Shown: piece by piece, positions 1 to 45,196 of the stretch
How the letters are laid out: every line of letters begins with the position of its first letter
How positions within the stretch are numbered: the first letter of the stretch is position 1
Assembly: GCA_023664365.1 (NCBI GenBank)
Contig: JAMPFR010000023.1
Location: forward strand, 1 to 45,196
Direction of reading: 5' to 3'
From: Acetatifactor muris
Lineage (GTDB): Bacteria > Bacillota > Clostridia > Lachnospirales > Lachnospiraceae
DNA: 45,196 nucleotides
Translations under genes and position numbers: made by a program
Notes under the pieces: generated by a model
Seen by the model: only the letters and a program-made list of their open reading frames with translations
Told to the model about the DNA's origin: nothing
Database searches by the model: none

Positions 1-34
1 GAATTGCGATTGGCATTCTACCTATACGCGACAT
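1..34 (-). CDS. rplF: Ribosomal protein L6 (uL6), first 11 codons only
   Basis: The gene runs off the left edge. On the minus strand an ATG at 34-32 opens a frame reading MSRIGRMPIAI, the conserved N-terminus of bacterial L6. A GGAGGT ribosome binding site lies about 8 nt upstream. L6 is the expected gene after rpsH in the spc operon, so identity is secure despite the short fragment. It is unusually far from rpsH: 197 bp of hairpin and repeat sequence lies between them, where neighbouring gaps are mostly 10-50 bp. Confidence 0.9.
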   Translation of the reverse strand, partial: MSRIGRMPIAI

Positions 35-105
35 GCCCGTACCTCCTATATTTTTGTTGGAACTATTGTTACCTGCAGTTTCGTCTCCTGCTCCGTCCGG
101 AAAAC

Positions 106-150
106 CCCTTTACGGAGAATCCCTTTATGGAGAATCCCTTTACGGAGAAT
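106..150. repeat. Three tandem 15-bp repeats between rpsH and rplF
   Basis: Three head-to-tail copies of a 15-bp unit (ccctttacggagaat) occupy 106-120, 121-135 and 136-150, with a single C-to-T change in the middle copy. A diverged fourth copy may precede them. They lie in the untranslated gap upstream of the rplF ribosome binding site and directly beside the hairpin at 145-167. The unit is a multiple of three, so the plus strand stays open, but nothing suggests translation there. Confidence 0.85.
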
Positions 151-167
151 CTGCTTCGCAGATTCTC
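145..167 (-). other. Perfect 10-bp hairpin in rpsH-rplF gap
   Basis: GAGAATCTGC (145-154) and GCAGATTCTC (158-167) form a perfect 10-bp stem with a TTC loop (GAA in the minus-strand transcript). There is no T-tract, so it is not a classical terminator. It follows palindromic element A in transcript order. It could affect mRNA processing or set L6 expression relative to S8, but that is inference. Confidence 0.7.
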
Positions 168-171
168 TCAG

Positions 172-231
172 GGATGAAACATAGATTTTCTTGGGCGGCG
201 TCCTTCGACGCCTTAGAAAATCTTTTCATCC
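172..231 (-). repeat. Palindromic repeat element, copy A (after rpsH stop)
   Basis: In transcript (minus) orientation this 60-bp palindrome starts at the base after the rpsH TAA. It has an outer 8-bp helix (GGATGAAA with TTTCATCC), a 3-nt ATG bulge on the 3' side, a 9-bp helix (AGATTTTCT with AGAAAATCT), and an apical helix GGCGTC/GACGCC with a GAAG loop. The design matches copies B (29841-29907) and C (29994-30049). The 9-bp core differs from theirs by a compensated base-pair swap, and the outer helix is entirely different yet complementary. There is no terminal T-tract, and rplF follows in the operon. Confidence 0.8.
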
Positions 232-633
232 TTACCAGACGAACGCCAGAACTTCTCCGCCTACCTTCAGCTCTCTCGCCTTCTTATCGGTGATAACGCC
301 CTGGTTGGTGGAAAGAATTGCAATACCTAAGCCCCCCAGAACTCTGGGCAGCTCATCCTTGTTTGCATACACGCGAAGACCGGGCTTTGAAATCCTCTTG
401 ATACCGGAGATGATTTTCTCATTCTTGTCCGCACCGTACTTCAGGGTGATGTGGATTGTCTTGAAGCTGCCGTCCTCGGTAACATTGTATTTGCTTATAT
501 AGCCCTCGTCCAGAAGTATCTGTGCAATGGACATTTTCATCCTGGAAGCGGGCACGTCAACTGTATCATGCTTGGCAGTATTTGCATTACGGATTCTTGT
601 AAGCATATCTGCAATAGGATCACTCATTGTCAT
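232..633 (-). CDS. rpsH: 30S ribosomal protein S8 (uS8)
   Basis: S8 binds the central domain of 16S rRNA early in 30S assembly; in E. coli it is also the translational repressor of the spc operon. The 133-residue product has the family length, the N-terminus [17 protein letters not shown] and the conserved C-terminal motif [17 protein letters not shown] lies 10 nt before the first ATG. It sits between rpsN and rplF as usual. The stop codon abuts palindromic element A. If S8 controls this operon as in E. coli, the structure downstream would be worth testing, but its sequence alone does not show an S8 site. Confidence 0.98.
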
Positions 634-663
634 TTTGTGACTTCCTCCTTCTATTCCTGATTC

Positions 664-849
664 TTACCAACTTGCCTTCTTCACGCCGGGAATCTCTCCC
701 TTGTATGCCAGTTCGCGGAAGCAAACTCTGCAAATGCCGTACTTTCTCAAGTAAGCGTGGGGACGGCCGCAAATTCTGCAGCGGGTGTAAGCCTGCGTGG
801 AAAACTTGGGCTTGCGCTGCTGCTTAATCTTCAATGATGTCTTAGCCAT
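664..849 (-). CDS. rpsZ: 30S ribosomal protein S14, zinc-binding type (uS14)
   Basis: This is the short 61-residue C+ form of S14, a protein of the 30S head. Two CxxC pairs (C24/C27 and C40/C43) form the zinc site. It lies in the spc operon between rplE and rpsH, 14 nt after rplE, with AGGAGG upstream. Firmicutes often carry a second zinc-free S14 elsewhere for zinc limitation; none is in this window. The symbol rpsN is also used for this position. Confidence 0.97.
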
Positions 850-863
850 GAAAATTTACCTCC

Positions 864-1406
864 TTATTGTTTTGCGAAAGGCATATTGAACAGTGTCAAC
901 AGCTCTCTTGCTTCTTCATCGGTCTTTGCCGTAGTAACAAAGATAACATCCATACCTCTGGTCTTGTCAATCTTGTCATACTCGATCTCAGGGAAGATAA
1001 ACTGCTCCTTGATACCAAGCGCATAGTTTCCTCTGCCGTCGAAGGAATTGGGATTGACGCCTCTGAAGTCACGCACACGGGGCAGCGCAAGGTTTACAAG
1101 ACGGTCAAGGAACTCATACATCTTCTCGCCCCGCAGGGTGGTCTTGCAGCCGATGTCCATGCCTTCACGAATCTTGAAATTTGCAATAGAATTCTTGGCC
1201 TTAGTCAGGACTGCCTTCTGTCCGGTGATGATTTCCATATCAGCCACCGCATTTTCCAGCACCTTGGCATTATCCTTTGCCTCGCCGACACCCATATTGA
1301 CAACAATCTTATCAAGCTTGGGAACTTCCATAGGGTTCTTGTATCCAAACTTCTTTGTCATAGCATCTACGATTTCATCATAGTACAAATCTTTTAATCT
1401 AGCCAC
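864..1406 (-). CDS. rplE: 50S ribosomal protein L5 (uL5)
   Basis: L5 binds 5S rRNA and helps dock the 5S particle on the central protuberance. The 180 residues match the family length and carry the conserved VNMGVGEA and [14 protein letters not shown] segments. The start is GTG (1406-1404), chosen because AGGAGG lies about 8 nt upstream and the protein then begins with the usual MARLKDLY. It lies between rplX and rpsZ as in other spc operons. Confidence 0.97.
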
Positions 1407-1429
1407 TTTGTGTTCCTCCTTCCTATTGA

Positions 1430-1741
1430 TCAGTCAATTACTTCGCCGGTTGCCTTTGCAAAGCGAACCTTCTTGCCGTTTTCCATCTTGAATCCGACTC
1501 TGGTTGCCTTGCCCTTATGAACCAGCATAACGTTTGAAATGTCAATAGGAGCTTCTTTCTGGACAATACCGCCGTTGGGGTTTGCCTGAGAAGGCTTTGC
1601 ATGCTTGGTAACCATATTCACGCCTTCCACGACCACCCTGTGCTTCTTCGCATCCACAGAGAGTATCTTGCCCTCTGCGTCGCTGTCCTTACCGGCAATC
1701 ACCTTTACGGTGTCGCCCTTCTTAATCTTCATCATTGACAT
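1430..1741 (-). CDS. rplX: 50S ribosomal protein L24 (uL24)
   Basis: L24 is an early 50S assembly protein near the exit of the peptide tunnel. The 103-residue sequence opens with a KOW motif ([20 protein letters not shown]) and contains the conserved [13 protein letters not shown] segment. Three ATGs occur in the first four codons; the first was kept because AAGGAGG lies about 8 nt upstream of it. The spacing to rplN is 12 nt. Confidence 0.97.
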
Positions 1742-1753
1742 AATGGCACCTCC

Positions 1754-2122
1754 TTATAATACTTCGGGAGCCAGAGATACAATCTTCATGAACTGCTTCT
1801 CACGAAGTTCTCTTGCTACCGGCCCAAAAATACGGGTTCCTCTGGGTGTCTTGTCTTCCTTGATAATCACTGCCGCGTTCTCATCGAACTTGATGTAGGA
1901 TCCGTCCTTACGACGTGCGCCCTGTACCGTACGCACCACAACAGCTTTCACAACATCACCCTTCTTTACAACTCCGCCGGGTGTTGCATCTTTAACGGAA
2001 GCAACAATCACATCGCCAATATGCGCATATCTTCTTGTAGAGCCGCCCATAACGCGGATGCAGAGCAGTTCTTTTGCACCGGTGTTATCAGCAACCTTCA
2101 GTCTTGTTTCCTGCTGAACCAT
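1754..2122 (-). CDS. rplN: 50S ribosomal protein L14 (uL14)
   Basis: L14 contacts 16S rRNA at an intersubunit bridge. The start at 2122 gives [17 protein letters not shown] and the standard 122-residue length; a 7-codon upstream extension in the same frame lacks a ribosome binding site, while GGAGG lies 7 nt before this ATG. The family segment [14 protein letters not shown] and the C-terminal [10 protein letters not shown] are present. It is the first gene of the spc section in E. coli terms, here continuous with the S10 genes. Confidence 0.97.
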
Positions 2123-2155
2123 GATTTTCCTCCTTTGCCGCACCTACGGCTTACA

Positions 2156-2413
2156 TTACTTCGCTCTTTCTACGACCTCCACAAGCCTCCATCTCTTGTC
2201 CTTGGACAGAGGTCTGGTCTCCATGACCTTGACAGTGTCGCCGATGTTGCATGTGTTCTCCTCGTCATGAGCCTTCAGCTTGTAGGTTCTCTTAACGACC
2301 TTCTTGTAAAGAGGATGCTTTACATGCTCTTCAATTGCCACTACGATTGTCTTATCCATCTTATTACTGGTAACCTTACCGGTACGCACTTTTCTTAAAT
2401 TTCTTTCTTCCAC
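2156..2413 (-). CDS. rpsQ: 30S ribosomal protein S17 (uS17), GTG start
   Basis: S17 is a primary 16S rRNA binding protein with an OB fold. The start was placed at GTG (2413-2411), giving the family-typical [14 protein letters not shown] and 85 residues. An in-frame ATG lies six codons upstream, but the AAGGAG ribosome binding site falls between that ATG and the GTG, about 8 nt before the GTG. Conserved KMDKTIVV and the [14 protein letters not shown] end are present. Annotation pipelines may choose the longer form. Confidence 0.95.
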
Positions 2414-2457
2414 GACTTTACTCCTTTCCATGCCGTCAGGCAGTCCGCCTTTCTCCT

Positions 2458-2661
2458 TTATGCCCTTGCCTTCTCGGTAATCACTGTGTTAATACGGGCA
2501 ATATTCTTTCTGACGTCCTTGATTCTCGCCGTATTATCCAGCTGATTGGTTGCGTTCTGGAATCTTAAATTGAAAAGCTCTTTCTTTGCAGCAACAAGCT
2601 CTGACTGAAGTTCCTCAACGGACTTAGTTTTCAGTTCTTCTACAAATTTACTGGATTTCAT
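2458..2661 (-). CDS. rpmC: 50S ribosomal protein L29 (uL29)
   Basis: L29 is a small two-helix protein at the tunnel exit, part of the docking site for trigger factor and SRP. The 67 residues include the diagnostic [18 protein letters not shown]. Its ATG overlaps the stop codon of rplP by one base (TAATG), so translation is probably coupled. Confidence 0.97.
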
Positions 2662-3089
2662 TATTCTACACCGCCTTCCAAATCTGCCTTAGAAACGACT
2701 TTACACTTGCAGGGAAGCTTATGCATTGCAAGACGCAGCGCCTCTTTTGCCTGCTCCTCGGGAACGCCGGCAATCTCAAACATCACGCGTCCGGGCTTTA
2801 CAACTGCAACCCAGCTGTCCACAGCGCCCTTACCGGAACCCATACGAGTGCCGATAGGCTTTAAAGTAACGGGTTTGTCAGGGAAAATCTTAATCCACAC
2901 CTGACCTGCACGCTTCGTATAACGAGTAAGCGCGATACGGGCTGCCTCAATCTGATTCGATTTAATCCAGCAAGGCTCCAGCGATACCAGACCATATTCG
3001 CCATAAGCGAGGGTATTGCCTCTCGTTGCCTTGCCCTTCATGGAGCCACGAAACTGTTTACGATATTTCACTCTCTTTGGCATTAACAT
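2661..3089 (-). CDS. rplP: 50S ribosomal protein L16 (uL16)
   Basis: L16 is a late 50S assembly protein beside the A-site tRNA and 5S rRNA. Its 142 residues carry [13 protein letters not shown], the central [11 protein letters not shown] loop and the VMFEIAGV segment, all typical. Either of two ATGs two codons apart could be the start; the first was kept. Only 2 nt separate it from the rpsC stop. Confidence 0.96.
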
Positions 3090-3091
3090 GA

Positions 3092-3751
3092 TTACTTATC
3101 GCTCCCTTCCACCTGATTTCCCTTTGTAGGAAGTATTTCACCCTTATAGATCCAAACCTTAACTCCAACCTTACCATATGTGGTATCGGCCTCTGCAAAC
3201 CCGTAATCGATGTCCGCTCTCAGGGTCTGAAGAGGAATGGTGCCCTCGCTGTAAAACTCGCTGCGGGCAATATCAGCGCCGCCGAGACGGCCTGCGCATG
3301 CGGCCTTGATGCCCAGAGCGCCCGCCTTCATGGTTCTGCCCATGCAGGACTTCATGGCACGTCTGTAGGATACACGGTTCTCAAGCTGCTGTGCGATATT
3401 CTCTGCAACCAGCTGTGCATCCCTGTCAGGTCTCTTGATCTCCTTGATGTCAATCAGAACCTTCTTACCGGTCATCTTGGAGAGTTCGTTCTTGGTAACT
3501 TCAATCTCAGCGCCGCCCTTGCCGATGATAACACCGGGCTTTGCGGTGTGAATGATGACTCTCACTCTGTCAGACGTTCTCTCAACCTCAATCTTGGAGA
3601 CGCCTGCGCTGTATAATTTCTTCTTCAGGTACTTTCTGATTTCGTGGTCTTCCACCAGATAATCGGAAAACTCGCCCTCAGCATACCATTTGGAATCCCA
3701 ATCTTTAATTACTCCCACTCTCAAACCGTGAGGATTAACTTTCTGTCCCAT
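3092..3751 (-). CDS. rpsC: 30S ribosomal protein S3 (uS3)
   Basis: S3 forms part of the mRNA entry tunnel. The protein (219 residues) begins [13 protein letters not shown] and has a type II KH domain with GVIIGKGG at about residues 74-81, followed by the C-terminal S3 domain with the [10 protein letters not shown] helix. It lies between rplV and rplP in the canonical S10 order. Confidence 0.98.
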
Positions 3752-3767
3752 TTATTTGCTCCTTTCC

Positions 3768-4157
3768 TTACTTCTTCTCGTCCAACACAACGGTGATGTG
3801 GCTCATTCTCTTCTCGATTCTGTAAGCCGTGCCCCTTGCTCTGGGCTGGATGCGCTTCATGGTAGGTCCCTTATTCGCATAGCACTCAGCCACATACAGG
3901 TTCTCCCTGTTCATTCCGTTGTTGTTCTCTGCATTTGCAATAGCCGACTCAAGCAGCTTCTTGATAAGGCCGGAAGCATATCTGGGATTGTACTCCAGAA
4001 TTCCTAAGGCAGTCTCAACATCCTTGCCTCTGATAGCGTCCAAAACGAAACATGCCTTCTGGACGGACACCCTGGCATAAGAAAGCTTTGCTGAGGGTCT
4101 TGTGTCCTTATTGGCGTTTCTCTCTCTCTTAATTTGACTTCTATGTCCTTTAGCCAT
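3768..4157 (-). CDS. rplV: 50S ribosomal protein L22 (uL22)
   Basis: L22 spans the large subunit and lines the peptide tunnel with a beta-hairpin; changes there give macrolide resistance in other species. The 129-residue product has the conserved RVSVQKACFVLDAIRGK segment and the hairpin region around KGPTMKRIQPRARGTA. No deletion or duplication in the hairpin is evident. AAGGAGG lies upstream of the ATG. Confidence 0.97.
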   Translation of the reverse strand: MAKGHRSQIKRERNANKDTRPSAKLSYARVSVQKACFVLDAIRGKDVETALGILEYNPRYASGLIKKLLESAIANAENNNGMNRENLYVAECYANKGPTMKRIQPRARGTAYRIEKRMSHITVVLDEKK

Positions 4158-4210
4158 AGATAAATATCCTCCTTCTTAAGAATCAAAGCCATGTCCAAGT
4201 GGCCTCTGTC

Positions 4211-4492
4211 TTACCTCACCTTAGACTTCTTTTCATCCTTGCCGTGGCCCCGGTAGGTTCTTGTAGCAACGAACTCACCCAGCTTATGGCCCACCATGTC
4301 TTCGGTTACATATACGGGAACATGCTTTCTGCCGTCATGCACCGCAATAGTAAGTCCCACAAAGGAAGGGAAAATTGTAGAACGGCGGGACCAGGTCTTG
4401 ATGACCTGCTTCTGTCCTGATGCGTTCATAGCGTCAACTTTCTTTAACAGGCTTGCGTCTGCGAAAGGTCCTTTTTTCAGTGATCTAGCCAT
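4211..4492 (-). CDS. rpsS: 30S ribosomal protein S19 (uS19)
   Basis: S19 sits in the 30S head with S13. The 93 residues start [19 protein letters not shown] and include the family segment [19 protein letters not shown] and the [12 protein letters not shown] end. It lies between rplB and rplV, with AGGAG upstream. Confidence 0.98.
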
Positions 4493-4513
4493 TGTCTTTC
4501 CTCCTGTTTTAAT

Positions 4514-5356
4514 TTACTTCAATGCTCTGCCGTCGCGTCTTCTTACAATCAGCCTGTTGGAAGACTTCTTGGATTTACGGGTCTTCAGTCCGAGAGCAGG
4601 CTTACCCCAAGGAGTGCTGGGGCCGGGACGTCCGATACCGGTCTTGCCTTCACCGCCGCCGTGAGGGTGGTCGTTCGGGTTCATAACAGAACCGCGGACC
4701 GTAGGGCGGATGCCCATGTGGCGCTTACGTCCTGCCTTACCGATATTGACAAGGTTGTGATCCGTATTGCCCACAACGCCGATTGTTGCACGGCATACCA
4801 GGGGAACCATTCTCATCTCGCCGGAGGGGAGACGAAGTGTGGCGTACTTTCCTTCTTTTGCCATCAGCTGCGCGCTGTTTCCCGCTGCGCGGACCATCTG
4901 GCCGCCCTTTCCGGGATGCAGCTCAATATTGTGTACCTGAGTACCTACGGGGATTTCGGACAAAGGCAGGCAGTTGCCCACTCTGACCTCCGCCTCGGGG
5001 CCGTTCATGACCTTCATGCCGTCAGTCAGTCCCGTGGGAGCCAGGATATATGCCTTCTCACCGTCCGCATAGCAAATCAATGCAATGTTTGCGCTTCTGT
5101 TGGGATCATATTCAATGCCCATTACAGTAGCCGGGATGCCATCCTTGTACCGCTTGAAATCAATCACTCTGTATTTCCTTCTGGAGCCGCCGCCATGGTG
5201 TCTCACAGTAATCTTACCCTGATTGTTGCGGCCGGCATTCTTATTCAGAGAGGTGCACAGGCTCTTTTCGGGAGTAGTCTTGGTAATCTCGGCAAAGTCA
5301 GAACCGGTCATATTCCTTCTGGAGGGTGTATAGGGATTATATGTCTTTATACCCAT
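4514..5356 (-). CDS. rplB: 50S ribosomal protein L2 (uL2)
   Basis: L2 is a primary 23S rRNA binding protein near the peptidyl transferase centre. The 280-residue product has the family N-terminus [17 protein letters not shown] and the conserved [15 protein letters not shown] loop that contains the invariant histidine near the active centre. The C-terminal [16 protein letters not shown] tail is typical. Confidence 0.98.
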
Positions 5357-5383
5357 CGTTTTTATCTCCTTATCTTAATCATT

Positions 5384-5695
5384 TTATAAGCCCGCAAAGA
5401 TTTCGATATCCTTGCTGTCCTGGGTCAGAGTGACAATAGCCTTTTTGGTCTTTGCGGTCTTTCCGGGAACCGGTCCCCGCCTTCTGCTCTTGTTCTTCAC
5501 CTTTCCCTTATAATTCATAGTGTTGACATTCTTAACCCGGGTGCCCTCGAACATCTTCTCGACAGCTTCCTTAATCTGAGCTTTGTTTGCCTCTGTATGA
5601 ACCAGGAACGTATATTTCTTCTCGCCCATACCAGCCATACTTTTCTCGGTAATAACCGGTTTGAGGATTACATCATAATATTTAATATCTGCCAT
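5384..5695 (-). CDS. rplW: 50S ribosomal protein L23 (uL23)
   Basis: L23 lies at the tunnel exit and is the main docking point for trigger factor. The 103 residues show the family pattern [33 protein letters not shown] and [20 protein letters not shown]. The ATG overlaps the rplD stop by one base (TAATG), implying coupled translation. Confidence 0.97.
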
Positions 5696-6315
5696 TATGC
5701 GTACACCTCCTCGATTTTTGCAACGGCGTCTCTGGTCAGTACCAGTGTCTTTGCCTTCATGATGTCGTAGGTATTGATGGTATTTACCAGAGAGGTATCA
5801 ACCTCTGCCACATTTCTTGCGGAGCGGAGCACCTTGTCATCCTTCTCTGCAAGAACCACCAGTCCCTTTTCAACCTTCAGATTGTTCATTACCTTCACAA
5901 AATTCTTTGTCTTGATCTCGTCAAGCTTCAGCTCATCCACAACAATCAGGCTGTTATTCTGAACCTTATCGGTGAGCGCGGATTTCAGCGCCGCTCTCTT
6001 TTCCTTCTTGTTAAGCTTGAACGAATAATCTCTGGGAACGGGAGCAAATACCATGCCGCCGCCCGTCCACTGGGGCGCTCTGGTGGAACCCTGTCTCGCA
6101 TGACCGGTCCCCTTCTGCCTCCAGGGCTTTCTTCCTCCGCCGGATACCTCGGAACGGGTCTTTGCCTTCTGAGTTCCCTGACGCTTGTTTGCAAGCTGCT
6201 GTACAACCGCCATGTGTACCAGGTGCTCATTAATCTCCACACCAAATACGGCATCGTTTAATTCGATTGTACCAACTTCCTTGCCTTCCATATTAAAAAC
6301 TGATACGTTTGCCAT
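5695..6315 (-). CDS. rplD: 50S ribosomal protein L4 (uL4)
   Basis: L4 lines the peptide tunnel opposite L22 and in E. coli represses its own operon through the S10 leader. The 206-residue protein has the extended-loop signature [19 protein letters not shown] followed by SPQWxGG-like [18 protein letters not shown]. The leader of this operon (7484-7777) is the natural place to look for feedback, but nothing in the sequence demonstrates L4 binding. Confidence 0.97.
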
Positions 6316-6344
6316 CTGATTGGTCCTCCTTTCGCACGCGCCCG

Positions 6345-7028
6345 TTATGCCTCGGCCCTCGTTGTCTCTTTAATGGTTACTAATGCTTTCCTGGGTCCGG
6401 GTACGGAACCCTTTACCAGCAGCAGATTCTTCTCTGCGTCTACCCTCACGACCTCAAGGTTCTGAACAGTCACCTTCACGCAGCCCATATGTCCGGGCAT
6501 TCCCTTGCCCTTGAACACGCGGCTGGGAGAGGAGCAGGCGCCGTTGGAGCCCTGATGGCGATGGAACTTGGAACCGTGCTTCATGGGTCCCCTGTGCTGT
6601 CCCAGTCTCTTGATTGCGCCCTGGAAGCCCTTTCCTTTGGAGATTGCAGAAGCGTCAATCCTGTCGCCCTGTGCAAAGATGTCTGCCTTAATCTCCGCCC
6701 CCATGGTATATTCATCAGCATTCTCGAATCTGAACTCCCGGATATATCTCTTTGCGCTTACGCCCGCCTTTTTGAAATGGCCTGCCTGCGCCTTGTTTAC
6801 ACCGTGCCTGTGAATAACTTCCTTCCTTCCGCCGGCGTCCTTATTCACGATTCTTTCCTTCTTATCTTCAAAGCCCACCTGCACTGCGCTGTAACCGTCA
6901 TTTTCCTTCGTCTTGACCTGGGTTACCACACAGGGGCCTGCCTGAAGAACGGTCACGGGAAGTAGTGTGCCGTCTTCGCTGAAGATTTGTGTCATTCCGA
7001 CTTTGGTTGCCAAAATTGCTTTCTTCAT
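6345..7028 (-). CDS. rplC: 50S ribosomal protein L3 (uL3)
   Basis: L3 is an early assembly protein whose long loop reaches the peptidyl transferase centre. The 227 residues include [15 protein letters not shown] at the start and the conserved [18 protein letters not shown] loop region. A GAGG ribosome binding site lies about 4 nt before the ATG, weaker than its neighbours. Unusually, 137 bp separate it from rpsJ, and that gap carries the structured element at 7056-7155. Confidence 0.97.
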
Positions 7029-7055
7029 TTTTCCTCTCTTTCTGCCCTTTAAGGC

Positions 7056-7155
7056 TTTCTACATAGCGGACCACGCGGTTACCGTTGCGTCATAACCACA
7101 GGGATTTCTCCCTTTTCCCAACTCGGCATGGGAAGTGTTCTTACGTCTGTAGAGG
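7056..7155 (-). ncRNA. Candidate structured RNA with 5S-rRNA-like words, rpsJ-rplC gap
   Basis: The gap between rpsJ and rplC folds into a closed unit in the transcript. TGTAGA's partner helix (7058-7063 with 7148-7153, extended by two G-U pairs) encloses a hairpin TTCCCA/TGGGAA (7129-7134 with 7115-7120), a GGGAgaaaTCCC-type hairpin (about 7101-7112), and GGTTA/TAACC (7077-7099). In transcript sense, TTCCCATGCCGA (7134-7123) matches the loop C region of bacterial 5S rRNA, and GTGGTTATGACGC further on resembles the 5' part of 5S, but the order is reversed. It is not a complete 5S gene. It may be an rplC-proximal regulatory structure or a processing site; function is unknown. Confidence 0.5.
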
Positions 7156-7165
7156 TTTTTGATTA

Positions 7166-7483
7166 TTATTTTGTCTTCATCTTAATGTCAATGTAAACGC
7201 CTGCAGGCATTTCCAGCCTCTGCAGCGCATCCACCGTCTTCTGGGTAGGCGCGATGATGTCAATCAATCTCTTGTGGGTTCTCTGCTCAAACTGCTCTCT
7301 GGAGTCCTTATACTTGTGTACGGCTCTTAAGATTGTAACAACCTCTTTCTTGGTAGGAAGGGGCACGGGGCCGCTTACCTCAGAACCGGTCTTCTTTACA
7401 GTTTCGATAATCTTGCTTGCAGATGCGTCCACCAGCTGATGCTCATATGCCTTCAGGGTGATTCTCATTACTTGACTTGCCAT
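7166..7483 (-). CDS. rpsJ: 30S ribosomal protein S10 (uS10)
   Basis: S10 is a 30S head protein and, as NusE, a partner of NusB in antitermination. The 105 residues include [20 protein letters not shown], the [16 protein letters not shown] segment and the [18 protein letters not shown] end, all family-typical. GGAGG lies 14 nt before the ATG. It is the first gene of the operon, behind a leader of about 290 nt. Confidence 0.98.
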
Positions 7484-7777
7484 AAAAAAAGTCGCCTCCT
7501 TTTCGCACTTTCAGTCTCAAGTACGACAAGCGGTGACTGTACACTCTCCCGTGTGTGTCCTGACTCCTTACGCAACATTCTACGGACGTCCGGCCTATCA
7601 CACGTCGTTTCTGCCTGATGCAGACCTTTCAAAACCTTGTCCCTCTCCGGGAAACAAAAGCTTTTCTGTACAGTGACTTGTCGTCAGTTTTCTAACTTGA
7701 CATTCGCTCCACGGAAAACCTGCTTACCATTGCTGATAAACAGCAACCTCACGTTTCACAGCTATCATGCCACAGCA
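7484..7777 (-). promoter_or_regulatory. Long untranslated leader of the S10 operon
   Basis: About 290 nt lie between the predicted transcription start (near 7777) and rpsJ, with no convincing reading frame. The 8-nt segments at 7677-7684 and 7523-7530 are perfectly complementary (ACGACAAG/CTTGTCGT), and each is flanked by the self-complementary TGTACA, so they could close a domain of about 160 nt. Inside it lie a TCTGC/GCAGA hairpin (near 7612-7626) and the palindrome CGGACGTCCG (near 7585-7594). I see no strong terminator with a T-tract. A ribosomal-protein feedback leader is plausible but not shown. Confidence 0.5.
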
Positions 7778-7783
7778 ATAGAT

Positions 7784-7812
7784 AGTATAATGGGTATTTC
7801 CTTTTTTTGCAA
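7784..7812 (-). promoter_or_regulatory. Sigma-A promoter of the S10 operon
   Basis: Reading the minus strand, TTGCAA (7812-7807) and TATACT (7789-7784) are 17 bp apart, close to the TTGACA/TATAAT consensus with ideal spacing. It is the only such pair seen in the 460-bp divergent gap in this direction. Predicted start of transcription is near 7777. Confidence 0.65.
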
Positions 7813-7863
7813 GAACTTTTTTTAAATTATTGTATTTTTTCTAGTACAAATTTTTTCGGGTGC

Positions 7864-7892
7864 TTTACAGGATACTGTTCTTTTTCTATAAT
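7864..7892 (+). promoter_or_regulatory. Sigma-A promoter of the methyltransferase gene
   Basis: TTTACA (7864-7869) and a perfect TATAAT (7887-7892) are separated by 17 bp, about 50 bp before the methyltransferase start. It faces away from the S10 promoter, so the 7484-7945 gap is a divergent control region. Nothing else was recognised in it. Confidence 0.7.
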
Positions 7893-7945
7893 AGAATAAA
7901 ATCAATATTTATTATAGAAGGTAAAGAAGGGAAGATACGGGCGTC

Positions 7946-8863
7946 ATGTGGATTGCGGATAAGTGGACGGATTATGAGGTGTTGGACGCCTCCGGCGGGG
8001 AAAAGCTGGAGCGATGGGGGGATTATATCCTGGTAAGGCCGGATCCCCAGGTCATATGGAATACTCCCCGGAAGCATCCGGGCTGGAACAGCCGGAACGC
8101 CCATTATCACCGCAGCGCCAAGGGCGGCGGTGAATGGGAGTTTTTCAGCCTGCCGGATGAATGGACGATTTCCTACGCCCTGCCCCGGATATCTCCGGCG
8201 GCCCGCACTCTCAGTTTCCGCCTGAAGCCCTTCAGCTTTAAGCATACCGGCCTTTTTCCGGAACAGGCTGTGAACTGGGACTGGTTTTCCGGACTGATAC
8301 AGGCTTCTCTGAAACGCAATCCGAATCGGCAGCCGAAAATTCTGAACCTTTTTGCCTACACCGGCGGAGCAACCCTTGCCGCCGCAGCGGCAGGCGCCGC
8401 CGTCACCCATGTGGACGCCTCAAAGGGAATGGTGGGCTGGGCGAAGGAAAATGCCGTAAGCTCCGGCCTGGGAGACGCACCCATCCGCTGGCTGGTGGAC
8501 GACTGCGTTAAATTTGTGGAACGGGAAATCCGCCGGGGCAGCCGCTATGACGGCATTATTATGGATCCTCCCTCCTATGGACGCGGACCAAAGGGCGAAA
8601 TCTGGAAAATCGATGAAGGCGTCTGGCCTCTCCTGCAGTCCGCTGCCCGGCTGCTCTCTGAAAACGCCCTTTTCTTTCTAATCAACTCATACACTACCGG
8701 ACTTCAACCCGCCGTGCTGTCCTATATGCTGAACGCTGCTCTGCCCGGACGGCCCGGGGAGCATGTGGAGGCTGCGGAAATCGGACTGCCTGCAGGCGAA
8801 TCCGGACTGTTCCTGCCCTGCGGAGCATCCGGACGCTGGAGCGCAGGGAAAAGTAATCTCTGA
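7946..8863 (+). CDS. Class I SAM-dependent methyltransferase, rRNA-methylase-like
   Basis: The 305-residue product resembles the catalytic part of the RlmI/RlmL-type 23S rRNA methyltransferases (COG1092-like). Visible motifs are the SAM-binding segment ILNLFAYTGGATLAAAAAG (about 131-150), the acidic VDASKG that follows, the DD at the next strand (VDDCVKF), and the catalytic MDPPSYGRG of N/C5-methylating enzymes. The N-terminal PUA domain of RlmI is absent. The C-terminal ESGLFLPCGASGRW is common in clostridial homologues. The substrate is not determined by the sequence. A weak AAGAAGGGA ribosome binding site lies 12 nt upstream of the ATG. Confidence 0.85.
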   Translation: MWIADKWTDYEVLDASGGEKLERWGDYILVRPDPQVIWNTPRKHPGWNSRNAHYHRSAKGGGEWEFFSLPDEWTISYALPRISPAARTLSFRLKPFSFKHTGLFPEQAVNWDWFSGLIQASLKRNPNRQPKILNLFAYTGGATLAAAAAGAAVTHVDASKGMVGWAKENAVSSGLGDAPIRWLVDDCVKFVEREIRRGSRYDGIIMDPPSYGRGPKGEIWKIDEGVWPLLQSAARLLSENALFFLINSYTTGLQPAVLSYMLNAALPGRPGEHVEAAEIGLPAGESGLFLPCGASGRWSAGKSNL

Positions 8864-8959
8864 AAATAATTTAAATAATTACGGCAGGAAACTAATCAGG
8901 CTTAAATATTATAACTAAATATTGTGTTTCAACATTTTATCAGTTAAGGGGCTTATTCT

Positions 8960-10048
8960 ATGCGCAAGAAAGTACAAACCTTCTCCGAACTTCAGAAACA
9001 TTTGTTCAGTATCCTGGTCTGCGTTTTCTGCATGGCAGCCGCTGCAGGCATCTCTTCCGCCTGCTCTTACCTGTTCAGCCGCCTCTCCCTTAACTGCACA
9101 CTGGTATTTGTCCTGTTTGTGATCCTAGCCTCCTGCGGTTCCGCCGCCCGGCTGTATGGCGTCCTCTGCTCCGTATTTGCAGTATTCTGGCTGAACCTCA
9201 GACTCCCGCCCGTTCCCGCAGACCGTCCGACGGAGCTATTGTGCGCCGTGGGCATCCTCACCTTCTTAAGTCTTCTGACCTTTCGCCTGGCAGGTCAGGC
9301 CGATTGGGCGGTCATGGCCGGAAAGCAGCTGGAGGAAGCGAAAACAGAAAAAATGCGCGCCAATCTTCTGCGGGCAATCTCTCATGATCTGCGAAGCCCC
9401 CTCACCGGCATCATAGGCAACAGCCTTACATACCTGGAGCACCAGGATTCTCTGACAGACGCCGAGAAGGAGACCCTTGTACGCAGCATCTATGAAGCCT
9501 CCTCCCGGCTCGTAAACATGGTGGAAAACCTTCTGACCGTCACCCACATCAGAAATCATAATCTCACCATCACCACCCGGGAGGAATCTGTGGAGGAGGT
9601 TGTAGCGGAGGCTCTGCAAAGAGCGGAAAAGCAGCACCCTGCCTGCAGCATCCGCGTCTCTGTTCCGGAAAGCTTCCTTATGATTCCCATGGACGCCGCC
9701 CTGATCGAACAGGTCACTGTCAATCTGCTGGAAAACGCCCTGCTTCACTCCGGCGCCGACGCCCCCATAGATTTTATTGTGGAAGACCGCCCCGACTGCG
9801 TCTCATTTACCGTCCGGGACTACGGGAACGGCATTCCCGGGAATAAGCTGAAACATCTCTTTGAGGATACGGATTACGCCCCGCCTCCTGCAGGCGCCCG
9901 GAAGGGAATGGGTATCGGCCTGGTCATCTGTAAAACCATCATCACCGCCCACCACGGCACCATTACAGGACATAACCACTCAGAGGGCGCGGAATTTATC
10001 TTTACATTGCCAAAGAGAAAGGAGAACCCGCATGAATTCCAAAATTAA
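8960..10048 (+). CDS. KdpD-like membrane sensor histidine kinase, N-terminally short
   Basis: This 362-residue kinase begins with three or four membrane segments (about 16-112, DUF4118-like as in KdpD). A HisKA domain with phospho-acceptor H142 in RAISHDLRSPLTG follows, then an ATPase domain with N box VNLLENALLHS, G1 DYGNGIP and G2 GMGIGLVICK. The N-terminal KdpD and universal-stress domains of full-length KdpD (about 900 residues) are missing. It overlaps the response regulator by 17 nt, so they are translated as a pair. No kdpFABC is nearby, so control of potassium uptake is only one possibility. Confidence 0.88.
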   Translation: MRKKVQTFSELQKHLFSILVCVFCMAAAAGISSACSYLFSRLSLNCTLVFVLFVILASCGSAARLYGVLCSVFAVFWLNLRLPPVPADRPTELLCAVGILTFLSLLTFRLAGQADWAVMAGKQLEEAKTEKMRANLLRAISHDLRSPLTGIIGNSLTYLEHQDSLTDAEKETLVRSIYEASSRLVNMVENLLTVTHIRNHNLTITTREESVEEVVAEALQRAEKQHPACSIRVSVPESFLMIPMDAALIEQVTVNLLENALLHSGADAPIDFIVEDRPDCVSFTVRDYGNGIPGNKLKHLFEDTDYAPPPAGARKGMGIGLVICKTIITAHHGTITGHNHSEGAEFIFTLPKRKENPHEFQN

Positions 10049-10727
10049 CATCCTTCTGATTGAAGACGATAAGAATACCTGTTCTTTTATCATTACCCTG
10101 CTCACCAGAAACGGCTATCATGTGATCTGCGCCTGCTCCGGTCGGGAAGGCTTAAGTCTTGCCGCCGCAAACTGTCCCGATGTGATTCTTCTGGATCTGT
10201 GCCTTCCTGATATGGACGGCTGCGAAGTCATAACAAGTCTGCGGCGCTGGAGCGGCAGCCCCGTCATCGTCCTCTCCGCCAGGGAGACGGAGCAGGACAA
10301 GGTGCAGGCTCTGGATCTGGGCGCCGACGATTATATTACCAAGCCCTTCGGCACAGAGGAGCTTATGGCCCGCATCCGCGCCTGTCTGCGCCACCGGTAC
10401 ACCGGTTCTTCCGGCAGGATATACCGCGCCCTTGGACTGAAAATCGATCTGGAGACGGGAACCGTTTCCCTGGACGGCGAAACCATCCACCTGACCCATG
10501 TGGAATATCGGCTTCTGGCACTCCTGGCCGAACACTCCGGCCGGGTTCTGTCCTACCGCGAAATCATGAACGCCATCTGGGGGCCTTACGCGGATGGCAG
10601 CAATCAGATCCTCCGGGTCAACATGGCAAACATCCGGCACAAAATCGAAAAGAATCCCGCCAGGCCCCAGTATGTCTTTACGGAGGTGGGCGTAGGCTAT
10701 CGGATGCGTGAAAACGAGTGTACATAA
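10032..10727 (+). CDS. KdpE-like OmpR-family response regulator
   Basis: The 231-residue protein has a receiver domain with acidic pocket E11-D12-D13, phospho-acceptor D55 (LLDLCLPDMDG) and conserved K in TKPFG. A winged-helix DNA-binding domain follows from about 130 (LTHVEYRLLALLAEHSGRVLS). The start at 10032 was chosen because AGGAGA precedes it and because the longer in-frame extension lies within the kinase gene and is not receiver-like. Resemblance to KdpE is strongest in the winged helix. Target genes are unknown. Confidence 0.9.
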   Translation: MNSKINILLIEDDKNTCSFIITLLTRNGYHVICACSGREGLSLAAANCPDVILLDLCLPDMDGCEVITSLRRWSGSPVIVLSARETEQDKVQALDLGADDYITKPFGTEELMARIRACLRHRYTGSSGRIYRALGLKIDLETGTVSLDGETIHLTHVEYRLLALLAEHSGRVLSYREIMNAIWGPYADGSNQILRVNMANIRHKIEKNPARPQYVFTEVGVGYRMRENECT

Positions 10728-10734
10728 AGCAGGC

Positions 10735-10758
10735 AAAAAAGCTTACCATGTAAGAGCT
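10735..10758 (-). terminator. Rho-independent terminator of the sigma/anti-sigma operon
   Basis: On the minus strand AGC-TTAC and GTAA-GCT pair around an ATG loop with a 2-nt bulge, followed directly by six T (10740-10735). The stem overlaps the stop codon of the anti-sigma-like gene. It also lies 8 nt beyond the convergent response regulator gene, where the hairpin could act in the other direction, though without a T-tract. Confidence 0.6.
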
Positions 10759-11684
10759 TCCAGCAGCCTGATAATTTCTTCCCGTTCCAGGACGCCCCGA
10801 TACTCCACCAGCATCCCGTTTTCATAAAGCAGTCCGAACTGTACATACCCGTCGGCTCCGGCATCCGGAATCAGATCCTGCCACGCCTCCTGTACCGTAT
10901 AAAGAGGAGGCTCTTCATCAAACCGCAGATCGGCCGTCAGCTCCGTAGGCGTCACACGCAGCCAGAGACTGTGTTCTCCATCCCGCCACGCATACACCCT
11001 GCTGTCCTGATTCTCTGTGGCTCCGCCGGCCGCTTCCGTCTCCACCGGGCTGTATTCCCCGGGCACTGCCGCTCTTATTCCAGCCAAATCCTTTTTGAGC
11101 TTATCCTGTGCTGCCGAGCCGTCGGAACCCTCTGACTCCCTGGCCGACTCCTGCAGCTCATGGTCTCTTCCGGGTTCTGCCTCTGCCGCGACGGATTCCG
11201 ATGCGGCGGCTTCCGGACTTGTGGCCGACTCCTGCTGCATCTTACCGGGCAAAGCCGCAAGCCGCTCCACATCCAGCCATTCCGGCTCCGCCCAGGCAGC
11301 CTCTTCTCCGTCGAAAAGAGAATCCCCCGGCGCATCCGCCGCACCTGCTGCCATTTCCACCGGCTCCCCGCCGTCTCTCACATCCGCCGCCATAGGCGCA
11401 GCGTTGTCTCCTGCCCCGCCGTTGGTATTCATTTCCCGGGTATATTTTGCAGCGCCTCCCGCATTGCCCATGCGCATCCGGCTCAGGCTGTAAAATGCCG
11501 CTCCCGTAACCAACAGGCAGATACAGGCGGCGCAGGCAGCTCCGTATCGCCGTACAAAGCGGCGAACCTTTATTTTATTCCCGACTTTTTCAGCATTTTT
11601 GCCGCTGCGCTCCAGAAGTTCCTGATCCACGGCTGACAGCGCCTCCATCACTCTCATGGCGCCATGCTCCTTCTCCGTTCTCAA
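10743..11684 (-). CDS. Single-pass membrane protein, probable anti-sigma factor
   Basis: The 313-residue product has a cytoplasmic N-terminus of about 45 residues, one membrane helix (about 48-68, YGAACAACICLLVTGAAFYS), a long low-complexity Ala/Glu/Gly-rich stretch (about 75-215) and a conserved-looking extracytoplasmic C-terminal domain of about 90 residues. It starts at TTG (11684-11682), which overlaps the sigma factor's TGA as TTGA and has GGAGG 9 nt upstream. Overlap with an ECF sigma gene and the topology suggest an anti-sigma factor. No zinc-binding HxxxCxxC motif is visible, so it is not a standard ZAS-type. The signal sensed is unknown. Confidence 0.65.
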   Translation of the reverse strand: MRTEKEHGAMRVMEALSAVDQELLERSGKNAEKVGNKIKVRRFVRRYGAACAACICLLVTGAAFYSLSRMRMGNAGGAAKYTREMNTNGGAGDNAAPMAADVRDGGEPVEMAAGAADAPGDSLFDGEEAAWAEPEWLDVERLAALPGKMQQESATSPEAAASESVAAEAEPGRDHELQESARESEGSDGSAAQDKLKKDLAGIRAAVPGEYSPVETEAAGGATENQDSRVYAWRDGEHSLWLRVTPTELTADLRFDEEPPLYTVQEAWQDLIPDAGADGYVQFGLLYENGMLVEYRGVLEREEIIRLLEALTW

Positions 11685-12241
11685 AGTACGATTCCCTCCT
11701 TCTCCAGATACTCCTTCAGCTTGTTTCGGGTGCGGAACAGACTGGTCTTCACCGTATTCAGGTTCATGCCGTACCGCTTTGCAATCTCTGCGTACTCCTC
11801 CACATACCAGTATCTTCTCAGGAATATGTTACAGTCCTTCTCCGGAAGCCTGTGAAGAAACGCATTTATCAGTCTTTCCAGTTCGGCAGCCGCCACTGCG
11901 TCCTCCGTGCTGCGGGTATCCGGCACACACTCAGCCAGTTCATCCAAAGCCACGGGCATCTCCCCGCCTCCGCGTTTCATAGTCCGCCGCTCCTTCCATC
12001 TGTCCAGAGAGAGATTCCTCGTGATGGTGCCCAAAAACAGCGCAAGCTTACCCGGCCTGCCCGGCGGTATGGCATTCCACGCCCGAAACCAGGTATCGTT
12101 GACACATTCGTCAGCATCCTCTTTTGTATACAAAATGTGCCAGGCAATGCTGTAACAATAGTTTCCGTAAGCACTCTGGGTCTCTGCTATGGCCCGTTCG
12201 TCCCGCGCCCAGTACAGCTCCAAGATCTCCGCGTCCTTCAA
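11681..12241 (-). CDS. ECF-family RNA polymerase sigma factor
   Basis: The 186-residue protein has sigma region 2 (about 25-90, with DADECVNDTWFRAWNAIP and the -10 recognition helix up to NLSLDRWKERR) and region 4 (about 130-180, helix-turn-helix YAEIAKRYGMNLNTVKTSLFRTRNKL). The start is TTG (12241-12239) with GGAGG 7 nt upstream; the only nearby ATG reads into a stop. It overlaps the membrane protein gene by 4 nt. The promoter at 12277-12302 has an ECF-type sequence, suggesting that it drives its own transcription. Confidence 0.93.
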   Translation of the reverse strand: MKDAEILELYWARDERAIAETQSAYGNYCYSIAWHILYTKEDADECVNDTWFRAWNAIPPGRPGKLALFLGTITRNLSLDRWKERRTMKRGGGEMPVALDELAECVPDTRSTEDAVAAAELERLINAFLHRLPEKDCNIFLRRYWYVEEYAEIAKRYGMNLNTVKTSLFRTRNKLKEYLEKEGIVL

Positions 12242-12276
12242 GGCATCTCCTCCCTGTCACCCTCTTCGTCCCTATA

Positions 12277-12302
12277 GACGGCATCTGTTTCCGAAAGTTT
12301 CA
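12277..12302 (-). promoter_or_regulatory. ECF-type promoter before the sigma factor gene
   Basis: On the minus strand TGAAAC (12302-12297) and CGTC (12280-12277) are separated by exactly 16 bp. This matches the TGAAAC-N16-CGTC consensus recognised by SigM/SigX-class ECF sigma factors in Bacillus. The -35 overlaps the stop codon of the cardiolipin synthase gene. Self-recognition by the downstream sigma factor is inferred. Confidence 0.65.
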
Positions 12303-13859
12303 CATCAGGGGCGCAATAATTCTCATCACCCAGCCAAACGCCCTCTCCCAAAGCTTCCTCTTTTTCAGTTCCTCCCGGGTCTGCTCAATACATTTTGCCA
12401 GGGTATCCTGTATATCGCGCTCTACCACGGCAATCCGGGAATTACGGTACAGGATGACGCCGCACTCAAAATGATGGTACAGGCTGCGGTAATCCAGGTT
12501 CACCGTTCCCAGCACCGCCTTCTCGTCATCCGACACGAACACCTTGGCATGGACAAAGCCCGGTTCATACTCACAGATACGCACTCCCGCCTCCAGCAGC
12601 TCGTCGTAATATGTCTTCGCCAGCAAAAAGGCATATTTTTTATCAGGAATGTGAGGCATGACAATTATCACCTCCACTCCTCTCTTGGCGGCATAAATCA
12701 GGGCCATCAGCATCTCGTGGTTGGGAATCAGATAGGGCGTCATAATGTGTACATAGGAGTGGGCCGAATGGATAATATCCAGATATACCTGCTCCCCTAC
12801 CCGCTCCGGACCCAGGGGACAGACGCTGTAAGGAATGGCATAGCCGTCGGAGGGCATGGAGCTTCCTGCCGGGCAGGCATACCGCCCGAAGTCCTCCGTC
12901 TGCCGTTCCGACTCGTTCCACATTTCCAGAAACATATAGGTAAACCGCTCCACCGCATCTCCCCGCACCATGACGCCGGTATCCTTCCAGTGGCCGAATC
13001 GCTGCTTCCTGTTGATGTATTCGTCCGCCAGGTTGATGCCGCCGGTAAACGCGGTTTTCCCGTCAACCACCAGTATCTTCCGATGGTCACGGTTATTGTA
13101 ATGGGGCGAAAAAATCGGTTTTATCGGGGCGAACATCTTGCAGCGGATACCCTCCGCCTCCAAAACTCTCGGATAATAGCTGGGCAGATTAAACAACACA
13201 TCCGTGCCGTCATACATGAACCTGACTTCAACGCCCTGCTCCGCCTTCTCCTTCAGAATGTCATGAATCACGTCCCACATATATCCTTCGCTGACTATAA
13301 AGAACTCCACGAAAATAAACTGTTCCGCTTTTTTCAGTTCCTCCACAATGGCAGGAAACTGTTCATCTCCCAGAGAAAAATATGTCACCTGCGTCCTGTC
13401 GTAGACAGGGCTTGCATCCCGATTGTACAAATAATGCGCAAACCGGCCCATATGGGGATTCTCCGCGCAAAGTCTCTCCCATGTGTCCCGGTTTGCCTTC
13501 ACATGCCGCTTTGTCTCTTTTTCAAGCTCCTTCAGCCGGTTATACATTACCTTTGTGCCCGGCTGCATAATAATGGTTGCGTAAAAAATTGCCCCGAATA
13601 TGGGAAAAATGGCAATGGGAAACATCCATGACAGCTTCATGTCCGGAATTCCCCTTGCGTTAAAAATATGAAGCACCACTATGACGCTGATTACCGCAAA
13701 CAGTCCGTAAAACCAGAAGCTGTAGCTTCTCAGCCAGAAATATCCCACCGCCAAAAACGCCAGCTGCATTCCGAAGCCCAGAATCAGTATGGCGGTTCTG
13801 CCGTAAATAATGGTCTTAATATTTCCGACTTTTCTCTTAACTGTGTCCCTGGTACTCAT
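12300..13859 (-). CDS. cls: Cardiolipin synthase (phospholipase D type)
   Basis: Cardiolipin synthase joins two phosphatidylglycerols into cardiolipin and glycerol at the membrane. The protein has two N-terminal membrane helices (about 20-75), a charged linker and two phospholipase D domains, each with an HKD motif: HRKILVVD followed by GGINLADEY, and HAKVFVSD followed by GTVNLDYRS. The start at 13859 (MSTRDTV) is preferred; a GTG at 13892 would extend the frame by 11 residues, but that stretch is a copy of a 20-bp repeat also found in the non-coding gap, and it has no ribosome binding site. Position after the fatty acid genes suggests shared control of membrane lipid supply. Confidence 0.9.
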   Translation of the reverse strand: MSTRDTVKRKVGNIKTIIYGRTAILILGFGMQLAFLAVGYFWLRSYSFWFYGLFAVISVIVVLHIFNARGIPDMKLSWMFPIAIFPIFGAIFYATIIMQPGTKVMYNRLKELEKETKRHVKANRDTWERLCAENPHMGRFAHYLYNRDASPVYDRTQVTYFSLGDEQFPAIVEELKKAEQFIFVEFFIVSEGYMWDVIHDILKEKAEQGVEVRFMYDGTDVLFNLPSYYPRVLEAEGIRCKMFAPIKPIFSPHYNNRDHRKILVVDGKTAFTGGINLADEYINRKQRFGHWKDTGVMVRGDAVERFTYMFLEMWNESERQTEDFGRYACPAGSSMPSDGYAIPYSVCPLGPERVGEQVYLDIIHSAHSYVHIMTPYLIPNHEMLMALIYAAKRGVEVIIVMPHIPDKKYAFLLAKTYYDELLEAGVRICEYEPGFVHAKVFVSDDEKAVLGTVNLDYRSLYHHFECGVILYRNSRIAVVERDIQDTLAKCIEQTREELKKRKLWERAFGWVMRIIAPLM

Positions 13860-13874
13860 ACTGCCTCTCATTCT

Positions 13875-13940
13875 GCCGTCCCACAGCCCCACCGTTCACG
13901 AAGCCGCCCGGCAATCACCCGCCGTCCCGCAGCCCCACCG
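13875..13940. repeat. Pair of 20-bp direct repeats upstream of cls
   Basis: A 20-bp sequence occurs at 13875-13894 and again at 13921-13940 with one mismatch (starting gccgtcccRcagcccc), 46 bp apart, in the short gap between the MarR-family gene and cls. The gap is otherwise GC-rich and shows no promoter or terminator. It may be a tandem duplication or a paired binding site. Confidence 0.7.
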
Positions 13941-13945
13941 CCCTG

Positions 13946-14395
13946 TCAGAATCCTTGGGAGGATTCCAGAAAGCCGGTGAGATTCTGCAGACAGCGATAA
14001 AGAATCTCCATCTCTTCCTCGTTCAAATCCTTCACGATCGCCTTTATCATTTTCTTATGAAAATCCCGGTGATGATAAAAGGCTTTCTTCCCTTTTTCCG
14101 TCAGCACCACATATACCACACGCTTGTCTTCCAGACTTCGTTCCCTGACAATATAGCCTTTCTTTTCCAGCCCGTTCATGTTGGTAGTCAGGGTGCTTAC
14201 CGTAACGGAAAGGCTATGGGCAATGGCTGACATATTCCGGTGTTCGCTGACGCCGATGGCCTCTATAATGTGCATATCGTTGTTTGTAATGTCACTGAAT
14301 TCCTCCGTAATGACCGCCTTTGCCTCCATGTCCATAACATGATTAAAAAGCTTTGCCAGCAGCTCGCTCATAGACCTTTTTCTCGTCTGAACCAT
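13946..14395 (-). CDS. MarR-family regulator, FabT-like
   Basis: The 149-residue protein has the MarR dimer fold: an N-terminal helix, a winged helix with recognition region SVTVSTLTTNMNGLEKKGYI (about 63-82), the wing RSLEDKRVVYVVLTEKGKKA and C-terminal dimerisation helices. It is the last fab-linked gene, 19 nt after fabH. FabT of streptococci is a MarR-family repressor linked to a FabK-type fab cluster that binds TTTGA/TCAAA palindromes with acyl-ACP as co-repressor. Matching palindromes lie before acpP (22009-22039), which supports the same role. The gene order differs from streptococci, where fabT comes first. Confidence 0.85.
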   Translation of the reverse strand: MVQTRKRSMSELLAKLFNHVMDMEAKAVITEEFSDITNNDMHIIEAIGVSEHRNMSAIAHSLSVTVSTLTTNMNGLEKKGYIVRERSLEDKRVVYVVLTEKGKKAFYHHRDFHKKMIKAIVKDLNEEEMEILYRCLQNLTGFLESSQGF

Positions 14396-14414
14396 TTTAC
14401 GCCCCCAACTTTTC

Positions 14415-15380
14415 TTACCATTTCATAACGCAGGCGCCCCAGGTAAGCCCCGCGCCGAAGCCGGACAGCACCACATTCATGCCCGCCTTCAGCCTTCCGT
14501 CCTTTTTCAGCTCGTCCAGCAGCACCGGGATGGCAGCGGAGGACATGTTTCCCACCCGGTCAAGATTCACGGGAAATTTTGCCATGTCCTGCTTCAGGCG
14601 CTTTGCAATGCTCTCTATAATACGGAGGTTTGCCTGGTGCAGCACAAATAAATCCACGTCCCCGGCAGTCATCTGTGCCCGGGCCAGCGCCTCCTCGATA
14701 CATTCCGGCACCTGCCGCACCGCAAAGGCAAAAATCTCTCTGCCGTCCATTTGTATCCAAGGCGTCTGCAGCTTTGCTTCCACATAGGGATTTTTCAGCT
14801 GCCGGGCGTCGCATCTGAGCGCGCCGCCCCTGCTTCCGTCGGAATGCTGTACAAAGTAAAAAGCATCCTGCTGTCCGCTGTACTCCGCCAGCACCGCTCC
14901 CGCGCCGTCGCCAAAGAGGATGCAGGTGCCTCTGTCCGTCCAGTCCACCAGCTTGGACAGCACCTCCGCCCCCACTATCAGCGCTTTTTTATAAATTCCT
15001 GCCTCCATGTACGCCCATGCGGTGTGCAGGGCAAACAGGAACCCGGAGCATGCCGCATTCAGATCAAGGGCTGCGGCCCTTGAAGCTCCGATCAGCCCCT
15101 GCACCTGGCAGGCCACACAGGGAACGCCGGTTTCCGGTGAACAGGTAGCCACCAGAAGAAGATCCACCTCCTCCGGTGTGCAGCCTGCGTCCGCCAGCGC
15201 CCTTTTGCAGGCGGACGCAGACAGCTCTGTCACCGTCTCTCCGGCAGATATGTGTCTGCTGCCGATACCGGTTCGTTCCCGTATCCACCGGTCGGAGGTT
15301 TCCACCATCTGCGCCAGGTCTTCATTTGTCACTGTTTTTTCGGGGAGCGCGCTCCCCGTTCCGATAATTTTAATGGACAT
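14415..15380 (-). CDS. fabH: Beta-ketoacyl-ACP synthase III
   Basis: FabH condenses a starter acyl-CoA with malonyl-ACP to begin fatty acid synthesis. The 321 residues have the family length and the full catalytic triad C111 (LNAACSGFLF), H248 (LHQANLRI) and N278 (DRVGNMS). The last position of that motif is Met-Ser rather than the more common Thr-Ser. Starter specificity (acetyl or branched) cannot be read with confidence. It follows accDA by 34 nt. Confidence 0.96.
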   Translation of the reverse strand: MSIKIIGTGSALPEKTVTNEDLAQMVETSDRWIRERTGIGSRHISAGETVTELSASACKRALADAGCTPEEVDLLLVATCSPETGVPCVACQVQGLIGASRAAALDLNAACSGFLFALHTAWAYMEAGIYKKALIVGAEVLSKLVDWTDRGTCILFGDGAGAVLAEYSGQQDAFYFVQHSDGSRGGALRCDARQLKNPYVEAKLQTPWIQMDGREIFAFAVRQVPECIEEALARAQMTAGDVDLFVLHQANLRIIESIAKRLKQDMAKFPVNLDRVGNMSSAAIPVLLDELKKDGRLKAGMNVVLSGFGAGLTWGACVMKW

Positions 15381-15414
15381 AACCTTTCCCTTATCTTATC
15401 CAATCTGCTGTATA

Positions 15415-17223
15415 TTAAAACTTCCGAAACCGCTCATACCGCTCTGCGGCGATTGCCTCCCCGTCCATGCCCCGGTACCGCTCCAGAAATTCCTTCATCT
15501 GTTCCTTCATATACCCTGCAATGGCTTCCGTGGTACTCTCGTCCGCACCGCCGAACTCGGGGATAATCTTCTCCGCCACCTGCAGCTCCTTCAAATCCTG
15601 GGCGGTAATGTGCATTACCTCGCTGGCCTCCTTCGCTTTGGAAGAATCCTTCCAGAGAATGGACGCAAAGCCCTCCGGTGAAAGAATGGAATAGGTTGCG
15701 TTTTCCAGCATCCAGACCTCATTGCCCACTGCGGTGGCAAGGGCGCCGCCGCTGCCACCCTCTCCGATGAAAATGCACAGTATGGGCACCTTCAGCGCCG
15801 ACATCTCGCACAGATTCCGGGCAATGGCTTCCCCCTGGCCCCTCTCCTCCGCCTCAATGCCGCAGAAGGCTCCGGAGGTATTGATAAAGCTCACAATGGG
15901 GCGGTTAAATTTTTCCGCCTGCTTCATAAGGCGAAGGGCCTTGCGGTATCCCTCCGGCATGGGCATACCGAAATTCCGCTCCTGACACTCTTTGATATTT
16001 TTCCCCTTGTGCTCCGCAATCACCGTCACCGGCTGGCCGTCCAGAAACGCGATACCCCCCACTATGGCAGGATCGTCTCTGAAGGCTCTGTCGCCGTGGG
16101 CCTCCACAAAGTAGTCGAAAATATGCTCCATATAATCCAGCGCCTGGGGACGCTCCACCTTCCGGGCCGCCTTCACCTTCTCCCAGGCTCCCTTGGGGCG
16201 CACCTTCCACTCCTGCTCCTTTAAGATCTCACTGAGAACAAACCGGGAATCCTTTCCCGCAGTAAAGTCAGCATATTCCTTTTCCCTGCACTGATGGGAC
16301 TTCACCAGGAAGTAAATGGTCTTCTTCAGATTCTCCCGCTTTACAATGCCGTCAATGATGCCGTGGGATTCCAGAAACTCCGCAGTCTGAAAGCCCTCGG
16401 GCAGCTCCTGTCCGATGGTCTGCTTGATGACTCTGGGGCCTGCGAACCCAATCAGCGCCCCCGGCTCCGCCATAATCACATCCCCCAGCATGGCAAAGCT
16501 TGCCGTCACGCCTCCCGTGGTAGGGTCTGTGAGTACGGTACAGTAAAGCAGTCCCGCTTCGCCCAGCTTTTTGATTGCGGCAGCGGTCTTTGCCATCTGC
16601 ATGAGGGAAATAATGCCCTCCTGCATCCTGGCGCCGCCGGAACAGCAGAACAGAAATACAGGCAGCTTTTCCTCCACCGCACGCTCAATGGCGGCGGTAA
16701 TCTTTTCTCCTACCACATGTCCCATGCTGGCCATAAGGAACCGGGCGTCGCAGATACCCAGCATAATGTCCTCGCCGAACACCTTACAGCGTCCCACCGT
16801 CACCGCCTCGTCCAGACCGGTCTTCTCTTTTGCCTCCGCCAGCTTCTCCTCATAGCCTTCATAGTTCAGGGGATTCTGAACGGGAAAGTCCGTAAACCAG
16901 GGTTCAAAGGTATGCGGGTCGGCAACCATGCGTATCCTGTTGTGTATCCTTACCCGGAAATACCCTCCGCACTCATAGCATATATACTTTTTCTTCACAA
17001 CCCGTTCTCTGTCCACACTCTTTCCGCACTTGGGACACCGGATCAGGACCACTTCCTTTACCTGCTCCTTATCCTGCGCCGGGGTTTCCCGGGCGTCGGC
17101 GGCTTCCTGCCCTTCCGGGCTCTTTTCCCCGTCTCCCGGCGTCTCCACCGGGTCAGACTTGTTTATTTTACTTAAGGTTTTTGAAAAAAACTCCGCTCTC
17201 TTCTGCTTCAGAATCCAGTTCAT
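15415..17223 (-). CDS. accDA: Acetyl-CoA carboxylase carboxyltransferase, beta-alpha fusion
   Basis: The carboxyltransferase moves CO2 from biotin to acetyl-CoA to give malonyl-CoA. In most bacteria AccD and AccA are separate; here one 602-residue chain holds both. The beta half (about 60-310) begins with the AccD zinc ribbon C63/C66/C82/C85 and includes [12 protein letters not shown] and [17 protein letters not shown]. The alpha half (about 325-600) includes [34 protein letters not shown] and the oxyanion-type [11 protein letters not shown] charged linker occupies 24-55. The gene starts 12 nt after fabZ behind AAGGAGG. accB and accC are not in this cluster. Confidence 0.94.
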
Positions 17224-17235
17224 ACGCTCGCCTCC

Positions 17236-17664
17236 TTACCCGATAGCAAAGGTCAGTTCCCCTCTGGCGGCAATTTTGCCGTCCACCGTGGCAACAGCCC
17301 TTCCCACACCCACAGGCCCTTTTACTTTGATGATTTCCATCTCCAGGGTCAGCACATCCCCCGGCACTACCTTCTGTTTGAACTTTGCCCCGTCGATACC
17401 CGCGAAATAGGCGGTACGGCCCTTCCACTCCGGCCGGGAGAGGACAGCCACCGCTCCCACCTGGGCCAGCGCCTCTATGATAAGTACCCCGGGCATCACC
17501 GGATTCCCCGGAAAATGTCCCTGAAAATAAGGCTCGTTCATGCTGACGCATTTCTTCCCCACAGCCCGGACGCCGGGCTCCAGTTCCTCTATGGTATCTA
17601 TCAGCAGGAACGGATAACGATGGGGAATGATTTCCATAATTTCCTTTGCAGTGTACAATGACAT
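17236..17664 (-). CDS. fabZ: 3-hydroxyacyl-ACP dehydratase
   Basis: FabZ removes water from 3-hydroxyacyl-ACP. The start at 17664 gives [20 protein letters not shown] and 142 residues, the family size, with AAGGAG 10 nt upstream; a 29-codon upstream extension is not family-like. Catalytic H50 ([15 protein letters not shown]) and E64 are present. A 106-bp non-coding stretch separates it from fabF, at the position where related operons carry accB. Confidence 0.96.
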
Positions 17665-17770
17665 GTCTATGCTCTCCTTATCTTCTGCCAACCGATGCGA
17701 CGCTGTCCGTCTGCCGTCACATTGTCGGTGTGCCGTCATACGGCTCTCCATACCGCTGCCTGGCGGCGGC

Positions 17771-19012
17771 TCAATTCAGTATGTATCTGCCCAGCAGAAT
17801 ACTGGCATTGTGCCCGCCGAAGCCCAGAGAATTGCTGAGGGCATAAGGCACTTCCTCCTGATAACTCTCCTTGCAATAGTTCAAATCCATCTCCTCATCG
17901 GACTCCCGAAGCCCCACTGTCTTGTGGATAAAGCCCTCCTGAATCTCCTTGACGCAGGCGATGAATTCCACGGCTCCCGCCGCCCCGAGAAGGTGTCCTA
18001 TCATGGACTTGGTGGAATTTATTTTCAGCTTTTCCGCATGCTCTCCAAAGGCAAGCTTGATAGCTCTGGTCTCAAACAGATCGTTGTGGTGGGTTGCCGT
18101 GCCGTGGGCATTAATATAAGTCAGCGCCTCCGGTGCAACACCTCCGTCCTCCAGAGCGTTCTGCATGGCTTTTGCCGCTCCCGCTCCGTCCTCCGCAGGA
18201 GATGTAATATGATAAGCGTCCGATGAACAGCCGTAGCCCAGCACCTCCGCATAGATGCGGGCTCCCCGCTTTCTGGCGTGTTCCAGCTCCTCCAGAACCA
18301 CCACGCCTGCCCCCTCTCCCATGACAAAGCCGCTTCTGTCCTTATCAAAGGGAATGGAGCATCTCTCCGGATCCGTGCTGTCCGAAAGAGCCGTGAGGGC
18401 CGTGAAGCCTGCTATTCCCACAGGGGTTACCGCAGCCTCCGTACCGCCGGCCACCATCACATCCGCGTCGCCATACTGAATGGCCCGGAATGCTTCGCCG
18501 ATGGAGTTGGTGCCTGTGGCACATGCCGTCACCACATTCAGGCTCTTTCCCTTCAGTCCGAACAGAATGCTTACATTGCCCGCCGCCATGTTGGAAATCA
18601 TGAGAGGCACAAACAGAGGCCCCACCCTGGAGGGGCCCTTCTCCATAAGTCTGGCATGTTCCCGCTCTATGGCCTGAAGGCTTCCGGTTCCGCTGCCGAT
18701 GGAACAGCCCGCCTTCCAGGGATCCTCCTTCTCCATGTCCAGCGCCGCGTCCCTGATTGCCTCCCCGGCAGCCGCCACGGCATACTGGCAGAACAGCTCC
18801 ATGCGTCTCGCCGCCTTTTTGTCCATATATTTTTCAGAGTCAAAATCCTTCACCTCCGCCGCCAGCTTACATTTGTAATCCCCGGCGTCAAATTTGGTGA
18901 TGGGCGCAAACCCGATTTTTTCCTGCTTTACGCCGTTCCAGAATTCCTCCACGCTGTTGCCGATGGGAGTCACAGCCCCCATGCCCGTCACGACTACTCT
19001 CCTTGTATTCAT
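17771..19012 (-). CDS. fabF: Beta-ketoacyl-ACP synthase II
   Basis: FabF elongates acyl-ACP with malonyl-ACP. With the ATG at 19012, placed by the GAGGAG 8 nt upstream, the product is 413 residues. The condensing-enzyme triad is complete: C164 (VTACATG), H303 ([11 protein letters not shown]) and H340 ([12 protein letters not shown]). A GTG five codons upstream overlaps the ribosome binding site and was rejected. It lies between fabG and fabZ. Confidence 0.96.
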
Positions 19013-19094
19013 CCACAGTCTCCTCACTTTTCTGTATCCGGTGCCGCATGTTACATCCGTGCTGTTCTGATATCTTCAGGCGGCGGCTGCGGCC

Positions 19095-19853
19095 TTATAT
19101 GGCCATGCCGCCGTCCACGCAGATTACCTGGCCTGTAATATAATCGGAACCGCTGCCCGCCAAAAAGCCCACGGTCTCCGCGATCTCCTCCGGCAGCCCC
19201 ATTCTGCCCATGGGAATGGCGCCCACAGCGGCTTCCCTGGTCTTCTCCGGCATAGCCGTTGTCATCTCCGTGTCGATAAAGCCGGGAGCCACTGCATTGA
19301 CGCAGATACCCCGGCTTGCAAGCTCTCTGGCAACGCTTTTCGTCAGTCCTATCATGCCCGCCTTGGAAGCGGAGTAGTTTGCCTGTCCTCCGTTGCCCAG
19401 GACGCCGGAGACAGAAGAGATATTGATAATCTTTCCGCTGCGCTGCTTCAGGAAATAACGTGAAAGATGCCGGATGGTATTAAACGCTCCCTTCAGGTTC
19501 GTATTCAATACGCTGTCGTACTCCTCCTCCGACATGCGCATAATCAGGTTATCCCGGGCGATTCCCGCATTGTTCACCAGAATATCCACCCTTTTATACT
19601 TTCCGATAACCTCCTCCGTCATCCTTCCGCAGGCGTCAAAGTCCGCCACATTGCAGCAGATTGCTTCGGCGCTTCCGCCCATGCCCTCTATCTGCTCCAC
19701 TACTTCACGGGCTCTGTCCGCCGAACCGTTATAATTCACCAGAACCGCGGCTCCCATGGAGCCCAGCTTCAATGCGATAGCTCTCCCGATTCCCCGGCCG
19801 GCGCCGGTAACCAGCGCAACCTTTCCGCTTAAATTTTTTTCTGCCGTCTCCAT
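19095..19853 (-). CDS. fabG: 3-oxoacyl-ACP reductase
   Basis: FabG is the NADPH-dependent reductase of the elongation cycle, a short-chain dehydrogenase. The Rossmann motif TGAGRGIG (16-23), NNAG (94-97) and the catalytic S147, Y160 and K164 are present; the chain ends in the usual GQVICVDGGMAI. Three ATGs occur within five codons; the third (19853) is preferred because GAGG lies about 7 nt upstream, giving 252 residues. Confidence 0.95.
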   Translation of the reverse strand: METAEKNLSGKVALVTGAGRGIGRAIALKLGSMGAAVLVNYNGSADRAREVVEQIEGMGGSAEAICCNVADFDACGRMTEEVIGKYKRVDILVNNAGIARDNLIMRMSEEEYDSVLNTNLKGAFNTIRHLSRYFLKQRSGKIINISSVSGVLGNGGQANYSASKAGMIGLTKSVARELASRGICVNAVAPGFIDTEMTTAMPEKTREAAVGAIPMGRMGLPEEIAETVGFLAGSGSDYITGQVICVDGGMAI

Positions 19854-19866
19854 ATGCATCCTCATT

Positions 19867-20784
19867 TCACTGATTTTCCAGAAGCCTGTTCAGGTCTTCT
19901 ACCGTAGCCACATTTTTCATTGTCACGCCGCTGTTGATTTTCCGCACAAAGCCGCTGAGGGTCTTGCCGGGCCCGATTTCGATGAAAGTATCCACGCCGG
20001 ATTCTATCATGCGTTCCACCGTCTCCCGCCACCTCACCGTGCCGGATACCTGCTTCGCCAACAGTTCCCTGACTCTTTCCTTATCTGTCACCGGAGCCGC
20101 CTCCACATTGCACAGATAGGGAATTTTCGGATCATACACCGCTGCCTGCTTCAGCTCTTCCGCCAGCTTTTCTCCTGCTCCCGCAAGCAGCTTGGAGTGA
20201 AACGGCCCGCTTACCTTTAAAGGAACACACCTTTTTGCCCCTGCCGCCTGCAGCTGTTCTGCAGCCTGCTGTACCGCCTTCTCCTCCCCGGTAATCACAA
20301 TCTGCCCGGGGCAGTTATCGTTGGCAATGGAAACAATGCCCGGCGTCTCACTGCAAATCCGCCCTATGGCGTCCGCGTCCAGCCCCAGCACCGCCGTCAT
20401 TGCGCCGCCTGTGGGATAAGCCTCCTGCATATAAATGCCCCGGCTCCGAATCAGCCGGAACAGATCCTTCAGCTCCATGACGCCTGCCGCCGCCAGCGCC
20501 CCGTACTCGCCAAGGCTTAAGCCCGCGCAGCAGTCCGCCTTTACTCCCTTTTCCTCCAGCACCTTTAAGATAGCCACCTCGGTAGTCAGCATGGCAATCT
20601 GTGTGTATTCGGTAACGTTCAGCCGTTCATTTTCCGTAAAGCAAAGCTCCGCCACATCCAGCCCCGTAGCCTCCCGGGCCAGCTCATACACCTTTTTTGC
20701 CGTCTCATAGGCGTCATAAAAGTCCTTTCCCATGCCGGGGTACTGGGCGCCCTGACCGGGAAAAACAAATGCCGTCTTACTCAT
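19867..20784 (-). CDS. fabD: Malonyl-CoA:ACP transacylase
   Basis: FabD loads malonate onto acyl carrier protein. From the ATG at 20784 the product is 305 residues, beginning MSKTAFVFPGQGAQYPGMG. The nucleophile S90 in GLSLGEYGAL and the catalytic H196 in SGPFHSKLL are visible. A longer in-frame start at 20835 lies inside fabK and is not family-like. The gene overlaps the fabK end by 8 nt, indicating coupled translation. Confidence 0.96.
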   Translation of the reverse strand: MSKTAFVFPGQGAQYPGMGKDFYDAYETAKKVYELAREATGLDVAELCFTENERLNVTEYTQIAMLTTEVAILKVLEEKGVKADCCAGLSLGEYGALAAAGVMELKDLFRLIRSRGIYMQEAYPTGGAMTAVLGLDADAIGRICSETPGIVSIANDNCPGQIVITGEEKAVQQAAEQLQAAGAKRCVPLKVSGPFHSKLLAGAGEKLAEELKQAAVYDPKIPYLCNVEAAPVTDKERVRELLAKQVSGTVRWRETVERMIESGVDTFIEIGPGKTLSGFVRKINSGVTMKNVATVEDLNRLLENQ

Positions 20785-21715
20785 AGCTCTTTCCTTTCCC
20801 CAGCAGCTCTCCTGCCTGCTCCATAATCTCTTCAATCATTTCCTTACAGGTCTGCTCCCGGTTCACCATACCCGCAATCTGGCCCGCCATGACGGTTCCG
20901 TTGGTTATGTCGCCTTCCATAACCGCCCGGCGCAGCGCTCCCAGCCCCAGCTTCTCCAGTTCCTCAAAGCCGGCGCCTTCCTTTTCCAGACGCAGGTATT
21001 CCCTGGTCATATGATTCCGAAGGGAACGCACGGGATGGCCCGTGCTCATTCCGGTGACCTCTGTGTCAATGTCTTTGGCCTTAATCAGCTTTTCCTTATA
21101 ATTAGGATGTACAATGGACTCCTTTGCCACCACGAACCGGGTACCCATCTGAACGCCTTCCGCCCCCAGCATCAGCGCAGCTGCAAAGCCCCGCCCGTCT
21201 CCGATTCCTCCTGCGGCGATCACAGGTATGCCGACTGCATCCGCCACCTGGGGCACCAGAGCCATGGTTGTGAGGGAACCGATATGTCCGCCGCTCTCCA
21301 TGCCTTCCGCCACTACTGCGTCCGCGCCTGCCCGCTCCATCATCTTCGCCATGGCGGAGCTTGCCACCACGGGAATCACCCTGATTCCCGCTTCCTTCCA
21401 CATCGCCATGTACTTTGCGGGATTTCCGGCGCCGGTAGTCACCACCTTTACGCCTTCCTCCGCAATGACCTTCGCAATTTCATCCGCCTCCGGATTCATC
21501 AGCATAAGGTTCACGCCAAAGGGCCTGTCAGTCTTATTCTTAGCCTTTCGGATTTCTTCTCTGACAAAGGCGGCCGGCGCTCCGCCGGCGCCAATCAGCC
21601 CCAGGCCTCCTGCCTGTGAAACCGCAGACGCCAGCTTATGCTCTGCCACCCAGGCCATGCCGCCCTGAATAATAGGATATTCGATTCCGAGAAGCTCTGT
21701 AATTCTCGTCTTCAT
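20777..21715 (-). CDS. fabK: FMN-dependent enoyl-ACP reductase II
   Basis: FabK reduces enoyl-ACP with FMN and NAD(P)H and replaces FabI in many Firmicutes; FabK enzymes are not inhibited by triclosan. The 312-residue chain shows the nitronate monooxygenase/FabK barrel with PIIQGGMAWVA at the N-terminus, the FabK-type EGMESGGHIG (about 136-145), and the FMN phosphate loop around AAGGIGDGRG and GAEGVQMGTRF. Its ATG shares one base with the acpP stop (TAATG). Placement within the fab operon supports FabK over a nitronate monooxygenase. No fabI is in the window. Confidence 0.95.
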   Translation of the reverse strand: MKTRITELLGIEYPIIQGGMAWVAEHKLASAVSQAGGLGLIGAGGAPAAFVREEIRKAKNKTDRPFGVNLMLMNPEADEIAKVIAEEGVKVVTTGAGNPAKYMAMWKEAGIRVIPVVASSAMAKMMERAGADAVVAEGMESGGHIGSLTTMALVPQVADAVGIPVIAAGGIGDGRGFAAALMLGAEGVQMGTRFVVAKESIVHPNYKEKLIKAKDIDTEVTGMSTGHPVRSLRNHMTREYLRLEKEGAGFEELEKLGLGALRRAVMEGDITNGTVMAGQIAGMVNREQTCKEMIEEIMEQAGELLGKGKSYE

Positions 21716-21945
21716 TATGCAACACCCTTATCGCTCAGATATTTCAGTACATCTCCCACAGTAACCAGCTTCTCCAGATCCTCGGAGGGAATCTCAATGT
21801 CAAATTCCTCCTCAAGAGCCATTACCAGTTCGAACAAATCCAGGGAATCCGCATTCAGATCATCCTTAAAGCTGGTATCCTCCGTGATTTCAACGCCATC
21901 CGCATTCAGCTTTTCCTCGATTACTTCCTTCACCTTTTCAAACAT
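21715..21945 (-). CDS. acpP: Acyl carrier protein
   Basis: The carrier protein holds the growing acyl chain on a 4'-phosphopantetheine. The 76 residues include the modification site S34 in [11 protein letters not shown] and the usual acidic helix II ([14 protein letters not shown]). The start at 21945 is chosen for GAGGAG about 7 nt upstream; 25 codons of upstream open frame cross the promoter and operator region and are not coding. It is the first gene of the fab operon. Confidence 0.97.
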
Positions 21946-22008
21946 GTCTTTCTCCTCTTTCTTTTCATAGTTTTGTTTACTACACCAAATAGTTTGATTG
22001 TCTATTTG

Positions 22009-22039
22009 TTTGATAATCAAGTTATTTGACCTTCAAACT
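22009..22039. promoter_or_regulatory. FabT-like operators at the fab operon start
   Basis: Two palindromes of the FabT type lie just downstream of the predicted transcription start: TTGAT-A-ATCAA (22010-22020) and TTTGA-CCT-TCAAA (22025-22037), 15-16 bp between centres. A further half site TTTGAT lies at 21993-21998. FabT of streptococci recognises TTTGAnnnTCAAA-like palindromes. A repressor bound here would block initiation or early elongation. The linked MarR gene at 13946-14395 is the probable ligand. Confidence 0.7.
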
Positions 22040-22049
22040 ATTTATATGG

Positions 22050-22078
22050 ATAATACTACCATGCAATTACTTTGTCAA
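22050..22078 (-). promoter_or_regulatory. Sigma-A promoter of the fab operon
   Basis: On the minus strand a perfect TTGACA (22078-22073) and TATTAT (22055-22050) are 17 bp apart, placing the start of transcription near 22043. That leaves a leader of about 100 nt before acpP, the first 35 nt of which carry the FabT-like palindromes. Confidence 0.8.
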
Positions 22079-22088
22079 CAATAGAATA

Positions 22089-22124
22089 CAAAAAATACCA
22101 CAGCCTTTTTACGGGCCGTGGCAT
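22089..22124 (-). terminator. Rho-independent terminator after the chemoreceptor gene
   Basis: On the minus strand an 11-bp stem (22114-22124 with 22095-22105, two G-T pairs) with an 8-nt loop is followed by a run of six or more T (22095-22089). It lies 55 bp beyond the chemoreceptor stop and just upstream of the fab promoter, insulating the two units. Confidence 0.85.
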
Positions 22125-22178
22125 TTCAGTCGTGCGCCGAGTGGCATACCGGGCCGAATGGCACCCGTTTTCTCGCAC

Positions 22179-23984
22179 TTAAATCTTAAACTTCCTTACA
22201 ATCTCCTCCAGCTGTATTGCACACTTCGTATTTTCCTCCGCCTTGTCGCCGGTATCGTTTGCATAGCCCACCATATCCGTGGCCTTGTTAGCCACTTCGT
22301 TGATGCTGACCGTAGCCTCGTTTACGGTGGAGTTAATATCCTGTATGGACTTTGTAATATCGGCAATGCTCTCCTCCAGCTCTGCGATGGAGCTGTTAAT
22401 GTTCTGCATGCTTCCGGAGAAATCTTTGGCGTCCGAGCTGTACTCCTCGCTGACCCGGATAAAATTCTCATAATCCGCGATAACGGTCTCCTCCATAAAG
22501 GAAATCATCTGGCGCAGACAGGTCTCCATACTCTCCGCCGCATTTTTGACTCCCGCCACAATGCTGGTAATATTATTTGCCGTCTCCGTAGACTGGGAAG
22601 CCAGGCTTCCTATCTCGCCTGCCACCACTGCGAAGCCTCTTCCCGCTTCCCCGGCTCTCGCCGCCTCAATGGACGCATTCAGGGAAAGCAGCTCCGTCTG
22701 GCTGGCAATGGAGGTAATGGCTTCTGTCAGCGCGTTGATCTGTTCGATATCCTTTGCCTTCTCAATGGCAATATCGGATTCCTGCTTTACCTTTGAATAG
22801 ATTTCCCTGGTCTTATTGTTTGCCTCCTGGGTGTTGGCTTTCAGCTTCTCCGCTTTCGTGATAATGCCTTCCGCATTCTCCTCGCCTTCTTTCGTCAGGC
22901 TGCCGATTTTTCTTGCATTCTCGTTGATATTGGACATTCTCTCGTCAATCAGCTGGGTGGTGGCGGAGGTTTCCTCCATGCTGGCCGCCAGCTGCTGGCT
23001 GGTAGCGGAGTTGTCACAGGAATTGCTGTTCAGCTTTTCCACGATCTCCTTCAGGCCGTTGGCATTTTCCGACAGCTTTGTGCCCGTGGCAATCAGCTTA
23101 TTTACCATATTCACCAGATTCGCCCGCATCACCTCCAGGGAAACGCTCATAACCGCCGTCTCGCCTTTTCCCTTGGAAAGCAGCCTGCTGGCCCTGTTCT
23201 CCGTAAAGTCAAATTCCGCGTTCTGATCCACAACCCCGGTCAGCATCTTAATAGGCTTTGCAATACTTCTGGAAATCAATGCCCCGGCCACCGCTATCAA
23301 TACCAGAATGATGACGGACACCATCGAACACCGGAAGACGAAATCACTGACCGCCTCGAAGGCGTCGTCCCTGTCTGCAGACAGCACCAGAATCGCCTTG
23401 CCGTTCCGCATTACATAATATCCGGCCAGCTTCTCTGTTCCCTCATCCTTATATTCCATCACGCCGGATTCCGGTATGACGCCCTGCTGCAGCTGTCTCA
23501 CAATGCCGGTAACCAAATCGTTCTTCACAGACTGCCCCACCTTTGACTCCGTAGGGTGCATCAGCATGATTCCGTCTGCATCTGTCACATATATGTAACT
23601 GGAGGACATTCCGTCCAGCTTTACGCCGCCGTACATACTCTGCAGCCCCTCCGATTTGGGAACCTCATTCCCCATTGCGTAGGCCGCCGTCTCCAGATTT
23701 ACGCCGTAGGCGTCCACCATAGTCTGCATATCGCTCAGAACCCGCTTTTTCAGCGATGCTTTAGACTGTTCCACAGCCATCATCATCACAAGGGTCACAC
23801 AGACAAGGGCCGTCAGCATCATGGCAGTCATCACTCTGGTCTGGATGCCTCTGAACATCCCTACCTTTTTCTTTTCCACCACTTTTTCCAAAAGTTCATC
23901 CGCCTTTTCCTCCAGAGCCGCCCTGTCAATGTTAAGATTCTGTCCCACTCTGTTCAATAAATCATTTTTCTGTTCTGCCGCCAT
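22179..23984 (-). CDS. Methyl-accepting chemotaxis protein with Cache sensor
   Basis: The 601-residue receptor has an unusual cytoplasmic N-terminal extension of about 48 residues, membrane helix 1 (about 51-71), an extracytoplasmic single-Cache-like domain (about 72-215, with [24 protein letters not shown]), membrane helix 2 (about 219-237), a HAMP segment beginning [11 protein letters not shown], and a long signalling coiled coil. The hairpin tip [24 protein letters not shown] binds CheA/CheW in this family. Ligand is unknown. It is transcribed alone from an AT-rich gap and followed by a terminator. No sigma-D-type promoter was seen. Confidence 0.94.
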
Positions 23985-24013
23985 ATTTGCCCTCCTGTAT
24001 ATAATAGTCCCTT

Positions 24014-24045
24014 ATATAATAGAATTGACATATAATAGAATTGAC
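24014..24045. repeat. 16-bp tandem duplication carrying promoter-like boxes
   Basis: A 16-bp unit (atataatagaattgac) is repeated exactly at 24014-24029 and 24030-24045, and a partial copy (tatataatag) lies at about 23998-24007. Each copy holds TATAAT and, across the junction, TTGACA on the plus strand. It lies 30-60 bp upstream of the chemoreceptor start, so copy number could change promoter strength or 5' leader length. Confidence 0.8.
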
Positions 24046-24127
24046 AGAAACATTATACAATATTTCAGCAGGCGTTTCACTATTTTTTTTGCAAAACATC
24101 AAAAAATTTCAGTTTTATTCTTTTAGC

Positions 24128-24156
24128 TTGTAAATTCTGCCATTTTATGTCATAAT
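24128..24156 (+). promoter_or_regulatory. Sigma-A promoter of the GGDEF-EAL gene
   Basis: TTGTAA (24128-24133) and CATAAT (24151-24156) are 17 bp apart, 36 bp before the start codon. The rest of the 207-bp divergent gap with the chemoreceptor gene is AT-rich with the 16-bp tandem repeat. Confidence 0.6.
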
Positions 24157-24191
24157 GAACGATAACTCTTCAGAATGAAAGGCGCTTTGAT

Positions 24192-25883
24192 ATGAACAAG
24201 GATATGAATAAGGATTTCAGCTTTAAAATGTTATGTGATATTGCAAAGTTATTTGCAGCCTGCATGGATGATTATCTCTATGTGATTGATCTGACCCAGG
24301 ATGTGTTTTTCATTACGGAAAACGCCCTGAAACGCTTTGCGCTGCCGGACAACACCTTCCGGGACATCCGTAAAGGCTTTCTGTCCTTCGTCCACTCCGA
24401 TGACATTGCCATGCTGCTGGAGGATTTGGACGAAATCGTTTCCGGCAAAAAGGACGACCACAATCTGAAGTACCGCTGGATGGGCCTGGACGGCTATCCG
24501 ATATGGATCAACTGCCGTGGACGCCTTCTGCGCACGGCGGGCGTCATCCCGTATTTGCTGGTGGGCTGCATCAACGAAATCGGGAACAGCCGGATGACGG
24601 CGGACAATGTCAGCGGCCTTCTGGGGGAATCCTCCCTGCATGAGCGGATGAAGCAGATGATGCCCTCCCTGCAGAACGCCATGTTCATGCGGCTTGGCAT
24701 CGACGATTTCAAGCTGGTCAACGAAAGGCACGGCTCCGACTACGGCGATTATGTGCTGCGGGAGGTGGCGGACTGTATTCAACGCACCCTTGGTTCCCGG
24801 CAGTATGCTTACAGAATTGTCTCCGATGAATTTATGGTGCTGGATTTAAATGATTCCGGCTACAACGAAATGAAACGCCTTTATCACCGTATCCGCTCCG
24901 AGGTAGACGCTCTGGTGGCCCGGGAAAGCTACAAGGCCATCTATACGATTTCCGCCGGTCTCGTATCCCTGGCAAACCTGGAAAACAAGCAGTACGATTA
25001 CACCGGCTACAGCGAGGCCATGAAGCTTTCCGAATTCGCCCTGTCCGAGGCAAAGACCCGGGGCCGGAACCAGCTGTATTTCTTCCGCCAGGAGGATTAC
25101 TCCGCTTTCCTGCGCAGACGATACCTGAACAGCTGTCTGCGCCAGGCCGTATCTGACAATTTTGAGGGCTTTGAACTGAATTTCCAGCCTCTGGTGGCGA
25201 CGGACGGTGAGCTTCTCTACGCGGCGGAAGCGCTCCTTCGTTTCCGCACCCGGACAAACGAACTGATTTCCCCGGCGGAATTCATTCCCCTTCTGGAAGA
25301 AAGCAGCCTGATTATCCCGGTGGGCAGATGGGTCATCCGCAATGCCCTGACCTTCTGTAAAAAGATGCGGGAAAGACACCCTGAATTCCGTGTGTCCATC
25401 AACCTTTCTTACATTCAGCTTCTGAAGACCTCTCTGTTTGACGATATCAAGGGAGCGCTGGACGAACTGCAGCTGCCCCCCGAATGTCTCATTGCGGAGC
25501 TGACGGAAAGCGGTCATCTGGAGGACAGCGCCGCCGTCAGAAGCGTGTGGTCCAAGCTGAAGGGCATCGGCGTAGGTATTGCCCTGGACGACTTCGGCAA
25601 GGGCTACTCCAACCTGACCAACATCGGGAACCTGCGTCCCAGCATCATAAAGATCGACCGCAGCTTCACCCTGAAGGCGCTGGAAAACTCCTATGAATTC
25701 GATTTGCTGCTCCACATTATTAAAATGGTGCATGGCTTAGGCTTAGGTCTGGTGGTGGAAGGAATCGAAACCTCGGACGAACTGGCCCGCATCACCCTGC
25801 TGGAGCCGGATTACATTCAGGGCTATTACTACAGCAAGCCCTGCACCCAGAAAGAATTTATCAGGAAATACAGAGGGAAATAG
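24192..25883 (+). CDS. PAS-GGDEF-EAL protein, probable c-di-GMP phosphodiesterase
   Basis: The 563-residue soluble protein has a PAS-like domain (about 25-128), a GGDEF domain (about 155-300) and an EAL domain (about 312-560). The GGDEF signature is degenerate, reading VSDEF at 210-214, so cyclase activity is unlikely, although it might bind GTP. The EAL domain keeps E346 (EALLR), N404, E436 in AELTES, D466-D467 (DDFGKG), K487, E523 and Q543, consistent with active hydrolysis of c-di-GMP. The gene opens with a 12-bp duplication (MNKDMNKD). It converges on the DUF2264 gene with only 1 nt between stop codons. Confidence 0.92.
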   Translation: MNKDMNKDFSFKMLCDIAKLFAACMDDYLYVIDLTQDVFFITENALKRFALPDNTFRDIRKGFLSFVHSDDIAMLLEDLDEIVSGKKDDHNLKYRWMGLDGYPIWINCRGRLLRTAGVIPYLLVGCINEIGNSRMTADNVSGLLGESSLHERMKQMMPSLQNAMFMRLGIDDFKLVNERHGSDYGDYVLREVADCIQRTLGSRQYAYRIVSDEFMVLDLNDSGYNEMKRLYHRIRSEVDALVARESYKAIYTISAGLVSLANLENKQYDYTGYSEAMKLSEFALSEAKTRGRNQLYFFRQEDYSAFLRRRYLNSCLRQAVSDNFEGFELNFQPLVATDGELLYAAEALLRFRTRTNELISPAEFIPLLEESSLIIPVGRWVIRNALTFCKKMRERHPEFRVSINLSYIQLLKTSLFDDIKGALDELQLPPECLIAELTESGHLEDSAAVRSVWSKLKGIGVGIALDDFGKGYSNLTNIGNLRPSIIKIDRSFTLKALENSYEFDLLLHIIKMVHGLGLGLVVEGIETSDELARITLLEPDYIQGYYYSKPCTQKEFIRKYRGK

Positions 25884-25884
25884 C

Positions 25885-27987
25885 TCACAGCAGCAGCTTT
25901 CCCTCTATTCCTTCAAATAAAATGTGTTTCTCCGTGCCGTCCTTCAGCCTGAGAATGACAGGGCCGTAGCCGCCCCGCCGCTCCGGATCCGTATAGACCA
26001 GTTCCTCTACGGGAAACAGCTCCTCCTCCGTAAAGTCCTGATGACTTTGCTTTGTGAGCACCTGAGAGATGAGAATGTATGGTTCATAGCCGTACTGCTT
26101 TTTCCTCTCCGTCTCCGCATAAAGGACAATGGACTTTTCCGAATCCGGATTGGTGCCGGTACTGCGGATCAGCTTCAAATCCTTCCAGCCGTCATAGTAT
26201 ATTGTCATAGCCATCTGCTTCTCGCAGCCTCTGAAATCTCTCCCCTTCAAAATAACGGCCTTGCCGTATGGCCGCGTCTCTTCGATTACTTCTGTCCCAT
26301 TATCCGGAAAACCGTAGGAACCCAGCGTCAGCTTCACCGGGCATCTGTGCAGCCGCAGCTTGTCGGCCCGCAGGATCCCCAGGGGAACGGCAAAATCCGC
26401 CAGATTCACCGCCTGTATCCAGTGGCATTCCGTGTCCAGACGATAGTCAAAAAACTGCCTGCGGTACAGCACTCCCTTTTCCTCACCGTGCCAGAAAGTC
26501 ACGTTTGCACGGGATACCTTTCCCGTAGTACTGTCCAATAAAACGTACTGCTGCGCCTCCGCCGGACACACCGCTCCCGCCGTGCCCGAACCGGATTGTC
26601 TGGGAGTGGATTCCCTGGGAAAGGATTCCCATGGGTACTTTGTATTATAGCAGAGCTTGGAGTAATTCCACATACCATGGATATCTCCTACATTTTTAAC
26701 TACCTTGCCCGTTCTGAGAATCGTCTCGCCGCTGGCTTCATGATTGGAGAAGCAGAGGGCGGGGCCGTCCAGGGTAGTCACCTTCACCTGATTTTTCCGT
26801 AATCTCTCCCAGCTTCCGTTATTTTCCACAGCCGTCCAGAAGGGATGATCCGCAGGCAGATGCAGGCACAGGAAAGCCTTGCCCAGCCAGAAAGGCGATT
26901 CCGCGCAGGAATAGCCCTGCACCAGGGGTGAAAACTGTCCGTAAAAGCCCAGGGTGGGAATGCCCTCCCACAGGAAGTCCTCTCTTCCCAGAAACTGCAT
27001 CAGGGAACCGGAGGAAATACGTCTGGCAAGCCCGGGATCCCCTTTGTTGTCCCGCAGCAGCATATTGCCGTCAAAAGCGCTGGTAGCCGCATTGCGGTAA
27101 ATATTGCTTCTGCCCCACATATTGGTCCAGCCGTCCCTGTCAAAGAAATCCCCGTAAGTCTCCATGAGCCTGTTGGAATGCTCCTCAAACTGCTTTGCCA
27201 GCCAGGGGGCGTTCTCATAGCCGTACCAGAGATTCCAGATGGGCGCATACACGTTAAAGGCCCAGCAGGAATAGTAGTCAAAGGAATGGCCGTCCCGATA
27301 CCAGCCGTCCCCCGCATAATAATTTAAAACAGCCTGGGCATGATCCAGCATCACGTCCTTCCGGATGGGATAGCCCTCCATATGCAGGAAGGCCATGTCC
27401 AGCATATTGAACAGCCGCCAGTTCTGGGGCACCGTGTTCTCATGGGCGTAAGACTCCAGAAAATCCGCTATGATGTCCTTCTCCTCTTTCGTGTAAGTGT
27501 CCCATATCTGCGCCCTGCTGACCCAGAGGCAGATGACCAGCGCACAGGTCTCCACGGTCTGCTGAAATGCCCGGAAAGGGTCTGCATGGCCGGTAATTTC
27601 CTGCTGATCCTCATAGGTGCCTATATAGAGCGCGTCCCCCGGGGTACAGCAGCGCAGCACCTGATTCTTATAATAATCCGCCATGGAGTATCCGCAGATT
27701 TGCAAATCCGGAAGGTTCTGTATCATGGGCGCCGCAATGAAGAAGGAGCGGGTCAGCCCTTCAAAAATCTCCGCCAGACGCTGGGTATGCTGCGCTTCCT
27801 CCGAATCCCTCAGGTGGGGATAGGTAATCTCCGTCTCCTGTCTCGGCATCACAACGGGCTTTTGAAAATCGTCAATATGCCGGAAAATCCCCTCCAGCAT
27901 ATACTTTCCCGCCTCCAGCCAGCTTTCTCTTGTCAGTCCGGTATAAGGGCTCAGGTCATAATCCAAAGTCTTCGGTTCAAATTTCAT
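25885..27987 (-). CDS. DUF2264 family protein, probable cytoplasmic glycoside hydrolase
   Basis: The 700-residue product matches the DUF2264 pattern: an (alpha/alpha)-barrel-like N-terminal two thirds (SRxFF-like TRSFFIAAPMI, QNWRLFNMLD, DGWYRDGHSFDYYSCWAFNVYAPIW, RDGWTNMWGRSNIYRNAA) and a beta-rich C-terminus. I recall some DUF2264 proteins being classed as CAZy GH154, related to beta-glucuronidase activity; substrate here is unproven. No signal peptide is visible, so it acts inside the cell. It follows the ABC exporter subunit by 27 nt, probably in the same operon. Confidence 0.8.
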   Translation of the reverse strand: MKFEPKTLDYDLSPYTGLTRESWLEAGKYMLEGIFRHIDDFQKPVVMPRQETEITYPHLRDSEEAQHTQRLAEIFEGLTRSFFIAAPMIQNLPDLQICGYSMADYYKNQVLRCCTPGDALYIGTYEDQQEITGHADPFRAFQQTVETCALVICLWVSRAQIWDTYTKEEKDIIADFLESYAHENTVPQNWRLFNMLDMAFLHMEGYPIRKDVMLDHAQAVLNYYAGDGWYRDGHSFDYYSCWAFNVYAPIWNLWYGYENAPWLAKQFEEHSNRLMETYGDFFDRDGWTNMWGRSNIYRNAATSAFDGNMLLRDNKGDPGLARRISSGSLMQFLGREDFLWEGIPTLGFYGQFSPLVQGYSCAESPFWLGKAFLCLHLPADHPFWTAVENNGSWERLRKNQVKVTTLDGPALCFSNHEASGETILRTGKVVKNVGDIHGMWNYSKLCYNTKYPWESFPRESTPRQSGSGTAGAVCPAEAQQYVLLDSTTGKVSRANVTFWHGEEKGVLYRRQFFDYRLDTECHWIQAVNLADFAVPLGILRADKLRLHRCPVKLTLGSYGFPDNGTEVIEETRPYGKAVILKGRDFRGCEKQMAMTIYYDGWKDLKLIRSTGTNPDSEKSIVLYAETERKKQYGYEPYILISQVLTKQSHQDFTEEELFPVEELVYTDPERRGGYGPVILRLKDGTEKHILFEGIEGKLLL

Positions 27988-28014
27988 GGGTCACAATCCT
28001 CCTTCTACGCTCTT

Positions 28015-29796
28015 TTACGCTATATCCTCCATCTGTGCCGTATACAGCCGGTAATAATATCCCCTCTTTGCCATCAGCTCCTCGTGGGTGCCGCACTCCA
28101 GGACGCCCCCCTGATCCACATACATAATCTTATCACAGTTCTTGATGGTGGAAAGCCTGTGGGCTATGATAAAGGAGGTACGCCCCTGCAGCATGGCGTT
28201 CAGCCCCTGCTGAAGGGCTCTTTCCGTCTGCACGTCAATGCTGGAGGTAGCCTCATCCAGCACCAGTATGGAAGGGTCGGAAAGCAGGGTTCTGGCAAAG
28301 GAAATCAACTGCTTCTGTCCCTGGGAGAGCAGAGAGCCCCGCTCCTTTACCTCCGTCTGATAGCCCTCCTGAAACCTGCGGATAAATTCGTCCGCACACA
28401 CCGTTTCGCTTGCCTTTACAATCTCCTCCGCAGCAGCGTCCAGCTTGCCGTAGCGGATATTGTCCTCAATGGTGCCCGAAAAGATAAAGCTGTCCTGCAG
28501 CATGATGCCCATCTGGGACCGCAGGGAATGCAGCGTCACCTTTGAAATATCCTGTCCGTCGATGAGAACCCGTCCGCCGTTCACATTGTAAAATCTGGAA
28601 ATCAGATTCACAATGGTACTCTTGCCCGCGCCGGTGGGTCCCACCAGCGCCACGCTTTCTCCGGGCTTTACGGTAAAGGACAGGTTGTTTAAGACCACTT
28701 TATCCGCCTCGTATCCGAAGGTCACGTTCTCGAAGGTCACTTCTCCTTTGATGGGCGGCATCTCCACTGCGTCCTCGGCGTCGTCCACCGTCACCGGCTC
28801 GTCCAGCGTCTCAAAGATACGCTCCAGATAGGCAATGTTGTTGATAAAATTGTTAAATATATTGCCCAGGTTCATAATGGGCTGCCAGAACCTGGAGGCG
28901 TAGGAGGATATAGCCACAATCACGCCCAGACTGGTGTTCCCCTGTCCGAAAACAATCAGACCGAAGATGAATATGGCCGCTCTGACCCAGACAGAGATAT
29001 TGTCAATCCCCGGCCACACCAGGTTGCTGTACTTTACCGCATTCATCCAGGCGCCCCTGCACCGATCGGACAGCAGTGCAAAGGTCTCCGCGTTTTCCTG
29101 CTCCCTGGCAAAAATCTGGGTAATCTTCGCTCCCACAATATTTTCCTGAAGATAGGCGTTCAGATTGGAATTCTTGTTGGAAACCTGCTGCCATGCCTTG
29201 CGCTGCCTGCGCTTTATCCAGAACAGGAACACCATGAGGACGGGAACGCCTGCCAGCACTACCAGGGAAAGCTTTACGTCCACACAGAACATAAACACCA
29301 CAATGAAAATCAGGTTCAGGATTTCCAGCACCACATTAATCAGCCCGTTGGAAAGCATATCGGAAACGGAATTCACATAGTTTACCACACGAATCAGTAT
29401 CTTGCCGTGAGGCCTGTCGTCATAATACTGGAAGGGCAGCTTCTGCAGATGGGCAAACAGATCCTTCCGGATATCGTATATAATGCTCTGGCTCACATTT
29501 ACCATAATGCGGGAGCGGACAGTGGTAAAAATCACACTGATTAAATAGGTAAAAATCAATATGCCCACCAGCATGAAAAGCATTTTCATATCCCTGTCCG
29601 GAATCGCCTCGTCCAGCGCCCGCTGGGTCAGCATGGGGCCGAACAGCGCCGTAATGCCGCCCACTGCGCTGAGCGCCAGAGCCAGTATCATTTTATTCAG
29701 ATATTTTTTAATATAAACGGAGGCCCGCAGCAGATGATGAAAGTCAAAGGGCGTCTCCAGCACTTCGTCTTCCCTGTATGTATTCCTTCTCGCCAT
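28015..29796 (-). CDS. ABC half-transporter, consensus-Walker B subunit
   Basis: The 593-residue protein has an exporter-type membrane domain of six helices (about 33-325) and a C-terminal ATPase. Walker A is GPTGAGKST (386-394), Walker B LVLDE with catalytic E515, and the switch histidine is H546. Its signature motif is altered to LSQGQ (490-494). This is the pattern of one half of a heterodimeric exporter, where this subunit's altered signature faces the partner's degenerate nucleotide site. It is preceded by GGGAGGAG, itself immediately after a GCCGC/GCGGC hairpin (29810-29824). The substrate is unknown. Confidence 0.93.
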   Translation of the reverse strand: MARRNTYREDEVLETPFDFHHLLRASVYIKKYLNKMILALALSAVGGITALFGPMLTQRALDEAIPDRDMKMLFMLVGILIFTYLISVIFTTVRSRIMVNVSQSIIYDIRKDLFAHLQKLPFQYYDDRPHGKILIRVVNYVNSVSDMLSNGLINVVLEILNLIFIVVFMFCVDVKLSLVVLAGVPVLMVFLFWIKRRQRKAWQQVSNKNSNLNAYLQENIVGAKITQIFAREQENAETFALLSDRCRGAWMNAVKYSNLVWPGIDNISVWVRAAIFIFGLIVFGQGNTSLGVIVAISSYASRFWQPIMNLGNIFNNFINNIAYLERIFETLDEPVTVDDAEDAVEMPPIKGEVTFENVTFGYEADKVVLNNLSFTVKPGESVALVGPTGAGKSTIVNLISRFYNVNGGRVLIDGQDISKVTLHSLRSQMGIMLQDSFIFSGTIEDNIRYGKLDAAAEEIVKASETVCADEFIRRFQEGYQTEVKERGSLLSQGQKQLISFARTLLSDPSILVLDEATSSIDVQTERALQQGLNAMLQGRTSFIIAHRLSTIKNCDKIMYVDQGGVLECGTHEELMAKRGYYYRLYTAQMEDIA

Positions 29797-29809
29797 AATT
29801 ACTCCTCCC

Positions 29810-29824
29810 GCCGCTTGATGCGGC
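29810..29824 (-). other. Small hairpin directly upstream of a ribosome binding site
   Basis: GCCGC (29810-29814) and GCGGC (29820-29824) pair around a 5-nt loop. In the transcript the stem ends exactly where the GGGAGGAG ribosome binding site of the ABC half-transporter gene begins. It is the last of six hairpins in this gap. Confidence 0.6.
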
Positions 29825-29840
29825 TCTCCTCTCCATAGGA

Positions 29841-29907
29841 AGTGTGAGAAGAATTTCTAATCGCTCACAGCATAGGCTGTTTCGCGAAGAAATTCTAATC
29901 TCACACT
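29841..29907. repeat. Palindromic repeat element, copy B
   Basis: This 67-bp palindrome has an outer 9-bp helix (AGTGTGAGA with TCTCACACT), a 9-bp core (AGAATTTCT with AGAAATTCT) and an apical part with TCGC/GCGA and ACAGC/GCTGT around an ATAG loop. On the plus strand the asymmetric bulge (AA) lies 3' of the core, whereas copies A and C show theirs on the minus strand, so B is inverted relative to them and to the ABC operon. The core equals that of copy C; outer and apical helices are different but complementary. Confidence 0.8.
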
Positions 29908-29934
29908 GAAGAATCGCAAGGAAAGCGATTCTTC
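29908..29934 (-). other. Perfect 10-bp hairpin adjoining copy B
   Basis: GAAGAATCGC (29908-29917) pairs perfectly with GCGATTCTTC (29925-29934) around a 7-nt loop. It abuts copy B with no spacer. There is no T-tract in either direction. Confidence 0.75.
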
Positions 29935-29949
29935 TCATTGATTGTTTGC

Positions 29950-29989
29950 GCCTGCCGTGCAGGCATGACTGGAATTGCCCTGGCAATTC
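29950..29989 (-). other. Two further hairpins between copies B and C
   Basis: GCCTGC/GCAGGC (29950-29955 with 29959-29964, 3-nt loop) and GAATTGCC/GGCAATTC (29972-29979 with 29982-29989, 2-nt loop) are both perfect stems. With the neighbouring elements they make almost the whole 29810-30049 interval self-complementary. Confidence 0.75.
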
Positions 29990-29993
29990 TTCC

Positions 29994-30049
29994 GGACGGG
30001 ACATAGAATTTCTTGGGCAGGTTCCCTGCCCTAGAAATTCTTCCCGTCC
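29994..30049 (-). repeat. Palindromic repeat element, copy C (overlaps a stop codon)
   Basis: In minus orientation this 56-bp element reads outer helix GGACGGGA/TCCCGTCC, core AGAATTTCT/AGAAATTCT, an A-A mismatch, apical helix GGGCAGG/CCTGCCC with a GAA loop, and the ATG bulge 3' of the core, as in copy A. The last residues and TAG stop of the upstream ABC half-transporter (30031-30033) are written in its left arm, so the element forms the C-terminus GKNF of that protein. Confidence 0.85.
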
Positions 30050-31902
30050 TCCTCTCCTGTCTGCAGCTTCACCAGACTGTAATAATAGCCCTTCTTCGCC
30101 ACCAGCTCCTCATGGGTGCCGCTCTCCGTGATGCGGCCGTCCTGAAGCACCAGTATTTTGTCCGCGGATTTGGTGGTGGAAATTCTCTGGGCAATGATAA
30201 TCTTGGTACAGGGAAAATCCAGTTCCTTCAGGCTGTGCTGTATCTGCTTTTCCGTCTCCATGTCCACCGCCGAGGTAGTGTCATCCAGAATCAGGATGGA
30301 GGGCCTTACCGCCAGGGCTCTTGCCAGAGAAATTCTCTGCTTCTGTCCCCCGGACAGTCCCACGCCCCGCTCGCCTACAATGGTATCATAGCCTTCGGGC
30401 ATCTTTGCAATAAAGTCCGACGCCGCCGAATATCTGGCAAACTTTACCACCTCCTCCGGCTTGATGTGAGTGTCTCCGTAGGCAATGTTGCCGTCAATGG
30501 TATCGGAGTACAGCAGCACATCCTGGGTGGCAAGGCCGATATTTTTTCTCAGCTGAGTCAGCTTCATGTCCTGCACATTGACGCCGTCCACCAGCACCTC
30601 ACCCTCCGTGGGCTCGTAAAACCGGGGAATCAGCTGGATCAGCGAGGTCTTGCCGCAGCCTGTCTCCCCCATAATTGCCACCGTCTCGCCGGGAGATACG
30701 GTAAAGGATACGTTATGAAGCACCGGCAGATTGCCGTCTGCATACTGAAAGCTGACGTTTTTGAATTCCACCCTGCCTTCAAAGCGCTCCGGTCTGTCGA
30801 TGGCGTCAGGTTTATCCACAATCTCCGGTTCGGAATAATAGATTTCCATCACCTTATCCGCCGCCGCAGAAAAGCGCTGAAATTCATTCATAATATTTCC
30901 CAGCTGACGCATGGGATTTGCAATGGCCCATATCAGGCCGGAAAACGCCACATACTCTCCCATGGTAAGCTGACCGCCTATGATGAAGACGCCCCCCACT
31001 GCCAGCAGCACCACCGGCATCAGGTTCGCAAAGGACTCCACATAAGGGTAATAAGCCAGCCAGGTCATGGCCGTCCGCTTGTTGGTGCGGGCGTACTCCG
31101 TGTTGCAGCGGTCAAACCGCTCCATTTCATAGTCTTCCCTTGCAAATGCCTTTACCACACGGTTTCCTGAAATATTTTCCTGGGCTGCCGTATTCATCTG
31201 AGCCAGCTTCTCCCGCAGCGCCTTATGTCTGGGCGCCACCTTATTTTTAAATAAGATGATAATCAGGAAAATAAAGGGTGAAATAGCCAGCAGACAGAGG
31301 GCCAGCCGCCAGTCCATGTACAGGAAATAGACCGCCGTGGCGCAGACAAGGGCAAGGGACTCCGTGATCGTGCGCAGAACCCATGCAATCATATGCCGCA
31401 CCGCATCCAGATCGCCCGTAAGCCGGGTCATCAAATCCCCCGTCCTGAAGGTACTGTAAAACTTCATATCCTGACGCTCTATCTTTTCAAAAAGATAATT
31501 TCGGATGCGATAAAGCGCTTTCTGCGACACATGCTCCACACTCATGCAGGTCAGGTAGACAATCAGTGTCCTTAAGAAGGTCAGCGCCACCATGGCGATA
31601 ATCAACTGGTAAAACAGTGTGCGCCTGTTTACCAGATTCGCCGCCGCATCGTCCCCGGTCAGGAACAAATCAATCAGGTTCTGGGTGGCATAAGGAACTA
31701 TCAGCTGCATCACACTGTAAACCATGGTCCCCAGAAGCCCGACAATGTACAGGACTCTGTAGCCCTTCATGTTTTCCCAAAGCCATCCCATTTTTGATTT
31801 CTGTTTCTTTTTCACGTTTTCTCCCATCTGTGTCCCGTCCCTCTTAAAATCCGGCGGACCTTCAAGCAGCCTCCGCCGCTTTTTCCGCGTTTTGTCCTTC
31901 AT
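30031..31902 (-). CDS. ABC half-transporter, degenerate-site subunit
   Basis: This is the partner of the next ABC gene. It has a basic N-terminus, six membrane helices and an ATPase with Walker A GETGCGKTS and an intact LSGGQ signature. Walker B is ILILDD, with Asp replacing the catalytic Glu, and the switch position reads IAQRIST, with Gln replacing His. Both changes mark the degenerate site of heterodimeric exporters such as TM287/288, and complement the LSQGQ of the partner. The start is uncertain: ATG at 31902 (623 residues) or 31827 (598 residues). The C-terminal end is encoded by palindromic element C. Confidence 0.92.
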   Translation of the reverse strand: MKDKTRKKRRRLLEGPPDFKRDGTQMGENVKKKQKSKMGWLWENMKGYRVLYIVGLLGTMVYSVMQLIVPYATQNLIDLFLTGDDAAANLVNRRTLFYQLIIAMVALTFLRTLIVYLTCMSVEHVSQKALYRIRNYLFEKIERQDMKFYSTFRTGDLMTRLTGDLDAVRHMIAWVLRTITESLALVCATAVYFLYMDWRLALCLLAISPFIFLIIILFKNKVAPRHKALREKLAQMNTAAQENISGNRVVKAFAREDYEMERFDRCNTEYARTNKRTAMTWLAYYPYVESFANLMPVVLLAVGGVFIIGGQLTMGEYVAFSGLIWAIANPMRQLGNIMNEFQRFSAAADKVMEIYYSEPEIVDKPDAIDRPERFEGRVEFKNVSFQYADGNLPVLHNVSFTVSPGETVAIMGETGCGKTSLIQLIPRFYEPTEGEVLVDGVNVQDMKLTQLRKNIGLATQDVLLYSDTIDGNIAYGDTHIKPEEVVKFARYSAASDFIAKMPEGYDTIVGERGVGLSGGQKQRISLARALAVRPSILILDDTTSAVDMETEKQIQHSLKELDFPCTKIIIAQRISTTKSADKILVLQDGRITESGTHEELVAKKGYYYSLVKLQTGEEDGKNF

Positions 31903-31968
31903 TCTAGCCCTGTTGGGAAAGGGTGTAAATGTAGAAAATTGCAGTTTCCATGTTTTATTTTGCAATGG

Positions 31969-33336
31969 TTAATCCGCATATTTCATCAGCGCGGCAACAA
32001 TATCGGGATAAAGGAATCTTCCGCTGCGCCTGTAATACAGCCCGAAATTTTCACCGTCTCCCGTAAAGGCATTGTTGTCCCACCAGAGGCAGCTCATTCC
32101 CCTGGCCCTTGCCGCCGCCACATAATAGGCGGCATGGTCGATACGGGCCTGCAGATTCTGCCCCTTATCCCTGGAGCCGAACTCTCCGATAATGACCGGA
32201 ACGCCGTTGCTGATGAACTTCGTATAAAGCCTGTCCATAAAACTGTTTATATCCGCTACGGATCCTGGGCTGTCGGAATCAAATTCCGCCGTGCTGCCGC
32301 TCTCTCCCTCTGCCTGCAGGGCAAAATTATAGGGAGTGTAGGCATGTACGGAGACAATCAGCTTATCCTCCACACCCTCCGCATCTGTGGGCAGTACAAA
32401 GCCGCTGTTCAGCGCCCCGTCCGGGGAAGCGTCATAGCCCGGCACCATCAGATAGCGGTTCAGGTTGCTGCCGCCGGCGGCCCGGACAGTATTTACAAAT
32501 TCCTGATTAATCCGGTTGATACAGGAAATGGCGTCCTTGCATTCTTCCGCACCGGCGTTAATCCACCACTCATACTGAGATCCCACCAGCCTGGGCTCGT
32601 TCATGCACTCAAAAATCAAATGCTGATCATACTCTCCAAACCGTCTGCAGAGCTGTTCCCAGACAGTGGTAATATACCGGATGGACTGCTCCAGATGGGC
32701 GCTGTCCGGATACATGAAGCTCTCGCTGTTGTCATGGTGGATGTTCAGTATAACGTACATCCCGTTATCATAGGCATAATCCACCACCTCCTGCACCCGA
32801 TCCAGCCAGGCTTCGGAAATCCGGTAATCCTCGTCCACATGGTTATGCCAGCTCACCGGGATCCGCACACTGTTGAAGCCCGCCGCCTGAATATCGTCAA
32901 TCATGTCCTTTGTGGTCGCAATGCCGCACCAGGCAGTCTCAATGTCCAGTTCGCTGCTTACGATTCCGTCATTGAAGGCATCAAAGGTATTGCCCAGGAT
33001 CCAGCCTATCTTCATATCCCGCACGAACCGGAAAGCCTCCGTATCCGGCACCTCAAAAGGCTCTATGTTTACCTCCGGAATCTGATACTGAGATTCTCCC
33101 GGACCGGAATCCCCTTCGCTGCCTGCAGCGCCGGAGCTGCTCTCCGCTTCCGCACCGATGTCACGGATGCCACTGTCATCCGTGATACTGTCGTCCATGC
33201 TGTCCATGACCGTGCCGTCCATGGCCGCTCCATCCCCTGCCGATCCGGCTCCGTTTCGGCTGCCGCAGCCGGTAAATGCACCCGCCAGCAACGCCCCGCA
33301 CAGCAGTGCTGCCGTCAGTTTTTTCATATTTTTCAT
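31969..33336 (-). CDS. Secreted GH5-family cellulase-like lipoprotein
   Basis: The 455-residue product has a lipoprotein signal peptide ending AFTGC with lipidated C24, a low-complexity acidic linker (25-90) and a glycoside hydrolase family 5 barrel. The motifs are GWILGNTFDA (111-120), SVRIPVSWHNH (156-166), acid/base E247 (FECMNEP) and nucleophile E385 (IIGEFG). The GW-LGNT-DA motif resembles GH5 endoglucanases acting on beta-glucans, xyloglucan or mannan; the substrate is not certain. It is anchored outside the membrane. It may be cotranscribed with the ABC genes 66 bp downstream, as no terminator separates them. Confidence 0.92.
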   Translation of the reverse strand: MKNMKKLTAALLCGALLAGAFTGCGSRNGAGSAGDGAAMDGTVMDSMDDSITDDSGIRDIGAEAESSSGAAGSEGDSGPGESQYQIPEVNIEPFEVPDTEAFRFVRDMKIGWILGNTFDAFNDGIVSSELDIETAWCGIATTKDMIDDIQAAGFNSVRIPVSWHNHVDEDYRISEAWLDRVQEVVDYAYDNGMYVILNIHHDNSESFMYPDSAHLEQSIRYITTVWEQLCRRFGEYDQHLIFECMNEPRLVGSQYEWWINAGAEECKDAISCINRINQEFVNTVRAAGGSNLNRYLMVPGYDASPDGALNSGFVLPTDAEGVEDKLIVSVHAYTPYNFALQAEGESGSTAEFDSDSPGSVADINSFMDRLYTKFISNGVPVIIGEFGSRDKGQNLQARIDHAAYYVAAARARGMSCLWWDNNAFTGDGENFGLYYRRSGRFLYPDIVAALMKYAD

Positions 33337-33360
33337 CGTCTCTTCCTCCTATGCTGCTTT

Positions 33361-33366
33361 ATTATA
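33361..33366 (-). promoter_or_regulatory. Candidate -10 box for the GH5 gene
   Basis: A perfect TATAAT on the minus strand lies 25 bp before the GH5 start codon. The -35 at 17-bp spacing (TTATTT) is poor, so an activator may be needed, or the true promoter may differ. Confidence 0.45.
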
Positions 33367-33420
33367 CTAGCCTGTCCCGGGAAAATAAATAGGAAAATAG
33401 GTGCTTTTTATGTATAGATA

Positions 33421-33429
33421 TGGTATACT
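33421..33429 (+). promoter_or_regulatory. Extended -10 promoter for the CZB chemoreceptor gene
   Basis: TGGTATACT (33421-33429) is a TGn-extended -10 box 28 bp before the start codon; no good -35 precedes it, as expected of extended -10 promoters. It is divergent from the GH5 -10 box 55 bp away. Confidence 0.5.
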
Positions 33430-33456
33430 GATAAAAACCGGAAAAGAGGGTTACAC

Positions 33457-34851
33457 ATGAAGAAAAAAACATCCCCGCAACTGTTAAACGCTGACAAGGC
33501 TGCCCTTCTCGCCTGCATGGACAAGGTCATGGAGGGCGACTGTTCTCTGTCCTCGCCTGTTCCTTTTCAGGATACGGAGCTGGAGCAGAAGTGGAAGCAA
33601 TTTATGCTGTATATTTTAAATGCAAACAACAAATCTGCCATGCAGCTGAATGATTCCATGACGGTCATCGGGGACAGCTCCTGTGTCAAGGTCATGTTGG
33701 ATCAGGTGTCCAGCCAGTCCCTTGCCATCGAAGAAATGAATCACTCCAGCCAGGAGCTGGGGGACTCTATCCTGAATATCCAGGAATCTGTTTCCGGCAT
33801 CCGCGACAGTTCAAGGGATCTCACGGATACCACCAACACCTGCATCCGCCAGCTGGACGACAGCATTCATGTAATAGATGATTCTTCCGGCCAAATCCAG
33901 CAGATCAACGGCCAGATATCCGATTTTAAGGAAAAGGCGGTTCAGATTACCGATATTGTGGACATGGTGAAGAAGCTTGCCAGCAAAAGCAGTCTGCTGG
34001 CTCTGAACGCATCCATTGAAGCCGCCCGGGCCGGACAGGCCGGAAGGGGCTTTTCCGTGGTGGCGGGACAGATGCAGGATCTCGCCGCAAATACCTCCGC
34101 CTCCGCCGACGAAATCAATCAGTATGTAGGCGAGCTGATGTCCGGGATTGACACTCTGGCAAGTTCCGTACAATCCGCCACCGCCTGCCTGCAGAGCGGC
34201 AACGAAGCGATTCACCACTCTGTTGAAAGTGTGGATACCATGGGGCAGAAGATTTCCTTCATCGCGGAAAAAATCGACCTTATCAACGATGAAATCCGCA
34301 ACCAGTCCGGGCTGACCCAGTCCTTCGTAAAAGCGGTGGAAGCTCTTGACTCCAATTACGAAACCCTCTCCAGAGAATGTCTGGACACCGGCGTGCACCT
34401 CTACCGCATTTCACGGAGCATAGACACTATCAGAACCGCCGTGGCAAAGGGCACCTCCAGGCTTTTCCCCCAGGACTGGCTCACCGTCTATGCCGTTGAT
34501 CACCTGATTTTCACCTGGCGCCTGTATAACAATCTGGCCGGGTTTGAGACGCTGAAAATAACCCAGCTCAACAATCCGAAGGGCTGTAAGTTCGGCAAAT
34601 GGGCAGTTTCCCAAACCGACCGGCGTATTACCGACAGCCGGGAGTTCAAGCAGGCAGTCAGCTGCCATGAGGAGCTGCACCGCTGCGCCTGCGATTCCTG
34701 GAATGCCAAGGACAACGGCGACAAAGAAGAGGCCCTGCGGCATTTCCACAAGGCCCTTGAGATTTACGGGCGTTTTTCCGCCGCTATCGACAGCCTGAAA
34801 AAGCTTCTGGCTGCAAACGGAGATAAAGAATATACGGATATTAAAGCCTGA
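33457..34851 (+). CDS. Soluble chemoreceptor with C-terminal zinc-binding CZB domain
   Basis: This 464-residue receptor has no membrane helix. A signalling coiled coil with tip [24 protein letters not shown] (about 180-203) is followed by a CZB domain (about 340-455). The CZB zinc ligands are all in place: H349, C377 in CKFGKW, and H404 and H408 in CHEELH. CZB domains sense zinc or oxidants such as hypochlorite in other bacteria; here that is inferred. The receptor is short in its methylation helices and could act on c-di-GMP or chemotaxis signalling. It converges on the SGNH gene with 11 nt between stops. Confidence 0.92.
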   Translation: MKKKTSPQLLNADKAALLACMDKVMEGDCSLSSPVPFQDTELEQKWKQFMLYILNANNKSAMQLNDSMTVIGDSSCVKVMLDQVSSQSLAIEEMNHSSQELGDSILNIQESVSGIRDSSRDLTDTTNTCIRQLDDSIHVIDDSSGQIQQINGQISDFKEKAVQITDIVDMVKKLASKSSLLALNASIEAARAGQAGRGFSVVAGQMQDLAANTSASADEINQYVGELMSGIDTLASSVQSATACLQSGNEAIHHSVESVDTMGQKISFIAEKIDLINDEIRNQSGLTQSFVKAVEALDSNYETLSRECLDTGVHLYRISRSIDTIRTAVAKGTSRLFPQDWLTVYAVDHLIFTWRLYNNLAGFETLKITQLNNPKGCKFGKWAVSQTDRRITDSREFKQAVSCHEELHRCACDSWNAKDNGDKEEALRHFHKALEIYGRFSAAIDSLKKLLAANGDKEYTDIKA

Positions 34852-34862
34852 TACCGAAAGCC

Positions 34863-36269
34863 TTATTGAATTTCTTTTGTAAGAATCACCTTATTCTCTA
34901 TATTGTCATACAGGATAATCTGAAGGCCGGAGCCCGTATTTCCATAAGCGGCTCCGTCAATCAGAATATTGTTGTCTGTAAAATCCCCCTGCCAGCATAC
35001 CTTTAAGGTATCTGTTTCACTCAGGTCTGTGATGCATGCGCTTTCGGGCGCATTCTCGCACAGCCTTGTCAATTCTCCGTTCCGGTACAGCCACTTGCCG
35101 CCCTGCATATAATCCTCATAGTACATATCAAACGCAGCGACACAGTCATAAATCCTGTCACCGGAATCCATATAAGCCCCCTCCAGGCTTAAAATACAGG
35201 TTATCTCCGGAATTTCCGTCAACAGGGAAATATATTCCCCCAGGTCAGTGATATGGGCCAGCTGATCCAGCATCTCTATCTGATGATACCTTTCCAGCGC
35301 CTTATCCCATTGGTAATATCTCCCGTCATTCCTTCTGTCCGGCAGCTCATACCGGGCCGTAATATAGTCTCCCAAATATTCCGTAAGCTTTGCGGCTCCC
35401 CGGGCATTCAGATGCTCCGGATCCGCCCAGTCCGTGGCGGCGCAGATATCCGTCTCCGCCAGCTCCGTCAGATCCAGAAACGTGACCTCCTTTTCCGATA
35501 TATACTCCCTGAAGCCGTTTATAATCGCCTGCTTATCATCCCCCCGAGGCCAGGGAATCAGCATGAAAATCAATTCAAAATCTTCCTCCTCGGAAAGGGC
35601 AATCATATTCTCAACCCATTCCCTGTTCTGCTCGCTCAAGGGCTCCACGGTTTCGCACCGGTTCACGCCGCTGCCCTCCTCCACCGCATACACGTTCCAT
35701 GTCAGCAGGGAGCCCCTTCCGATCCTGTTAGGCTCATAGGACAGAAAGTCAAATTCCTTCAATTCCCTGTACCTGGTGTGGACGACAGGCCACCTTGCCA
35801 GAAGCTCCTCTCTGGTCTCCTGTTCCGGGTATGTCATTATATGTTCCATGGAATTCAGGGAAACCTTCATGGAAAGATAGTTTCTGTACACGTTGCTTTC
35901 CACCATATGCTTTTCGTAGCAGATTCCGTATATGTCCGCCACCACCACTTCAGGGTGCTGGGTTTTTAAAAGCTCCTTTAACTGGTAATAAGCGCTGGTT
36001 CTGTCCTGGGCAGAAACAGCCAGATCAAAGCCTGCAATCCCCCTCTCCTCCCAGAGCAGCTCCGGATGAATTCCCGAATAGCAATGGCTGCTGCCCACAA
36101 ACACCAGGTCAATCAGCCCCTCATCTGTATTATATAACTGATCTATGGAAGAAAGATAGCCTCCCGTGGTATCCTTCCACCTCAGCACATCATATACCTT
36201 ATGCAGACAAACCGCTGCAATTATAATAAACCCCAGTACGGCGGCCGTTCTTGTAATGATCCGTTTCAA
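34863..36269 (-). CDS. SGNH-hydrolase-like membrane protein, MBOAT partner
   Basis: The 468-residue product has one N-terminal membrane helix (about 11-26) and an outer SGNH-like domain with the nucleophile block FVGSSHCYSG (58-66) and the late DPEHLNARG block carrying the Asp-His pair. A second beta-rich region fills the C-terminus. The start is TTG (36269-36267), chosen because GGAGGG lies 9 nt upstream and the upstream frame lies inside the MBOAT gene. DltD/AlgX-type proteins work with an adjacent MBOAT acyltransferase to acylate polymers outside the membrane; the 16-nt spacing to the MBOAT gene supports this role. Confidence 0.82.
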   Translation of the reverse strand: MKRIITRTAAVLGFIIIAAVCLHKVYDVLRWKDTTGGYLSSIDQLYNTDEGLIDLVFVGSSHCYSGIHPELLWEERGIAGFDLAVSAQDRTSAYYQLKELLKTQHPEVVVADIYGICYEKHMVESNVYRNYLSMKVSLNSMEHIMTYPEQETREELLARWPVVHTRYRELKEFDFLSYEPNRIGRGSLLTWNVYAVEEGSGVNRCETVEPLSEQNREWVENMIALSEEEDFELIFMLIPWPRGDDKQAIINGFREYISEKEVTFLDLTELAETDICAATDWADPEHLNARGAAKLTEYLGDYITARYELPDRRNDGRYYQWDKALERYHQIEMLDQLAHITDLGEYISLLTEIPEITCILSLEGAYMDSGDRIYDCVAAFDMYYEDYMQGGKWLYRNGELTRLCENAPESACITDLSETDTLKVCWQGDFTDNNILIDGAAYGNTGSGLQIILYDNIENKVILTKEIQ

Positions 36270-36285
36270 AGCAGCATCCCTCCCG

Positions 36286-37770
36286 CTAAAACTGAAAATA
36301 AATAAACTGATTAGAATCAAAGTTAATTCCATACTCTCCGTAAACCAGCACCAGCACAATCAGCAGAAGCAATACCGCATACTGAAACCACAGATTCTGC
36401 TTTATCAGAAAGTCTCCAAGATTCACATTCTTCTTATACCGAAGCAGGTCCACTGCAAATAATATAAGCAGCGCCGCCGCTAAAATCCCCCACTCTCTTC
36501 TGTCAATTCCGTAGCTGAAAAGGCTTTCGTTAAAAAGCACCCAGGGATTAAACCTTGTAAACATCCGATTGAGAAATAATCCAAGCTGCTCCACGCTTTC
36601 CGCCCGGAAAAAAATCCATGCAAAATCCACCAGGGCAAAGGTTGTGACTATTTTTCCGAATTTATAGCTGAAGACCTCCGTCCTGACCTTCATAATATCA
36701 TTGACCTTTTTCCTGACCGGCTTCAGCAGATCGCCGATCACCTGATACAGGCCGTGAATCCCGCCCCAGATAATAAAGGTCCAGGCGGCCCCGTGCCAGA
36801 GTCCGCTGACCGAAAACGTAACCATAAGGTTAAAGTATTTCCTGATTTTTCCTTTTCTGTTCCCGCCCAAAGGAATATAAAGATAGTCTCTGAACCATGT
36901 GCTCAGGGATATGTGCCAGCGATGCCAGAAATCTCCGATGCTCTCTGCAAAGTAAGGGGCATTGAAATTCTCGGTCAGTTCAAAGCCCATGATTTTCGCA
37001 GCTCCGATGGCTATGGCTGAGTATCCGGCAAAATCCCCGTAAATCTGAATGGCGAACCCCACGGCCGCAAGTACCGTCTCAACGGTTCCCATCCTGTATA
37101 GTTCAGCGAAAACCCCGTCTACGAAAACGGCAATCCTGTCCGCAATAACCATTTTCATAAAGAAACCCCAGAGCATAAGCGCAAAGCCGCTGACAAATTT
37201 GTCAAAGGAAACCATTCTTTTCCTGCAGGATTCATTGATCTGACGCAGCAGGTTCTCTGTCTTTTCAATGGGCCCTGCCACAAGCTGGGGGAAAAAGCTG
37301 ACAAAGAGAGCATATTTCAGAAAATTTTTCTCCGGAACTGCCTTGCCTCTGTATACATCCATGGTGTAGCTCAGCGCCTGAAAAGTGTAAAAAGAAATAC
37401 CCACCGGCAGGAGAAAGCTGAACGGGTTGTCAATCAGCCGGATATGCGCCGCTGCCAGCACCTTGTTAAGGTTGTGAAGGAAAAAGTCAAAATATTTATA
37501 AAATCCCAACACCGAAAGGTTGGCAAGAAAAGAAAACGCCACCACCAGCTTCCTTTGCCTTACCCCCGACAGCCTGCCGATCAATAGCCCGCTGAAATAG
37601 GTAATGACCGTAGAAAACAGTATCAGCAAAGCATACTTTGCATTCCAGGACATGTAAAAATAATAACTGGCAATCAGCAGCCAGATATATTTCACTTTCT
37701 TTGGAACAATGAAATAAATCAATACAACAATCGGAAAAAAGATTAAAAAATTCAAAGAGTTAAAAAGCAT
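36286..37770 (-). CDS. MBOAT-family O-acyltransferase (AlgI/DltB-like)
   Basis: The 494-residue protein has about 11 membrane helices. It carries the MBOAT signatures FPQLVAGPIEK, FWHRWHISLSTWFRDYLYIP with H286, and the catalytic H326 in GLWHGAAW. AlgI-type members pass acetyl groups across the membrane for O-acetylation of exopolysaccharide; DltB-type members pass D-alanine to teichoic acids. No dltA or dltC is present, so polysaccharide or cell-wall O-acetylation is more likely. The start at 37770 follows AAGGGG; an ATG seven codons upstream was rejected. Confidence 0.92.
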   Translation of the reverse strand: MLFNSLNFLIFFPIVVLIYFIVPKKVKYIWLLIASYYFYMSWNAKYALLILFSTVITYFSGLLIGRLSGVRQRKLVVAFSFLANLSVLGFYKYFDFFLHNLNKVLAAAHIRLIDNPFSFLLPVGISFYTFQALSYTMDVYRGKAVPEKNFLKYALFVSFFPQLVAGPIEKTENLLRQINESCRKRMVSFDKFVSGFALMLWGFFMKMVIADRIAVFVDGVFAELYRMGTVETVLAAVGFAIQIYGDFAGYSAIAIGAAKIMGFELTENFNAPYFAESIGDFWHRWHISLSTWFRDYLYIPLGGNRKGKIRKYFNLMVTFSVSGLWHGAAWTFIIWGGIHGLYQVIGDLLKPVRKKVNDIMKVRTEVFSYKFGKIVTTFALVDFAWIFFRAESVEQLGLFLNRMFTRFNPWVLFNESLFSYGIDRREWGILAAALLILFAVDLLRYKKNVNLGDFLIKQNLWFQYAVLLLLIVLVLVYGEYGINFDSNQFIYFQF

Positions 37771-37835
37771 TCCCGCTTCCCCTTCCAGCATCTGTATTAT
37801 GATTCCCGGCCCCCAATACTTTCCTTTTCATTCCT

Positions 37836-40073
37836 TCAGGCTCTGACCCATACCGTCATCTCGCCCTCTCCCCGATTGTTCCAGGCGTAGTAGGGCACAA
37901 AGGTCAGGGTTACCGGCTCTTCCGCGGGCGCGGCATACTCCCTGTACAGCCCCTCTCCTTCGGCGCTGTCCGCCTGCCGTTTCCCCGGCGCCTTCAAAAT
38001 CCGCATCTCATGTCCCAGCTCCCGGGAAGCCTCCACCGTCACGCCGGGCAGACCGTCCCCCGCACCTCCATTCGGCGCGCCGGAAACGCCGGCCTGCTTG
38101 GCTCCGTCCTGCCCTGCTCCTGCCTGCCCGGCGCTTTCCGGGTCTGTGCCGCAGATTTTCTCCATATCCGCCTTCAGCAGATGCAGATTCCTGCCATTGT
38201 CAATTTCCTCCATACAATAACATATGGGGCCTCTGGTAAAGGCCACCTTTCCCGCATCCTCCCGCACCTTTGTATTCGCCGCCATGCAGCGTACCTCCAT
38301 GGGAAAATGCAGGCGTATCTCATCACCGTCCCGCCATTCTCCGGTCAGATACAAATAGCCCCGTTCCAACCGGATTGACACTCCCTGCTCCGGCATAAAC
38401 TGCTGAGCCGTGTCCCGTAAAACCCCCTTCTCCACTCCGCAGCCGGAAAGAGTCATACCGTTTCTGCGAACCTCCGCATCGGCTTTTCCACACCAGCCGG
38501 GTACGCGAAACGCCAAGGTTCCCCGGACTCCGCCTTCCGTATGCAGAACTGCCTTCACATCTCCGTCCCAGGGGAAGCCGCTCTCCAGCTTCATGTCCAG
38601 TACAGCCCCGTTTAAGGTACAGCTGACCCTGCTGCCTGCGTACAGGTGGGTGTACAGGGTGCTCTCGCTCTTTGTGTACACATAAGCCCCGAAGGAGCTG
38701 ACGATCCGGGCAATATTGGGCGGACAGCAGGCACAGCCGAACCATTTCTGCCGGACCGGCTTCACATGATACTTCCGCTCATCCCGTTTACACGCCTCCG
38801 GCAGCACCTCCAGCGGGTTCACATAAAAGAAGCTTTTCCCGTCCAGGGCCATGCCCGCCAGCACCGTATTGTAAAGGGCCTGCTCCATCACATCCCCGTA
38901 GCGGCTGTCCGCCCGGATCTCCAGCATTCTTCTGGCAAAAAAGGCAAGCCCGATGGCCGCGCAGGTCTCTGAGTAAGCCGTATCGTTGGGAAGGTCATAG
39001 CCGAAGGAAAACGCCTCTCCCATGTGGGTAGCCCCGATTCCTCCGGTAATGTACAGCTTTTCCTTTGTAATATTGTCCCATAGCCGCTCACAGGCCGCAA
39101 ACAGGGCCTCGTCCTCCGTAAGCCTTGCCACATCCGCCATACCGCTGTAAAGATAGACGGCGCGAACCGCGTGCCCCGTGGCCTCAGACTGCTCCCGCAC
39201 AGGCGCGTGGGCCTGGTGATACCAGTGTCTGGTTTCTTCCGGATCCGGCGTCCTGTAATTTCTGCCCTCATGCTCCGCCCGTTCCTTTTCCTCCAGATCA
39301 AAATAATAGGGCTTTGTCCCCCTCCTATCCAGGAAAAACTTTCCAAGCTCCAGGTACTTCTGCTCTCCCGTGACCTCATAAAGCCTGGCCAGCGCCATTT
39401 CCGCAATCTCATGTCCGGGATAGCCCTTACACTTTCCTTCCTCGTATCCGAACCGGGAAAAGATGAAATCCGCGTATCGCTCCGCCGCCTTCAGCAGCTT
39501 GTCCTTGCCCGTCGCCTGCCAGTACGCCACCGCTCCTTCCACCAGATGTCCGAAGCAGTACAGCTCATGGTGATCCCGAAGATTCGTAAAAATCCTGTCC
39601 ATACCGTTGATAATATAATAAGTATCCAGATAACCGTTCTCTGCCTGGGCAGCGCACACAATGTCAACGGCTTCATCCGCTGTCTTCTCCAGCTCCGGAT
39701 CCGGATGGTTTATCAGGGAATAGCCCACTGCTTCAATCCACTTTGCAAAATCGCTGTCCTGAAACACAAATCCGTAAAATTTATCCGGGTCAGGATTCTG
39801 CGGATCTTCAGGCAGCGCCTCAAAGCCCCGGAAGGTATAGGCCGGGGCCGCAAAATTTGCCCCCTGCTCCCGTTTCTCCCGCATCAGCCGCCCTGCCACC
39901 TTAAAATTGCGCATACAGAAGCTTGGCGCCGCATCCGGGATCCGGTCGTTCAGCGCTTCCCACTGATAGGGAATCACTTCCTTCCGCACCAGCTCCTGCT
40001 CCCTGCCCCAGAATGCATCCGTAATCCGTACCTGTTTTAAGTCCAAAGGACTGCTGAAATCTTCCTGCCTCAT
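37836..40073 (-). CDS. GH127 beta-L-arabinofuranosidase
   Basis: GH127 enzymes remove beta-L-arabinofuranose from plant cell-wall glycoproteins and oligosaccharides, using a zinc-bound cysteine nucleophile. The 745-residue chain has E353 (MGEAF), E369 and C371 (SETCA), and the C447-A-C449-C450 cluster in WFGCACCPPNIAR, matching the zinc site of Bifidobacterium HypBA1. There is no signal peptide, so it acts on imported sugars. It is about 90 residues longer than HypBA1, partly due to a Gly/Ala-rich insert at about 645-676. An AGGAGG site precedes the ATG. It leads the MBOAT-SGNH pair with a 65-nt gap. Confidence 0.92.
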   Translation of the reverse strand: MRQEDFSSPLDLKQVRITDAFWGREQELVRKEVIPYQWEALNDRIPDAAPSFCMRNFKVAGRLMREKREQGANFAAPAYTFRGFEALPEDPQNPDPDKFYGFVFQDSDFAKWIEAVGYSLINHPDPELEKTADEAVDIVCAAQAENGYLDTYYIINGMDRIFTNLRDHHELYCFGHLVEGAVAYWQATGKDKLLKAAERYADFIFSRFGYEEGKCKGYPGHEIAEMALARLYEVTGEQKYLELGKFFLDRRGTKPYYFDLEEKERAEHEGRNYRTPDPEETRHWYHQAHAPVREQSEATGHAVRAVYLYSGMADVARLTEDEALFAACERLWDNITKEKLYITGGIGATHMGEAFSFGYDLPNDTAYSETCAAIGLAFFARRMLEIRADSRYGDVMEQALYNTVLAGMALDGKSFFYVNPLEVLPEACKRDERKYHVKPVRQKWFGCACCPPNIARIVSSFGAYVYTKSESTLYTHLYAGSRVSCTLNGAVLDMKLESGFPWDGDVKAVLHTEGGVRGTLAFRVPGWCGKADAEVRRNGMTLSGCGVEKGVLRDTAQQFMPEQGVSIRLERGYLYLTGEWRDGDEIRLHFPMEVRCMAANTKVREDAGKVAFTRGPICYCMEEIDNGRNLHLLKADMEKICGTDPESAGQAGAGQDGAKQAGVSGAPNGGAGDGLPGVTVEASRELGHEMRILKAPGKRQADSAEGEGLYREYAAPAEEPVTLTFVPYYAWNNRGEGEMTVWVRA

Positions 40074-40115
40074 GTCCCTGCCTCCTGCTTTCGCGCGGTT
40101 GTCTCATCTGCAAAT

Positions 40116-40124
40116 AGTATAACA
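40116..40124 (-). promoter_or_regulatory. Extended -10 promoter for the GH127 gene
   Basis: TGTTATACT on the minus strand (40124-40116) is an extended -10 box 43 bp before the start codon. No -35 is recognisable. The remaining 40125-40231 stretch is AT-rich with nothing else identified. Confidence 0.5.
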
Positions 40125-40231
40125 CACCCTGCAAATTTTGGATAGATATTGTAATAAAGAGTTCAGATTTTAAAAATAACTTTCATTAATGCTATGTACT
40201 TATTGCGGCTGTCACTTATTTTAATTTCCTA

Positions 40232-40260
40232 TTTACAATCACAAACCAACATGTTATACT
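40232..40260 (+). promoter_or_regulatory. Sigma-A promoter of the small cysteine-rich gene
   Basis: TTTACA (40232-40237) and TATACT (40255-40260) are 17 bp apart, 37 bp before the ATG. It is divergent from the GH127 promoter. Confidence 0.65.
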
Positions 40261-40297
40261 ATATATAATAATCAGGAAAACAAGAAAGGGAAAAAAT

Positions 40298-40666
40298 ATG
40301 AAACGAAAAACCAGTATATTATTATCCGGCCTCATCTGTATCTGTATATTTGCTTATAGCATATTACCTGTGCAGGCTGCACAAACTGCACTTTGTCCGC
40401 ACACACTGTGCCGTACTGATGATATTGTTCGTCTAACAGGAAATATAATCTATAACGAAAGTGGACACGAAATAGAATATGGTATAGAAAACATCTGTGG
40501 CAATTGTGGTTACAGATTCTTTACAGATTTAAAATATATACATGAAACTCATCATTGGAACAATGATGCGTGGTATCGTACAACGGATGAAAACGGAAAT
40601 GAATATTTTTATACCAACTGTACTACACCCGGCTGCAATTATAGGAAAATAAGAATATATTATTAA
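40298..40666 (+). CDS. Small secreted six-cysteine protein of unknown function
   Basis: I do not recognise this family. The 122-residue product has a signal peptide (1-27, ending VQA-A) and a mature part of about 95 residues with six cysteines: C33/C38 (CPHTLC), C67/C70 (CGNCG) and C108/C113. The paired spacing suggests one or two zinc ribbons or three disulfides. The gene is much richer in A+T than its neighbours, with its own promoter and a strong terminator, suggesting a recently acquired cassette. An AAAGGG ribosome binding site lies 8 nt upstream. Translation is likely, function unknown. Confidence 0.75.
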   Translation: MKRKTSILLSGLICICIFAYSILPVQAAQTALCPHTLCRTDDIVRLTGNIIYNESGHEIEYGIENICGNCGYRFFTDLKYIHETHHWNNDAWYRTTDENGNEYFYTNCTTPGCNYRKIRIYY

Positions 40667-40772
40667 GTGTTACATTTGCCCGGTTAATCCATTCCTTTTT
40701 ATGAACCAGATCACTACTTTCCTGTTTGCAGCAAATAACCAAATCTGTCATTTTATTATACAACGCAACGCT

Positions 40773-40800
40773 AAAGGGGATAATATTAATATCCCCTTTT
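40773..40800 (+). terminator. Rho-independent terminator after the small gene
   Basis: AAAGGGGATA (40773-40782) pairs perfectly with TATCCCCTTT (40790-40799) around a 7-nt loop, ending in TTTT. The preceding 106 bp after the stop codon are AT-rich and non-coding. The A-run on the other side would let it act in both directions. Confidence 0.85.
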
Positions 40801-40867
40801 AATAAATTTACAAGATACCAATTTGTGAATGGAACACATTACTTATGCATATTTGTCTGTATTCATA

Positions 40868-40880
40868 AACGGAAACCGTT
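40868..40880. promoter_or_regulatory. Small inverted repeat before the solute-binding gene
   Basis: AACGG-AAA-CCGTT (40868-40880) lies directly upstream of the GAGAGGA ribosome binding site of the solute-binding protein gene. It could be a regulator site or a short mRNA hairpin. It fits a catabolite repression (cre) consensus poorly. I see no convincing promoter between the terminator at 40800 and this repeat. Confidence 0.4.
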
Positions 40881-40895
40881 GAGAGGAACTATTCT

Positions 40896-43079
40896 ATGAA
40901 CAAAGTCTACAACACACTTTTATTTATTATCCTATATTGTATCCTCCTGGCAGGCTGCGGGAAACAGGGAAACAATGATGAAGCCTGGCGGGGCATTCAG
41001 GTGGGCGCAGATATGTCCGCCGTCACTGAAAGAACAGAGTATTACGACATAATCGCGGAGTCGGAGCAGGTATTCCCACAGGGGCTGAGTATGGACGCTC
41101 CGGACGGCTCAAGCTGCATCTTTCTGTGTACCTTGTTTTACGGGGAGGAGCCGGTGCAGCTCTGGGCTGCTGCGCACGAGGGAACTAACGATGGAACTAT
41201 AGATATCTGGCTTTACAGATCCGACGGAAGCCGGGAACTGCTGCTGCAAAAAATCTCCGAAGACTATATCTTCAGTGCAGAGTGGTATCCTGATCAGGAC
41301 GGCAATTATTATTACTGGATAAATTCCGCAGAGATCAGTGACCCGGAAGGAAACCTGACAGAGATACTGCCAACCTCCCTTAAGAAGCTCCAAAGCTCCG
41401 GAGAAGTGGTTTTTTCAAAAGAATGGGAATACGGACATGATATCACGGATTTCTGCCAGCTGCCGGACGGCAGGATCTATTTGATCATGGAGGATAAGGA
41501 GGCAGGTTCCCGAAAGCTTCTGGAGCTGGATCCTTCCACCGGCGTTACTGCCGAGCAGGACAAGGTTTCGCTGGAGAATTCTTTCTATACAAGCGGGCAA
41601 ATACTGGCCTCAGGATCGGACTCTCTGTTCCTGCTGGACACGAATCCCCTCATTAGCAACAAAATATCTGAAATTAATATAACCGACGGCAGCATGTCCG
41701 ACATTCTCTCTTTTACCGGAACATCCTATTCCTTCCGCCATCCCGGAATGATCCTGCAGGATTTTCGGATGCCGGCAGATGAAAGTATAGTGATGCTGTG
41801 GACGGAGAGCGGCGGGACTTCGGCAATCTGTGAAAAGCTCAGAATGTCCAGGGTGGAAAAAACTCCTATTACTCTTCGGGGAAAGTTTAACGGTGACAGC
41901 TGGATCACCGAACAGGTCTCCCTTTTTAACCGGAGCAACAGCGAGTACCATGTGATACTGGAGGACTGCGGCGGAGGAAACGATCCGGATGACTTTGCCA
42001 GACTGACCAGCGTTCAGATCGCCGCCGGAAAAGGGCCTGACATCCTGTACGGAGGGCTGATGCAGGATTATATCGTGGGCATGATGGAAAAAAACGCTCT
42101 TGAGGATCTAAGCCCGTATATGGAAAAAAGCGGCCTCAGGGAGGAGGACTTTTTTCCCTTCACCTTCAGCACCTGGAGGGAGGGGGAACGGATATACGGC
42201 ATAAATGTCAGGATCAGCGGTATGTATGGTTACAGAACGGATGCTGCACTGTTGGGCGGGTATACGGAATCCGACATCCATACTCTGACCGCCGCCCTGC
42301 TTTCCTGCGGGGAGGAGCGGATATTCCGACAGGGATATTCTTCTCAAAATATACTGGATTTCTTTTTGAGGGGTACGGAAACTCTCTGGGGAATGATTGA
42401 CTGGGAGGAAGGCACCTGTGATTTCAGCGGAACGCTTTTTGCACAAATACTGGAAATTGCGGCGCGGTATGAGGACGCAGAGAGAAACAGCCTGTTTCCC
42501 GGCCTGATCGAACCGCGATCCTTCCTCAATCTGTTTGAATTTGACGGTGAAAACGATCAGAAAAAGGCCGGAACAGTAACCTGCGGAACCTTATTTGACG
42601 ACGGATGCCATATTGCAGTCACTTCCGATTCCACTATGGCAATCAATGCCAATTCCGCCCACAAGGAAGGCGCATGGCAATTCATCTGCTTTCTGTTGGG
42701 TGAAGAAGCGCAGACCTCCGATTCCTTCTACGTCCCCGTAAACAGAAAAGTCTTCGACGCCTGGCTGAATGCGCAGCTGAAAGAAGTCAGCGGCGGCAAA
42801 GAGAAGGAGATCGGCACCGCATATGAATATATTACGGGCGGGCAGGTTCAAATATCTATCACAGTGAATATCTACACAGCGGAGGACATCACGGAGGAAA
42901 AGGCGGCAGAGTATACCCAGGCTTTGGAGGAAGCCCGTCCTTATCCCCTCCGCACCCTCCCTGTTCTTGCCATCATCCGGGAGGAGGCGGAGGACTATTT
43001 CAACGGCAGCAAAACGGTGGAGGAGGTAACGGCGCTCATTTCCAATCGGGTACAGCTGTATCTGGATGAAACCCGATAA
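40896..43079 (+). CDS. Large extracellular solute-binding lipoprotein
   Basis: The 727-residue product has a lipoprotein signal peptide with lipobox LAGC (C21). The N-terminal part (about 40-320) is beta-rich with WYPDQDGNYYYW and LPDGRIYLI-type repeats, like a propeller. The C-terminal part (about 325-720) is an ABC solute-binding fold (family 1-like: EQVSLFNRSNSEYHV, AAGKGPDILYGG, MAINANSAHKEGAWQFICFLLG). Such two-part proteins occur in Lachnospiraceae. Permease genes are not adjacent, so it may be an orphan sugar receptor or a surface sensor. It converges on the next gene with 8 nt between stops. Confidence 0.82.
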   Translation: MNKVYNTLLFIILYCILLAGCGKQGNNDEAWRGIQVGADMSAVTERTEYYDIIAESEQVFPQGLSMDAPDGSSCIFLCTLFYGEEPVQLWAAAHEGTNDGTIDIWLYRSDGSRELLLQKISEDYIFSAEWYPDQDGNYYYWINSAEISDPEGNLTEILPTSLKKLQSSGEVVFSKEWEYGHDITDFCQLPDGRIYLIMEDKEAGSRKLLELDPSTGVTAEQDKVSLENSFYTSGQILASGSDSLFLLDTNPLISNKISEINITDGSMSDILSFTGTSYSFRHPGMILQDFRMPADESIVMLWTESGGTSAICEKLRMSRVEKTPITLRGKFNGDSWITEQVSLFNRSNSEYHVILEDCGGGNDPDDFARLTSVQIAAGKGPDILYGGLMQDYIVGMMEKNALEDLSPYMEKSGLREEDFFPFTFSTWREGERIYGINVRISGMYGYRTDAALLGGYTESDIHTLTAALLSCGEERIFRQGYSSQNILDFFLRGTETLWGMIDWEEGTCDFSGTLFAQILEIAARYEDAERNSLFPGLIEPRSFLNLFEFDGENDQKKAGTVTCGTLFDDGCHIAVTSDSTMAINANSAHKEGAWQFICFLLGEEAQTSDSFYVPVNRKVFDAWLNAQLKEVSGGKEKEIGTAYEYITGGQVQISITVNIYTAEDITEEKAAEYTQALEEARPYPLRTLPVLAIIREEAEDYFNGSKTVEEVTALISNRVQLYLDETR

Positions 43080-43087
43080 AGCCGCGC

Positions 43088-45058
43088 CTATGAGCTGGTC
43101 AGTCCCACATCTTCCGGCTTCCGCAGCTGAAACAGCTCATAGGGAACCACCACGTCCAGGCCGCCGGATGCATAGCAGGTCAACTCGTAGGCGTCAAAGT
43201 GGACGCCGATTCCTTCCGCAGTCAGATAAAAGCGTCCATCCTCCAAGATGATCCGCTCCCAGCCTTCTTCGCCGGTGCCCCACTCCGCTTCCGCCTCCAC
43301 ATAGGGAGCAATGATTGCACAGATTTCCTCCTCGGAATTTTCTACGATATCCGTCAGCAGCACCTGCTCCCCCGACAGACGGCTGAACACATATTCCACA
43401 GTTCCGTACATTCCGTGAGCGGCGCCGCTCCAATACTCATACCAGAAAAAGCTGACGCCGATATAGCTGTCATCCAGGTACCTTATGGAAGCGTTCAATT
43501 CATCCTGCATCAGCGTCATACCCCATTCATACTCCCAATCGGACAATGCGGCAGTTCTTACATCCTCCCGCAGTTCAGCCATGTATTCCTCCTCCGACAG
43601 GTAGATTTCCTCCAAAAAAGCATTAATTTTGGCGGCTGCTTCGGTGTTCTCCGTCATATATACCCTGGTCATGGAAAACTCTCCCCTTTGCCCGGTGTCC
43701 TCTACGGTAAAGGTAGTGGAAAAGGTCTCACGGGTGCTGATCTCCTGCACCGGATTGTCATAATAAACAAAGACCGGAACCGCTTCCTCCTCATCTTCCT
43801 CCAGGAGTTTCCGGCATATTACCCCATCTCCTTCCGAAAGATTGTCATAATATAAATAGGTACCGTCTGAATACAGCACCGTCAGATGATCCCCGTAAAC
43901 AGAGTCATCCAGTCTGGGATTCCGCACCCAATAGTCCAATGTTTCTCTTTCTCCGCTCCAGTTCAGACGTTCAATGCTGAAGCCGCTTTGCCCATAGGAG
44001 CGGTCAATGCTGTAAATACCCTTCTCATCCCAAAAGGCAATATCAAACTCCGAACAGTCCATCTCTCCGATCTCCGTAATATCTTCCGGATCATCCAGGC
44101 TTGTAGAATACCAGAGGCTGCCGTCTTTGTCTCTGTACACCAGCGCATTGTTTGTCAATATAATATTCCTTGCAAAAACCCCATTTTGCAGCGTTATCCG
44201 TTCCGTTTCACCCGTCTTAAGATTGCACCGGTACAAATAATCGCCGGATTCATCGAGAAGGAAAGCATACCCGAAGTTTCTCACACAGTAGACAATATCT
44301 CTCAGCCCGCTGTACCATCCCCATGGCTCCTGCCAGCCGTCCGGTATCATGCCGTACAGAGTCTCCTCTCTTGCTATCTGTTCTGCGCCGCCGTCCTTCT
44401 TCAGGCGGAAATACAGGTTATTCTCCTCGTCCCAGCCTGAAAGAAGGTAGAGAATATCGTCATAGATCTCCATGCAGGCCTCTATGTATTCCGGCATATC
44501 GAAGCCTTCCGCCATCAGCTCCCTGCCGGAGCCGTCGCAGCTCATCCGCCAGAGATTTGCCTTCCCGCCCGCCGGATTGCTGACTCCTTTCTGCTCTATA
44601 AAGTAAATCCTGTCGTCATATATGGCAAAAATTCCCGCCTGGGGCGAAGCCGCCTCAAACAGCACCTCCGCCTCCAGCGTCTCTGCATTCACCCTGCACA
44701 GCTGTCTGCTCCAGTAACCGTATATCCAGCCGTCTGCATACTGGGTGTTGCTGCCGGAATCATCCCTGAAATAAGGGACGCTGCCGAACTCCGCCCACTC
44801 TATGCTTTCCACGCCCTCCGCCGCTTCTTCGTTCTCCGCAGGAACACTGCTGTCTGCCGCCTCGCTTTCCACGCCCTCCGCCGCTTCTTCGCTCTCCGCC
44901 GGGACAACACTCTCCGATTGCCCGCCGGTTTCCGACCGGTCTCTCCGCCCGTTCTGCCGGGTGCCGGAAGCCGCATACACATTGCCGTAATCACCCAGCA
45001 AAAGCGCCAATGCGATCCCACACGCTATGATTCTGCCGTATTTTCTGTTCTTTGTCAT
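43088..45058 (-). CDS. Secreted propeller-like protein with DUF3298/RsiV-like C-terminus
   Basis: The 656-residue product has a signal peptide (1-29, ending VYA), a repeated acidic linker (about 45-85), a beta-rich central region (about 95-440) with YADGWIYGYWS, YDDRIYFIEQ, YDDILYLLSGW and YRDKDGSLWY repeats as in DUF5050-type propellers, and a C-terminal domain (about 445-645) resembling the DUF3298/PdaC/RsiV extracellular domain (AAKINAFLEEIYLSEEEYM, HGMYGTVEYVFSRLSGEQVLLTDIV, VHFDAYELTCYASGGLDVVVPY). No membrane anchor is visible after the signal. A role in cell-surface sensing or glycan binding is possible. GGAGGGGG precedes the ATG. Confidence 0.75.
   Translation of the reverse strand: MTKNRKYGRIIACGIALALLLGDYGNVYAASGTRQNGRRDRSETGGQSESVVPAESEEAAEGVESEAADSSVPAENEEAAEGVESIEWAEFGSVPYFRDDSGSNTQYADGWIYGYWSRQLCRVNAETLEAEVLFEAASPQAGIFAIYDDRIYFIEQKGVSNPAGGKANLWRMSCDGSGRELMAEGFDMPEYIEACMEIYDDILYLLSGWDEENNLYFRLKKDGGAEQIAREETLYGMIPDGWQEPWGWYSGLRDIVYCVRNFGYAFLLDESGDYLYRCNLKTGETERITLQNGVFARNIILTNNALVYRDKDGSLWYSTSLDDPEDITEIGEMDCSEFDIAFWDEKGIYSIDRSYGQSGFSIERLNWSGERETLDYWVRNPRLDDSVYGDHLTVLYSDGTYLYYDNLSEGDGVICRKLLEEDEEEAVPVFVYYDNPVQEISTRETFSTTFTVEDTGQRGEFSMTRVYMTENTEAAAKINAFLEEIYLSEEEYMAELREDVRTAALSDWEYEWGMTLMQDELNASIRYLDDSYIGVSFFWYEYWSGAAHGMYGTVEYVFSRLSGEQVLLTDIVENSEEEICAIIAPYVEAEAEWGTGEEGWERIILEDGRFYLTAEGIGVHFDAYELTCYASGGLDVVVPYELFQLRKPEDVGLTSS
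44804..44902. repeat. Coding repeat with 60-bp period
   Basis: A segment of about 39 bp beginning gctttccacgccctcc occurs at 44804-44842 and 44864-44902 with few mismatches, exactly 60 bp apart. It encodes the repeated acidic linker PAExEEAAEGVES. The period is a multiple of three, so copy changes keep the frame. Confidence 0.85.
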
Positions 45059-45103
45059 CCTTTGCGCCCCCTCCTATCAGCCACAACTATTTTCCATAGA
45101 AGC

Positions 45104-45109
45104 AGTATA
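45104..45109 (-). promoter_or_regulatory. Candidate -10 box for the secreted propeller-like gene
   Basis: TATACT on the minus strand lies 45 bp before the start codon. The -35 region is poor (TGCAAA at 18-bp spacing). The last 90 bp of the window are AT-rich, and no gene is recognisable there. Confidence 0.4.
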
Positions 45110-45196
45110 GACCTTTAAGGCATAATATTTGCATCATTTTCCCCAGCCTTGAAAGGGAAAATAATTCGCACAAATTCTGCTGATGAATAGGCTCTT

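Follow-up and report, generated by a model that had tools for sequence, protein, structure and literature searches.

There is good reason to think that the long palindromes of the window (the whole stretch of 45,196 nucleotides of Acetatifactor muris DNA analysed here) are copies of a dispersed, modular palindromic DNA repeat of the Lachnospiraceae, one that probably spreads non-autonomously and has its stems rewritten in DNA. Many copies occur, near-identical ones lie at unrelated sites, one insert of the window is absent from the orthologous site in a relative, and most copies sit in sense where the upstream gene has its stop codon. A repeat family, without earlier description in the literature searched and with dozens of copies in some genomes, is thereby added to a major gut family of bacteria; the search, in which few subscription journals were covered, found no description of this Acetatifactor/Lachnospiraceae repeat. 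It also becomes testable why palindromic repeats collect at stop codons, and whether they alter termination or mRNA ends.

Architecture of the repeat and its copies in one genome

The first copy in the window, copy A, lies on the minus strand directly behind rpsH:

232–633, minus strand: rpsH, 30S ribosomal protein S8 (by NCBIfam), upstream of copy A, stop codon TAA at 232–234
172–231, minus strand (sense of rpsH): copy A, long hairpin (covariance model R1 74.5 bits, E 3.9e-12; core pattern; folding)
224–231/172–179: outer helix of copy A, GGATGAAA at 172–179 and TTTCATCC at 224–231
180–182: 3-nt bulge, CAT
215–223/183–191: core of copy A, AGATTTTCT at 183–191 and core arm AGAAAATCT at 215–223, with the apical hairpin between
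145–167, minus strand: second hairpin of copy A (module B), arms 158–167 and 145–154, by direct reading
97–155: 15-nt tandem repeats around CCCTTTAYGGAGAAT (family D2, copies at 97, 112 and 127), adjoining module B of copy A

In minus-strand order copy A reads TAA stop, GGATGAAA, AGATTTTCT, apical hairpin, AGAAAATCT, bulge ATG and TTTCATCC, and with the rpsH stop at 232–234 the palindrome begins at the very next base, as an earlier note on this DNA had claimed; this placement turns out to be typical of the family. In relatives the gene after rpsH is that for L6 (locus L256). The three 15-nt tandem copies at 97–155 are similar to half of copy A's second hairpin.

Copies B and C lie together between two genes on the minus strand:

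30031–31965, minus strand: gene upstream of copy C, of ABC transporter permease/ATPase type (NCBIfam ABC matches, none above cut-off among the matches listed), its tail DGKNF encoded within the element
29994–30049, minus strand: copy C, long hairpin (R1 68.8 bits), which gives the upstream gene its stop codon (TAG)
29972–29989, minus strand: module B hairpin of copy C (GAATTGCC/GGCAATTC), by direct reading
29944–29972, plus strand: module C of copy B (GTTTGCGCC hairpin ... GGCATGACTGG), by direct reading and matches in relatives
29908–29934, plus strand: module B hairpin of copy B (GAAGAATCGC...GCGATTCTTC), by direct reading
29841–29907, plus strand: copy B, long hairpin (R1 51.6 bits on the plus strand), antisense to the flanking genes
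28015–29796, minus strand: gene downstream of copies C and B, of ABC transporter permease/ATPase type (NCBIfam ABC models, again none above cut-off among the matches listed)

Pieces of 29838–29977 have many matches in relatives, at 72–100% identity. Copies A, B and C have in common an 8-bp outer helix, a 3-nt one-sided bulge, a 9-bp core and an apical hairpin, in the same order; the shared design that the earlier note described is thus borne out, as are the distinct letters of the outer helix in each copy, and the compensated core swap that it saw in copy A is real. That these are chance inverted repeats has next to no probability, given that folding of all six strands gave z of −5.7 to −8.5 with none of 200 dinucleotide shuffles as good, and that the exact core pattern occurs at 24 places in the genome while its reversed control occurs at none.

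A covariance-model search had been suggested in the earlier note, and it returned many copies both here and in relatives, not merely three. The model was built from 19 copies of the genome's own (alignment A1, 19 rows) and finds 46 places in that genome at E up to 1, of which 38 have E of 0.01 or less and eight lie between 0.01 and 1; the 46 are what remains of 69 matches after 20 opposite-strand duplicates and three more matches (two further places in the C83 array) are removed. In sense, the repeat unit opens with the long hairpin (8-bp outer helix, 3-nt one-sided bulge, 9-bp core, A.A mismatch and apical hairpin) and is usually larger than this hairpin alone: a second hairpin (perfect arm of at least 7, within 14 nt), often GGAAGAAT...ATTCTTCC, accompanies 33 of the 46 copies, and a third module around GTTTGTGCC (GTTTGTG-type, within 260 nt) accompanies 18. 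The core helix, like the outer one, varies between copies, and by eye a further hairpin replaces the bulge to form a three-way junction in L007, L016, L017, L020 and probably L018. Most copies, across genera, keep the same letters in the bulge (AAG/ATG), at the A.A mismatch and in the loop (about RRAGNAC). The third module also stands alone at a stop codon (L071), and copies of the repeat occur in tandem; at L320 in genome G088 a tandem array of the element, with a unit of about 91 bp, follows the end of one gene.

Spread and position at stop codons

The reading as a mobile repeat is supported by the many copies, by identical copies at unrelated sites, by tandem copies, by an empty site and by a patchy distribution. 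Identical long hairpins of 60 nt or more are preceded by differing 50-nt upstream flanks in five copies of genome G414 and six of G390. The empty site concerns copies B and C:

29810–30049: stretch absent from the close relative G036, with the B + C insert bordered on each side by the 9-nt direct repeat GGAGAGGAG

Around this site G036 is 87–89% identical, its upstream gene ends in GEE-stop and the next gene follows directly, whereas in the window the upstream gene runs into the element and acquires the tail DGKNF, and GGAGAGGAG flanks the insert. The B + C insert is absent also from G050 and G048, and by eye G053 carries another insert; the site of L011 offers no clean empty site in G036. Flank matches of at least 8 nt were found for 17 of 99 copies against about 9.8 in permuted pairs, with copies B and C sharing one, so target-site duplication is in mild excess and does not appear to be general.

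The window's genus is that of A. muris, since L078 in G041, one of its genomes, and the A. muris record L209 agree fully across 700 nt. Matches at E up to 0.01 occur in 41 of the 61 genomes of the genus, and the number per genome ranges from 0 to at least 86 with both strands counted. At E up to 1e-4 at least 28 of 397 genomes of the family have matches (own genome included), and in the order 11 of 295 do (own included), two of them from another family. A scan with the named pattern gave 56 loci; those titles that name a group point to the Lachnospiraceae and the others say bacterium, Clostridia or Bacillota. The groups named are Acetatifactor muris, Parablautia, metagenome-assembled genomes labelled Lachnoclostridium, Blautia and Clostridium symbiosum, which we take to be members of the Lachnospiraceae. 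No sign of carriage by viruses or plasmids emerged with the queries used: one exact pattern had no match among viral contigs, and copy B had none among plasmids and phages. Two further copies of the genome's own lie on contig C146, before rpsM (S13) and after rpsK (S11) (L159, 5281–6351), and copies with the same upstream letters are found in other species (L082, L094, L100 and L102).

Being palindromic, extragenic, present in many copies and near stop codons, the repeat resembles true REP elements mobilised by a RAYT (Y1 HUH) transposase. The search for spread machinery covered the Y1_Tnp profile (PF01797) only, and this profile had no match in the genome itself (G000, 98% complete), nor in G036 (82% complete), G050 or G053, each with 45–48 R1 matches. 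In G044 the profile matches a stop-containing fragment over 47 of its positions, and of the 20 genus genomes (among 61) with a Y1_Tnp match, 10 are without an R1 match. A Y1/RAYT partner was therefore rejected, and mobilisation as true REP elements is very improbable. The likeness to REP and BIME sequences extends to extragenic palindromes of which some lie close behind stop codons, but the repeat differs from them in its longer hairpin with bulge and core, in its strong sense orientation and in stems of different letters within one genome, as well as in the missing Y1/RAYT match in its own genome. Passages of PMC3733652 give a GTAG or CGTC tag at the foot of REP hairpins.

The placement of the repeat at gene ends is strongly oriented. 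Counting ORFs of 100 aa or longer, 81 of 134 copies (the 154 minus 20 too near a locus end) have a sense stop within −30 to +15 nt, a number that falls to 2 of 134 when the orientation is mirrored; of 2320 non-coding positions drawn at random, each with a random strand, 259 have one. Recounted without rpsH copies, that is, without the 15 of the 154 in loci fetched by rpsH and seven more rpsH copies, the figures are 71 of 116, 2 of 116 and 226 of 1960. By a simple ORF caller, the nearest upstream ORF is on the same strand for 42 of 45 copies in the genome itself and for 53 of 64 elsewhere. At 97 of 108 places a sense ORF (at least 30 aa, some of these ORFs surely not genes) ends between −45 and +60 nt of the model start, with the commonest stops ending 2–5, 10 and 23 nt into the model; where a stop ends 10 or 23 nt into it, the element itself supplies the stop. 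At L001, L012, L015, L023, L055 and 30031–30049 of the window the protein ends in KIF or KNF, residues that the element encodes. Copy B, antisense to its neighbours, is an exception to the sense orientation.

Stable hairpins at stop codons might be taken for intrinsic transcription terminators of the upstream genes. At least four T in a row within 12 nt follow the long hairpin in just 3 of the 46 own copies, however, and the second hairpin in 1 of 46, a terminator scan at copy A found nothing, and copy A sits within the rpsH–rplF pair. Intrinsic terminators were rejected on the rarity of T runs and the empty scan, and this explanation is extremely improbable.

In packed operons the end of the upstream gene would be the main place where insertion is tolerated, since stop codons come with the element and the ribosome-binding site of the next gene is left in place; the stop-codon position may thus be due in part to tolerance, this end being among the few sites that spare both genes. 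If transcribed, the element is predicted to fold right at the stop codon. By analogy with what is reported for Escherichia coli REPs, the fold may get in the way of ribosomes at termination or shield the end of the upstream mRNA; PMC12306157 cites an earlier study according to which ribosome stalling was possible at nearly half of the E. coli REPs, and itself counts 446 of 4,072 REPs that lie no more than 15 nt from a stop.

By the same kind of analogy the repeat may work like REP or BOX elements. According to PMC3049150, BOX of Streptococcus pneumoniae is modular (boxA/B/C), interspersed and predicted to form stem-loops when transcribed, and it often provides the stop codon of a gene whose extreme 3′ end it forms, as in 36 of the 58 CDSs that it overlaps. 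The repeat described here is likewise a composite of several hairpin modules, with the second hairpin and third module at the frequencies given above. It belongs to another organism, however, and its stems vary freely under one design; the likeness is one of description, not of sequence comparison. The same paper gives BOX terminal inverted repeats like those of ISSpn2, whereas none were recognised in the repeat here.

MITEs, RUP, ERIC and RU are short, non-coding, dispersed, palindromic small mobile sequences, and the repeat shares each of these properties. It may depart from them in its unit ends, which by eye and with provisional boundaries look like direct repeats (AGTGTGA) rather than inverted repeats, and in that target-site duplication does not appear to be general.

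Covariation and the upkeep of the stems

The covariation for which the earlier note had proposed a test is strong. Measured by pair counts against shuffles, 92.9% of cells pair in the 19 own copies compared with 76.8% when shuffled, both members change in 15 of the pairs, and covariation scores 0.439 compared with 0.150; the rows of the alignment were picked by the core pattern, so that invariant core pairs are partly due to construction. Of 500 shuffles, 30 had at least as many further pair types, and 0 or 1 matched the alignment on the other covariation measures. Across 154 distinct copies the 5′ outer arm occurs in 77 versions and the core arm in 34, strings with gaps being counted.

Selection on a transcribed strand should spare G.U and remove A.C. 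In distinct helices the two are equally rare (G.U 33, A.C 36; helices with gaps or more than two non-Watson–Crick pairs, 8, 1 and 5, left out), and the 154 distinct copies hold 63 G.U and 58 A.C. A first count on 64 matches leaned to G.U, 25 versus 11, a lean that vanished with 154 copies and with distinct helices, while the outer helices alone lean to G.U at 25 versus 13 (p 0.07). Covariance models can be expected to score G.U favourably, so the retrieval step should not have masked such pairs. In tRNAs of the same loci G.U numbered 10 and A.C 0 in 98 pairs, a weak control in which 9 of 20 tRNAs were usable and the filter counts G.U as a pair (20 distinct tRNAs up to 93 nt, 11 dropped because fixed acceptor offsets did not fit them; one longer record was also dropped).

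With G.U as rare as A.C, we infer that pairing is kept up in DNA. Despite its strength, the covariation is poor evidence for selection on RNA, and of the two readings that the earlier note offered, spread as a palindromic mobile repeat has held up, while the covariation does not establish selection for the fold. Strong covariation across dispersed copies thus need not mean a functional RNA, and counting G.U against A.C offers a simple check in dispersed repeats.

A structured cis-acting RNA at gene ends would predict a different history, in which the fold is selected, the stems change by ordinary compensatory mutation, and the transcribed structure affects termination, the release of ribosomes or the stability of mRNA. 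The sense orientation, the stop-codon position, the conserved letters of bulge, mismatch and loop and the strong covariation would all fit such an element, but the parity of G.U and A.C, both in distinct helices and in the 154 copies, and the identical copies at unrelated genes speak against it, as does the Rfam comparison. In the window no match to the repeat reached a gathering score, and in seven loci searched at E up to 1 the six matches (one Cyano-1, five microRNA models) were all below theirs; a known Rfam family was rejected on these searches. We consider a selected cis-RNA unlikely, while a constraint at the RNA level is possible in view of the orientation, the stop-codon position and the conserved bulge and loop letters. 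The sole Rfam match at gathering score in the window is an S10-Clostridia ribosomal leader RNA at 7678–7767 (RF03136, 89.7 bits).

The reading preferred here, a DNA repeat with rewritten stems, would have the element spread non-autonomously and its palindrome rewritten in DNA, by template switching or arm-to-arm correction, such that the arms stay complementary while their letters change; selection for an RNA fold would then not be the main keeper of arm complementarity. According to PMC8794818, template switching in replication can copy several changes in one step to the opposite arm, and the hairpins described there, like the repeat, carry multi-base changes mirrored on both arms. Those hairpins are of RNA genes and were followed by ancestral reconstruction, whereas the repeat is read from present-day copies. 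A more specific version, in which mobile palindromes direct their spread to stop codons in sense, their stems are continually rewritten by template switching and covariation, both inside one genome and among orthologous sites, arises without RNA-fold selection, is tentative and has a minority chance of being right. The constant letters of bulge, mismatch and loop, for which template switching alone does not account, suggest recognition of the hairpin, as DNA or as RNA, and hint that a protein is what recognises it.

Turnover at the rpsH–rplF junction

Readable rpsH–rplF spacers came from 43 genomes (13 + 30 loci from two locus sets, the other 14 loci of the first set lying outside the genus; seven genomes with an rpsH match returned no locus and hence no spacer). 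By eye, the element is present in 20 of the 43 and a different structured insert in seven. Three of the 20 are decayed, with one of these (G042) a doubtful case, and of the 16 spacers that have neither, three carry other inserts. Outside the genus, 10 of the 14 loci have a readable spacer, of 18–91 nt, in which no element was seen. The outer arms at this junction include GGATGAAA, GGGTGAAA, GAGCAAAA, GGACGAAA, AAGCGAAA and GACCAAA, mostly complementary.

That one junction should carry different but complementary stems in several species is what a selected cis-RNA might be expected to leave, but its presence is patchy: on a tree of rpsH and rplF DNA, with 18 of 40 inner branches unresolved, at least 12 changes are required to explain where the element occurs, and seven for the other insert. 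The junction is a hot spot of fast turnover, at which inheritance and new insertion are indistinguishable for most species. Occupation of several junctions in several species (rpsH–rplF, before rpsM) is not required of a neutral repeat and counts against the reading preferred here.

The different structured insert lies directly after rpsH and reads AAATCAAGCACGAGCGAAGCG...TTTGATTT, then GACATCGAGAAAAC...GTTTTCGAGATGG; it is present at L108, L112, L256, L259, L275, L277 and L281 and is possibly a separate cis-element. A 25-nt pattern from its hairpin, with up to two mismatches, has one match each in four of the 61 genomes, three of these at rpsH–rplF and one (L328) upstream of another gene, presumably a glutamate synthase.
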